This document shows, piece by piece, positions 1 through 64,000 of a stretch of DNA of 64,000 bases (within the stretch, counting starts at the first letter, position 1; each line of letters begins with the position of its first letter). The position numbers and the translations under genes were made by a program. This stretch comes from Liolophura sinensis. Taxonomy: Eukaryota; Mollusca; Polyplacophora; Chitonida; Chitonidae. The notes beneath the pieces were generated by a model. The model was not told where the DNA came from. It did no database searches and saw only the letters and a program-made list of their open reading frames with translations. The stretch lies in the NCBI RefSeq assembly GCF_032854445.1, contig NC_088295.1:22057385-22121384 (forward strand). The letters run 5' to 3'.

Positions 1-674
1 TGAATGGCTCATACACACCGCTTTACTAAAGGTGAATAGCCCATAGCTGATCCCCCAGTGTCGTCTGTACGACCTTAGATGTCTTAGTGTTTGAAGCCAT
101 TGTCACTCAGGACAACCCACTGTGTTACCCTGCTCATTGTCAATATTTAGATAACCAGCACCCACAAATACTGACCTGGTATTTCCTAACAATACCTGTC
201 CCTTGCCTGGGGGGATACAGGTATAGATACGCTTGGACCTAGAGTAGGGTTAGGACTAGTTTGGAATTTGGTGGCAAATGCTGCGTTCTAGCCCAATCAC
301 CAGTGTTTGCCATATGTGCCAACAGGAGGCGCTAAACAGGTGTCACCTGTATAAATGCGCATTGAAATCAGTATGATACATAGGGAACTAAAGCAGTTCC
401 CTAACCAAAGGCACTGGGTATTGTCGAAGGTGTCCGTTTGCTGTTAATTCCAATAATTTTATGACTGTCTTTACTTTTATGCACATTGTGTATCAGAAAC
501 TTGTGCTAAGCATGCTTCCCTACAGATACGTATTTTTTGACAGGATGGCGATGGTGGGGTAAATAAGTAAGAAGAGAGGCCCGTACAAAGAGTCCTACAC
601 AGGGAAGGAGTTGCAACAACTCACGACAAGTTGGTACAATCCTCTGGGGAAATACATGATGGAATTCACAATAA
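1..674. other. gene-free stretch
   Basis: No open frame with convincing protein-like composition and no splice-flanked exon was seen on either strand. No repeat stood out before the dispersed element that begins near 675. Confidence 0.4.
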
Positions 675-801
675 CTGCAAGCCTGCGGATGGTTGTGGGT
701 TTCCCGAGGGCTCTCACAGGTTTCCCCCCGCCTTAATGCTGGCCGCCGTCCAATAAGTGAAAAATTCTTGAGCACGGCGTAAAATACCAAATAAATAAAT
801 G
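675..801 (-). repeat. dispersed mollusc short element, copy 1
   Basis: Read on the minus strand, this carries the hallmarks shared by several copies in this window: an AT-rich head with 'attta' units, 'cgccgtgctcaaga', 'cggcggccagcat', and a 'gaaacccacaaccatccgca' end. Related copies lie near 16.98, 45.70, 46.69, 48.08 and 48.54 kb. It has no coding capacity. The class is recognised by its recurrence here and by general familiarity with mollusc genomes; no family name is assigned. Confidence 0.6.
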
Positions 802-3210
802 AATTGTGCGAGTATAAGGAATGGAACTTCAGTTCAGTTCTAATCTGGGAGGGACACATGTATAAGAAATGTAAGACTTTTTGTACCTTTTACGTTCTGG
901 GCATTTACATCTGTAAAATAAATCCTCGTAGAAACCTACCTCTGTAAATTCGAAAATCGCGATCAGAAGCAAGTTTGAGAGTACAGTTCTTTGCCTGGGG
1001 TTGAAGTCCTGTGGCAAAATCTTACTACAAACTGACATCGCTAGGGCTGTACGATTAAACTAGGACAGGGCAGTGTGAACAAGCCACTGTTATACCCTGG
1101 TTTCTCTAACAATAACCTCTTGCATTTTATCTCGCATATCACACAATTTCCGCCGTTTAAAGCTGACAATACAGCGTTAAAAAAGGGAATAAAAATGAAA
1201 TGATAAAACCCAGCATGGCCTGGCTCCAGGTCCAAGCTGTCAGGATCTGTGTCAATTACACCTAGCTCTGAAATCATATCAGAGCTTACAAAGAAAAAAA
1301 ATCTCAAAAATCCCTCGGTATAGTCTTGATTATTATGAATATTCAATAGGTTTATCTGGGAAAAGCTCTTTCAGTAATAAAAGGATTTTATAAGGTCGAA
1401 GTGAAATTGAGTCTATTATCTTAGTGTTCTAAGTCTGACATAAATCATTTATGATGATTCTAACCTCTCATTAACTTCGGCCACAAATATCGATTTATAC
1501 CCCCCCCCCGCCCCCACCTCCATTACACGAACAGTTACAGAGTACTCAGCAAATATACCCAGAGTTTGCACTACATTGCTCTACTTATTGCTCTACTTAT
1601 GCGATATTTTGTTGAAAATGCTAAAAATATATCAAATTATTAGATATCTGTAGTGATGATTCAAAGACAATTACTTGGCTGGAATGTACAACGCTATTTA
1701 TATCTATATTTGCTCGACACAATCAGTCTTCCTACAATTCACATGATACAGGACATTATGTTTTGTTACTTTAAACCTGAAAAGTTATAACTGAAAAATG
1801 ACTGGTGGCCATACACTTATTAAAAACCTAACCCATAAAGGCATAAGAATGTTATAGAGTCAGTAAGATTTTTACCAAAATGTAGCCTTAATCCCTGAAG
1901 TCATTCACTATTGACATATTCAATTATCTTTATGATGTTCCCGCCCATACACTGGTCACCTAAGCCCTATTTCATGAGTTCTCCTCGATGTACTTGGCAG
2001 AGGCAGTTTGTACATACTCAGTAACGTAACGCTTTCAGACAGTGTTTTCATATATAAACTGATTTAAAGGGTGTTAAATGAATGCCCTTTACTTTGTGAG
2101 AGTTAGACAACACAGTGTACTAGAGAGTTTGTGAGAGTACACAAGCCTCGGTTGGCCGTATATTATCTTATTTGCAGGTGTCAACCCGAGTTTAGATTGA
2201 ACAGCACTTATAAAACCTGCCCAATGACAGTAATAGCGTTTGGTATACGTCTATATATATATACGCGAGTCTTGTCACCATTTGTTAGTGCCGAGTAGGC
2301 CTATACCTCGCGATCATTTTATGGAGTCATTTTCAGCTGGCAGATTGTCAAGACGTTGTCCAAGTGGAGAGATATGCATGCTCGGTGTAAGCAGGTCTCC
2401 TATTAGATCGCCCACTTACAAACGTCTATGGAAACTTTGTTAGAAAACACCTGTATATAGACCTGCATATTTTGTTTTGGTATGCATTAACATAGGTTGT
2501 ATTTTCATCATGCAGCATAAAACACAATGTTTGTGTCCACGATATCTATACAGAATATAGACTGAAATGAAAAGATAATCAAATGTATTTATAATCGGAG
2601 GCACAAGGGCCTCAACAGTTACTGGAGTTAACATATGTGGCTAATGCATCCAACCAAGTGACTAAGTTGATTAGCTTAGAGTTTGGAAAATGCTGTTCGT
2701 GGAAGACTCGAAAGAAAGCATCTGAGACGATAACATGCAGTAAGAATCAAGAGGATGATAACTGTGCATTGTGTGGTGAATTTATGCGAGTTTCCTTCTG
2801 GCGATCTTACTGACGCAGCAAACTCACTGATCGTAACATACAAATACATGCTGCTACACACTGCTCAACTGTTGTCGTGACGATATGACAATAAAGCTGT
2901 CTAGAAGCAATTTCTGTGACGCTTTAGGTCAGCTTTAAGTAGCTTTTGGCTACTTCAGCGTATGCACAAGACTTAAGACTGAGGAATACAGAAAAAAGCG
3001 TAAATGGCAAAGGGCGGTATAGTTGCCTTCGCACTTTGCCCAATTCCCTCCATCAATAAGCCTGGCCTTTGCAATATAAAACAAAGAATTCATTAGTATG
3101 GCGTTGAATACCAATCAGATAAATAAATACAATCGTTTGGGTCAGCAGTTTGGAATGGCCGTATGGCAACTCTACGAACACAGCAAGTCTTACGGCATAC
3201 AGCACTACTT
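802..3210. other. gene-free stretch
   Basis: Only short frames without domain-like sequence are present. There is a poly-C tract near 1500-1516. Nothing else can be supported. Confidence 0.35.
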
Positions 3211-3381
3211 TACATATAGGCGGACTGGTATCACTGACGTCCCCAGCACTCACCACTTTACACAAAGTCGAACTGGTATAACTGACGTCCTCCTCACCCC
3301 CTACTTTATATATAGGCGGGCTGATATCACTGACACCACCCTCACCCCCACTTTACATACCGGCGGACTGGTATCACTGTC
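3211..3381 (+). repeat. 47-48 bp minisatellite, four units
   Basis: Four tandem units start at about 3211, 3259, 3307 and 3354. Each contains a version of 'ggcggactggtatcactgac' followed by a C-rich stretch and 'ctttaca'. The first two units contain the palindromic octamer TGACGTCC or its core TGACGTC, which resembles a CRE/ATF site. A 104-codon plus-strand frame crosses the array, but the unit length is not reliably a multiple of three, so coding is unlikely. Confidence 0.8.
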
Positions 3382-6300
3382 ACTCCACAAAAATGGCACT
3401 CCACAAAAATGAAAGCCATAGCAATTGTTTAAAGCTCATATAGTATCTATATCGAGGCCAACGATAAGGGTAAACTTATCCTGGGCATGGATATAATCGT
3501 TAATTGCACGTTGTCTATGTTCTGTATGCTCAGTAATTACGTTTATTTTAAGTGGTGTCTTATACTGGGATATTCATTTTGTTCATCGCATACTGTGATA
3601 AAATGTATGTTACAACATGCGGGCACCAATAAAAACCTGTCCTCTACCACTTAGTCATCTTTCCAAATATTTCTCAATTTATGGCCTTATGGATTAAAAA
3701 TTAATCCCTTACCTGGATCATTTTGGCCACTGTCAGTAAGTCCCACCGTCAGTACTAATTGTGGGTATACACTGTGAAAGTTGTCTAGCAGGGCTAACCT
3801 GTAGCCTTGTTCTCTTAAGTTATACGCAATCTGTTTAAATCACATTACATGTATGAAGCGGTTGTCGTCGTGACTGTATAATGACAAATATTTATTTTGC
3901 GCCCGCACGCTAGTGATGCATGAAATACATGGAATAGTGTCTGATTACATATGTATACTACTTGCCAGATGTAAAACATAAGCGCAGCGCCAGGCGTTAA
4001 AATGAAGGACAATATATCTACAACGCAAAATTATGACGAAGCCCTTCCCGTGTAAAGTCGCTCTTGTATAAGCCGTAGCACTTTACGTGCATTTAATAAG
4101 GGGAACAATTATAATATATGTAAATAGAGGTACGTGCACAGATACATATCTGCCATCGATTAACATGGCGTAAAAATATGATAATCTTAGCACAATATTT
4201 AAGTCAAGGGTAATGGTTGTCCCAATTGTCATTGCCCCTTGACCAGTCCTGACTGCAAGGTGTGGTAAATTTGTAGCAGTTTCCCTAGTATATAATGCTC
4301 CCATAAACGTGCATCCCCAGAGATATGCGATATTCGCTCTGATATTATATCCATATAGAAAAACTATGCATAGATAGCACGTTCACTTTTTTATCATAGA
4401 CTAATTAAACCCAGTTGAAAGTTAATGTCGTTTTGTGGAGACAGACGTTTTTATATCACTGCTGAGATTTAATGTTTATGTCCCCAAAATATACACGGAT
4501 GTCCAGTCAACATACACTCTGCTTTTCTCCTTCCCTCTATGATAATACATCTACGGATACCTCTCTCTATATTTATTTATATGTAAACTTCCTATCTATA
4601 AAAGTCAGGATATTGTAGAAAATGTGCTATATGCATTGTCATTCTAATTTTCTAATTAAAAAACTCCAAAAATATAAAAAGAACGACAGACACAACGTTG
4701 TCAGGAACACTAACTTAAAAATGATCATGTACATATACCAGCCCTGGTTTTGGTTGTTGATAACGTAGTGTTTGGGTAATCCCTATCCTTTGTGATATCC
4801 CAAGTCAGTCCATATGTTCAGATGTAAGAAAATGCTATGAACATGCCAAAGACTTCAGCTTAAATGAACATACCTGCAAACGCCTCTTATCCTAGAAAAC
4901 CAACAGCTCGTCATGGAACTGCAAATCACCGTGCAAACCTAAAGCCTGTATAAGTTTTTTTAGCATGTCTCCTATATTACAGACCTCGAAACAGTACACC
5001 TGTGGTTGTAACGTTGCCCCAATAGCCAACAAGATTGGGCAAGTCGCACACGGTGTATGTAACAATAATTAGCTTACCTTAATTAACACATGTATATCCT
5101 CCGTGTACAAAGATCGTCCTTTCTACGTGGAAAGTCCCAGAGGTATGTGCGGGTATAAAGCTGGGTTACTCCCGGCAAACAGCATGTCCTCTTCAACCGT
5201 CCGTCTGTCAGCTACAAACTCGCTGGCTCAGGTAGACCCCCGTAACCTAGTCCTGCTAGGACAAAACACACAATTCTGCTGTCTCTGTGCCTTTTGAGAC
5301 CACAGCATGGATTCATCCTCAACACTATGTAGAGTTGGAGTCACGGTGCTTTTCACTCACGCGGCTCACAACAGATGGTCAGACATAATACAGAGTATAA
5401 CCAGTGAGCATGCTGGCCTAGGTAAACCCGCTGTCCTTACAGGTGTTTAATGATGTTTATATGTTATTTATGATAAATATCAGCAAGAAAATGAGTATGA
5501 AAACCATGAGGTGGCATGCATGTATATCATTCAGACTGGAGCCGCGAAATCTCCTCAGTCCTAACGGGACAAAGCCTGGGATTACGTCTCTTCATCTCAT
5601 TCACTTCCATCAGATTTACACCTGCGATTTACACCGTCACGTGATCAGATAACTTAGGCAGTTTTATCAGGTTTCCAGATGGTTAAGTGAAGGGACAGGT
5701 TTTTTTTCACCCCTTTACCTTCAGTGACCACACAAGCCCATCCGAGGCTTTTGTTTTAAGTAATCCGAGCATGCCCGTGTATATCTTATGTAGGCCTAGG
5801 TTAACCTCACTGAACTCCACTGCCTGAGCCAAACGAGTTCACAGGAGATGAAAAAGAGTATTGAAAAAACTGTAAACGTTTATGGGAATGACTTTGTGGC
5901 GCTAGTTGGATGAGGCAAAACGCATCCTCATATATGGCATAGTGGACGGAAGATCGTACATTGTACACAGATCTGTAACAGACCTATGCAAAAAATATAC
6001 AGACCTAAGTTTGGTGATGGAGATCAAAGTGAAATGAAACGTTTAAAGCTAAAAAGCATATCTTATCCACATATACATACATGACTCTATTGGGACCATT
6101 TCCCTTACTGCTTCAGTATGTCCATGTGTGTCTATCGTCAACCAGCTCTGGCCCACAGCCCACGAGAGCAATAAGGGTATCCTCTGGACCAGTGCCAACC
6201 CTCTAGACAACAACATTGGCCCACTTTATCGCCCTGTGCCCTGCTGGCCTTTGTCCCATTAAAGCCCTCTCAGAGAGTCTTGGGCATAGATTATACCTGT

Positions 6301-7339
6301 AATATATTACTAACACCGTTTTGTGCCCAGAGGCTTAGTCTTTATCACCTGGTAAGGCAGCTTTACACCCCTAGCCCTGCTTTCTGTGCCTTAGATCAGT
6401 TATGTAGACTTCTCTATTCACGCCTGCTTGCCTCTCCGAGGCGATCTTTTAACCGCGAATTAATATTCACTATAACACCGATCTTGTTACAAAAGCCTTA
6501 TGTGAATCCTCTCAAAGTGAAATCCTTCATAGAATTGAAAAGGGCTGTTGATGGATGTGTATGAAGGGAAATAAGTCTGTATGTAGTCATGGGTGTAGTA
6601 TAGAGCTGGGAGGGGTAACAATGCAGAATTCTCTTTACTCCACATAGTTGGCGATCAAGGCGACCAAGCAGTTCTCAACATACTACACACTAAATTCTAC
6701 TGAAAAAAGTGCTTTAGAGGCTGAAAAGGTTGAAGATTTACAGTAGGCGCCATGCGTGGTAGAACTGTGCATGATGATCACAATTAGTATGGTATCAAAC
6801 ACATAAAGGTGCTGACTAGAAGGTTATGTGTGCGTATTCATTCCATAAAAACGCTCTTCAAAAATTCATTTGTTTTCCATTGTGACGACAGCAACCGATA
6901 AAGTATATGCAATAAAGATCCCGAATGCAATGAACTGTCTTCAGTGGAGATTAAAATGAGAACTGCGCCTGAGTCACCTTTCAGTCACTAGCTCATATAA
7001 TTTTCCTTATATGACATAAGTGACGGCTACAAAATGTTAGATGGCTGAAATCTGTATCAGCAATCTGATGAACTATATGTTATCAGTCAGTCGTTCAATA
7101 AATGTTTCGATGCAGCGAGACGAAAACATCTTTGAATGATTAGATGGGTATAGATCCATATATACAGATAAATTAGCTAGATATTATAAATCAAGTTATT
7201 CAATCAAAATTTTGGTAGGTTTTCAGTGTCTGTATATATATTAGCAGGATTTCAGTTTCAGTTATTTGCATTTGATAATTCGTCAGCACGCAATTTTTCA
7301 ACACTATAACTGAGCTAACCTTATGCATGAGGATCTTTC
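3382..7339. other. gene-free stretch
   Basis: No exon, RNA gene or repeat could be supported. Short frames at 5103-5297 and 6280-6564 have no recognisable domain and no convincing splice or promoter context. Confidence 0.35.
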
Positions 7340-7565
7340 TTACTTATTGTATTGTTGTTTAACGCCAAGTGAAATTTTATAACACGAAGGCGATGTCAGC
7401 TGAGTTCTTAATGGAGGAACCGGAGTGCCCGGGGTAAACTTCTGACCATAGTCAAGTTACTGACGAACTCTCCCACATGTGACGTAGAGTTATGCACACC
7501 ACAAGTGGTCTTCGGCTCAAACCGCCACATGGACCTCATTTACCGCTTTGATATTGTCACTAAGG
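7340..7565 (+). repeat. possible degenerate dispersed element
   Basis: The stretch begins 'ttgttgtttaacgccaagtg' and contains 'aatggaggaaccggagtgcc', which recalls the 'tgtttaacgcc..ggtgggaggaaaccgg' layout of common mollusc interspersed repeats. The middle is strongly diverged. This is pattern recognition only. Confidence 0.3.
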
Positions 7566-9257
7566 CCCCCCCAAACAGTGAGATTTTTGATAGAAGATAG
7601 AAACAGAATACAGAAAGAAGTATTTTACGAGTGAGATAAGACCTTTACTGTACTCGATTTTTTTAAAAAAAAGTAAACCATACAGTTGATTCATTAGGAG
7701 CTTATATCAGCGATCGTGGGTATGTATATAAACATATGACAATCAAAAAAAAAACAAAAAAACAATAAAGTTCTCCATCGCAAATAAAATTCCAAAAATT
7801 CGACTGGATACGTATTGCAAAGAAATGTATAGAAATAGTTTGGAGTGAACACTGGAAATGAGCTTTGATGCTATCTTTGAGTTTTGATGTGATGTAAACA
7901 TTTATTGGTATACTGGTAACATGCGTGTGAATAATATGTACTTGCATATCTTATATAGAGTCAATGTTTATATAATTGTGGGCCTATCGACTACGTATGT
8001 GTATATAAACGCAATTCATTTATAGCCAATGTGTGTCTATAGCTTGTATGTGTGTGTGTGCTGTGAATTCAGCTATATATGTCAATATATCTATAAGATG
8101 TGTGTTTCGGGCAATGGGATAAGAATGAAAAGATAATGAATGACAGGTGAGACAACGAACACTATAATTAAAGTCATCTTTGAATACTACGAACGTAGCT
8201 CATAATGACATGTTCACGCTCCATCGCACTTATTACGCAGTAACACTATCAGAAGTATTGCTACAGCGTAATACAATGTGTAGGCCTACCAATCAGCTAA
8301 AATTACTTCCAACTGAAAGATTAAGAAACATCTGGCTTAGACCGGATGAATCTCCTATCAGTTTTCGTCTCCTTAAGCTATTAATGTTAATTTCACTAAA
8401 CGAATCAACCATACAATGTACCGTGTTTATAGGAAATGAAACGTTGCTAACCGGACTAAAAATGTGTAATTAGCATGCAGTTACACTGAAATTGATATAT
8501 GTTTACAAGGGAGATAACTCTAAACTCACTCAAGCTGAGGGAAAAAAAATTATTTTTATCTCCCATTAATCTCCCAAAAGTCGCTTTATAAGGAAGAATG
8601 ACTGGAGATTATGAATCACTTTCACAAAACTTTGTGAGTCATATATTTCGTCCCTTTTCTTCGTAAAGTGGACATATAAATATTGATATTAATGCACACA
8701 AAATTAATTACCTGAACACGTGAAAAGTGAATGGATTTATGCCTTATCCAAAAAAAAAAAATACATGTAGGCCTACAACGCGAGAGTTGTGCCGGCAAAC
8801 ACCACATTCATTCACTTGATACGACACGCGTGCATGATGTTAATTCTATCCCAGGGTCAGAAATTCCGACAGATTCCGCCACAGACGAGAATCAAATGAG
8901 GTCAGATGAGACGGTTAACACATTCTATGGTAGAAATGTACAGTTTTGTGCCGGGGACCAGTTATAGCAAGATTTCGGGGCCCTCCATTACCTGCCATAA
9001 ATCCATCATGTCGTGGGCACTTGTTTTTGTTGTCATTCTGCCAAAAGTCTTTCCGGTTTGTAGTTTTAAAACAAAAGCTAGAATTTTAGACCAAGTTTAA
9101 CAAGTGAGTGAAGACAACTGGCCACAAAAATTTGACTATAAAACAATATAGACACAAGGCTGACTTGGTATTTCCATGTTGCTCAACATGAGGGATAACC
9201 TATATATGTGTAATGGGCGGCTCGGAGCTTGTATATAAACATTGACAAGGAGTGACA
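7566..9257. other. gene-free stretch
   Basis: AT-rich with A and T homopolymers. No supported feature was found. Confidence 0.3.
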
Positions 9258-9644
9258 TCATTGTGCTTTCGGCACGGCGTTCCCCTGAGTCAGCGACGCT
9301 AAGAATTGGGTGATCCGGGCAGCAAGTGTTTTTGGCACGGCATTTGACTGAGACAGCAAAGCTAAGAACTGGGTGATCCGGGCAGCAAGTGTTTTTGGCA
9401 CGGCATTCGACTGAGACAGCAACGCTAAGAACTGGGTGATTAGGGCAGCAAGTGTTTTTGGCACGGCATTCGATTGAGGCAGCAAAGCTAAGAACTGGGT
9501 GATTAGGGCAGCAAGTGTTTTTGGCACGGCATTCGACTGAGACAGCAAAGCTAAGAACTGGGTGATTAGGGCAGCAAGTGTTTTTGGCACGGAATTTGAC
9601 TGAGGCAGCAAAGCTAAGAACTGGGTATTCCAGGCAACGGAGCT
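9258..9644 (-). repeat. 63-bp tandem repeat, about six units, open in one frame
   Basis: About six head-to-tail units of exactly 63 bp (for example 'aagtgtttttggcacggcat' at 9324 and 9387). The period is a multiple of three, so the minus-strand frame from 9800 to 9258 stays open through every unit. Each unit reads as a 21-residue module of the type ITQFLALLSQSNAVPKTLAA. Units differ by P/S, L/R and A/S replacements. No signal peptide, splice site or promoter was identified, so it may be a non-coding minisatellite that happens to be open. Confidence 0.75.
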
Positions 9645-9996
9645 ACGTAATAGTCGATCCCTGGCATCAAAGCTATGACTAGAGTGGGCATCATGTATGT
9701 CTGGTGTTTTCGACAAGACGGTCCACTGAGGCACTATAATACCATGCGTCAACATTGAGACCTGCCAGCTACAGATCTCATTTTTAGATGACTGAAACAT
9801 GTTAAAAGCATTTTAAAAACGTTTAACACCCCCTCCACTCAAGCAAACAAACACAAACACACAAAAACTCATCACCTAATCATATTTATTCAAAAAGTTA
9901 GTTGGATTTATGAGATTTATCATCCCTGTTCGAATAACTGATGGTAGGCCTATAAGTAATAAACCAGAACACGGTGGAAACTTTTTAAAAAAAGTC
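9645..9996. other. gene-free stretch
   Basis: The continuation of the minus-strand open frame to 9800 is non-repetitive. Beyond it there is AT-rich sequence with no support for a gene. Confidence 0.3.
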
Positions 9997-10002
9997 TTTA
10001 TT
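9997..10002 (-). terminator. candidate polyadenylation signal of the membrane-protein gene
   Basis: AATAAA on the minus strand (TTTATT on plus), about 1.88 kb downstream of the stop codon at 11880-11882. The sequence between stop and signal is gene-free, which fits a long 3' untranslated region. Other AATAAA-like hexamers exist in this AT-rich stretch, so the assignment is an inference. Confidence 0.3.
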
Positions 10003-11879
10003 CCATACAATATGGTATAAAACTGTTAATAATCATCTTCAGTCAGTTTAATCAGTATGACAATACATGACCATCTTAAAAAGGATACACAGCACATATA
10101 TCAGTCATTTCTATCAGTTATGAGACACAGTGTCAGTAACTTCTGTTTGAGACAGAGAACATTATGCTTTGGCAGAGGTTACTTCCCCTGAGCTACATGT
10201 ATTTTCAACATCAAGGCATGCACGCTGTGTTCAGTAGCTTTCGACATAATAAAGAAAACACTTTTTTGCAGAATGTATGTTTAGGTTTATCTCAGATGGA
10301 TGTTGGAATACTTTTTCAATTAAATCATCATAAACACTGCGGACAATATAAGCAGATAAGCAGAAAACAGAAAACTATATCAGCTAGAAAAATTATACGG
10401 GTTGCTTTGTTGGAAGAGTCTGTGATTCTTTCACATTGTCTCCACAGCCTAAACTATGGAAATGAAGCAATTGTCTATTAAAGATATATACTTTGGAAAA
10501 CAAACTGTATGGTCACAAAAGACTTAAAGCAACAATAAGATTGTGATCTGGGCCACATCAAAGACTCATTTATCTCCCCCTGACGAATATGTGATGATTA
10601 TATAGGTTCTTTCCAGTAAATATGTAGAACTTATATAGTGAACAGTCAAATGTACACATCGTTTTTGCATTACATGATGTATTCTAATTTCATACTAATG
10701 GATGGCACTGATTAGGACATAAAGAATACATTATCTATACAGAAAAATATTTACACAATGATCATATACAATCTTTGGGTATAATACACTGCAAATACAC
10801 CGAGATGTTATCTCTAAGTATACCACTGTCTCTCTAAGATATGCGTAGTACTTTACATAATGTCTCTCACATCGCTGATTCTTGGAACCTTCAAAGGTTC
10901 TTCACATATGTTGCAAAAGCAACATTAATGAACACTATATAATACTTCTAAATGGCCTCGTCTAGCCACTGTTTTGACAGATCCTTAAAACTAAAACCTT
11001 GATGCAATAAGCCATTGCTTATGCATTCAGACCGCGGCGTCACATTGGGTAAGATCCGTAGTTAGAGAGGCAGTAATATTTTAATTTCGACAGTATTTAG
11101 AGGGAAGATAACATGGGCAATCTTCATAATACCCAAAAATGTTCACACAAACCCATTTTTGCAACTACGCCGATTTATGAACGAAATGGTGGTAAAATTA
11201 GGTCCAAGTAACATATAAACATTCATGCCTGTATTTTATACAAGTAGCATTTGGATTATTTGCAGTGATATATACACTTTCATTTTGATTCGTACAAGAC
11301 ACCCATGACCCTCACTAGCCTTACAGCAGGTGCAGTTAATTTATGCTGGGGATACACAATCTTACACAAGTCATATTCATTCCACACTATTCGAATTAAG
11401 ACAAAGGGTTACGTCCCTTTATCTTCAGATAGCGTATTGCGTTGACATGTATGACATCCAAATGACATGACGTATCGACAAGAGCCACCAGGACGAAGAA
11501 CAACTCCACTTCCAGAACTTCCGAACTAAAACATTTTGCGTTAGGGGTTTTGTGGATAAAAAAGAGTAATAGAACAAACAGCTAATCAAACTTCCAAGCC
11601 TGGAGAAGAAGAAAAGGACAGAAGTTGTTGTTGCTGCTAAATTGCTGAAATTGTCACTTCAAGCAGGGGGAACACTTAGCTGGCAATTAATCTAAGTATT
11701 TGATGAGTAAAATCAATCTATCGCCAAGCCCATGTTGTTTTCATTTTTGAAAATACTTTTCCCAAGTTACGACGTTTTGCTTGTGCTGAAATCTCCATTT
11801 CATGATCAATGTCAGTATTAAGTTTGTGAAAGTTGAACAAAAATATAGTGAGTTCATAAAGACTTATACTTCTTGTTGT
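10003..11879 (-). other. probable long 3' untranslated region
   Basis: This gene-free interval directly follows the stop codon of the proline-rich terminal exon on the minus strand. It contains no domain-bearing frame. Its role as 3' UTR is inferred from position only. Confidence 0.35.
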
Positions 11880-13346
11880 TCAGTGAGAGAGCGGTGGCGC
11901 AGGTGGCGGTGGCGGTGGCGGTGGAGGTGGCGGTGGAGGCGGAGGCGGAGGGGGAGGAGGCGGAGGATGTGGGGGTGTTGGAGTGGGTGGGGTGGCACCA
12001 TCGTAGATTGTTGGAGGAGAAGGAGCAGCATTGAGCTGAGAATTATGCTGACTGAGAGGAATGATCACAGGTTCAGTTTCAGCAAACTTCACAGATTTAG
12101 ATTGTCCGCCACCCGACTGTTTGGTAATGGGAACTAACACACCGCCAGATATTGACGGTAACGATTTGGAACTAGCAGATTTGAATAAGCCGGAACTTCT
12201 TGTAAGGCTTTCGTTCAGGTCCGATTCATCATAGTCCGGTGGCGGAAAGACTGGCGGTTCCGGGAAGTCTCCCTCTTGGGAATCTCTCTGCCGAGCACGT
12301 TTCAACCGTGGCACATCCAAAGAGTCGGATACGTCCGGGTTGCTATGAGATCGTCTTCGGATGGCCGCTTTCATCTCCATATGGAGAGAACTCATCACGA
12401 TCCTGCTAGCCGAAACTGTCGGGTTCTCGGATGATGCCTCAGTTACCTGCTCTAGTTTCGACATCGTCTGTGTCGACGGCAGAGTCAGCTTCTTTTTGAT
12501 CGGGGGTGGGGTGGGTGGGCGAGCCCTAGGCATTGGCACGTCTATAACTGTCACCGGAGTGTTATCATCTTCATCTTCTGGCGTTGGCCACTCACGGAAA
12601 GATCTTTTGCTTTTCGGTGGTAGAGGTGGGGGGTCGTTGCTTTCGCTGGTTGGGTATTCAGTAGGCCTGATGACCCTGGCGTATTCTGGCTCTTGCCCAT
12701 GTGGTTTATGGATCCATGACATGTTTACGTCAGTGATTTGGTCCACGGACACAGGCTGAGAGTCAATGCTGGGAATGTCAACAGGAGGGGTTGGAGGACG
12801 TACAGCATTGCTACTAGTCGCTGTTGGCCGAGACAATCTGAACATCATATTCTGGTTGGGGAAGCCTTGAACAGATTGAGAATCAATGCTAGCGGCGTCA
12901 AATGGTGGCGTCGGTGGTCGGGGAGGTTTCTTCGCCAGAGGTGTTGGAGATGGTTTGAGAGGTGTTGGTGGACCAGATGTCTTCTTGGACGGTCGTGGAG
13001 GGGTGGGTGGTCTTGGCGGCTGCGCCACATTCTCTCCTACACTAGCTGAGAAGTTAGTCGTCTGTTTAACGCTGGGGCCGTCAGGTATAGACAGGTGCAC
13101 CTCACTGACGATGTGCTGATCCGGTGGTGGAGAATGCGGAACTGTGTGACCAACATGGTTTGAATTGATGTCATGATCAGGTTTCTTCAAGTCTCGATTG
13201 ATTCTAAGCTGCTCAACAAAAGGCGTATTCAACTCTTCGGTGAAGTAAGGGCGAAGTTCAGCTCCAGTCATAGGTGAATCCGCAGACCTGGAGCGCCGCA
13301 AATTTTCTGGGATGTGTCCTTTGCCTTGTGATCCATTTTCAGCGAC
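11880..13346 (-). CDS. terminal exon: proline-rich cytoplasmic tail of a single-pass membrane protein
   Basis: The exon runs from a 3' splice site (ctggtttttag, minus strand) to a TGA at 11882-11880, 489 codons including the stop, and reads VAENGSQGKG at its start. It is rich in proline and serine. It holds at least four RPPTPP-type motifs, a PPPLPPK motif typical of SH3 ligands, a PPPDYDES stretch resembling PPxY, and basic clusters (KSKR, AAIRRRSHS). Near the C-terminus is an uninterrupted run of 22 prolines, then APPLSH. The run is encoded by mixed CCN codons rather than one repeated codon. Such tails usually bind SH3, WW or EVH1/profilin-type partners at the actin cortex. Phase agrees with the upstream exons. 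The family is not certain; an adhesion receptor such as a cadherin is one possibility. Confidence 0.8.
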   Translation of the reverse strand, partial: VAENGSQGKGHIPENLRRSRSADSPMTGAELRPYFTEELNTPFVEQLRINRDLKKPDHDINSNHVGHTVPHSPPPDQHIVSEVHLSIPDGPSVKQTTNFSASVGENVAQPPRPPTPPRPSKKTSGPPTPLKPSPTPLAKKPPRPPTPPFDAASIDSQSVQGFPNQNMMFRLSRPTATSSNAVRPPTPPVDIPSIDSQPVSVDQITDVNMSWIHKPHGQEPEYARVIRPTEYPTSESNDPPPLPPKSKRSFREWPTPEDEDDNTPVTVIDVPMPRARPPTPPPIKKKLTLPSTQTMSKLEQVTEASSENPTVSASRIVMSSLHMEMKAAIRRRSHSNPDVSDSLDVPRLKRARQRDSQEGDFPEPPVFPPPDYDESDLNESLTRSSGLFKSASSKSLPSISGGVLVPITKQSGGGQSKSVKFAETEPVIIPLSQHNSQLNAAPSPPTIYDGATPPTPTPPHPPPPPPPPPPPPPPPPPPPPPPAPPLSH

Positions 13347-13552
13347 CTAAAAACCAGAGAGGACGCATTTTAAGTCTTAATTCATATTATTTAAACAAAC
13401 AAAGGACCCCACGTATGGTACTCTGGCTGGTAGAATTCACTGCGAGGTCATTGCCTAGAAATATGAATTAATATGTACTCAGTATGGTCACTTTAGTGGC
13501 ATCATCAGGTAAACTGATTCTCATATAGAGCAGAAGTTATTCATCATATTAC

Positions 13553-13580
13553 CTCTCCTGACAAAACCCCAAGCTGTACT
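13553..13580 (-). CDS. candidate 28-nt microexon of the membrane-protein gene
   Basis: It is flanked by a 3' splice site (aatgtacag) and a good 5' splice site (gtaata). The 31-nt exon upstream ends with two bases of a codon and the terminal exon starts in phase 0, so an exon whose length is 1 modulo 3 is needed between them. This one fits exactly and gives VQLGVLSGE in frame. It was found by solving the phase mismatch rather than by homology; transcript data would decide it. Confidence 0.45.
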
Positions 13581-14021
13581 CTGTACATTGTAATATGCTT
13601 GTATCTAAAGTCTCCGCAACTTTAAAAGCCACTGTTTATTACTCAGAACAAATCATTCTGACTTTAGTCTATACATACCGAATCATTATCCTCTTCATCG
13701 TCATGTCGAGGCCTACAAAAATATTATATTGGTGTATAATTATTGTTACATATGGTTTGTCATCGAATCATAATGTGAAAGGTCACCTCTGGTTCAACTA
13801 GAAAAGACAGCTGTGTGGTCATCACTTTAATTTATATCTTTCTGGTTGGGAAGTTTTAAGAATACCACACAGACAAGGACAAAATCCCAAAAATAAAAGT
13901 TGCACGTGGTAAGTATAAGACAATCTTAATCACCTTATTATCATCAATTATTGCCAAGAACTTAAGTTATCGCAGACAAAATACTGAAACAGTTTTATGA
14001 TGGTAATAAAACCAAACTCAC

Positions 14022-14052
14022 TTCTTTCTTTTTCTCTTGTTATCCTCATGAA
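14022..14052 (-). CDS. 31-nt exon, basic juxtamembrane segment
   Basis: A strong 3' splice site (gaaatttcatttcag type: catttcag) and a consensus 5' splice site (gtgagttt) enclose 31 nt. Joined to the upstream exon, which ends one base into a codon, it reads LHEDNKRKRK, a strongly basic run expected on the cytoplasmic side of a membrane protein. Short exons of this kind are often alternatively used. Confidence 0.6.
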
Positions 14053-14313
14053 CTGAAATGAAAGAAAGTAAATGTTAATACCGTGTTCCTTGCTTACATA
14101 TACTCGAAGATGCTAATGACATGTTTATTGCTCTCTCATCTAGTCAGCTGTTTCTAATCATTATTCACTTTGCTTAAAGCGATGTATAACATTTATGAAA
14201 TCTTCCACTGTTTCCACTGGAATTGACGCAGAATGGATTTATAGCCATAAGTGATGATGTGGTAAATTGTGAAACTTAAAGACGGAAGAAAAGTGGTGAT
14301 GTTTTCTACTCAC

Positions 14314-14654
14314 GGAATTCACTCATTTCACCGTCAGTAATATAAACTCCTGCATCACGTAAGTCTCCATTGGGCACGTGGGCTTTGTGTCGGTGAGCTT
14401 TCTTTTTGATTCTTGGGTAGGTCATGGCTGATAACGGTATAGGCTGAAGGGTGTACATGTCATATGGCATTGGTCTGAAGATCATCCGTCCCACTGGCTG
14501 TCGGGAATCGTCCACGTGATGTCGTTCTCCGACCATCGTCATGGCTACGGTGGGAACAGCAGGGTATTGTGGGTATCCATGGCGAGGGTAGCGACTGAAG
14601 TGAGCTTTTTCACCAAAGGATTCTACCTTAAATTTATGAGCTGACGATTTCTTC
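14314..14654 (-). CDS. exon encoding the membrane-proximal cytoplasmic region
   Basis: A 341-nt exon with a 3' splice site (caattttgtag) and a consensus 5' site (gtgagtag). It joins the transmembrane exon in phase (AC|G gives Thr) and reads KKSSAHKFKVESFGEK and onward, with tyrosine- and histidine-rich stretches (RYPRHGYPQYP) and a KKKAHRHKAH basic cluster. The positive residues straight after the membrane segment support an N-out, C-in topology. No known domain was recognised. Confidence 0.7.
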
Positions 14655-15286
14655 CTACAAAATTGCGGGGAAACAGAGAAAGTTGTCAACATAGACATTT
14701 AACAGCCGATACAAACAACACTTACTAGTTTATGGATCCTTCAGATCTATACTACTGTCAATTGACATAGCAATGATCAATATTAATATATGTATACAGA
14801 AACCTACATGATCTTTGCAGTTTTGCTCACTTCTTTGTTTATTCTTACAACCCATACAGAATTTTTTACTTATATGATTGCTGTCAATTTTAAGTGCCGA
14901 GGGCCAACCACCAACCTATGGCAAGATGCTGACGAACTTTATCACATGTCACCTACAGATATGCATACCATGTTCGTGGATGCTTACCTGCTGGGGGTCT
15001 TAATCGATCTCAAGACTTAGCAAACAGCCACTATGAGTTTCGTAGACTATTCTTGGGAATCTATCTGAAGGTGATATTTAGTTTCGTTTGCCGCAACTGA
15101 TCATTTCAAAACTTATCATATTTATTACTCCTAGTAAACTGACGGCCGAAAGAAACTGTACAAAGAGTTCAAATCAATTTATTTTGTCAAGGCAAAAAAC
15201 AGGATGACTGAAGTTTAATATATTGAAAAGACCAATGACTTTAGATATTGATAGTCAAAGTATACAAAAAGTTGATTTTTTAAAAA

Positions 15287-16040
15287 TCAGTCAATATCAA
15301 AACCAATCAATATCGCGTGCTTAAATTTATCTTGGAGAGCGAACGCCAGTTCTTGTCGGTTGACTGCAAGGTGTGGCCGTTGTCTTACTCGACGACCCAT
15401 TATATCCCAAAGGTGTTCTATGGGGTATATATCTCGGGAACGCGCAGGCCACGGCAAAGTCGTTGACGTCGTTGGCGTCCAGGAAGTTCTGCACAACTCG
15501 AGCTGTATGGGGTCTGGCATTATCATGCTGGTACAGGACACCACGTGGCTGCTGTTGAAGGAATGGCAGGACAACAGGACGTATAATTTCATCCACTTAA
15601 CGTTGAGCTGTTAGGTTCCCGTAGATGGTGACCAGTGGTGTCCGTTCCTCTCCACAAATCCCACCCCACACCATCACGCTGCCGCCACCAAACGGTACCA
15701 CCTCCTGGACGCATTATGCAGCCGTTCGTTCGCATCTTGGACGGTAAGCTCGCTGTCTGCCATCGGCTCGGAACAGACAGAAGCGGCTTTCATCCGTGAA
15801 AACAACACGTTGACAATCACGTCGCTGCCAACGGCGTACAATTCGAGCCCATTGCAACCTCTGGCGACGATATTCGGCTCTCAACAACTGCCCTATGAAT
15901 GGTCGATAGGTCCTTGTAATGTGGGCATGGGTGGCTCCCATGGATACGCCCTCTTGCGTTGTTCTGGATTCAATCGAGGCATTACTTTGGTGGTTTTTAG
16001 TTAGTGTGCAAGTCCAGCACACTGTGTGTAACGTCGTTAT
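15287..16040 (-). pseudogene. degenerate Tc1-type transposase remnant
   Basis: On the minus strand there are collinear blocks of a Tc1-family DDE transposase: RLQWARIVRRWQRRD, VVFTDESRFCLFRADGR (first Asp), VPFGGGSVMVWGGI, VVLPFLQQQPRGVL, QHDNARPHTARVV (second Asp) and YPIEHLWD (Glu). Two in-frame TAA codons interrupt it, after ERTAA and after LTAQR, and a frameshift near the ANDV..LPWPA segment splits the C-terminal third. The N-terminal helix-turn-helix region is not recognisable and no terminal inverted repeats were found. It is an old, dead, 5'-truncated copy inside an intron of the membrane-protein gene, related to the element at 36.0-37.6 kb. Confidence 0.85.
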
Positions 16041-16132
16041 ACACTTATGTGCAGTTGCGGTCATCTATGGGCCACGTGATTTTTCAACTTTCTTCGTTGT
16101 CTCAAAACAAATTCGTGTGGGCGTTTTTTTCC

Positions 16133-16156
16133 CATGTGCGACAAGCGTCGCACATG
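16133..16156. repeat. perfect 10-bp hairpin
   Basis: The arms catgtgcgac and gtcgcacatg are exact reverse complements around the four-base loop aagc. It lies just beside the dead Tc1 copy and just before a 36-bp direct repeat. Its function is unknown. Confidence 0.8.
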
Positions 16157-16157
16157 T

Positions 16158-16193
16158 GAATATGCTTCGTACAATGTTTTCCTACAATAATTT
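16158..16193 (+). repeat. 36-bp direct repeat, copy 1
   Basis: It begins gaatatgcttcgtacaatgt and recurs at 16760-16795 with a single mismatch, about 600 bp away. See the finding on this pair. Confidence 0.8.
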
Positions 16194-16759
16194 GGTATTA
16201 ATTTGCTGAAAAGCCTCCTTAAATTTAACTCACCGAGTCGTAAAGTTTCAGCCATGATAATGCATTTGACATATTTTGGCAGCTTCATGCATGGCTATCT
16301 AAGAATGTCCGTATGGCGCACCAATCACACGCTATTCCTAACGAAAGGAATTAATCAATATCCAAGTTCATTTTAAAGTTCTGCATATCTGAGTTGCCCG
16401 ATACATTGAACTTCAATACACAGCCGAAAAGACGCCCATAAATCTCTGCTTAACAAAATCGATTAATTCTGTGACTAATTACAGGCATGGGTGGACTAGT
16501 ATTCAGATAATATTTCCCTTATGTATTTTAATGATTCCGGCTCTTTCAGCCCAGACAACTCGTTGATTATAGATTGAGAGACAGTATTAACATAGGCAAA
16601 GTGAATATCTCGCGTGAGATAACGAGAAACAGTTCTGGCAGTTGCCTGGAAACATTTCATCCATACAGATGTATCTCAAACAAGGCAGACCATGCATGGA
16701 AATCCGGCAAATAGACAATGTCAAAAAATGTCCAGAGTGTCACGTCTTTTTTAACATGG

Positions 16760-16795
16760 GAATATGCTTCGTACAATGTTTTCCCACAATAATTT
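16760..16795 (+). repeat. 36-bp direct repeat, copy 2
   Basis: Second copy of the element at 16158-16193, same orientation, one mismatch (ccc for cct). Confidence 0.8.
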
Positions 16796-16980
16796 CCCAC
16801 AACTACCATCCCCAACATCGATCTACTAACTTTGTTGGGGTCGAATGATTTAGATGAAATATGTCGTGGTACGAAGTTGAATTAGTGAAAGTCATTCGGA
16901 ACTTAAATTTACTGTATCATCCTCTGGCTTCATTTGGAACTCACTCTCTCCTACATCCTTACCACCCGGTTCATGGTAGC

Positions 16981-17135
16981 ATTTATTTATTTGTGTGATT
17001 GGTGTTTTAGGCCGTACTCAAGAATATTACACTTATACGACTGCAGCTAGCATTATGGTGGGAGGAAAACGTGTAGAGTCCGAGGGAAACCCACGACCAT
17101 CCGCAGTTTGCTGTCAGACCTTGCCACTTACAGTT
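16981..17135 (+). repeat. dispersed mollusc short element, copy 2
   Basis: Plus orientation: 'atttatttatttgtgtgatt', 'ggtgttttaggccgtactca', 'acttatacgactgcagctag', 'cattatggtgggaggaaaac' and 'aaacccacgaccatccgcag'. This is the best-preserved member of the class in the window. Confidence 0.7.
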
Positions 17136-17173
17136 ATCATGGTAATAATCCGTATGTGGTGACAGCTTTAGAA

Positions 17174-17523
17174 GGGTACCCACCCACTTATGTTAACTGT
17201 ATGTACCAGGGTACCCACCCGCTTTTGTTTACTGTGTGTACCAGGGTACCCACCCGCTTATGTTAACTGTATGTACCAGGGTACCCATCCGCTTGTGTTA
17301 ACTGTATGTACCAGGGTACCCATCCGCTTGTGTTAACTGTATGTACCTGGGTACCCACTCGATTGTGTTTACTGTGTGTACCAGGGTACCCACCCGCTTG
17401 TGTTAACTGTATGTACCAGGGTACCCATCCGCTTGTGTTAACTGTATGTACATGGGCACCCACCCGCTTGTGTTTACTGTATTTTCCGGGGTACCCACCC
17501 GCTTGTGTATATTCTGCTGTTTG
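17174..17523 (+). repeat. 35-bp minisatellite, ten units
   Basis: Ten units start at 17174, 17209, 17244, 17279, 17314, 17349, 17384, 17419, 17454 and 17489, a strictly constant 35-bp period. Each starts gggtaccca (gggcaccca in one) and most hold cttgtgttaactgtatgtac. Because 35 is not a multiple of three, all frames are read in turn and coding is unlikely. It begins about 40 bp inside the intron below the 5' splice site of the transmembrane exon. Confidence 0.9.
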
Positions 17524-17563
17524 TAACAGGTGTGTGTGTTTACCACGTGTGTTAGGTACTCAC

Positions 17564-17681
17564 GTGTAGCAGTAGTAGACCAGTATAGCGATGACGAGTA
17601 TGAGGACAACCCCGGCGACCACCCCGGCTGTCACCGTCCCGATTAGCGGCCCGTCCATCATTCTGCCGGGTGCCAGTATCC
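17564..17681 (-). CDS. transmembrane exon of the membrane-protein gene
   Basis: A 118-nt exon between tttgcag and a consensus gtgagt. It reads ILAPGRMMDGPLIGTVTAG followed by VVAGVVLILVIAILVYYCY, a hydrophobic span of about 23 residues with flanking charges. The preceding exon must supply one base of the first codon. As the only membrane segment seen, it marks a type I single-pass protein whose ectodomain exons lie at higher coordinates on the minus strand. Confidence 0.8.
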
Positions 17682-20600
17682 CTGCAAACATAGGTAAAAA
17701 CTATATATTAAACAACACAACAACACAATACGCTATTGAGCAATACTGATGTTACATCGAAAGAGCAGTATTTGGTCGCACCTGTGCAACCATTTCCTAC
17801 TGAACTTCAGTACAGTCCTAGCTTTTAGTTTGACTGCTCATGGAAATCCATCAGGTGTCTCCGGACCATGTTTGAAACATACCGGTAACACGAAGTAAAA
17901 TTCCTCGATGAGAAAGGGTAGGCTTATCATCGTACATCGAAACAAGCTAAAGAAGCTAAATACTTTCGACATTCATCTTTTAGGCAACTGTTCCCTAATT
18001 GTGTTTATCGTAATAAATACGCTGGAGATGTTTATTTGATGCGTACCCTACTATACAAAAGCACAGGTATTGGATATGTACATCAGCATCAGAATAAATA
18101 GTCTAGGGTGTCCTCCTGAATACAGAGGGATATGTACTGAATGGTTCAAGCACTTGTAACAAACTGTGATGGTTTACAGAAAAGACAAGAGTGGTGTGCA
18201 TGTAACCTGGCAGATAAAATCATTTCCACAAATAGGCAGAGATCATTGTCTGTTCGTAGGTGTAATGTACCTAACCTTCCACATTGCACCATACAGCTTT
18301 ATTGGTGAACGCTTTGGAACATGTTAGTATTTCATGCCAACCCATAAAGAGACATGAGGACATACATACACACACTCACAAACCACTCATTCCACACAAA
18401 AGATACCTTTTTCACACCAAGCTTTTAAGTACAAAGTTTGCAAATTTCACGAAACCTGTTTTGGTACCTTTTATACACCACTGGCATCGGTTGAACAGAC
18501 AAACCTTTTCTTTACATGATAAAACGACTCGTTACGATCTCTGTGGTATCTAGTATCTGTCAGATTAATTCTTGTGCAATACACTCTCCAGGACACACTC
18601 CTTATATTTCCCTGATGCTGATCTGTGGCGTGCTATATTACTTATATAGTTATATACTACACCCAGGCTACACTGGGCTCATTATAGCTTAGCAGAAAGG
18701 AGTCTCTATTTAGTCTCGGTGCTTAGTCTCTATAGTTGAACATCAGCAATCAAACTGTTGCAGTAAACTTTCAGTACGTACACGGTACGTAAATGCTAGG
18801 AAGGCAAACACAATATCGGCGTGTACTGTATGTGGGGGCAAACACCGTAATGTTTTCATAATATATTTACCCTAAGGTTTGGAAACCTGAGGCCGTAATG
18901 AGTAGGACCAAACCGGTTTTCATGTACTATACACCCTGTGGCACGGGAATCTGTACGACACGCCATGTATGTACGGAAAATGTAGGTGTACTCTAGTCTT
19001 ATATGTTGACACAAGCACGCATTACACACATACACGTGTACATAATACCATTGCCATGGAGACCTATTTCCTGTACCTCGACAATGTACTGTCACAACAT
19101 TGTAGATCCTTATTCATATAGTTAGCCTTCATCATGTAATGAAGACTTACGTTTACATACTTAATGATCGATTGATAACTTATAATTGAAATTGAAATGA
19201 AACAGAAATTATTAGTAGGCATAGTTATGTTAACAACCTATTCTTCGAGTTCAGTATTCCGTTCTTTGCTTACTAATTGAGTTGGCAAAATTAGCTCCTG
19301 CGCAAGAGCGCACACAGTTTGATATAAAAAAAATAGGGAGAGCATTATTACATGCGTACCAAAGCTATTGGATATTTGATTTAAACAAATAGTTTGTAAA
19401 AACACTCCTCTAACAAGAATTTATGAGATGACTAAATGCTTCATCCACCTTTCCATGGATTCCATTTCCCAAGATTATAACCGACGTGCAAGCCTCATCT
19501 TAGCATGAATGCTGTTATCCACGGGCCCTTTGTATCTGTCTTTCACGCATTCACAATAATAATTGCTGGTAGTTTATACTGAAAATTCGTACAGGGGATC
19601 AAACAGTATAGGGTTAAAACACCATATAGGGTTAAACACCATATGCCTCTGCCAGGTGGCGAAAATCTAGACAGAGCTACAAAGGTGGAATATTTGATGG
19701 TTTCATTGTTAAGCAAAGCGAGCCTGAGCTTCGTCAAGGTAAAAGCCTCATTTTGACAGGGAAAAACGTCTGATGAATTTTAACAGTTTTCCTTATTGTT
19801 GTGTTGTATCTGTTATCTGGACCACCTATTTGAATTATTCATCAGTAAGAAACATTCGTGAGGTTTCATGTGAGCGAGCAACTACAAAATATATAAGGCG
19901 AGCATGCTGGGGTAACGAAGCGGGCATAAAACATGTTATATTCACTCACATTCCATTAACTCAAAAGCAGCGATGACATTCAATGTGTGCGCTTTCCATT
20001 TAAAACCTCATAGCGTTTGCTCAACATTCCAAAACAAATACTAGTACGTCACAATAAACTAATCAAGTTGCCACATGGTTGACTCAGCTTACCTGTTTAG
20101 TCGCTGTATCACATCGTGTCCTGTTTTTAAGCACTAATACCAGTATGACATCCCCTTATGAAATTGCACCTCTCCTAAGGAACATTAATAGGCCAAAACA
20201 TTGACCAATTTAGTTTTGTCTCCCGATAGTTTATAATCTTTATATTTATCTGCCTCTGTAAACGGAAACAGTTCTTCTAATTTTACTGCAAATGGGATAA
20301 AGTTGTGTGTTGCCTGCTGAAGTGATGATATTGCTGAGGGCATAAATGATTGAGGAGTAGAGCACCGAAGTGACTGGAAATTTAGTTTTCCCATCTCAGG
20401 GACGACAAGACCTATAATAGATCGTTTCTTTTACTTTGTCGCCTTTATTTTGCTATCCGTAAAATCAGTATTACTCGCTACCAAAATTGCCTTTCGTTTG
20501 TAACACCACGAGTTCTACACATTGATATGCCTGGACGGGCGTATATACTATATATAAAATCCATAAGCTTAGTTTCGACTGCACTAACTCTCTGATTTCT

Positions 20601-23600
20601 TGTATCTATTGACGTCATAATTATTCAAAAACACGTGGTAAAAGGCAATTTTAATAATGAATACGACGCATTTTACATAGAGTTGAATAAAGGCGATAAG
20701 TTAAAAGAAACGGGTTATAATACAGAGAAAGCGGATCATAACACAGGACAGCCTCAGTCAAACCGGACGGATTTTATCCAGGTACATTGTGGTCTTAAAT
20801 ATATTGAGCATTAGAAAGCATATATGCAAATTGCTGTTTCTAATCCGGATCGATTCATTAGGGGAAAATGAAGTCAACTATATTTGTTTGCCACGTGTTG
20901 TTACACATTTACGTAAAGGTCGCCTTCATCGGCGTTGTTTGCTGTCTCCTGTTTCTTCATATATACCCTGTGTGCATATAATATTTACATTTGAGCAGAG
21001 TTAGTTATGTCATGTATCACTCAAAGGCTGTATATATTGCATCGTTCGCGGAGTGACACAGCGAAAACCTGGCTATTGCAGAATTGCAAATGTATGGTTC
21101 AAATCACATAAAGACATGGAGGCTGTAAACGATTTTTGTTCCCTGGATGGAAATATATTACGCCAATAAGGTGATAATGTTCAAGGAATAATTTAACTTG
21201 AGTGGTAAAATTTGTAACTGAACACCAAACAATTACCTATGTGATCGCTATTACCAGAACTAGATAATATGAAATCGGGCGGTAGATAGTAGCGTGAATT
21301 TGTTCCCACCAGTATCATCACGTCTTATGTTTGTGCTAAAGTACCATTTATTCAGTTCAGTCTTGATTTACTCTTAAGTATCGACTCAGGAGATATAAAT
21401 GCCCATCGTGTAAACTTCAGTCAGTAGATAAATAAGAAATGAAATTAATTTGGGATGAAGCCAACTTCAAGACAAACTGCAGACCGCAGCCAGAATATAG
21501 GTGAAGAAAATCCTAAACTTTCCTAAGGCTCGAGCAGCACAGGCCTTACTGCGAAACATATCCACGAATGTCTCAAAAGTATTCCGAACATCCAACAAAT
21601 ATTGTACCACGACATGAAACATTGGTTTATAGTGCACTGAGCGAACTTTGTCACATTGAATTTCAAGCTTGGAATGGTAAACAGTAAACACTGACAGAAG
21701 CAATTCTTCTCCTGCCTAAGTAACCGGACAAAAAGATGTGACAAATAAGGTGGTTAGGATGTCGTGGAAAGTGACTCATATAGATACTGGTCTATGGATA
21801 CACACATTTAACTCCCTGTATTGTGCATACACTGTGTATTTTAGTCTTGATAAACCACTCTATGGCTGCACACAAGACATGTTCGATATGCATGCACAAA
21901 GCACGTCACGAATTATACTGGATTCACGACAAGTATTTCATAGTGATGGTTGGATCTGAATGAATTCAGATGTTTAATACCGCATTTAATCTAGCTATGA
22001 ATCAGCCTTGCGGGAAACGACGAAACCTTACAAGAAGTTTGTACTTAGGCCTATGCATAGAGAGAGTTGCCTAATTAGTATGGAAAAAGCTATCGCCACT
22101 CTAAAACCCTGTAATCCTTCATCTCATCAAAAGAACGACTGAAAAAAACTTTTTTCCATTTACTTCCAAGAGGTATGGATCTGGTTGTTATGAAAACCAA
22201 ACGGTTAGCTGTTATAGGAGTGGGGTTTTTTTTTTCAGCCAATCATGACAACTTATGTTGTGTGGGTGGAGTACCAGTTTTTTGTTATCTTACCTACAGC
22301 CGTTCTCCTCACATTGTCCGAGGGATCGTACACTATAGTTTTATTCCTCATATCGTCTTTATCCTTAATCAGCAGGGTTTTTACTTTTAAGGGTTCTCTC
22401 CTCCATTCCATCTCGTTAAAGTATCTTAAATATCTTGATTAAGAAAGTCGGAAAGACAGAAGGCGTAGAAATTACACACTAAGTGAAGCTTCACTAACAC
22501 GTTAATCTCGAACAAGGCTCTTACACGCAGAGCACGTTCTGCGTTTCCAGGATTAAACTACCCACTGTAGTCTGCTCAAACAGTTCGTAAATCAACATCC
22601 ATAACTTATAAGCATCAATGTACATTCCCGGACACTGTCAACAAATAAGCAAATCCCCAATGTACGTAGTTGTCTTGCAGGTATCCTTTCACGAACAGGT
22701 TATTCTGTTTTGAGGTAAAGATTGTCTCTTAATTTCTTGATTGAACAATCCTGAACGTTGAATCTTTTCTAAAAGTTGACAACAATGTAACAACTCAGAT
22801 ACTTTATCTCAGATCCTTCTAAATGCGCCACAGGCCATCTTCCATGTTTGTTGGACAAGGCTCTACAAAGGCCAAAACTTGATTTATCTCGAAGGACAGG
22901 GTCGATGCCAATTCAAGTGATACATATGTTCATAACTCCGCAGAAAACGCCACAGATATTGCCTGAAAGTGGACATACACTAATCACAGCTGCTGTCTTG
23001 CCACCTAACCAGTGATCTGTTCCACGAGCGTCGTCCCATCTGTTATTTCCATCATATACAGGATCATAATCACCTCATTTCTCATTTCTCAGCTACTTTT
23101 TCAGCGTATACCCTCAAGCATAACGACTGTCGCGACTGAGATGAAGACGAAGATTCAAGGCCAGCTGGTTGTGGCACATATACGACCAGGGTCGGGTAGT
23201 CTTACGTGCAGGAACAGGTAACAGTCATATGAACAAATATTTCTCTCATCAGCACACGCCCTTATCACTTCACATATCTGAACATTGTCAAGAGAGTTTA
23301 TTTCTCCAAAAATAGACTTACTTGAAACAATAAACAACCTGAGTCACACTAATAGCAACAATTATACCACATTAACCTAGATGCTCGATGTTTATAATTA
23401 CAGTATGTGCGTTTCGAAATTTATCTCATTTTATCTTGTGCAATTAACAACAGAACTTATTTTGTTAAATGGACTCCTCGGCATATTAAAATGATTAAAA
23501 AAAATACCGTAGTGCATTGAAAGAGTAAACACATTTATATGAGTTATCAGATTAGACATTTTTTTTTATATCTTTAAGAAGTTCTGTTGACAAAGGGATT

Positions 23601-26440
23601 CAGAATTGGGTGAGCTAAATTTAAATATCATGATCTTTTGGGCCAGTATATAAACTGATATTGATGAGGACTGTTTTCTTTCTTTGAAGCCAGTAGCTTT
23701 ACAGTCATGAGCGTTGACATGCAGCGCATATCTACCTTGTTCACAGATATACTTTCATTGCATTCATTGCATGGCTAAGGCTAATGTAAAACTTTACGAA
23801 ATCACTACATTCCAAGCGTGGGAGACTTTGCTTAAACTTGGAGCTAACTTTGAAATTGCGTAAATAAAGATAAATCCCAATAAAATGATTTGTAATCATT
23901 TTTCTACGAGGAGATAAACTTATAATAAATAACTGGCATGAGAACATTAAACGGCTTAGGCCATTTCCTTAATTATTACGTTTAAACTATCATTTTTATC
24001 AGGACTGCCCAGCTTTGTGCTGTGTTTTAAAGTCCTAAATGCCGTATCCAGGCATGAAATAATGAATCGCATGAAAATGTTTATTTATGCCTACAATAAA
24101 CCAATAAATAAATAAATATGTAAGATAACACTCGTCACGCATGAAAGAGTTCGTAGATGGATGTCAAGATAACATCAGACATTAGTTTTTATGAGTGATT
24201 CAAATCAAACAAACGGCGTAAAACACCAATTAATAAATAAGTAAATAAATCAAATGAGACAACAAGGATTAAGCATGTGAAAATCAAAGCTGCTGAGTTA
24301 TGTATGCCATTGCATACATAAAATACACAATTTAACATATCTGAGGCTGATTATGTCGATATACAGTGATCAGTTCATCAACATGAAGTGATTATATATG
24401 CGCTAAGAGAAGTCTTGTTACAGGACACTAACCATTAGGGCATCAATTGATATGATATACGATACTTTGATTAGCGTTAAGCATGCGCCGTGACCCATGA
24501 AGGTGGCCTGGCTGTGATAAAGTTCAACTCCTTAACTCCCTTCTGTGACAGTTTATCCTGTGCAAACGTGAGAATTACTTTGTATTTCAAAACAGAATTA
24601 TTTGTTTTTGAAGATGTGTCGAAAAATATATAGACGTTCTTTCTCCAGCGGAAATCAAAGTTTCATATAACATGTCTTGTCTTGTATATGAGCTTTTACA
24701 GCAGGGCCCAGCCACCCATAGCATTCCAACTGTATGTTCTTAAAAGTATGCAAGATATAGGCGTATCGGCATATAACTCAAAATGGGATATCTATGATTT
24801 TCAACATTTCACTTAAATATCTATAGCGACAAGTCAACACTGCCCATTCCCTCGTTACAATGAGCCTGAGTGAATCAAGGTCACCCAAGGTCATGTTAAC
24901 CCATACCCTGTATATCAGGTTTGCTGCTCTATTTGCTGTTTACACGGGAAAATACATAGCTGTGAAAAAATACCATGATGTAGGGCTTACATCAATTACA
25001 TGTCTTTCTCGCTGGGCATAAAAACAATCCTGTGGAAAACCTTGACAGGTCGGAAATCAACTGAAAAAAGTCAACTGAAGACATTATAAGTATCCAATAA
25101 CTCATATTTTACCGGCTATGTTGTGAGTCATATCACACATCGTGGGAGTGTAGGTGCACCTGTGAGGGAAAGCCAAGCGTAGTGCTACCTTAGCTGCCAG
25201 TTTATTGCATCATTAGTCGTGGGTAACTTTGTAATGCTGTGTTAGCCAAAGGCGACTTCTGCATGAATATCAATAATAAAACTTCCGAAAAACACTCTTT
25301 TCACTGAGCCAATCGTGGGAACTACATAAAGGTGACTAGTGCATTGTGTACTATTTGAGCAACATGTTCTGCACAAAAATGATGGAAACTTAACGTCATG
25401 TGCAGTAATAAAGTGTTCCTGGCCAGGTTAACAAAAACCGCTTTGAACCAGTGCAAATGTATGCTTACTTGTGAAACGGTTGTGTGCTCTCTATCAATGC
25501 TGTGAAACGAGAGGAGAATTCGATTCCACTCAGTGATTCTGGCGTGAGATACAGGTCCATTACCTGTGACACGTCAGACTCATACAAGTAATTCCGAATG
25601 ACATGTCACTGAGTAAGAAAAAGCGCTAAGATTCAACGTTACAACATTAAGGATTACTAGATATGAGTGCAAGATTGGTGACAGAGGGTTTGGATTCGAA
25701 CCTAGTGGAATGCTCAAACTTACCGACTAACGTGGTTACCTGATGTGAAAGGCGTTTAAAGCAAGCACGACAAAGCTTGTTTGAATATGTTGCATCTTAT
25801 ATGGATGGCACACTTCAAGGTCAAATGTACAATTGTCCACAACCATTCCTAACTGCACGTTTACACAGGTTTGTCCCAAACTAACGTACGTCAGTGTCTC
25901 CTGCTACTTTCGTGGAAGATAAAACTTACAGGCGCTGCGTTTCTGTACCAATTATGAGTTAATAGGCCACGGACATAGTTCCATTATATCCAAACATTAA
26001 AGCGCATTTATATCCCAAATATGAATGCTAGCAGTGTGTTTGTTCAAAGTAAACAGACCATTTACGAGTCTAATATGGCTAGTCATGTTATATACTTCTT
26101 CCGTCTTTTTGTCAGCCCATTTATTGACCGAGGCGGGGTCTTCCTATACATGTGAAATGAAGCAAAGGGCGTACTCTAGTAACATTGCACATGGAAAGGT
26201 GAAGTCGCGCAGTGTTGGAATATTCATGTGGGAAGGTTATACATGTATACTATACAGTTCACTGACGACACGACACACAGTTCCAATCTCTTTGCATGTA
26301 CAAATAAAGCCATTGAATGTATTGAAATCATCCACAAAAGAGCCATTTGTTAACTGTCTCGCTAAGTTATTAAACACACACTTTGCTGGCCGGTACAACT
26401 TGAATCTGATGAAGATAAAGTTGACAGGCCCTCTTCGACC
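17682..26440. other. long gene-poor stretch, probably intronic
   Basis: It lies upstream of the transmembrane exon on the minus strand, so intron sequence is expected. No exon could be supported with confidence. A minus frame at 20185-20394 and spliced-looking sequence near 23120-23220 were considered and left out. Short AT-rich tails of the dispersed element class occur near 24080-24117 and 24213-24250. Confidence 0.35.
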
Positions 26441-26794
26441 GGCCCGGATAGCACAGTTGGTAGAGCGTCCGCTTCGGGACCGGTAGATCCAGGATCAATC
26501 CTTGATCGAGTCACACCTAAGGCTTTAAAAGAGGAAGTTGTAACTGTAACTAACTGTAAGGGGATAGTGCAACGACTGGTTGACCCGTATCAGTATAATG
26601 GCTCGGGCGGGGCGCCTTACTTGCCTTCGGTAAGTCGTCTCAGTGAAGCAGCACTAAATAAAAGAGCGGTGGAAATCCGTCCTGCAACAAGGAGGCATAT
26701 TAGACGTACATGCACCCTAATGATTCCTTCGTCGTCATATGACTGAAAAATTGTTGAGTACGACGTTAAACCCCAAGCACTCGCACTCACTCAT
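26441..26794 (+). repeat. tRNA-headed SINE
   Basis: The 5' end resembles a tRNA gene: ggcccggatagcacagttgg holds an A-box (tagcacagttgg) and ggatcaatcc matches a B-box. A unique body follows (tcagtataatggctcgggcg, aagtcgtctcagtgaagcag), ending in 'aaaaattgttgagtacgacg' and a tail of repeated 'actc' units. This layout is typical of widespread mollusc SINEs. It is about 354 bp, which is near full length. Confidence 0.8.
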
Positions 26795-27117
26795 AGCATC
26801 TCCGCCGATTTACTTTTTGATGGGAGGTGTTATAGTTGGTATTTATACAGAGAGAAAAGAAGTATTCAGTAATGTCAGGAGTGGAATACGTTAACGGTGA
26901 ACTCTCCCTGTGCCGGCACATATTTTACATTTAGCCTTGGTGAGAAAAAGTGATGAAACTCTAGTATTAATGATATGAAAGCGTTATCAACGATAAAAAA
27001 AACTTTATAAAATCTTGACCAATCAGACCACGACACGTCTTAATGAATTGCAAGCCTGCATGGAGGTTCCAATACGAGAACGACAATTTCAAAAGATTCA
27101 AGCTTTCACTTTCATTG

Positions 27118-27342
27118 TAAGGGTCAAGTATCAAACCTGAGACACCACACATGACACCACATCCACTAACAGTCTAACGACATTGGGCCGCACTGTCTCA
27201 CTATATGTAGTATCAATCCGGAGACACTAGAGATGACACTAACGGTGTAACGACATTGGATAGTGACCGTCTTTCTGTATGTAGTGTCAAACTGGAGACA
27301 ATAGGGGTGACACCACATCCACTAACGGTGTAACGACATTGG
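27118..27342 (+). repeat. imperfect tandem repeat, three units of about 65-83 bp
   Basis: Three units each end in 'ctaacgacattgg' or 'taacggtgtaacgacattgg' and share 'agacac/agacaa...gatgacacc'. They lie immediately upstream of a different 30-bp array. Confidence 0.6.
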
Positions 27343-27387
27343 GTGTAGATCTGGGCTGTTTGCATTTCCAATGCATTTCCGACATTA

Positions 27388-27712
27388 ATGTCGTCTGGTA
27401 CAAGTGAAGAGAGAAGGGTGGTACCTGATATCAGTGATCTTAGAAGGATGTCGTCAGGTATCAGTGACGACAGAAGGATATTGCCTGGTATCAAGGACGA
27501 CAGAAGGATATCGCCTAGGATCGGTGACGACAGAAGGATATCGCCTAGGCTCGGTGACGACAGAGGGATGTCGTTTGGTATCAGTGACGACAGAAGAATG
27601 ACGTCTAGTATCAGTGACGACAGAGAGGGTATCGTCTAGTGTCAGTATATCGAACAGAGAGATGTCGTCTGGTATCAGTGAGAACAGAAGGATGTCGTAT
27701 GATATCGGTGAC
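27388..27712 (+). repeat. 30-bp minisatellite, about eleven units
   Basis: Tandem 30-bp units of the type atcagtgacgacagaaggat plus gtcgtctggt. The period is a multiple of three and an 83-codon plus-strand frame reads ten-residue modules like ISDDRRMSSG across most of it. There is no sign of a promoter, splice sites or non-repeat coding flanks, so I treat it as a minisatellite. Confidence 0.8.
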
Positions 27713-30700
27713 CACCTATATTACCAAACCCAAACATACAACAAACATGGTTTTTCAAGACTAGAATCTTAACAATTGTATGCTTGGTTGGTTTGTTGTG
27801 TCAAGTGGTATATTTCTAAGCTTCTGTTTCCTTTCTTATTTGTTTCATTGGTGTTAAAAACCTTACTGACCGTTTTGCTGTCTTCCTTCTACGGAATCCA
27901 GCAAAATAGTGCAGATAGGAAGTAAACATTTCACGCACCATGGAATATAACGATTCATTATGTATTTGTGCTTTAAACGGGATTTTAGTGTGCGAGTGTG
28001 GTAAGTAATTAAATGTCTGATGAACTACCTGATAAAAATGATTCATGGACATAATTAGCAAGGTAGTAAGACAATGTAAGAGCGACACAGGTGACATAAA
28101 GGGAAGTCAGAGGTTAGTGACAGGCTGCCCAGCAAAGTGAATCTGCAACTCACTTTGAAACAATCCGATAAACACGAAAATACGAATAAATGGTAACTGA
28201 AAGTAAGTGCTTCCACAGATCATTATATTCTTACACCTAAGGGTCGACGAAAAGTATTTTCATGTCAAGAACGGTTTCGAGTCTCGAAAATGTCAAAGTT
28301 TAAATTCAGCTGACAAAATTTGTTAAGTAAACACAAATACTTTATGATGGTTAACGTTTTATGGTGGTGACAAGACATTCTAACAAAATGTCGATCAGGA
28401 CAGTAAACATTATACAAAATAGAACTCGGGGAAGACAAGTGGGAGCTGTCCAGCTTTGAGGGACAAAAGTGTTGTGTATATAATGACCACATTGCATGCG
28501 GAGCGTTGACTGTGAGGCCTGTGTGTACAAACACAGTCTGTTTGTCAGGTTCATTGTATACGGAGGTAGTGTACTGTCATTAGATCTGTGATAAGCTGTA
28601 GTAAATATCTACAGGGTCGTTCACTTACCCTTGTCTCTCTACACTAACGAGCAGAACATTGCACACGCGAGTTTAACTTCGCTTTCTATTTATGGCATAG
28701 AACTTTTTTTGCCGATTTCAATCATAAAATCTTTAAAACAGTTAGCAAACTTCTGGCGGGAATATTCAATATGCCCTTGTACAGAGGCACACCTGTAAAC
28801 ACATTCGAATCTGTTGCTGTACTCGGAATATGTTATTTCAGTCAACAGATGTTGCCGAAATCAATACATGCTGTTGGTGTCTGAACAGCAATGCCGACGA
28901 GAAGTTTGCACCAGGTGAAACTAGATCAAACAACGAACAAGACGTATTCGGCGTTAGGCCTGAATCTACATGACTAACCACTTAATACACTAACGTGAGT
29001 TTGATTCCATTTCCATTTGTAACAATAAAACAATCCGACATTCTTATGAGTCGTACTATGAGTCGTTGTATACATAAGCTGCTCAAGGCTCTCGCTGGCC
29101 ATACCGTCTTATGGGATCCCCCACAAGATCACTCCCTTGTCACCCCTGAGCTCGACAGTTCAAATGTAGCCACCTGCTTATGCCTCTTGCGAATTGTTTA
29201 TATCTACATGTTAATTCCAAGAATAGTGTCCAACAATATGGTTACCATATGTCATATATTCGGAGTATCTCGCACGTTTCGCGCATATAATAAATGTGTA
29301 ACCTTTGGGTAAGATTTCAGCCGAACCTCTCATATACACATTATCACATTTTATCCGCTAAATAATTATCCTAAATTCTTTCAGTAATAACTATCTTTTC
29401 ATGTTGACTAGCTTATTGATTGGTTGTTCCAAAGTTAGTTGAATTGTTTCATTCCTTGGTCAATTTACTGATCGGAATGGCTTTTGTTATGCAAGAATCT
29501 AGTTTGGGGTAGCTTGTCATAGGTCGAATATATCCCTAGCAGGTAAGGTCAGATATTCACAGTACCACCTGTGTCATCGTTTGTGTTACCTGTTTACAAG
29601 ATAAGGTCACTGTCCTTTGTCACCAATACGCTAACACCTCCATATAAAAAACTGCCTCGTATATTGTGGGAACTGTATGGTCAGATTTATGTCGCCAGTT
29701 AATTATCTGTCAGTCAGGTACACAAGTCGTGACAATCCGCCCTGAGGCTGTGTTAAGGTATAAAGGCCCGAGGGTCAGTCCGTAACATGTAGTCATGCTG
29801 TGATAATCCTTCGTGTCACCTCCCATACGTCCACTCCATCTCTGCACGGAGCTGAGATTCACAATCACAAGCTAGACTGACAACTGATGGAATAGCTTGG
29901 TTACCAATGAAACCGTTACTATTTACGTGCTAACAAGTTTTGTCTCGGCGCAAACAACAAAATATTGATCATTCACTCAACTAAAGGGGCGAAAAAACTA
30001 TGTGTCTGAACTTATGGCAGCCAAGCTTTTTTGATGGTATATATAGATTGTCAATAATCGGCTGGACACACTGGCAGATATACACTCAAGGCTGATGAAG
30101 GCAGGTAAATATCGAGCAATATGGCGGAGTTCCACTGCAAACTGCGAGGCCAGCATTGATTAGCATTTATGTCCTAGTAATTTTCTCGCCTATTAACGTC
30201 TTTATTAATGAAAATTCTCCCTAAACAAATCTTTAGCCCCTTCGCGCTTTCCACAAACTGTGTTAATTTCCCACGCTTCACGGAACGTATGGCCTTAATA
30301 CATGTATCCATATACGTTTATCACACTATCAGTAGTAATTCGTACTTCAATACACAGCAATTTACACCAGATAATGTGCACAAATTCAGAATATCAACCG
30401 TGTAAAAGTAAGTACTACAAAACGACGAATATACCTATTACCTATAATCCAGTGCATATTCATTCTATCTGAAACACAACACGCAATGTACAGTATCTCG
30501 TAGTCTTAGGATCAGGTTACAACTTTCATCTGTGAATAAGTATACATATAGAAAAAAGATAGATACATGTAGAAAATCGTGGCGTTTGTATAGTGCGTTG
30601 GGTGATTGAGCATACTCACGTAATATTAATCCCCATAATACTGGCATTTACAAACATTATCACACCCAGCAGGAACCCCATAATACAGCTTATTACATTG

Positions 30701-30993
30701 AAATAACGATATATCCAGGGACACGACCGAGAAAGCGGATTACATTCATGGATGTGTATAACACTATATTTTATTTATAATATGAAACCTTCCGAAAAGG
30801 TACACAGTCATTCCTATTTTGATTTTATATATAAACTTTTCCACCTGTAGGTAAACAAACAAGTATAACATATCAATCTAGTATATATTCATGACATCGT
30901 TAAAAAATCACAGGTTTTTATGTCATTAGGTCCATCAGGAGGATTTTCTTCTAAATGATGACAACTCATTAGCAGAAGCCTCTTCTGTCTTAC
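27713..30993. other. gene-free stretch
   Basis: No exon, RNA gene or repeat could be supported on either strand. Confidence 0.3.
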
Positions 30994-31116
30994 CTCATCA
31001 GCTGTCATACGGGACCCGGTCTCATCTCGAAGCGTGTTGTACGCGTAAGTATATAAATCATGAAGTGTCTGTACACTCGGTGTACCACGGTCAATAACAA
31101 CATCCACACACCACAG
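30994..31116 (-). CDS. weak candidate exon
   Basis: The minus strand reads VDVVIDRGTPSVQTLHDLYT and on to TGSRMTADE, ending exactly at a consensus 5' splice site (gtaaga) in phase 0. The composition looks protein-like: a beta strand followed by an amphipathic helix, as in membrane-adjacent or SEA-like folds. The 3' splice site (tgtagcag) lacks a pyrimidine tract, so the exon start is uncertain. It could belong to the ectodomain of the membrane-protein gene downstream on this strand. Confidence 0.3.
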
Positions 31117-34101
31117 CTGCTACATCCCCTAATAATTCTCACGTACTTTGGCACAACACGTCCAGGATTGTTTTCATCTATTCAAAGCTTATTTAACTAG
31201 AATTAAGAAAAGGCTGTGTGGTCTTCACGTTTTCCCTCACAGATCAATGTTCGTAAAAACTGAGAAGTACAGAGAAACCCGTTCGGCAACACTGCCAGCG
31301 AGCCATCAGCCGTCAGAATATCGGCCCAACCTCGCCAGCGAACATACAGGCACCTGCCCACGACGGCTTAGCTTATTTACACTGAAAAAATGCCATTATG
31401 TCACGGGCCAGGTAATGGGCTTTTGATATATTTTTTTTAGATATGGTGGAAGGAACGAGTTTTGCTAATAGTGTAATACAACAGCGGCTAGACCAGGCAT
31501 ATAATTCTTGTATTCTGTTTCAGGTGCATGTTTTTAAACACATGTATTTAATTAATGAATTGATATAAGATGAGAAACATTAGTGCTTGTGTAATACAGG
31601 TTTGTGGACAAAAGCAACATGTGTTGTTATATTAGGTCTGGGCATGTGTTTACTAAGCACTGAGAGGAATACTGTGAAACTGACTCAAAAACAGTTACAT
31701 TCTCGTCAGGAAGCTCAGACCCTTCCCTGCTGACCCTGACTTCCCTGTTGTATCCCTTTATTACCGATTATCTCAAAGACTGCGGTCACCACGTCATTCG
31801 AACATACATATCGTTAAAAAAAAACACTCACATCATGGACAAAGTAGTATCGGTGTGATAGCTATACATCTGACTGACACAGGTATCTTTTGGTATCCAC
31901 TCACGCGGGATTGTATATATTCAGAGGTTTTCTCTAGGGGCCGCCCAATGGAGATTCTGTTACACATGATGACGACAGAATTGTGTTCAACCATTGCCGA
32001 CGCCCTAGCTAGATATCTGTTGCAAAGTAAGTTTATTACCTCACACAAGTCACGAAGGCTCAAGACAACAAGATCTTCTGCAAGAAGTGTAGATTTCAAC
32101 TTGCTCCAAGTGTGTTTACATTGAACTCTCTGCCGTGGTTGAAACCAAAGAGGAACATTACAGACAAGAACATGTTTGTTGTTCAACCTTAACAGGCTTG
32201 AGCTGAAATCGACGAGAAAGTTCTCTTAAAAACGAAAATATAGCAGTTTAGACGGAAACAAGTAGTTTAAAGAGACGGTTGCATGAAATCTCGAAATCTT
32301 GTCTTCAACGGAAAGAAATAGTTCTTCCGAAAAGGGAATACAAGGAGAGAAAAAATGAGTATTATGCTCTAGAAGAATCATGAGATAGACGATAAATTTG
32401 TGGTTCTGTACACCGCTTCAAGACAAAATGGATACGTCATCCCTAAGACCCGTCCTTCCTCGCATATATACACATACAGCTTTTATTTCAAACCCATTAT
32501 CCCCTGGCCCGGATCAAATGACAACCCTTACAAGGGAACAAACTCCAAAGGTGGACATCAGACACACCGCTCATGGCAACATGCAAATCAGGCCGCGCAG
32601 TTAATCTGACACACAAAGGGACACGACACATGAGACTAGACACTTCCTGTCGATATCGTACCTCTATTCAGATACGGTCATGGTCACTACACTTGGGATG
32701 CGCTATTAATTTACGCTCATTCCAATTTCGAAGTAGCAGAGACACTTCTCTTCGCTACAATTCCACCCTTTTATGATGTTGAAGATGTTGCTTCCACTCG
32801 CCAGTGAAACCATGGTTAATGTAGCTGTAGGCTACATTCTTGTAGGCCTATATAGATACATGAGTAGTTATCCACGGTTACTGCATTCGTTATCGCTCAG
32901 TGGTCTGGCCATGATTGGGCAAACCTTCACATAGCTGTCCCAAACGGTTAATACGCAACACTTTCTATGTAATAGTGCTTCTAAAAACAAGGTAGTAACA
33001 AGGGAACGTATTATTACACAGCCGAGAATATAGCCCTTTGTAGAGCCTACATAGAGAATTTTACATTAGTTTGATAAGTCTTACTTTACAAGAATTGCGA
33101 TCTAGCCTCAAGAATTTGGCATGATTTGATAACTTTCAAATTTAGCTCTTGAAACGTCATAGTAAAAGATCAGCTTTGAAGTATGAGATATTAAGAGTAA
33201 GTTCGTGCTGAGGTTAAAGATACTTTCGTGATTACTAGGTGAGAACAATGCAGAGCTTGAGAGAGACAACGTTACTGACCGAATCACTTTCACCATGCCA
33301 AGGTTAACGTATGAGGCACACGCAAGGTAAATTCCCTCAACTTCAAACTATATATGGTGTGTATGGTCAACATTAAAAAACTGTATTCACTTTAACGTAA
33401 ATGCAATAACAGTCACAAAGAGAGGGAAATAAAACGTTTGTTATCGTGACATAGCTCTTCACGATTAGGACATACACTTCAGGATTATTTTTTGTCATCA
33501 TTTGAATTGCAAATAAACCAATGCTTTATTACAGTATCAATATCATATTTATATGGAAACAAATGATGATAAGAGATTTTTTTGTAAAATAGTTTGTAAG
33601 TGTATACTGGGTTGTGCTACTGTAGTGATTGCGTAGGGTTTTGCATTCGAAGACGAAATGATTGTTCAGTAAGTCAGCTATACTTCCTGGTCCAGCAGTG
33701 TGCTTCCGCAATACACTCCATTCTGGTCATTTAAATAAGAAATGCACAGTGCAGTTCATAAATCACTCAACAAACAAACAAAAAATCAGGAAAATTACGC
33801 TATTAAAGACAGCGTTTTTCCATTCAGCAACACAACAAGAACAAGAACATCCTTTGTTTTTGACATGTTTCGAGAAATCTCACGTATCATCCTAAAAAGA
33901 CAGATTTACATCATGTAAGCCCTGGGAAAATGCCCACCTTACTTTTATTGGAAACAGGAGAAAATATGTCACTTGTTAGAATATAAGAACATTACTGATT
34001 TGTAAAAATTGTTTCCCGGAGTGTTATAGAGATTTACCTATGTGCATCACGTGATAAACAGAACACAACACATGTAAAATGTCATGAAAACGTCAGCTTA
34101 C
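31117..34101. other. gene-free stretch
   Basis: Probably intronic or intergenic. Open frames at 31833-32186 and 31855-32124 overlap on opposite strands and show no domain. Nothing else was seen. Confidence 0.3.
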
Positions 34102-34208
34102 CTTTACGAAGTTTGTATCTATAGTGACCAAGTTGTTGGCCATGCCAGAACTCAGCCAATCTCTCGGTACCGTGTACATCCGAATTCTTCTGTGTTCTCT
34201 CACGAGTT
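34102..34208 (-). CDS. weak candidate exon upstream of the transmembrane exon
   Basis: A 107-nt segment ends at a consensus 5' splice site (gtaagctg). Two frames are open. The one that would splice in phase to the transmembrane exon (ending one base into a Gly codon) reads TRERTQKNSDVHGTERLAEF and onward to YRYKLRK. The other reads MANNLVTIDTNFVK and is phase-compatible with the candidate at 30994-31116. The 3' splice site (ttttaacaaag) is poor. Only the 5' site and the open phase support it. Confidence 0.25.
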
Positions 34209-34230
34209 CTTTGTTAAAATGGAAATATTA

Positions 34231-34302
34231 TTCACTGCCTAGATCTTCAGAGGGTAATATAATCCGTTCACTGCCTAGATCTTCTGGGAGTAGTATAATC
34301 CA
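34231..34302 (+). repeat. 36-bp tandem duplication
   Basis: Two adjacent units, each starting ttcactgcctagatcttc and ending tataatccg/cca, at 34231 and 34267. They lie just upstream (minus sense) of the weak exon at 34102-34208. Confidence 0.8.
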
Positions 34303-35519
34303 CGGGTACGTTCCGCTCCAAGTCCCTGCCCGTGATTTGACAGGTAAATCAGTGTGTGACAGGCTGGTAAGTAAGGGCCGGGTTGTGCTTGGTCACCAAT
34401 GACGGTGACCAAAAATCGGTAATATCCTCAACCTATCAAAGCGAACGCATCAAAGGGAACTTCAATTACTCCATGGCTCAAACGTTTAAGTCTAGTTTAA
34501 GTTTGGCACGTGACTTGAGATTCCTCTTTTAACATAACATCATTAACTTTCAATCGTGCGCCGCCAAAATAATGTCACTGGTAAAATAACCGCGCACTAA
34601 TCTAGAACATGCGCCACGGCACTGGAAATATCGAACTATGACTTTACCGATACCATATGACAGGTTTTCACACCCTCTAACTAATGCAACGGTTGTTGGT
34701 AGCAGGTCCACCGACTTTTCCTTGTGTCTATAACATGGCAGTAATTGAGCAATAGGTGGCCTATCAGATATGGAACGGGCTAGGTATGTACTAGAGTAGG
34801 CTCACTAAATCTCTAATCACAACCCGAAGGACGCACTATTGCCCGGGTACAACGCCTCCAAACTACCTGCTCACTACATACAGACATGCTCCGATAGTTC
34901 TAACACTGAAAAGTTTTATGTCTTTTCAAACTCGGCTTCGATGTTTTCTTATGGTCTTTTCATTCCTTTTCTAATAGGAAATGTAGGTCGACCATGTATA
35001 TGGGGCAGGTACACTCTAAACCTCTACCATACTGAGAGCTACTGTACAGGCCTGGTGTTATCCCACCCACTGTGTATAGTGAGTGACACAAGATCAGTAT
35101 AAGTGTATGCACATAAGAAACGTAAGGAACGGATGGCAAATCGCACTGTTATCTGGACATGGCAGACAGTATTCAAATTGATATCTGGATATATGCATTG
35201 AAAATGAAGTACGATTTCACTCACAGAGCAAGGAACAACTTCATATGTATTTACCTGTATTAAGTATAAGGGGTACCAGCTAACGTTCCTGAACCTCCAC
35301 TGGCTCACATCACAAAACTAATTGATCAATACCATATTTAAACAAGCCGCTTTTATGTTTAATCGCGTGATATCCTTTTTTTTCTCGAGAATTTGTGAAG
35401 TGTGACTGAAAGACGTATTAAATTGCAGAAATGACTAGGATCAACAGAGAGCGGGTTGCCATACAGACAGACACGCAGACACGCAGGCGTAATGGATCGG
35501 GCAACCTCAGAATGGCCGA

Positions 35520-35591
35520 ATAAGGTCGGTGGATTACTCCAGGCACTCCTCAATCCATATACCTCAGTGGTGTCATATAAGTAACAATAAG
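35520..35591 (-). repeat. dispersed repeat, inverted partner of 38778-38848
   Basis: The reverse complement contains ttgttacttatatgacacca, ctgaggtatatggattgagg and agtgcctggagtaatccacc, nearly identical to the plus strand near 38.8 kb. The copies are about 3.2 kb apart and flank the intact-ITR Tc1 element, though not at its ends. Confidence 0.75.
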
Positions 35592-36025
35592 CCCCTATTG
35601 ACGCTCGTGTGACTGTTTGCTTAATCAGACATTTGTTGAATGTTCCCAGTAATATTCTGGTGCATATCTGGAGAGCCCCAAATAGGGCAATTCGGTAATG
35701 CTGACAAAACCAGAGTTATTTTATCCAATTATTACCCAAGACTTCTTCGGGACTCGAATCTCAAGGGGTTTACCTGCATGGGCGTTCTCAAAACCAGACT
35801 GATTTTGATACACATTAAAAAGGGTCTCATATCTGTGTAGTTTCTACACAATAGGTATAGGAATATTCATGATCCATTCTCGACGCACGGGTACTTCAGA
35901 AAAATGTTGCTCCCTTATTCTGTTAATATTACATTTTGTTCACAGGAAAGCGAATGTCGTAGTGTATTGATTTCGATATTCCCTAGGTTCTCTTGCGCCT
36001 AAAAAAAATTAGGATAATATATATA

Positions 36026-37552
36026 TATAAACTACCAGGCAAAAGAAAGGTTTCACCGTATTTTTGTCATAAAAAAATAAAAGCGCGGTTCCGGATTTGA
36101 TTCATCGTTTCCTCTACCAGAGCGCATCGTCACGAACGCAGCAATTGGAATTGTGAAATTGCGATAACATGCAAAACGTCCTTTTGAGGCATGGCTCGTG
36201 ATGCACGTGCGGTAATGTTGCATAAATACTCTTGCTCGAAAGAGCAGACATTCAGTGACCGAAAAAACACCAACAGTATGCCAAGACTTACGCAAGTGCA
36301 ACGAGACCAGGCCATCGGTATGTCCACCATGGGAGTCTCGCAACGTCACATTGCAAGAACGTTCAACTGCAGCCAAACCACCATCAGGAGGTTGTTGATA
36401 CGCTATCAGCAGACAGGCCAGACCCAAGACAGACCAAGATCGGGAAGACCGAGGGTAACAACTGCGGCTGAAGATCGCTACATCCGGCAGATCCACCTCC
36501 GAAACCGATTCGTCACGGCGACGTCAACAGCGGGGACGGCACTAGGCCATGTCATTAGCCCCAGGACAACACTGCATCGTCTTCGTTCAGCTGGTTTACG
36601 ACCTTACCGCCCCTTCCGTAGGATGGCCTTGACCCTTTTACACCGTCAACGCAGATTGCGATGGGCACGTATTGTACGTTAGTGGCAGCGACGTGACTGG
36701 GCGAGAGTGCTGTTTACAGACGAGAGCAGGTTCTGTCTATTCAGGAACGATGGCAGAGTTTTCCGACGAAGAGGCGAGCGTCTCGCGCCAAACTGCGTAA
36801 GAGAGGTTTATCCGTTTGGAGGCGGAGGCGTCATGGTTTGGGGAGGGATTTGTGACCAAATGAAGACGCAGCTGGTTATTGTGCGAGGTAATCTGACTGG
36901 CCAGCGATACCTTGATGAGGTACTGAGACCTGTCGTCGTTCCTTTCCTTTAATGACAGCCAAAAGGATCGATCTTGCAACACGACAACACAAGACCTCAC
37001 ACTGCCCGCATTTTTACAGACTACCTCGAGACCGCAAACGTCATCGTGTTGCCCTGGCCAGCCAACTCACCAGACATGAACCCCATTGACCATCTCTGGG
37101 ATCACCTTGACCGCCGTTTGAGACAGTTGGTGCCTCCTCCAACTAACCAACAGGAACTTGAGCAAGCTCTGTTAAACCTATGGAACGTTACCCCAGCTGA
37201 CGTCATCCGGCGACGGACGACGTCAATACGGAGGCGTGTGCTTGCATGCATTGATGCCCAGGGTGGCCACACTCGCTACTGATGACTGTAGTCCTTCATT
37301 TCTGTGGATACTGTGACTTTACATGCACTTGCCAGTTAACTTTACATTTGTGTATTTTTTTCTTCTGACCCCTTGTCTCTTTCATTGTGTTTTGTAGCCA
37401 ATTGAATGCCAATATTTTAAAGCCTTTTTGAGAGAATATTTCACAATGATTCCTGTTTATAAACCAATCTTCTTGATTCTTACATCTGACTTTGTTTTTG
37501 TTTTATGGGCTCAAGAAGTGGGTGAAACCTTTCTTTTGCCTGGTAGTTTATA
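36026..37552 (+). mobile_element. full-length Tc1/mariner-type DNA transposon
   Basis: Perfect inverted terminal repeats at 36026-36057 and 37521-37552: the left end reads tataaactaccaggcaaaa and then gaaaggtttcacc, and the right end is its exact reverse complement over 32 bp (33 with the next base). The TA-rich ends fit insertion at a TA target. Total length is about 1.53 kb, normal for the superfamily. It contains one transposase frame on the plus strand, broken by nonsense codons. Identical ITRs suggest either recent insertion or recent cross-mobilisation, although the transposase itself is dead. Confidence 0.92.
36278..37282 (+). pseudogene. Tc1/mariner transposase with three nonsense codons
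   Basis: One continuous frame of about 334 codons, the usual length. The N-terminal region MPRLTQVQRDQAIGMSTMGV...ISPRTTLHRLRSAGLRPYRP holds the paired helix-turn-helix and a GRPR hook (SGRPRVT). The catalytic region has FTDESRFCLF (first Asp, codon at 36719), HDNTRPHTAR (second Asp, 36983) and SPDMNPIDHLWD (third acidic residue, 37088). The second and third are separated by 34 residues. Stops are TAG at 36680 (after WARIVR) and adjacent TAA and TGA at 36950 and 36953 (between VVVPFL and QPKGSILQ). No frameshift is needed. The third catalytic residue is Asp where Tc1 proteins have Glu. An upstream in-frame ATG at 36191 is less likely to be the start. Confidence 0.9.
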
Positions 37553-38777
37553 TTAGTTATTACTTAAAGTTAATGCTTCGTGTGCTTGCTTGCCTCAGAT
37601 TTAAGGTCAGTTTCAACGTTATTTACGTCAAATCACCACGCCTAATAGCAACATGGCAGCGTCAGCGCCGTCATGTGGCCATGGTGCACCTACACTGACA
37701 CACCATGCTAACCATGAGAGAGTGCACCTGTGTCCAGGGCAGTAAGTGCAAAACGTAAGTCAGTGTAATTTACAACTCGTAGTAAGTAGTTGTAGTGTAG
37801 AAGAAATTTGATGGGATTTAACTTGGCTGCTTTCCATTTACAGCTGTTAGGGTACACGAGATGGCGACGGCCCAAGATTGGCACGACCCCTCAAAACTTC
37901 CCGCCTACACAGGCGGTTAGAAGCAGAAAAACACATCATTCTCTGCTGTTATACTGTAGTGCTTCTGAACAGTGACGTGTTACAGAGCAGATGAGTACAC
38001 AACTCGGACAGGATTGTCTCAGGTGGGCAAAGTTTCTCATTGAGCGAAATTTATTAATGGTTCAGAAAACTAGATTTCAACCCTATATACGTGTCATCCC
38101 GTACACTCGTTATAACGTACTAAATGGCGATTAAATTTACCACAGTGGCATTTCCTCTGAGCCTGGAAAAGTGGTGTGGTGTCATCACAAGCGTTTACGG
38201 GAACGCTTAAAATCACTTGCAACTGATAAAGGTTATATTTTTACGTGATTGTACGGTATTTGAGGTAAACGCTTCAGGGAAACTTCACGTTTAAATCTGT
38301 AATACTTAAAAAAGCAGCACCCAAACCGACTTTGGACCTCTGTTTCGAGGCATGCCTCACTTTGCAAACGCACCTACTTCACTTTGTTACAGTCATCTAG
38401 CTCATCGATGATTTGTGATCATTCCCACGTAATTTACCCATTTAAATTGAACGCAATAGTTGATCATATCTTGAATTTTCTCAATGGAATAATGGGTTTT
38501 TAACACTGGTCTTTAGAAGAGGGAAATTGTTTGTTTAATTTCCTGTCTTAAGATTGACAAAATTCGATTGTTGTTTGAGTCAATACTCGAAATATTCCTA
38601 CTTACAGTACTATGAGTGGTGGAAACCGGAAAGCCCGTGACAATCCACCGACCTTGGGCAAAGTTTAATACTGAAAAACTTCCCTCATGTAACCTCCAGA
38701 AATGCACAAAAATATTACTGGGAGCATTCCACGATTCACAGACCAAGCAATCAGTCTCACGAGCGTCGTTAGGCGTT
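37553..38777. other. gene-free stretch
   Basis: Flanking sequence on the right of the transposon. No supported feature was seen. Confidence 0.3.
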
Positions 38778-38848
38778 TATTGTTACTTATATGACAGCGC
38801 TGAGGTATATGGATTGAGGAGTGCCTGGAGTAAACCACCGACCTTCAT
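38778..38848 (+). repeat. dispersed repeat, partner of 35520-35591
   Basis: Contains ttgttacttatatgacagcg, ctgaggtatatggattgagg and agtgcctggagtaaaccacc, matching the opposite strand near 35.55 kb at most positions. The following ggttcgaacacacgacc resembles a B-box, so this may be part of a tRNA-related SINE. Confidence 0.7.
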
Positions 38849-39416
38849 CTCGTATCTGACATACCCTTTGACATTCAGTCGCAGGAGAACCAACAAGAAC
38901 TGGGTTCGAACACACGACCGTATTGGTCAAAGGTCTTGCATTCGTACTGTACCAGCTAGTTCTCTTCATAATTAACGCTTGGAATACATGACTCGCCTCC
39001 AAAAAAGCAATGATGCCTGAGTAAGTTAGCCCGTTCGGAAAAAAAACCGAAAAACAAAATGAGTTCCAAGATTCACTCTGCTATCAGAAAAATACATATG
39101 ACAAGTCACTAGAAGCCGCCCCACCTTACAAAATATAAGTTTCGTCGACCTCGAAGGTTTCTTTAAAGTTGTAGGACCGGTTGGAAGAAGAAAAGTTTCG
39201 ATGAAACCTTTGTTCTTAAAGTCAGAAGACTCTCAAGAGAGGTGCTAACTACAAGAATTTATTAAAATGGCCTTATGTTTTCAAATATGATCACTAATGT
39301 TAAGGTTTCATACCACAAAACACAGAAAGTTGTGTCAAAATAATATATATTCATTACCAACAACAGGAACGATTAAATCTCGGGTCTGTCAAATAAAGGC
39401 TGTGGTATATACATTG

Positions 39417-39490
39417 ATAGAATGAATGAATGATTATGGCTTAACGCCACATCGGCAATATTTCAGGCATATCGTGGCGAAAATTGATGG
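39417..39490 (+). repeat. short dispersed element fragment
   Basis: 'attatggcttaacgccacat' followed by 'cggcaatatttcaggcatat' and 'cgtggcgaaaattgatgg'. The motif is one I associate with abundant mollusc interspersed repeats. Only one copy is present here, so the call rests on recognition. Confidence 0.45.
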
Positions 39491-39877
39491 ACAAAGTACA
39501 GTAAAACAAGACACTGTGAGTCGCAATATAAATTCAGTTTGTAGCCTTTTCTGAAGGTTTATCTGGTGTTTGAAGTTGAAAAAATTAGAATGGAATCCCA
39601 TCATTTAATGAAGTTGTTTAAAAAAAGTATTTCTCATTGACCTGTCATGTTGGCAAAATATTGTCCCCAGAGAAATATGAGATTGGAGACACTCAAACAG
39701 TCTTCTCAGTCGAGGAAGTGTTGAAGACTAAACTATTTCACAAAAGAAAACAATAATTGCAGATTTAAGACTCATCGAAGAGTGAGCCCTCAATATAATC
39801 ATCGAAGTTATCTCCTTTCTAGTCATAAAACTTACCCAACCTCTCATAAAGACAGGCGACGGATTAAAACATTGGAA

Positions 39878-39983
39878 GTAATACGTGAAGAATTTATCGT
39901 AACCATCTTACATCACATTTATGACAAGTTGTAATACGTGGAGAATTTATTGCAACTACCTTACATCACATTTATGACAAGTT
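39878..39983 (+). repeat. 53-bp tandem duplication
   Basis: Units at 39878-39930 and 39931-39983 share gtaatacgtg, agaatttat and the 3' half cttacatcacatttatgaca exactly, with six or so differences between. It lies in the presumed 3' region of the NACHT-WD gene. The second unit creates an AATAAA on the minus strand (39951-39946) where the first unit has GATAAA. Confidence 0.85.
39946..39951 (-). terminator. candidate polyadenylation signal of the NACHT-WD gene
   Basis: AATAAA on the minus strand about 355 nt beyond the stop at 40306. It lies inside the second unit of a 53-bp duplication. Inferred from position and sequence only. Confidence 0.3.
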
Positions 39984-40305
39984 ACAAAGACACATCTGCA
40001 ATATGTGAATATGTAAGAAAATGGACAAAATTATGACATCCGGATTACTAGATGAAAAAAAATGACACCAGTTCAAATGTTGTATTTAACTGTCATCAGG
40101 ATGTGTGTTCGTTCTTACATTTATGTCCACAAGTGTTTCCTTACAAATTCATCAATTCCGGACAAAATCTGCAAAAGTTGGCTTTTCATACATACAGTTC
40201 GATAGTTTATATGGCAGTTTATATCCCTGAGAGGTCCAGTTCTTACTATGTTTACTCCCCATGTCAATGTATAATAAACACATATGTTACGTGTCGTTGT
40301 CAACT

Positions 40306-40539
40306 TCATGACTCCTCTTTCCCCGGAAAAATGCGGAAGAGCAAAACCCTGGTGGCGTTGGTTCCTGTAAGCAGGACGAGCTGCTGGGAGTCCGGCGACA
40401 CCGCCATGTGACGGACCTTGTTGTCCAGTCGGAGAGAGAACTGCTCGTTACCCGTCCGAATATCCCATAACTTCAGGAAATTCTTCTGGCAAGTGGACAT
40501 GGCCCATTTACTGTTAGTTGAAACGGCCAGACGTGATAC
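40306..40539 (-). CDS. NACHT-WD protein, last exon (final WD repeat)
   Basis: The 3' splice site (ttgtccacag) at 40540 joins in phase 0 to the exon ending at 40816. It reads VSRLAVSTNSKWAMSTCQKN, then FLKLWDIRTGNEQFSLRLD and VRHMAVSPDSQQLVLLTG, closing with FRIFPGKEES and a TGA at 40308-40306. KLWDIRTG is a textbook WD-repeat strand, so this exon completes the C-terminal propeller. Confidence 0.85.
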   Translation of the reverse strand, partial: VSRLAVSTNSKWAMSTCQKNFLKLWDIRTGNEQFSLRLDNKVRHMAVSPDSQQLVLLTGTNATRVLLFRIFPGKEES

Positions 40540-40815
40540 CTGTGGACAAACAACAAATGCTGAATGAAGAGTTACAATCATCGTGTGTCAATAGGAGAGG
40601 GGAGAGAACTGGCGTACTGATTTCAACTAAAGCACAAGAAAGACGGGAAATGTGGAGAAAAACAGGTATACGACAAGAAAGAAATATAGAATTTCTTTAT
40701 AGAATTTTTTGTGATTCCTAATACTTTATGTGGGTTTTGGTTGCGTCCGGCGGAGAAATTCAGAATTGGTCTACAAATAGTCACATATCACATGAATAGT
40801 TCCTAATTAACTTAC

Positions 40816-43800
40816 TGGTAAGTGATGCTTTGTTGTCGGGGCCTTCATCCCAACAGGCGCTCCACTCTCTGCTCTATATGTGGTCACATATCCATCATCC
40901 GAGCCCAGGACAACGAAATTTCGATCTTCGGACTGGACAATGCTAGTAGCATAAGCTGTGGCATCGTTGTCTCCTCCCCCGAGCCAGGACGGGTTATAAA
41001 ACATACCGTGTCTGCCAGACTTAGTGATCATCTGGTCACACCTTCCAGTCGGGATATCCCAGAAACACACGCACCTGCGCACACAGAATATCATGGTGTT
41101 TCCGGTATGTGCCACCATGGCTGTCCCCAGAGCAGGGATCTTGCTGAGCTGCCGGTAACAGTGGAGTAGAGTGCCACTGGTGTGGGTCAGGTCTATGGCA
41201 GAGAACCGGTACGGGTGAGGCTGAGGAGCAAAACCGCCTTTCTTCCACTGGCCTTCAATAGACTTTCTGTCTTCTGCTGTGCATTCTACTACAAGGACAA
41301 TGTACCTCTCTGTCCAGCTCAAAAGGGCGTCGACGGTTTTGAAATTCAGTCCCTTCTGGAGCCGAAAACTTCTTGCAAGACGGAGTCTTGGAAGTTCAAA
41401 CTCGTACAACTTAAGTCTTCCCTCGTAGTGGGTTACAACATATAGAGTACATTTATCCTTCGACAAGGTCACCGCCAGAACGTTAGTGGGCATATTAGCG
41501 ATCGTTTCCTTTCCTGTCTCTGAGTGTAAAACTTTCACCATTTCTGAACTTTTACTGAAGACAACCAACAGTTCTGCCTCGCCCCTACAAGCCTTCAGAT
41601 AAGAAGCTATCATGCCACAGGGATAGCATGCACGTAGCTTTCCAGAGCTGATGTCCCATACTTTAATATCCTTACCCCTAGTTGATGTGTACAAACGTTG
41701 GCTGCAAAGAGAAATCTCGACAGTTGTGGCCATCATTTCTTCATAGACACTATCTTTTTGACAGCCAATAGTCAACATTCCTCCCAGTTGTACAAGCTTC
41801 TCTAAGTCCCAAACCTTTAACTGCGTGTTTACAGCACAAGCCACTAAACTGTTCTTCTGAAGTAAGATCTTTTTAACAGAACTATCAAAAGCTTTCACTT
41901 GTCCTATCTGTTCACCGTGATCTAAGCTGTGGAATGTGATGTCGCCGTTTCTTCGACCAAACACTATGGTAGGTACCTCATTGAGCATTACCTGTGCTGA
42001 TAAAACAGCTACAAGCTGTTCATCTTCAGTGTTAAAACAAAACACGTTCTCACCAGTTTCAAGAGAGTAAAGTTGGGCCTTGCTCTCAGAGTTAATTACA
42101 CAGACCACAGTACCATGAACAGACGTAAAAGATTCCATGACCTTTATATAATATTGAAACTCAATAACACGGACAACCCTGAGAGGAGCTAGACCAACAA
42201 CTAACACAGAGCAACTTTTGCAGTCAATTTGGCTCAGCCCAGTCAAATACTCAGAACTCTGTAAAGTTCGCAAAGAGTTAGATGTTAAAGGATGTTGTGT
42301 ATGAACAATTTCGGTTTCTCCTGAAGTCAATGACTTTGTAAGAATTACTCCAAGCTGATCACCCACAGATTTCTTCAAGGCGCCAGTAACAACGAGGTAG
42401 GACCTACCAATATCGATATTCGTTACATCACTCCAATCATTGAGGTTCATTTTTTTCAATGCATTCTTCTATCGTCAGATCCCAAACATCAAACGTGCCA
42501 TTAGAGCTTAACAGTCCTACCAGTCCATGCGTCTGTGAGGACACACAGCTTAGATACACCTCATCATATGTTGAACCAGAGTTTATACGCACTCTGGTGG
42601 ATTCGCCTGTATTGAGATTGTGGGAAATGAGAGATGATTGTGTGAACATGTAAAGCTTACTGTCAGTTAGAATGGGAGGAACCAAACAGTCTGCAGGCTT
42701 TACTTTGTCGAGAACCTCGTGCTCACCGTTGTTGATATTTAACACTGCGGAGACTTCCTCTCCGTCGTCCACTCCTTCTTCCTTTGTGCACAAGTAAGTG
42801 CCATTGCACGCCATCAGTTCCTTGCAGCCCATCATACAGTGTGTTACAACAGTGCTGGACATCTCCCTTGGAGCGAAACAAGAGCCCTCGGGGATAAGCA
42901 ACGGCTCTTTATGATTATAAACACAATGTCTGGCGCGTCTTAGCAACTCGTCCAGGAAAATACATCCGTCCTCACTAGCGACGCCTGCTAGCAAATGTAC
43001 AGCTAAATGCATGGGGTACCTCAAGTCTGCGACAGAGGTATTCATGAATTCTCTTATGGCTTTTATTTCCTTATCTGGTCTTTCTGCCAGGAAGGCGTCC
43101 ATTTCAGCGACAACATGCTGCACAGAAAATGCTGTGATTTTGGTGGTGAGAAAATCATAGTTACAGAACACTTTCTCCTTGGCCATATCCATGGAGACCT
43201 GATACTTGGCATTAATTAAGTGATGTGTAATACATTCCAGCTTCCTTCTATTTTTGGCAATCATGGGCTGATGTGTAACTTGTCTGTCTGCCTTGATAAC
43301 AGTCTTGTTACGCTTTGTAAGCCTTATAGTCCTTTGTACTCCAGAATCGGCTAGAAAAATCCCCAGCATCTTTTTGTGCAAGAGCATTCCTTTATCACCG
43401 GTTAGGTAACGTTCTGTGGCGACTTCAGTGAACTGTCTATGGTACCAGTACATGGTCGTCTTTCCCTGTGACAGTCGCTCTACTAGGTACTCCTTGAGAT
43501 CGTCATATATCCTTGCCCAGAGTAAGGGCGGTATTCGGACAATGCCATCACATGGAGGGTCGTGGAACTGGTAGACATCATCCAACACATAATCATCACA
43601 TGAAAGAGCATCTTCCATTTCAATCTCTGTTATACCGTTCAGAGAAACGGTGATAAATCCAAGAGCCGCCTGAACAAGAATCTGTCCAAACTTTTTCTCC
43701 AGGCTTTCAAAGAGCAGGTGAATGGCAAGGCGTGCGCAGTCTCCGAGTTTCATGTGTGACAGTTGGGTGTAAGAATGCCATGAAGCCGCTTTGTCCAGTA

Positions 43801-44795
43801 AAAGTTTCAAATACAGAGGACAAGGATCATGTTGAAATTTTGAGATCAATATCATCAACTGGTCGTTGGTGAGAGTTCTTTGTTTTGAAGACAAATACTT
43901 GGAAACTATTTCTTTGACAGTAGTTTCTTGTAGAACAGGAACCTGCAAGTAACAGCTGTTTTCAGGAATCCGCTTTCTTGTGTTGCTAAGGATGTTGTGT
44001 TCACTTGGTAGGGTAGAAATAATCATACGGACATTTGCAGGAAGGTTCAGTGGTAACCACTTCATTGTGTAGGCCGAATTAGCAGGGGAAAGTTGATCCA
44101 CAGAGTCAAGCAGGATCACAATAGGCCTTTTGGCTGCAGTGGCAACTCGTCTCAAAAAGCGAGGCATGTATTGAACAAGACTAGCAAAATTCTGATATCC
44201 AACTGGCTCCATGATAATATCGGTGGCATCTGCCAACTGTCCACAGACAGAAAGAAGAACGTCAATACAGATTAATTGTTCCTGGAGATGTACCAAGGAA
44301 GCGAATGGACGCCAATGTAAGGCTTTCCGAACCATTTACCTAGATTCTTCATGAGTAAACGCCATCAGAGAAGTTTTCCCCGCTCCTGACTCTGCATGGA
44401 TGACAAGTGGCTTTCGGTTAGGACTGATCCAAAACATACTTTTTCACAGCCTCAAGGGGTATCTTGTCTGCCACAAAAAGACTCACACTTCGCCACACAA
44501 AAACTGAGATGGTGAATAATTTCATCTGGTTCACTGTAGTACTCGCTGCTCTTGATGAATCTTGTCGATCTTCATAAGCATCATCAATCAGCTGGGTTAT
44601 TTTTTCAGTGAAGAGAGCTTACATGAAATTGACAGATGTATGTTGAAGTGCTCGCTACACTTGCTGACATCAACCCCTCCAGTCCGCCAAGGCAAGCTGA
44701 AATGGAAACAGTTACTTTTTCCCAAGTACTTTTGGGAATGATCTTCCGTGGCCACCGCGGTGAGCTTCTTTTGTGCTTCTGCGTCAACACGACAT
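40816..44795 (-). CDS. NACHT and WD-repeat protein, main exon (NACHT, winged-helix and WD repeats; frame-disrupted)
   Basis: One large exon from a 3' splice site (ttactttttcag) at 44796 to a 5' site (gtaagt) at 40815. In order it encodes a linker (FHFSLPWRTGGVDVSKCSEH), YYSEPDEIIHHLSFCVAKCE, the Walker A motif AESGAGKTSL (44372-44386), RFLGTSPG, Walker B as IVILLDSVDQL (about 44.1 kb) and the RMIISTLPSEH segment. A helical region and a WD series with DVWDLTIEE, LKVWDLEKL, IKVWDISSGK and FWDIPTGRCD follow. The protein is a STAND-class ATPase related to NWD1/NWD2-like proteins, probably cytosolic. The stretch 44335-42437 is open for 632 codons and 42459-40816 for about 548, but they are in different frames and join at a run of seven A (42456-42450). 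Six or more further frame changes lie in 44270-44790. No in-frame nonsense substitution is evident. Confidence 0.85.
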
Positions 44796-45694
44796 CTGAA
44801 AAAGTAACAGCAACAAAATTTTACTTCTTACTGATTTAATTGTGTCTGCTTACCATTGTTCTATTTTTATTATGTTACTTAATTATTTATCAATATCATT
44901 AAATTAAAACCTATCTACGGTCAACTGTGTTTGTTTAGGTCAATGTATATATCCATACAAAAACTATACCTAGCTGTTAGTTCAATTTTTCAAGTGATAG
45001 AAGAGAATTTTGGAGGTTATGTTGATGAAAGAAACGGAGACTGGCTTGAAGACAACTCACATATGGATATTTATGTGTTACCTAAATGTAACTATTTCAA
45101 AGCCCTAACAAGATGCCATTCATACCTCTCCACCTTCGTTGGTAGAGTCAATATACTTAAAGGCTTCGTCGTCCCGCTATCGCCTTGTTTCAATCCTACT
45201 AACTCTCGGTGGAAAAACAAAGCGTGACTTTTGGGGTCCTGTGCTGTCATTAGACCCCTGTTTATTTCGCACTCAGTCACTTAAAAAAATACATTAAAAA
45301 TAACATTAATTGCATGTCACAACTCTTTTGGCCTTAAAAGAACCATGAATCATTGTTAAAAAGCAATAATTAAAATAACGACAGGTAAAACAATGGAGAA
45401 CATTCCTCTAAAACCCAAAGTCCACCTGAGATAATGACACCAGCTTAGAACCTCCAAGGCGCTTAAAAAATATACCCTATCTTAGTTCATGTAATGAATT
45501 GTGCGTTACTATTTAAATGTTCACTCACGTGAAATATTAGACCTTAGAGATATGTCTTGATGATTTTTTGATGATGATGACAGCGATGAAACAACATCAG
45601 TAAAAATAATTTTGACAGTTACAGTTAAAGCACGAATTTCGTTAAAATGCGCCATGGGATGTACTCTAATGAATATGCACCTATAAAAGCAACC

Positions 45695-45789
45695 TTTATT
45701 TATTGATTTATTTGATTGGTGTTTTTACGCCATACTCAAGAATATTTCACTTATACGACGGCGGCCAGCATTATGGTGGATGGAAACCA
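45695..45789 (+). repeat. dispersed mollusc short element, copy 3
   Basis: 'tttatttattgatttatttg', 'tttttacgccatactcaaga', 'atatttcacttatacgacgg' and 'cggccagcattatggtggat'. It is truncated at the 3' side near 45789 and abuts the next exon within about 45 bp. Confidence 0.7.
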
Positions 45790-45832
45790 TAAAAATTCTA
45801 GACGTAGCGTTTCCTGTAGTTCCAAAACATAC

Positions 45833-46018
45833 CTGACCAGTTAAACTGCTTTAGACGGTCGGCACTCATGTGGCCTTTCTGATACAGAGATTGAGCGCAA
45901 TGCGTAATGTCTTTCGGATTTGATCCAGTACGGCACTCCAGGCCGCCCGGTGCTTAGCACTCATCTCTTCATTACCGGGACTGTGGTCACCAAAGTAAGA
46001 GTACTCACTCCTGATGGG
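45833..46018 (-). CDS. NACHT-WD protein, exon after the N-terminal domain (one frameshift)
   Basis: The exon lies between ttatgtccag and gtatgt. It starts PIRSEYSYFGDHSPGNEEMS and ends QSLYQKGHMSADRLKQFNWS. The two halves are in different frames; the break is near 45892-45905 (cgcattgcgctc on minus). The flanking splice phases require a length of 1 modulo 3, but the exon is 186 nt, so one base is missing or two are extra. This is an independent check on the frameshift. Confidence 0.8.
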
Positions 46019-46239
46019 CTGGACATAAAAATAAATGTTAAGAACCTAAAATGCAAAATTGTTTGTCGCTAAAAAAGGAAGTTCCACTTCTTACATTGAA
46101 AAAAAATCGATACGAATTAGAAGTCACAGAAAACGTTCAGTTCTAGAGAGTAAATACTACACTCGGATGGTGTTTTCTGGTGCTAAATTTTGTATTGTCT
46201 TTTGTCAGCGAAAATTTGTTTGCAATGGCTGTGTCTTAC

Positions 46240-46410
46240 CTGTAAAATATGCTGATGTGGCACGGCATTAGTGTCCAGTCGATACCACTTAGTCAGAAGG
46301 TTTCCGCTCTTTGCGTCCACGAACAATGCTTCACCCAACAAACTCTTGAACTCACTGGAGACAATCTTGTCGGGGATAAGCTGAAAGCCATACCTGTCTC
46401 CCAAAATACA
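46240..46410 (-). CDS. NACHT-WD protein, exon of the N-terminal alpha/beta domain
   Basis: A 171-nt exon (57 codons, phase 0 to phase 0) between ttatttgcag and gtaaga, reading CILGDRYGFQLIPDKIVSSE and on to KWYRLDTNAVPHQHILQ. The LGDRYGFQLIP segment is the familiar 'LG.kYG.rPiP' motif that follows the DMRWGV region in NWD and related STAND proteins. The exon is undisrupted. Confidence 0.85.
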
Positions 46411-46686
46411 CTGCAAATAAGTTGATGTTTTAGTCAACAAAATCTTGAATCGCTCAGTCCTACATATAACTTCAGAACATAAAAATCAGTTGTGAACAAT
46501 TTAAAAAAAAAGAATACTGAATTAATCAGTCCTACAAATAGACTAACAACACAAAAATTGGTTGTGAATAATAGGGAAAAAAACATGACTCAGATGTCAT
46601 TTCACCTTTTCGATGGCCGAGGGGTGACCAGGAGCCTCTCACCAATGCAGCTGCTGTGAGATCAAGTCCAGCTCATGCTCTCCGGT

Positions 46687-46834
46687 CTCCCAGCAACCTG
46701 CGAATGGTCGTGGGTTCCCCCCCCCCCCCCCCGGTTCTGCTCGATTTCCTCCCACCATAATGTTGGCCACCGTCGTATAAGTGAAATATTCTTGAGTACG
46801 GCGTAACACACCAGTTGAATAAAATTAATAAATA
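46687..46834 (-). repeat. dispersed mollusc short element, copy 4
   Basis: Minus orientation. The reverse complement carries the 'ttattaattttattcaactg' head, 'cgccgtactcaagaatattt', 'cacttatacgacggtggcca' and 'aacccacgaccattcgcagg'. A C14 run (near 46718-46732) interrupts it. Confidence 0.7.
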
Positions 46835-47011
46835 CTCGTTTCACCTTCACATTTGGCTGTTTTCATGTTATGTCGGTATAAAATCCACTGCAATCTGATT
46901 TATTTCTCTTGCTACCTCAGTAGGTATATTATTAGTTTCCTCACAACATTAAGAAAGAAAACTTAAAAGCACTTTTGAAACCATGAATTGAACTGTACCA
47001 CCAGAGCTTAC

Positions 47012-47214
47012 CACAAAGTTTGGTCCAAGTGATAGGTTTTGGCAGTTGGTAATTTCCCGCAGACACAAGTTCTCTACCGAGTGGTCATTCTGACTGTCCT
47101 CAGTGACCCCCCACCTCATGTCCACTACCTGGAAGTCCAGATCCAGTCCGGTACAGTACTCCTTCAGCACTGGGTACACGTGACGGGCCAGCGTGTTCCG
47201 CTCAGCATGCATGT
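47012..47214 (-). CDS. NACHT-WD protein, exon with the DMRWGV motif
   Basis: A 203-nt exon between gactcacag and gtaagc. It completes an Asp codon with the previous exon and reads DMHAERNTLARHVYPVLKEY, then LDFQVVDMRWGV and SVENLCLREITNCQNLSLGP. These are hallmark motifs of the N-terminal TIR-like alpha/beta domain found in NWD1/2-type and NPHP3-like STAND proteins. No disruption is seen. Confidence 0.9.
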
Positions 47215-47542
47215 CTGTGAGTCACAAAAAACCTAACACGTTACACAATACTTTCCCATGCCGCAGGAACATGAGAGAATTTCACCTTACAACTTCACGT
47301 ACACATCAATGACAACAGCAGCTTTCAGTTTCCCCACTACTTTTCAGACTCAGTAATCACCAGACACGAGTAAGCCAATTTATCCTATCCCAAGAGCCGA
47401 CAGACTAAACAATGCAATTTTGCATCAAGACTATGACATCCAAGTCCGACCATAAACTTACTGACTGTAAACAAAAACGCTTAATTTTCGATTTCGGCTT
47501 TTAGGTAAATTTAAATACAAACAATAATGTTAATAAATTTAC

Positions 47543-47656
47543 CTGAAAATGTGGAACTAATGAATATCCTGACTGCGGACTTGGGTTTGGGAGGTAAATC
47601 TGTCAACTCTCCTTCAATCATAGCATCAAACTTAGCCTGCCTCTTCTTCACATCTT
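47543..47656 (-). CDS. NACHT-WD protein, exon with the IFISSTFSD motif
   Basis: A 114-nt exon between atatcatttccagaag-type sequence (cttccag... read as ccag|AAGATG) and gtaaat. It reads DVKKRQAKFDAMIEGELTDL and ends VRIFISSTFS, splicing to give IFISSTFSDMHAERN across the junction, a canonical start of the N-terminal domain in this family. The phase agrees on both sides. Confidence 0.85.
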
Positions 47657-47881
47657 CTGGAAATGATATTGCCAAAGGGTCATTATTTAGCTACATGTAT
47701 ATTGTGTCCCTCAAGTGGTAACTGCCTGCCATCAAAGTTACAGAACGTATTATCTGAATGCAGAAGTTTTATGACAAATACATTGTGGTACATTTGAATG
47801 TTTTCCCTGCATTAATTTAGACAGTAATTGAAAAGGCAACATACATCTCACTCACTGTTTGCTGATGGGCACGTTTCTTAC

Positions 47882-47943
47882 CTCTTCTCTTTATTTTACT
47901 TTGTTGGTCTTTGAATGACTTCGGTTGAAAAGTTAAGTCGGCC
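47882..47943 (-). CDS. NACHT-WD protein, small N-terminal exon
   Basis: A 62-nt exon between cttgttgaaacag and gtaaga, reading ADLTFQPKSFKDQQSKIKRR. Phases fit both neighbours (AG|G before, G|AA after). It encodes a low-complexity basic N-terminal extension with no domain. Confidence 0.65.
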
Positions 47944-48077
47944 CTGTTTCAACAAGGCATAAACCATGGTTAAAAGAACAAAAGGAACATAAGTATTCAT
48001 ATTCAATAAAAACCAATAAATATGATTATTAAATTTAGTAGCATTTTAACAATTTACTACGAGGGACTACTCAACCT

Positions 48078-48194
48078 ACAGATGGTCGTGGGTTTCCCCC
48101 AGCTCTGTCCAGCTCTCTCCGAACATAATGCTGATCGAGGTCGAATAAATGTAATGGTGTAAAGCACGAAGCCATTCCATAAATAAACAAATAA
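48078..48194 (-). repeat. dispersed mollusc short element, copy 5 (degenerate)
   Basis: Contains 'gatggtcgtgggtttccccc' and 'ccgaacataatgctgatcga' followed by an AT-rich tail, the minus-strand form of the same class. It is intronic in the NACHT-WD gene. Confidence 0.55.
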
Positions 48195-48386
48195 CAAACT
48201 ACTTAAAAGACAATATCATAATGTGAATATTAAACGAAGAAATGTAATTTGTGTTTGTTTGTTTGCATTTGTTGTGTTTCGTAACACCGATATGAAAGAG
48301 AGGCAACTCCTCTTCAAAGCCAAAGGCAACTCCGATAATGTGATACGTGATAGTTGGTTATAGACATTTTAGGACGCTGACACAAC

Positions 48387-48487
48387 CTTTTGTTGGACTT
48401 TCCGGTTGCCTGATTTGCCTTGGCTGATCCTCTGGTCTTCATATTATTACCAGTCAGCAACATCGCCTGACCACTCGACCCTTTAAT
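48387..48487 (-). CDS. NACHT-WD protein, second coding exon
   Basis: A 101-nt exon between cgctttcttcag and gttgtg, reading IKGSSGQAMLLTGNNMKTRG then SAKANQATGKSNK. It is phase 0 from the first exon and gives an Arg codon with the next. The donor gttgtg is weak. The residues are polar and basic with no recognised domain. Confidence 0.6.
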
Positions 48488-48535
48488 CTGAAGAAAGCGT
48501 ATACATTTCAGTTACTTCTATATTCATCAATGTGT

Positions 48536-48613
48536 GCCAGCAAACTGCGAATGGCGGTCACCGTCGTATAAGTCAAATATTCTTGAGTATGATAAAAACA
48601 ATCAAATAAATAT
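48536..48613 (-). repeat. dispersed mollusc short element, copy 6 (fragment)
   Basis: 'aactgcgaatggcggtcacc', 'gtcgtataagtcaaatattc' and 'ttgagtatgat', with a 'aatcaaataaata' tail: a shortened minus-strand copy about 50 bp upstream of the second exon. Confidence 0.6.
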
Positions 48614-48973
48614 AGGCATCAGTTGTAAGAATAATAAGAATTTTAACTGTTATCAGGCTGTCGCTGATTGGCTGTTGCATAAAATGGGCAAGTTTAGCCT
48701 AGGCTGAATATCTCAGTTACATTTAAAAAATAGAATGGAGTTTGTACGAGCTTTTACTGGGTATTTTCTCTATACATTGACACATTAAAGTAGTCAGAGC
48801 CTCTGCCTGGAAAGCAAGAGACCAGGGTTTTAAAAAGAGTCGCGGTAAACCTGAGACTGTCAAGTTAGCAACCTTGGTATATGTATGTCCTTGTTTTGCG
48901 TTCAGCAAATAAAGGATAGGCCATGCTTTTGGTTCGTCTGCTGACGGTATATTGTTATTGGATCCTGTCTTCG

Positions 48974-49087
<114 letters not shown>

Positions 49088-49544
49088 CCATTAATATTGT
49101 TCACAGCTTTCTTGTACACCATAGTAAATCGTATCCAAATGAACCCGTCCACACCCACCTCTTTAACTCCTGGATGAAAGGAAGAGTACCTCAGGAGCTT
49201 CCCCTTTCCGCCTGGCAATCCTGTATGGTTTTATTAAAATATAAAATAGAATTCAAGTCTGCGTAAATTACCTTTCCTACTGTGCCATTAAGAAGTGGTT
49301 CCACGGGCAGAAGAAAACCTAAATTGTTAAATCATTATATACAGATATATATACCACAAATGCTTTGATTATACACAATAATTTTCTCAAATCTACCTGT
49401 CAAACGTCCGAATTTATGATCGCTGCCGCACCGTGTGCAGTGAGAGATAGTTTGGATCAGGTCAGATGTTAATAAGCTATACTGAGACAGACTATATTGC
49501 TGTGTCAGGGAGCTAGAATTGAACATCTGATATACATATAACCA

Positions 49545-50698
49545 TTTATCTTCTGAAGGAAATATAACAAGTCGTCAGATGACCATGAAATGTGTGATGA
49601 TATTATTTTTTTATTTAAATGTCGCTTGCGCCTTAATTGATATCATTTCAATAATATGATATGGTAGTAAGACTTATCTTCTGAAGGAAATGTAACAAGT
49701 CGTCAGATGACCATGAAATATGTGATGATATTATTTTTTTATTTAAATGTCGCTTGCGCCTTAACTGATATCATTTCAATAATATGATATGGTAGTAAGA
49801 CTTATCTTCTGAAGGAAATGTAACAAGTCGTCAGATGACCATGAAATGTGTGATGATATTATTTTTTTTATTTAAATGTCGCTTGCGCCTTAACTGATAT
49901 CATTTCAATAATATGATATGGTAGTAAGACTTATCTTCTGAAGGAAATGTAACAAGTCGTAAGATGACCATGAAATATGTGATGATATTATTTTTTTATT
50001 TAAATGTCGCTTGCGCCTTAATTGATATCATTTCAATAATACGATATGGTAGTAAGACTTATCTTCTGAAGGAAATGTAACAAGTCGTAAGATGACAATG
50101 AAATGTCTGATGATATTATTGTTTTATTTAAATGTCGCTTGCGCCTTAACTGATATCATTTCAATAATACGATATGGTAGTAAGACTTATCTTCTGAAGG
50201 AAATGTAACAAGTCGTCAGATGACCATGAAATATTTGATGATATTATTTTTTTATTTAAATGTCGCTTGCGCCTTAATTGATATCATTTCAATAATACGA
50301 TATGGTAGTAAGACTTATCTTCTGAAGGAAATGTAACAAGTCGTAAGATGACCATGAAATGTGTGATGATATTATTTTTTTATTTAAATGTCGCTTGTGC
50401 CTTAACTGATATCATTTCAATAATATGATATGGTAGTAAGACTTATCTTCTGAAGGAAATGTAACAAGTCGTAAGATGACCATGAAATGTGTGATGATAT
50501 TATTGTTTTATTTAAATGTCGCTTGTGCCTTAATTGATGTCATTTAAGTAATACGATTTGGTAGTAAGACTTATCTTCTGAAGGAAATGTAACAAGTCGT
50601 AAGATGACCATGAAATGTGTGATGATATTATTTTTTTTTTAAATGTCGCCTGTGCCTTAATTGATATCATTTAAGTAATACGATTTGGTAGTGAGACT
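49545..50698 (+). repeat. 128-bp satellite, nine units
   Basis: Unit starts (cttctgaagg) fall at 49550, 49678, 49806, 49935, 50063, 50191, 50319, 50447 and 50575, a period of 128 bp with a single 129. Each unit holds gaaatgtaacaagtcgt[c/a]a, gatgatgaccatgaaat-like sequence, a T6-8 run, atttaaatgtcgcttg[c/t]gcc and atatcatttcaataata. The last two units are the most diverged. It sits in the first intron of the NACHT-WD gene and has no open frame of note. Confidence 0.95.
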
Positions 50699-50760
50699 TC
50701 TGAGTGGAGGAAACCTTGTAGACACTGCCATATTCAACAATTTCCAGACTTAAAACGACA

Positions 50761-50806
50761 TCGATTAGCTGCGTCGATTAGCCGCGTCGATTAGCCGCAT
50801 TGATTA
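50761..50806 (+). repeat. 13-bp minisatellite next to the satellite
   Basis: About 3.6 units of the type tcgattagccgcg (tcgattagctgcg, tcgattagccgcg, tcgattagccgca, ttgattag) begin about 60 bp after the 128-bp array ends. Confidence 0.8.
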
Positions 50807-51962
50807 GAGAACGTGGCCCCACTGGTCAAGTGGTGTATATTATGACGCTTTAACTCCCGTGTAAAGCCAATATGTTATGTAAGAAGCTCACCTTTGGCAG
50901 GGGTGGCCCTTCCCTGACTAGCCATGTTTCCGGAACGCAACTGTGTGGTCAGCAAGAGCTCAGTGGTTGGCACAACGCCAAAGCTCATTCTGTCTCAAGT
51001 CGCCTATACAAGCATCCAGCATGGCTGACTGGGCGCTTTGTGGTACCATCTCAAGAACAACTCTGCACGGGTCAGTCCTTGACTCTCAGTGGACTAGATG
51101 GAATACATGATCATGTATAGAGAAAGGTAATTTATACAGTCTTGTTTGGTAGGTCAGATATATAGCCATAAAAGGCTGACCTTAAATCTCGTTTTAATGC
51201 AAAGACTTGAAGCCATTATATCTCATACCTAAACATATACAGCAGTACTGTGACGAACTACACGCCAGAGATATGAACACTTGGGTGTTGCAATGATATT
51301 CTCCTGGCGGCTAGCTAGCTACAGTATTACCGGTAAGAGTATAATATAGACCCTGTGTAAAGGAGTTTTCATTTCAGAATTCCAACCCTCAATTTTGTCT
51401 GCCATCGAAAGCAACCCTTCATACACCTATTAGTGGAGTAGCATAATCACGCTAAGTCCAACCACTGTCGTGCAAACATTTTTCACACAGCTCTACAAAT
51501 CTGACAGTTATATCAGTCCTTACAACAAAAGCTCCCCAACACTACCTCCTGTATTATTTATGACTGGGATTACTCAAGGATATGGTTTCAAACGAACCTC
51601 ACGCATGCAAGTCCATGTTGCATGCACACTATTTGATTATGCAAACATTTTAACTCCTAGAAAACTGGCAAAAGAAGACAACAATAGCTTACTGGTACTA
51701 TACAGCCCCAGCCGCTGGGCGGCCTAGTTTAGTCACGAGGTGCAGATCAATGGTCATCTGATTACTATGCATTTACTGGGACAACGTGACCCCACAACCT
51801 GCCCAATTAGGCTTACATATGTCATACAAAAATATATGCTGGAAGAATGAATGTCCAGTGGCTTAGAATAGCGCGTCTTTTCTGAAACTCTGAGTTAATC
51901 ATAAGGTAAATTCAATATTACATTTTTTCACAAAATTTACGCAGCAAAAAGTATCAGTTTAC

Positions 51963-52031
51963 CTGCTGACCGGTCCCTCCTGAATGTCGCTCACTGTGTT
52001 TGTTTGGGTAGCGACCGTCACTAGCCGCCAT
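51963..52031 (-). CDS. NACHT-WD protein, first coding exon
   Basis: It starts with ATG at 52031-52029 and reads MAASDGRYPNKHSERHSGGT then GQQ, ending at a consensus gtaaac. Length is 69 nt, phase 0, matching the second exon. The reading frame is blocked upstream by a stop in the leader. This start is chosen because downstream phases all agree and no better ATG precedes it. The N-terminus is hydrophilic with no signal peptide, consistent with a cytosolic protein. Confidence 0.6.
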
Positions 52032-55000
52032 CTGACTGGGCAGATAACTCTTGTCAGCCTCACGTATGTTGTAATCTCAGACTACACAAAATAACAAACA
52101 ACCTATTGTAAGGATTTGTATCTATTATATGGTTATTTCACTAGTTTGGCGTATTTTGGTCACAGCTGTACATGTATTTGATATTAAATGTACTTGTGTT
52201 ATCAAACACAGAAGTTACATAACGCTACATTAAAGGCGGACTGCCGGCTTGAAATGACAAGCCCTGTAACAACTCCATAACATCACACACCAATGAGCAT
52301 GTAATTTACCATGAATCACCAAACAGTCATCAAATAAGATAATCCTTCCCTTAGGATTGCAAAGGCAAGACCTAAATGAAAGTATAATTTTGTTCTGTAC
52401 TGTATTATCTTTTCCAGGGGTGTAGGAAGCAAATGAAAACTGGGGAGACCATTATCCGAACCAACGAGGCGAGGGTCCCGGATCCGGAAGCTCTGAGATC
52501 CTATGTGGCGTGCTTGAGCGTGGTTTAAGAGAAAAATTAATACTCATCCTCAAGGCTGTGAATGAGTACTACACCCTTGGACACATATTTAGTTATCGGA
52601 TCCCTTTCATATTTTATGTAAAAATATATGTAACACAAATACAGTCGATATTGGCACTATGCCAGTTGAGAAAATATTTACTCAAATAACTCGTGCGGAT
52701 AAACTAAACAATGTTAAGTACACATTAATCACAGTAACCAGGTTCGTATGGACACCATACACACACACGCACACGCACACTCGCGAACACACGCACGCAC
52801 ACACATAAAACAATCGTCTTGTTCTTTCCACCAAAAGTCTTGTGTTCTATTTGATCTCGTGTTGCATTATCACAAGGTCTTGAATTGAAAGAATTGAACA
52901 CAAGGTGTGTTAGATTGCAAAATACAACATCTTCTCTTGTTTTGCATAAATTACCTCATTTTGGTTCAACACAAGTTTGTGCTTTGTTATTTTGTAACAC
53001 AAACATGTGTACTTCACATGCCAATTATAGGCGAGGGTTTATTAACTGCCTAGGCTCCGGAAGCTCTAAGATTCCAGACATCGAGAGACAGGTTCCAAAT
53101 ACTCTTTTGGACCAATAAAGGTATATGTAAACCGAGTGTACCGAGTCTGTAACGTGAAACGGATTGAAAATTTGTGTGCTCAGAAATCGAGCCGTTTTCG
53201 TCTGAATGGCGTGGGCCCTCCCGCAGTCCTCCCAACGTTATTGCATACCCGTCTTACAGAATCATAAGATTTGATTAATGTTAAGCGTTGTGCAGTGAGA
53301 TGCCGTCTCCTCATTCCCATAAACCTTCAGCATCCCTACAAAACCCTTCACTGACTCTAATATTTGGTATTTAGAAACTGCTGACTAAATCTTGGGAGAT
53401 GAATGTGGTTTGGACCGAGACGGGTATGCTACTGTAGGACATAAATTTGTGATACTGTCGTTAAATATTACACGGCTTGTAAATCCACTGATTTTGCCTC
53501 TGTGGTTGTCCGTAAATGATTCAGATCTGCCTCACTGTACTGTGTGAAATGGCCCTTCGGCTACATTATATCGTTGTAAACGATCTCAAAATGATGTCTT
53601 ATGCAGTAGTTCTGTGTTATCCTATGTTACTTCATGGAGTGAAAGGTTAAAGGCTACATCACAATTTAGGTCGCGCAATTTGATAGCATCGTGTTTGATC
53701 GGATAAAACGCTCAAGATGGCTGCCTCGACTCACACCAGCCATTTGTGCAGTGTTGTCATTTTGTTTTACATGTTATTCGGTGAAATCTTTCTAAAGTAA
53801 TAAAGTATGATATTTCTGAGAAAGCTTGAGTATCCTGCTTTCGAGTGAAATATGTTTCAGCGAGGTGCTGTACTGTCGTTTAAAGGGAATAAAGGGAGGT
53901 AATGCATATAAACAATGTAATTTACCTCCCTTTTTAATGTTCCGACTTGACCTTGTTTACTATTATAGACTTCAGGCATATAACCATACGTTTCTTTAAG
54001 GCAAGCATATTGAGATCAGAGAACCGCACATACAGATAGTAACATTCCTGCATATGCTTTATAGCAGATAAAGTAGTCATATAAAATTAACACTGTTGTG
54101 TACAAATTTTATGACCGTGAAATTACGCGGCTGGTTTAGGAAAAAAAGTAAAATTTAAAATATCAGGACAGTTACACTCTAACATTCCTACGGCGGAAAG
54201 TTTCATCAACTTGGACAAAGCAAATATTTGTAGTGATTTAACCTGTTGCTTCAGTTGGAAACTTCATACACAAACATCGCATCTGGCGATAAAATTAATA
54301 ACGTGCCGCTTGTGCATTTGTTTTCTTTCTATCGCAATCTCGATATAATAACTATGCAGCTCAGAGATCCTAAGTTCATGATTGGCTCAAAGCGGAAGCA
54401 ATCACAGTTTGTGTTATGCACCGTAACTCTGGTGTGTCGATTGGGAGAGAAATCCGACGTATGAAATGCAGAGAACAGTGTCAAGCAATGGCCCCTGCCG
54501 TGTCCTGGGCCCAGGACTACAATAATTACACATATAGGACAATGGCTCTGATGAAAAAAAAAATGTTGTATGCCGCTTTGTGAAACTGGGTCCAGATTTT
54601 TTTATTGCCAGATTTTTTTTTTTGAAGAAGCATTTCCAGATCTATTATTTATTGTGCTCAATCACGTCCTCAGTAGCGTTGTCGACGACTCCCACCTTAC
54701 AACTGCTTCCTGTTTAAATGTAAAGAGTCCCAATGTCTTACCGGTGGAGCTTCCGCACTTAATGACAACTACATGTGTACATCACACTTATGGTGCGTAT
54801 CGTCCAGCTTTTATGGCATTGACAAAAGAAAATGATATCAAGATAATTACAAAGTTGAGTGAAGTCAGAAGGCTGCTTTTTTTTCTATCAACGTTCCTTA
54901 TACAGCAGTATATAGATACATAAATGGTTATTTTTATTACAGAGCAAGTACGGCATTCCCATGAAGGTTTCCCCCTCAGATATTCCGCACCATTTCTTTG

Positions 55001-55495
55001 ACTTACACGTAACAACAACCCGAGACGAGTTAACACTTGAAGAGAGGGATCTACGGTTGCCTTTGTTTACATCATTATATTTAAAAGGGTTACAATAACA
55101 AAACGATTTTGAAGAGCAAAGAACTAAGACACTAGATTAATACCGAGTACTGAATCAGTCCGAAAATTAAACAATTGTCTCATTGTTTGTTTAATTATTA
55201 TTGAATAATCGACTTCACCGTCCCATGAACTTCAAAGCGATTCTGAATAAGTGATTATGGTGACATAACTGTTAACAAAAGAAAAAGGGTGGATTAGTGT
55301 ATCATTCTGTAGCTTAGGTTGAATCTGCCATGTGCCAGAAACTGTGAACTTCGATGACGCGATGATCAGCTGGTAAGAATCCTCCAAACTGATAGAGAAA
55401 GGTGTCAACCAAAGTTTCATGCTGTGATCTCAGTAATAAAAAAAAGATTGATCACAACCAACCTTCATTCCACGTCAGGCACAGTTAACAGAGGA
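52032..55495. other. intergenic region between divergently placed genes
   Basis: It contains the upstream region of the NACHT-WD gene (minus) and of small gene A (plus), so both promoters should lie here. A (CA)-rich tract lies at 52759-52806 and a perfect hairpin at 53891-53933. No clear TATA box was found for either gene. Confidence 0.4.
53891..53933. repeat. 12-bp inverted repeat with 19-nt loop
   Basis: The arms aaagggaggtaa and ttacctcccttt are exact reverse complements. Such GGGAGGTAA arms could be ends of a small palindromic insertion or a regulatory hairpin. It lies about 1.9 kb upstream of the NACHT-WD start. Confidence 0.75.
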
Positions 55496-56389
55496 ATGGA
55501 CACCTTTAATGACGACTCTCTCTATACCACTGCCCCCTCCATGGATTTTACATTTGAGGAATCTCAATGTCTCTCTAATACACCGCTAAAAAATGTGCTG
55601 CCAGTTTTCCCAACCCAATATCACGATCCTGAATGGATGCCTACGCCTAAACCTACTACCCCTAATGGCGTCAGACGAACGATCATGGAGGACGTTTCTG
55701 CAGCTGTAGCACAGAGTTTGGACAACAGTAAACAAAAACTGAGGAGCATGAGGTTAGCATTGTCAAGAATTTCTTACCAAGGTCATGCTATTGTACAATT
55801 CAGTATAACATATTTAGTTCGTCAAATACTTCAGACCAATTGACACGTTACGGAGCATACAACCAAACTAGAGATTATTATGCGACTATATAATTTCAGC
55901 TTCAAGCGACAGAGACTGGAAGTCCGACTTAATCATCTCCAGAGGAAAACCTTGGCCTTAAGAGTTCGAGACGAGGCCATCAAGGGACGACACAAACTGT
56001 TACACGATCAACGCTGCAGAATGGCGGAAATCTCCAGTGGAAGTACAATTGATGACAGTTCCTCCGATGTAACAAAAGATAGCAAACGCTTGTTAACATC
56101 GCCAGGGCATGCACTGACCACCTCTCTATCTCATAAACGCCTGGAGAAAATCCACGGCAACAGTGTTGTGAAAAGATCCAGTCACAAGGTCATTTATCGA
56201 CCATCGACTGATGTAATTGAAGATCCTTGTTTCCACATGACGACCATCAGTCGCGAGACCTCGCAAGTCATCTGTCAACAAACAGATGCACCTAGTATTA
56301 CTTACAAACGTGTGCAAAAAGTGAAAAAGACACCCAGCTCACGACTGAAGAGATTTGTGCTGAAGAAACTCAGACTGTTACTTAAATAG
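55496..56389 (+). CDS. small two-exon gene A, unknown family (248 aa)
   Basis: Exon 1 (55496-55752) begins MDTFNDDSLYTTAPSMDFTF and contains SNTPLK and a proline-rich stretch. The intron (55753-55899, 147 nt) starts gttagc and ends taatttcag. Exon 2 (55900-56389) reads SFKRQRLEVRLNHLQRKTLA, a helical, probably coiled-coil segment, then a serine/acid stretch (SSGSTIDDSSSDV), basic residues, and a C-terminus KKTPSSRLKRFVLKKLRLLL. The same architecture and the same intron length occur in copy C, so the model is well supported. It is a small, basic, probably intracellular or nuclear protein. I do not recognise the family. Its donor gttagc is weaker than the gtaaac of copy C. Confidence 0.75.
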
Positions 56390-56577
56390 CTTTCCTGATT
56401 TCTCCCATGGTGCTACTGCTCTTCATAAGGTGGTATGCCCACAGTGCTTATTTCTGTTTGATATGCTTTCAACTTTTTGTATTGCCAACAGCATGCATGG
56501 TACGGAATACAATACACATAGCATATCATCTATATCTTGCTGCATATTTTGCTTACCGTATAACCTTTTATTAATAA

Positions 56578-56578
<1 letters not shown>

Positions 56579-56627
<49 letters not shown>
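56579..56627. repeat. (AT)n microsatellite
   Basis: About 48 bp of AT dinucleotides, 190 bp beyond the stop codon of gene A. Confidence 0.95.
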
Positions 56628-56629
<2 letters not shown>

Positions 56630-56989
56630 GAGAGGTGGTCGCTTGGTTACTCATCGCTTCACTAGTAAAGAGAAAATGACAAACAGCAGCGGCCGACGTA
56701 CTACAAAGCTATGCTACTATATAACTAATTACGAAATCACATAACCTTGGCCCCACTTGTGATATAGCTCCGTCGGGTGGTGTTATTTGTTTTCCAACTT
56801 TCTTAGTTTCCAATAATGCTTCTGTCTTGGACACGCCATCATTCAAATGGGACTTAACAGAACAACATTAGGGTAAGACAATCTATCAGACTGACTCTAA
56901 ATGAAGCCGAACATGTCACGCTCTTTTATATAAGAGGTCTTTTTTTGTTACCCATAATATCTGAAAGAAAAACTAAAAATTTAAAATTT

Positions 56990-57965
56990 GCTCTGCAAAT
57001 ACAAAATTTCTCTGCCAAAGCCTCTAGATATCACTTGTCAACAAAACCCCTCAGTGGTGTTCTTTAGTCCACTGATAGACACTGCACTCCACACCCGAGT
57101 TTCTAAACTTGATAACAAAGTTTATATCAAAACAAAGACCTTAGATCATATTGACAAATACTACAATGTTCATCTCAACGTCTCTTCCAGTGAACTAGTT
57201 ACAATCACAACTGCACTACAATGGATTCCTGAGAACAAACCAAACTGAGTAGCCATATTAAGCGCCTCTCTCAACGGAATAATTTCCATCAAAAAAAAAT
57301 CTGAGAGTAGATCAGACATCCTGCAAGAAATAGAAATTCTAACAACCGAAATACAAAAACAAAAAATAAACTAACTCTAGTATAGCTACCAGTGCACGTG
57401 AACATACGATGGAATGAAATTGCCGACCAGGCGAAAAAACGACCCTTCATAAAAATCAACAGGACATAGATACCCTTTTCAGTCAAGCAGAAATCGATAG
57501 ATTGATCAACGGCCTAATAACCTCCTAGTGGAAAGACGAAGGGGTTGAAGAATCCCGCAGACGATGGCTCTGTAAAATATTAGACGGAAAGATTATTAAA
57601 TCAAATTCGTTCCTATTACCAAATAAACAATATCATGAAAATACATCACGCCCGTCACGAGGGAAAACGAAACTTAAAGCACTTCTGGCAATTGTGATCC
57701 CGCAATTCTTCTCTCACTTACCCAGCCTGTCAGGAACACTATAAACAATAGAGCATTATCTCCTGCAGTGCATCAAACATAACAAAGAATGAAAAGTATA
57801 TGCACAAAGCCTAAAAACACACAACTTGAACTTCAGACTATACTTCATTCCAAACCACATCTCAGAACACAAATATTCACCTAACTATGAATGACACATC
57901 TAAATATATTCCAACTACGCTTTGCGAAATAATCGAAACTATATATCAGCAACAGCGTTACCACG
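56990..57965 (+). mobile_element. decayed non-LTR retrotransposon 3' end (RNase H and zinc-knuckle-like tail)
   Basis: Reading across several frames gives RVSKLDNKVYIK, NVSSSELVTITTALQW, VAILSASLNGI, WLPVHVNIRWNEIADQ and HYLLQCIKHNKE. These follow the order of the RNase H domain and the terminal cysteine/histidine motif of I/Jockey-like elements, whose intact forms read TDGSK, AELxAI, ILSDS, HxGIxGNExAD and EhxLxxCxxH. The first and third catalytic Asp positions appear replaced, and there are many stops and shifts. No upstream reverse transcriptase was recognised, so it is a dead 5'-truncated copy. Confidence 0.6.
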
Positions 57966-57974
57966 ATTTTAAGG

Positions 57975-58710
57975 ACGGTATTATGTGTACGACTGCCGTC
58001 AGTTTCTAAATTTAGCTTGCCACTGTTTACATATGCTGAGTTCAGCGCCTGCTGTCTGCCTCTACCTTAGAATATTCCAGAATGCGCTCAGTTCGGTGCC
58101 TGTTTGATTACATCAAGTGTTCAGGAATTTTCTTATTCTAGACAATTCCACCAGGCTATATAAGACCTATGAAAGCAGGTCAAACGGAGAGAAAAGAGAA
58201 TTATTGAGAGTTTGGATGCTTTTGCTGTGTATTACTTTAGTAGGCCTTTTGTGCTGAATTTTGGTGTCTCTATAGCCTCTGGCTTTGTTATGTCCTATCT
58301 CCACCGAGCACTTGTTCAGTCTGAACTTCTATGTTTAATTTGTGCTCTTGTATACACAGTGCTTATTAGTATACGGACCCTGTCTGTGGAATTTTGTGTA
58401 TATTTCGTCATACACTCAGTTATACTGTGGATTTTCCCTCTTGTGAATTTGCCTCTGAGCATTTATGCCTGTGTGGTATATATTGTGGAATATATGCGTC
58501 CGTTCGGACTTGACACCGTAAGTACTTTAGTATTTGTATAGATACTGCTATCCTTTCTTGTAAAACGTAAGTACTTTAGCATTTGTATAAGTCTTATTAT
58601 CTGTTCTTGTTAAAGCCAATAAATTGTTGTAAAATAAAATCTGCTGGTTTTGGTTACTTTTTTGTGCGGCTAAACTGTCGTGTATTTCGAACAAGCCATC
58701 TCTTTATATA
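57975..58710 (+). mobile_element. LTR-like promoter/polyadenylation unit
   Basis: It contains a TATA box (tatataag, 58157-58164), a leader (acggagagaaaagagaat), then about 430 bp later a degenerate 50-bp duplication (gtaagtactttag at 58518 and 58567) and AATAAA at about 58618. A TATA box and poly(A) signal within 500 bp of non-coding sequence recall a solo LTR. The ends were not defined and no target duplication was found. A 109-codon hydrophobic frame (58212-58541) lacks an ATG near its start and is probably chance. Confidence 0.3.
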
Positions 58711-58734
58711 ATACAGACAGTTTGGGTCGTAACA

Positions 58735-58761
58735 GTATGTTGCTCTGATATTACGTCACTA
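58735..58761 (+). repeat. 27-bp direct repeat, copy 1
   Basis: gtatgttgctctgatattac plus gtcacta; recurs at 58831-58857 with one mismatch. Confidence 0.85.
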
Positions 58762-58830
58762 CAATCTAATATATGCACAAAAACCCCCAAGCATATTAAT
58801 TTCATCGGCGATACTTTGATCTTGAAAGCC

Positions 58831-58857
58831 GTATGTTGCTCAGATATTACGTCACTA
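58831..58857 (+). repeat. 27-bp direct repeat, copy 2, at the breakpoint of gene B
   Basis: gtatgttgctcagatattac plus gtcacta. Homology to gene C begins at the very next bases (58858). Confidence 0.85.
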
Positions 58858-59254
58858 GTCATCAGAGTTACATGATCAGCACATAAGATTAGCGGCCAAC
58901 TCCAGCAGAAGTTCCATCGATGACAGCTCTGGTGAGGAAGCCCCAGATACCAAACGTTTGTTGTTGTCATCAGGGCGTACTCTGCCCACCTGGCGTTCTC
59001 AGAGACAGTTGGGGAAATTTCGTCGCAACAGTGTGGTAAGAAGGGCCAGTGACAAGAGACTTCGCCGATCACCGTCTGCTCTGAACAGGGCTCCGTCTCT
59101 CTGTCGGACGGCCAGGAGCCCCGAACCTGTCCAAATCAGCTTTGTGCAGACAGATCAATCCCGCTTGATCAACAAGCCTGTGCAGAGAGTGAAAAAGACA
59201 CCCAGCTTACGGCTGAAGAGATTCGTGCAGAAGAAGCTGAAGATAATTCTCTAA
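58858..59254 (+). pseudogene. small gene B: truncated copy lacking exon 1 and the start of exon 2
   Basis: From 58858 the sequence matches exon 2 of gene C (about 61475 onward). The reading frame from HIRLAANSSRSSIDDSSG to KKTPSLRLKRFVQKKLKIIL and the TAA at 59254 is intact over about 125 residues with roughly nine replacements. Exon 1, the intron and about 90 nt of exon 2 are absent; retrotransposon-like sequence and a 27-bp direct repeat take their place. A one-base deletion near 58864 relative to C lies at the edge. Without a start codon it is most likely a pseudogene, unless a new upstream exon has been captured. Confidence 0.8.
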
Positions 59255-60636
59255 CAGTTTTCCCGGTCCTTTTCAGTAAAGCCAATGTTGTTCAGGGCGT
59301 GCTACAAACTGTGCTATGCGGAAAGTGCTTTCCGATTTTTTATGTTTACTACGTTTTATGTTAAGTACACGTTTACATGCTACAGATATATATGTATATG
59401 CGTTTACGTGAGAGAATAAACTTTTCAAACGCACGTGTGTTTTTCTCTTAATTATGTGTCTTATTCATATTTAGTCACATACAGGCATGGTTACAGAGAA
59501 TGCAAGGTAAATGAAGAGAGGTTAGGTCATTTTCATTTCGTCTATCCACCATTTCTTGAAACAATAATTCGTAATCAAAATGACGTAAATATAAAAAGTG
59601 ATCTCCGAAACTGCTACGGTTTCAAGACATTTTAGCGGCAAGATTGAAAGCAAATCTTCTGTCAGTGTTATTCAACAGAAGTTTTCATTTATTATCTTCT
59701 TATCACCATTACAGAGTGAATCCGGCTGTCAAAAACCACAACTCATTTGTTATGACACGTTCATTATCAGTAGGAATTCAGCTTTACTGGTAAAACGCTG
59801 CAGGAGGAGAACGGTCTTATTCCAACGCAAGCATTCTTAACCTGTCACTTCATGGGAACTGTGAAAGTCTATAAGATAAACAGCAGGTGTGAGCTCATGT
59901 GATCCCTGAAAGTGCCTCAAGACCTTTAAGAATGAACGATATTAGTTTCTTCATCAATCTGATATATTCAGGTTTAAGTAGATGTCATATACAGTATATA
60001 TATACGCGAAAGTGGTATTCTTTTCTGTGTTATACCTATTTCAGAAATGCTGTATAAATTATAATCACATTGTTGGTATAGCATTAGAAATCAAACAGGT
60101 TTTTGCGAATTGTTTATATGTCAGCTACTTTAAAATTTTTGTAAATTGTTTAGTTGTTGTGTTTTGCGGGCTAAATCGGGTGTCAGGTACGTCTCAAACT
60201 CTCAAGCACCATAATTCATGTTGAATATACTCCTTTAGGTTCAGCGCTACATATTACAGTAGTAAACACATCTCTGCAACATCTGACAATGCATCTGTTT
60301 ATTTATAATTTTAAGAAGTAACCATTACCACAACCAGTTTAACTTGCTTAAACGTGAACATAAAGTCTACCACTGTATATACATAGAAAAAATTGATTAT
60401 ATGATACAGTTGTCACAGAAAAATATATAAAAAAATTCTGTAATGTTTTGAAAGCAGAGAAGATGAAATTCAGCATTGGGGATATGACACGGACGGACAA
60501 TTTACAACCTCTAGCCATGTTGTCGAGGCCCTTATATACATGGCCAATCACTAGCGCTGAAACCGTCAGGTTATATTTGGCTGTGAAGTCAAAAAAGCTA
60601 TCAGCTCTCGATTGTCAGTGTGGTTTCTAATAGTGG
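59255..60636 (+). repeat. 3' flank of gene B, duplicated downstream of gene C
   Basis: The flank aligns along its whole length with 61870-63239, with small indels and scattered substitutions. It includes a consensus AATAAA at 59415-59420, 161 nt after the stop. The duplication therefore covers gene plus about 1.4 kb of flank. Confidence 0.85.
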
Positions 60637-60966
60637 TTTTCCAATCATGGAACAGTATATCTCACTCTGTTGAACATCAAAGACAGCTCAGTAATCGTCA
60701 TCAATTTATTATTACAGAGAATGGATAGATTACTGACTCGCTGCGGGTGATACACAGGTATGATTTTGAGTTAAGCCATTTCTGTCACCAACAAAGGTGG
60801 AATTCCCTGATGAGATGAGCAGCAGGTGTTAACTCAGATCGTCACTTGAAATCGTGCATGAAACAAAGTGCCCCGCTGAGAAGGCTTCTATAAAACAAGA
60901 CTTTTCACAGCCAATTCTTACATTATCTCATCACCGATTGCTGAGATCAGTCATTTCCATACGAGT
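60637..60966 (+). promoter_or_regulatory. upstream region of gene C
   Basis: It begins with 'ccaatcatggaacagtatat', which recurs at the window end (63957 onward), and contains a TATA box TATAAAA at 60889-60895, about 75 bp upstream of the start codon. This is a good RNA polymerase II core promoter candidate. Confidence 0.5.
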
Positions 60967-61869
60967 ATGGACAGTTTCAACGACGATTCTCTACAAACCA
61001 CTGCCTCCTCCATGGATTTTACCTTTGAAGAACCTCAATGTTTTACAAGTACACCGCTAAAAGTGGCTCCGGATTTTCTCCCAGAAGCAGCCAACCCCAA
61101 CCCCAATGGCTTACCACCTCCAAAGCCTACTGCACCTAAACCCAGGACCGTTATCAGACGTTTGACCATGAATGAGATCACGACTGCTTTGTCACAGAAT
61201 TCGGACACAACAGAACGAAGACTGAGAATATTGAGGTAAACACTTAGTGTATATCAGTAGTTTAAACTGTGCACATTTCTGTGGGGCGAGAGTAGGGAGA
61301 TTGATCCTTTTGGCATTTATTACCGTCGATGTACAACCAAACCCAAAAGAATATTAAAAGCTTCTGTCTTTTTTCATTTCAGTTTTAAACGTCAGAGACT
61401 ACAAGTACGACTCGATCATCTGCAGAGAAAAACCCTGACCTTGAGCGCTCGAGACGAGGCCATCAAGAGACGTCATGCAGAGTTACATGATCAGCGCATA
61501 AGATTGGCGGCCAACTCCAGCGGAAGTTCCATCGATGACAGCTCTGGTGATGAAGCCCTAGATACCAAACGTTTGTTGCTGTCATCAGGGCGTACTCTGC
61601 CCACCTGGCGTTATCAGAGACAGTTGGGAAAATTTCGCCGCAAGAGTGTGGTAAGAAGGGCCAGTGACAAGAGAGTTCGCCGATCACCGTCTGCTCTTAA
61701 CAGGGCTCCGTCTCTCTGTCGGACGGCCAGGAGCCCCGAACCTGTCCAAATCAGCTTTGTGCAGACAGATCAATCCCGCTTGATCAACAGACCTGTGCAG
61801 AGAGTGAAAAAGACACCCAGCTTACGGCTGAAGAGATTCGTGCAGAAGAAGCTGAAGATGATTCTCTAA
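60967..61869 (+). CDS. small two-exon gene C, unknown family (251 aa)
   Basis: Exon 1 (60967-61235) begins MDSFNDDSLQTTASSMDFTF and holds TSTPLK, a P-rich stretch and RRLTMNEITTALSQ. The intron (61236-61382, 147 nt, gtaaac to catttcag) matches gene A's intron in position, phase and length. Exon 2 (61383-61869) has SFKRQRLQVRLDHLQRKTLT (helical), an SSGSSIDDSSGDE acidic serine cluster typical of casein kinase 2 sites, many RR/KR pairs, and the C-terminus KKTPSLRLKRFVQKKLKMIL. A TATA box lies 75 bp upstream and a variant poly(A) signal ATTAAA lies at 62025-62030. The most conserved parts among copies are the N-terminal MDFTFEE region and the last 20 residues. No known family was recognised. Confidence 0.85.
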
Positions 61870-63239
61870 CAGTTTCCACGGTCCTTTTCAGTAAAGCCAA
61901 TGTTGTTCAGGGCGTGCTACAAACTGTGCTATGCGGAAAGTGCTTTCCGGTTTTTTTATGTTTACTACGTTATATGTTAAGAACACGTATACAAGTTATA
62001 GATGTATATGGGTTTATGTGAGAGATTAAACTCTACAAACGCACGTGTGTTTTTCTCTTAATTATGTGTCTTATTCATATTTAGTCACATACAGGCATGG
62101 TTACAGAGAATGCAAGGTAAATGAAGAGAGGTTAGGTCATTTTCATTTCAGCATCTTTTCAAACAATAATTCGTTCTCGAAATGAGGTAAATATAAAAAG
62201 TGATCTCCGAAACTGCTACGGTTTCACGACATTTTAGCGGCAAGATTAAAAGCAAATCTTCTGTCAATATTATTCAACAGAAGTTTTCATGTATTATCTT
62301 CTAATCACCATTACAGAGTGAATCCGCCTGTCAAAAACCACAACTCATTTGTTATGACACGTTCATTATCAGTAGGAATTCAGCTTTACTGTTAAAACGC
62401 TGCAGGAGGAAGACGGTCTTATTCCAACGCAAGCATTCTTAACCTGTCACTTCATGGGAACTGTGAAAGTCTATAAGATAAACAGCAGGTATGAACTCAT
62501 TTCATCCCTGAAAGTGTCTCAAGACTTAAAGGAATGAACGATATTAGTTTCTTCATCAATCTGATGTATTTAGATTTTAGTAGATGTCACATACAGTATA
62601 TATACGCGAAAAAGGTATTCTTTTCTGTGTTATACCTATTTCAGAAATGCTGCATATATTATAATCACATTGTTGGTATAGCATTAAAAATCAAACAGGT
62701 CTTTGCAAATTGTCTATATGTCAGCTACCTTTAAATTTTTGTAAATTGTTTGGTTGTTGGGTATTACGGGCTAAATCGGGTGTCAGGTACGTCTCAAACT
62801 CTCAAGCACCATGATTTATGTTGAATATACTCCTTTAGGTTCAGCGCTACATATTACAGTAGTAAAAACATCTCTGCAACATCTGACAATACATCTGTTT
62901 ATTTAGAATTTTATAAGGAAATAACCATTACCACAACCAGTTAAACTTGCTTTAACGTGAACATAAAGTCTACCACTGTATATACAAAGAAAAAATTGAT
63001 ACAAGATACAGTTGTCACAGAAAAATATGTCAAAAAAATTGCATACAGTTTTGAAAGCAAAGAAAATGAAATTCAGCATTGGAGACATGGCACTGACGGA
63101 CAATTTACAACCTCTAGCCATGTTGTCGAGGCCCTTATGAACATGGCCAATCACTAGCGCTGAAACCGTCAGGTTATATTTGGCTGTAAAGTCAAAAAAG
63201 CTATCAGCTCTCGATTGTCAGTGTGGTTTCTAATAGTGG
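61870..63239 (+). repeat. 3' flank of gene C, paired with 59255-60636
   Basis: Nearly collinear with the flank of gene B up to 'ctaatagtgg', where the two copies part. The poly(A) hexamer here is ATTAAA instead of AATAAA. Confidence 0.85.
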
Positions 63240-63950
63240 ATAGACATACATCGATGTAATAAAATGGATTTTGCGGTTAGTTTAAGATTTAAACTGACAC
63301 ATTGTGGGATACACATTTATGAGCAGGGAACTGAGAACGGTTCTGTGTGTCACAAAGCCCACACGTTGGACAGGATACTGTCGTAATTTGTCAGGGCGAG
63401 CTGGCAAGAAAATCAGGCGTTTTTGATTGTTTTTTCTCCTTGTCACAATGTTTAATATCGATGGTACAGGAGAGCTCCTACGTTTTGTGACGTCGATCAA
63501 GATAGCTATAACATGACAAAATGGCCTCTCCAAATGAGTGTCTAGGTACTGACGATTGTTTGCTGTTTATTTTGTCGAAAAGCTGTGTAGAATTGTTAAA
63601 ATATTTTAGAACATTTCCGGAATACTAGTTTATTAATTAATTCAGCTTGAAACATCTATAAATCCAATTATTATTATTTCTTTTCATTGTGCTTGTCAGG
63701 GCTTCCAGAAACCTGAAGATAATCAATGATCTACCTGGTTTTCCCCCAACTTATCGCTGACGGCATCGTACGAGTGAAGTATTCTTCAGAATAGCGAGGA
63801 ACATCAATTTGATCACCAATAAATATTATTTCTTTTAAATTTCAGTTGATCGCATTATCTTTGTCCATGAGGTGAAACGCAAAACAAGCTGTCAGACTTG
63901 CAAGCAGGTCTTGTCTCATTCGAAAGACACTTCGATTAGAGATTATCCTC
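63240..63950. other. 711-bp segment present after gene C but not after gene B
   Basis: Copy B passes directly from 'taatagtgg' (ending 60636) to 'ccaatcatggaacag', while copy C has about 711 bp between the same sequences. The segment includes a degenerate dispersed element (63697-63828). It is either an insertion in C or a deletion in B. Confidence 0.7.
63697..63828 (-). repeat. dispersed mollusc short element, copy 7 (degenerate)
   Basis: The reverse complement shows 'tattggtgatcaaattgatg', 'ttcactcgtacgatgccgtc' and 'gggggaaaaccaggtagatc', a diverged version of the common element. Confidence 0.45.
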
Positions 63951-64000
63951 TTTTTCAATCATGGAACAGTATATCTCACTCTGTTCAACATCTAAGACAG
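63951..64000 (+). repeat. start of a probable further tandem unit
   Basis: 'atggaacagtatatctcact' followed by 'ctgtt.aacatc.aagacag' repeats the sequence at 60646-60690 that precedes the promoter of gene C, with two mismatches. By analogy a fourth gene copy would start about 280 bp beyond the window end. Confidence 0.6.

Follow-up and report, generated by a model that had tools for sequence, protein, structure and literature searches.

Among described proteins, the helical region of Nup54 (PF13874) bears a weak similarity to the locus described here, which extends over the helix (residues 86-134) of only one of its two intact products, that of copy C (E 0.052 with the whole sequence, 0.011 with a fragment). 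The match reaches 14-16 bits (best 16.3) against a cut-off of 30.5, copy A gives none and no other feature of Nup54 was found; the match is taken as a generic coiled-coil similarity. Leucine-zipper and bZIP-type proteins provide another comparison, as the helices of both copies likewise carry six hydrophobic residues at heptad spacing, an arrangement matched by 75 of 2000 shuffles for A and 60 of 2000 for C. However, polar residues predominate at the partner heptad positions, a basic-region signature was not seen by eye, and a bZIP model is absent among the Pfam matches listed for the whole sequences and their fragments. The helical moment of the long helix does not exceed that of shuffled sequences, and the amphipathicity of the C-terminus is matched by about 10% of shuffles.

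A further resemblance is to clients of the dynein light chain LC8 (DYNLL). PMC3078936 gives the client motif as [D/S]K x [T/V/I] Q [T/V] [D/E] and places it in disordered segments, often flanked by a coiled coil. The A and C proteins likewise pair a helix with a QTD triplet that lies in the tail predicted to be disordered, although against the motif as given there C fits at VQTD only and A at QTD only.

The locus occupies the end of the 64,000-nt stretch of Liolophura sinensis DNA that was analysed (the window) and contains two genes of two exons each, both intact and on the plus strand, A (55496-56389, 248 codons) and C (60967-61869, 251 codons), each encoding a basic protein of approximately 28 kDa (Table 1). 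The two proteins are identical at 128 of 247 aligned columns, and in tblastn searches within the window A retrieves C with E=1.2e-45 and C retrieves A with E=4.6e-61. The first-pass annotation had described small two-exon genes sharing an intron of exactly 147 nt in the same phase, and this is borne out, both introns being in phase 2 with GT-AG boundaries. The equal length may nevertheless be a coincidence, since the introns share almost no sequence: their local alignment score is matched by 2 of 300 shuffles and derives from a single stretch of about 25 nt. In global alignment, by comparison, the coding exons are 75% and 69% identical at the nucleotide level, with local scores matched by 0 of 300 shuffles each, while the score for the 3'UTR is matched by 69 of 300.

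Upstream of the genes, the local score of A against C is unremarkable (matched by 28/300 shuffles), but none of 500 shuffles and none of 288 unrelated window pairs attains the global score over 300 nt, which is taken as weak evidence that A and C share some upstream sequence. Candidate signals were located around copy C, with a TATAAA 78 nt 5' of the start codon and an ATTAAA 155 nt 3' of the stop, and copy B has an AATAAA at 59415. For copy A, TATAAA is absent from the 300 nt upstream, and neither AATAAA nor ATTAAA occurs in the stretch scanned 3' of the stop.

Table 1. Positions in the window of the exons, introns, repeat units and candidate signals of the tandem locus
Feature	Position	Strand	Remarks
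Copy A exon 1	55496..55752	+	85 complete codons and 2 nt; conserved N-terminal block, then Pro-rich linker, then (predicted) helix start
Copy A intron	55753..55899	+	147 nt, phase 2, GT..AG
Copy A exon 2, including stop	55900..56389	+	(predicted) helix, Ser/Asp cluster, linker, basic C-terminal block
B unit of tandem repeat	58858..60636	+	93% identical to 61472-63239, direct repeat
Copy B, limited to the 3' portion of exon 2	58868..59254	+	128 codons + stop
TATAAA, candidate promoter element	60889..60894	+	78 nt 5' of copy C start codon
Copy C exon 1	60967..61235	+	
Copy C intron	61236..61382	+	147 nt, phase 2, GT..AG
Copy C exon 2, including stop	61383..61869	+	
C unit of tandem repeat	61472..63239	+	
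ATTAAA, candidate poly(A) signal	62025..62030	+	155 nt 3' of copy C stop
Repeat-unit restart	63951..64000	+	matches 60637-60686 (upstream of C) at 94% identity over 50 nt

Besides A and C, tblastn detects one further copy in the window, B (58868-59251), the homology of which to the C unit starts at 58858. Its reading frame runs for 131 codons from stop to stop without an in-frame Met and, as it begins inside exon 2, it carries neither exon 1 nor the helix; copy B is a truncated version of the C unit and likely a pseudogene. A 27-nt direct repeat (58735-58761 and 58831-58857, 96% identical), the second copy of which ends exactly where the B homology begins, may mark how the truncation came about. 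Because the repeat unit restarts 50 nt from the window's end, a further copy is predicted with its ATG near 64281, outside the window, and the array probably continues in that direction. A 711-nt segment (63240-63950) that lies between the C unit and this restart has no counterpart at the corresponding position behind the B unit, and may represent either an insertion after the C unit or a deletion after the B unit; neither a target-site duplication nor a terminal repeat was obvious there by eye. Copy A is, judging from the alignments, the older copy, its non-exon sequence being nearly unalignable with that of C apart from the weak upstream similarity.

Other parts of the window carry further features, of which the NWD1-type domain and the transposase point to an animal genome. 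An NWD1-like NACHT/WD-repeat gene lies on the minus strand at 40807-44335, with an HTH_NWD1 match at E 1.2e-13, a weak NACHT match and WD/beta-propeller matches, and a further likely exon of it was placed by eye at 46183-46485. Pieces of a Tc1/mariner-type transposase are found on the plus strand at 36188-37282 (HTH_Tnp_Tc3_2, E 2.9e-10; DDE_3, E 1.7e-7), a tandem array of a 128-nt unit in 9.0 copies with 96% matches at 49546-50699, and a proline-rich open frame of 488 codons without a Pfam match on the minus strand at 11880-13346. Searches of the window with Rfam returned no match, and ARAGORN, run with the bacterial code, returned no tRNA.

Copies A and C form a real gene family with a reading frame under purifying selection. 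Their dN/dS, calculated by the Nei-Gojobori method with our own script, is 0.39 (bootstrap interval 0.26-0.55) at a dS of about 0.85, which nears the values at which the method becomes imprecise. The ratio was among the checks proposed in the first-pass annotation, and it does not lie near one; the reading of A and C as chance frames was rejected on this ground. Differences between the copies number 75, 62 and 102 at codon positions 1, 2 and 3, respectively. Along the alignment, dN/dS is 0.16 over columns 1-32, 0.80 over 33-70, 0.26 over 71-140, 0.51 over 141-230 and 0.20 over 231-252.

The motifs that had been noted in the first-pass annotation, namely an MD(T/S)FNDDSL..MDFTFEE block, a helical segment, a Ser/Asp cluster and a KKTPSxRLKRFVxKKL end, are all present in both copies. 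Identity between A and C, in C coordinates, is 25/32 for residues 1-32, 8/27 for 33-63, 8/26 for 64-89, 34/46 for 90-135, 15/23 for 136-158, 16/51 for 159-209, 4/16 for 210-225 and 18/26 for 226-251, and the range seen in a 25-column window is matched by only 19 of 5000 permutations. There are thus three conserved blocks, the N-terminus (78%), the central helix (74%) and the C-terminus (69%), separated by linkers at about 30%. The earlier picture of conserved ends around a variable middle holds for the ends but not for the middle, in which the central helix is conserved as strongly as either end, and the accompanying suggestion that selection acts on two short terminal motifs gives way to one of three constrained blocks.

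AlphaFold, run on exon 2 with three sequences, predicts a confident helix of 44 residues (2-45) with a block pLDDT of 90-95 and a second helix at 147-160, most of residues 53-131 being of low confidence (mean pLDDT 65, pTM 0.26). For exon 1, with two sequences, a helix is predicted with less confidence at residues 68-88 (block means 74, 73 and 59), with no structure ahead of it. As the exons were folded separately, the models suggest, rather than display, a single helix of about 65 residues spanning the exon junction, and they point to a partly disordered protein; its one long helix is kept by selection. Short motifs common to A and C are TPLK at residue 29, KRLL at 148/152, the QTD triplet and the Ser/Asp cluster. 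KKTPSxRLKRFVxKKL occupies an equivalent position in A and C and resembles a bipartite nuclear-localisation signal, a loose pattern that arises in 266 of 1000 shuffles of A and 437 of 1000 of C.

The genes had been reported as belonging to no recognisable family, and the searches agree, with no significant match in Pfam, NCBIfam, PDB, IMG/VR or GTDB. In Pfam, the whole A and C sequences and six fragments gave nothing above the curated cut-off, and up to E 10 only Nup54, as above, and RNase_Y_N (E 0.074 and 0.068), both limited to the helix of C, without a counterpart in A and far under the cut-off. PDB returned two matches for the copy C sequence (best E 1.1), none for the exon 2 profile and six for the exon 1 profile (best E 0.25), none of them significant. 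No significant relative was found in NCBIfam with whole A and C, and no pattern stretch was confirmed in IMG/VR (exon 2 of C, 28 stretches) or in GTDB genomes (exon 2 profile, 231 stretches); of these collections, only Pfam and PDB are informative for an animal gene, since IMG/VR and GTDB exclude animal genomes by design and the NCBIfam models are prokaryotic. A literature search for peptide strings returned no paper.

We lean, tentatively, towards a small tandem family, with A and C intact, B truncated and the array probably extending past the window, the products of which would be nuclear or intracellular adaptors. This account builds on the gene structure, purifying selection and three constrained blocks described above, and on a predicted helix. 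The modules would run from an acidic docking block through a Pro-rich linker and the long helix to a Ser-rich, disordered tail and, last, a C-terminal helix that is basic. The acidic N-terminal block with its TPLK site would dock a second protein, the long helix would pair with itself or with a partner, and the basic C-terminal helix could act as a nuclear-localisation element or contact nucleic acid or membrane, while phosphorylation at the Ser/Asp cluster and the TP sites might tune the adaptor. We infer dimerisation, nuclear location, phosphorylation and the adaptor role for the A and C proteins, each of which would be a fast-evolving adaptor, probably nuclear, that acts through its helix and carries short docking motifs.

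It is also possible, if somewhat doubtful, that A and C represent a lineage-restricted animal family without described relatives, expanding in tandem, in which the 32-residue acidic N-terminal block, the long helix and the basic C-terminal helix would be three new, separately constrained binding modules. The possibilities of an undescribed family and of divergence within a known one carry comparable weight. Kinetochore, cohesion-protection and cell-cycle coiled-coil proteins diverge fast, and a highly diverged member of such a family, beyond the reach of the profiles searched and itself rather unlikely, would combine a coiled-coil-like helix with a disordered basic tail, as here, and would fit the conserved proline-directed TPLK site, the KRLL that resembles a cyclin-docking motif and an RQRLxVRL(N/D) sequence reminiscent of a destruction box. 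Short motifs of these types are, however, common by chance, shugoshin, geminin and borealin models are absent among the Pfam matches listed, and nothing but the sub-threshold Nup54 and RNase_Y_N matches appears there up to E 10.

That the proteins are LC8 clients, with the light chain gluing the helix-containing protein into a dimer at its C-terminal QTD, is improbable. The triplet is common to both copies (SFVQTD in C, ICQQTD in A) and falls within the region predicted to be disordered, but a three-residue match is weak; A carries a Q at -1, outside the motif, both copies lack K at -3 and D/S at -4, and only 4 of the 16 positions around QTD are identical between A and C.

Decaying tandem pseudogenes, or frames without function, are highly improbable. 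Copy B is truncated, its dN/dS against C is 0.46 with an uninformative interval of 0.16-1.43 that is compatible with neutrality, and its divergence from C differs only marginally between coding sequence (15/387 sites) and flank (87/1365; Fisher p=0.066), but A and C keep open reading frames and can be spliced, their dN/dS is well under one, and their aligned exons contrast with an intron and 3'UTR near background. A host-captured gene of viral or transposon origin is just as improbable, for although the array is surrounded by transposon-like sequence and a Tc1/mariner-type element lies elsewhere in the window, the intron is conserved and none of the 28 IMG/VR stretches was confirmed as a relative.

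Returning to the tandem family, A and C belong to a real gene family that is probably lineage-restricted and fairly ordinary. Many such orphan families exist in animal genomes, and one without assigned expression or function is therefore unsurprising in kind. If truly undescribed, it would add to the lineage-restricted families that expand in tandem, with constrained modules that are defined and amenable to direct tests.
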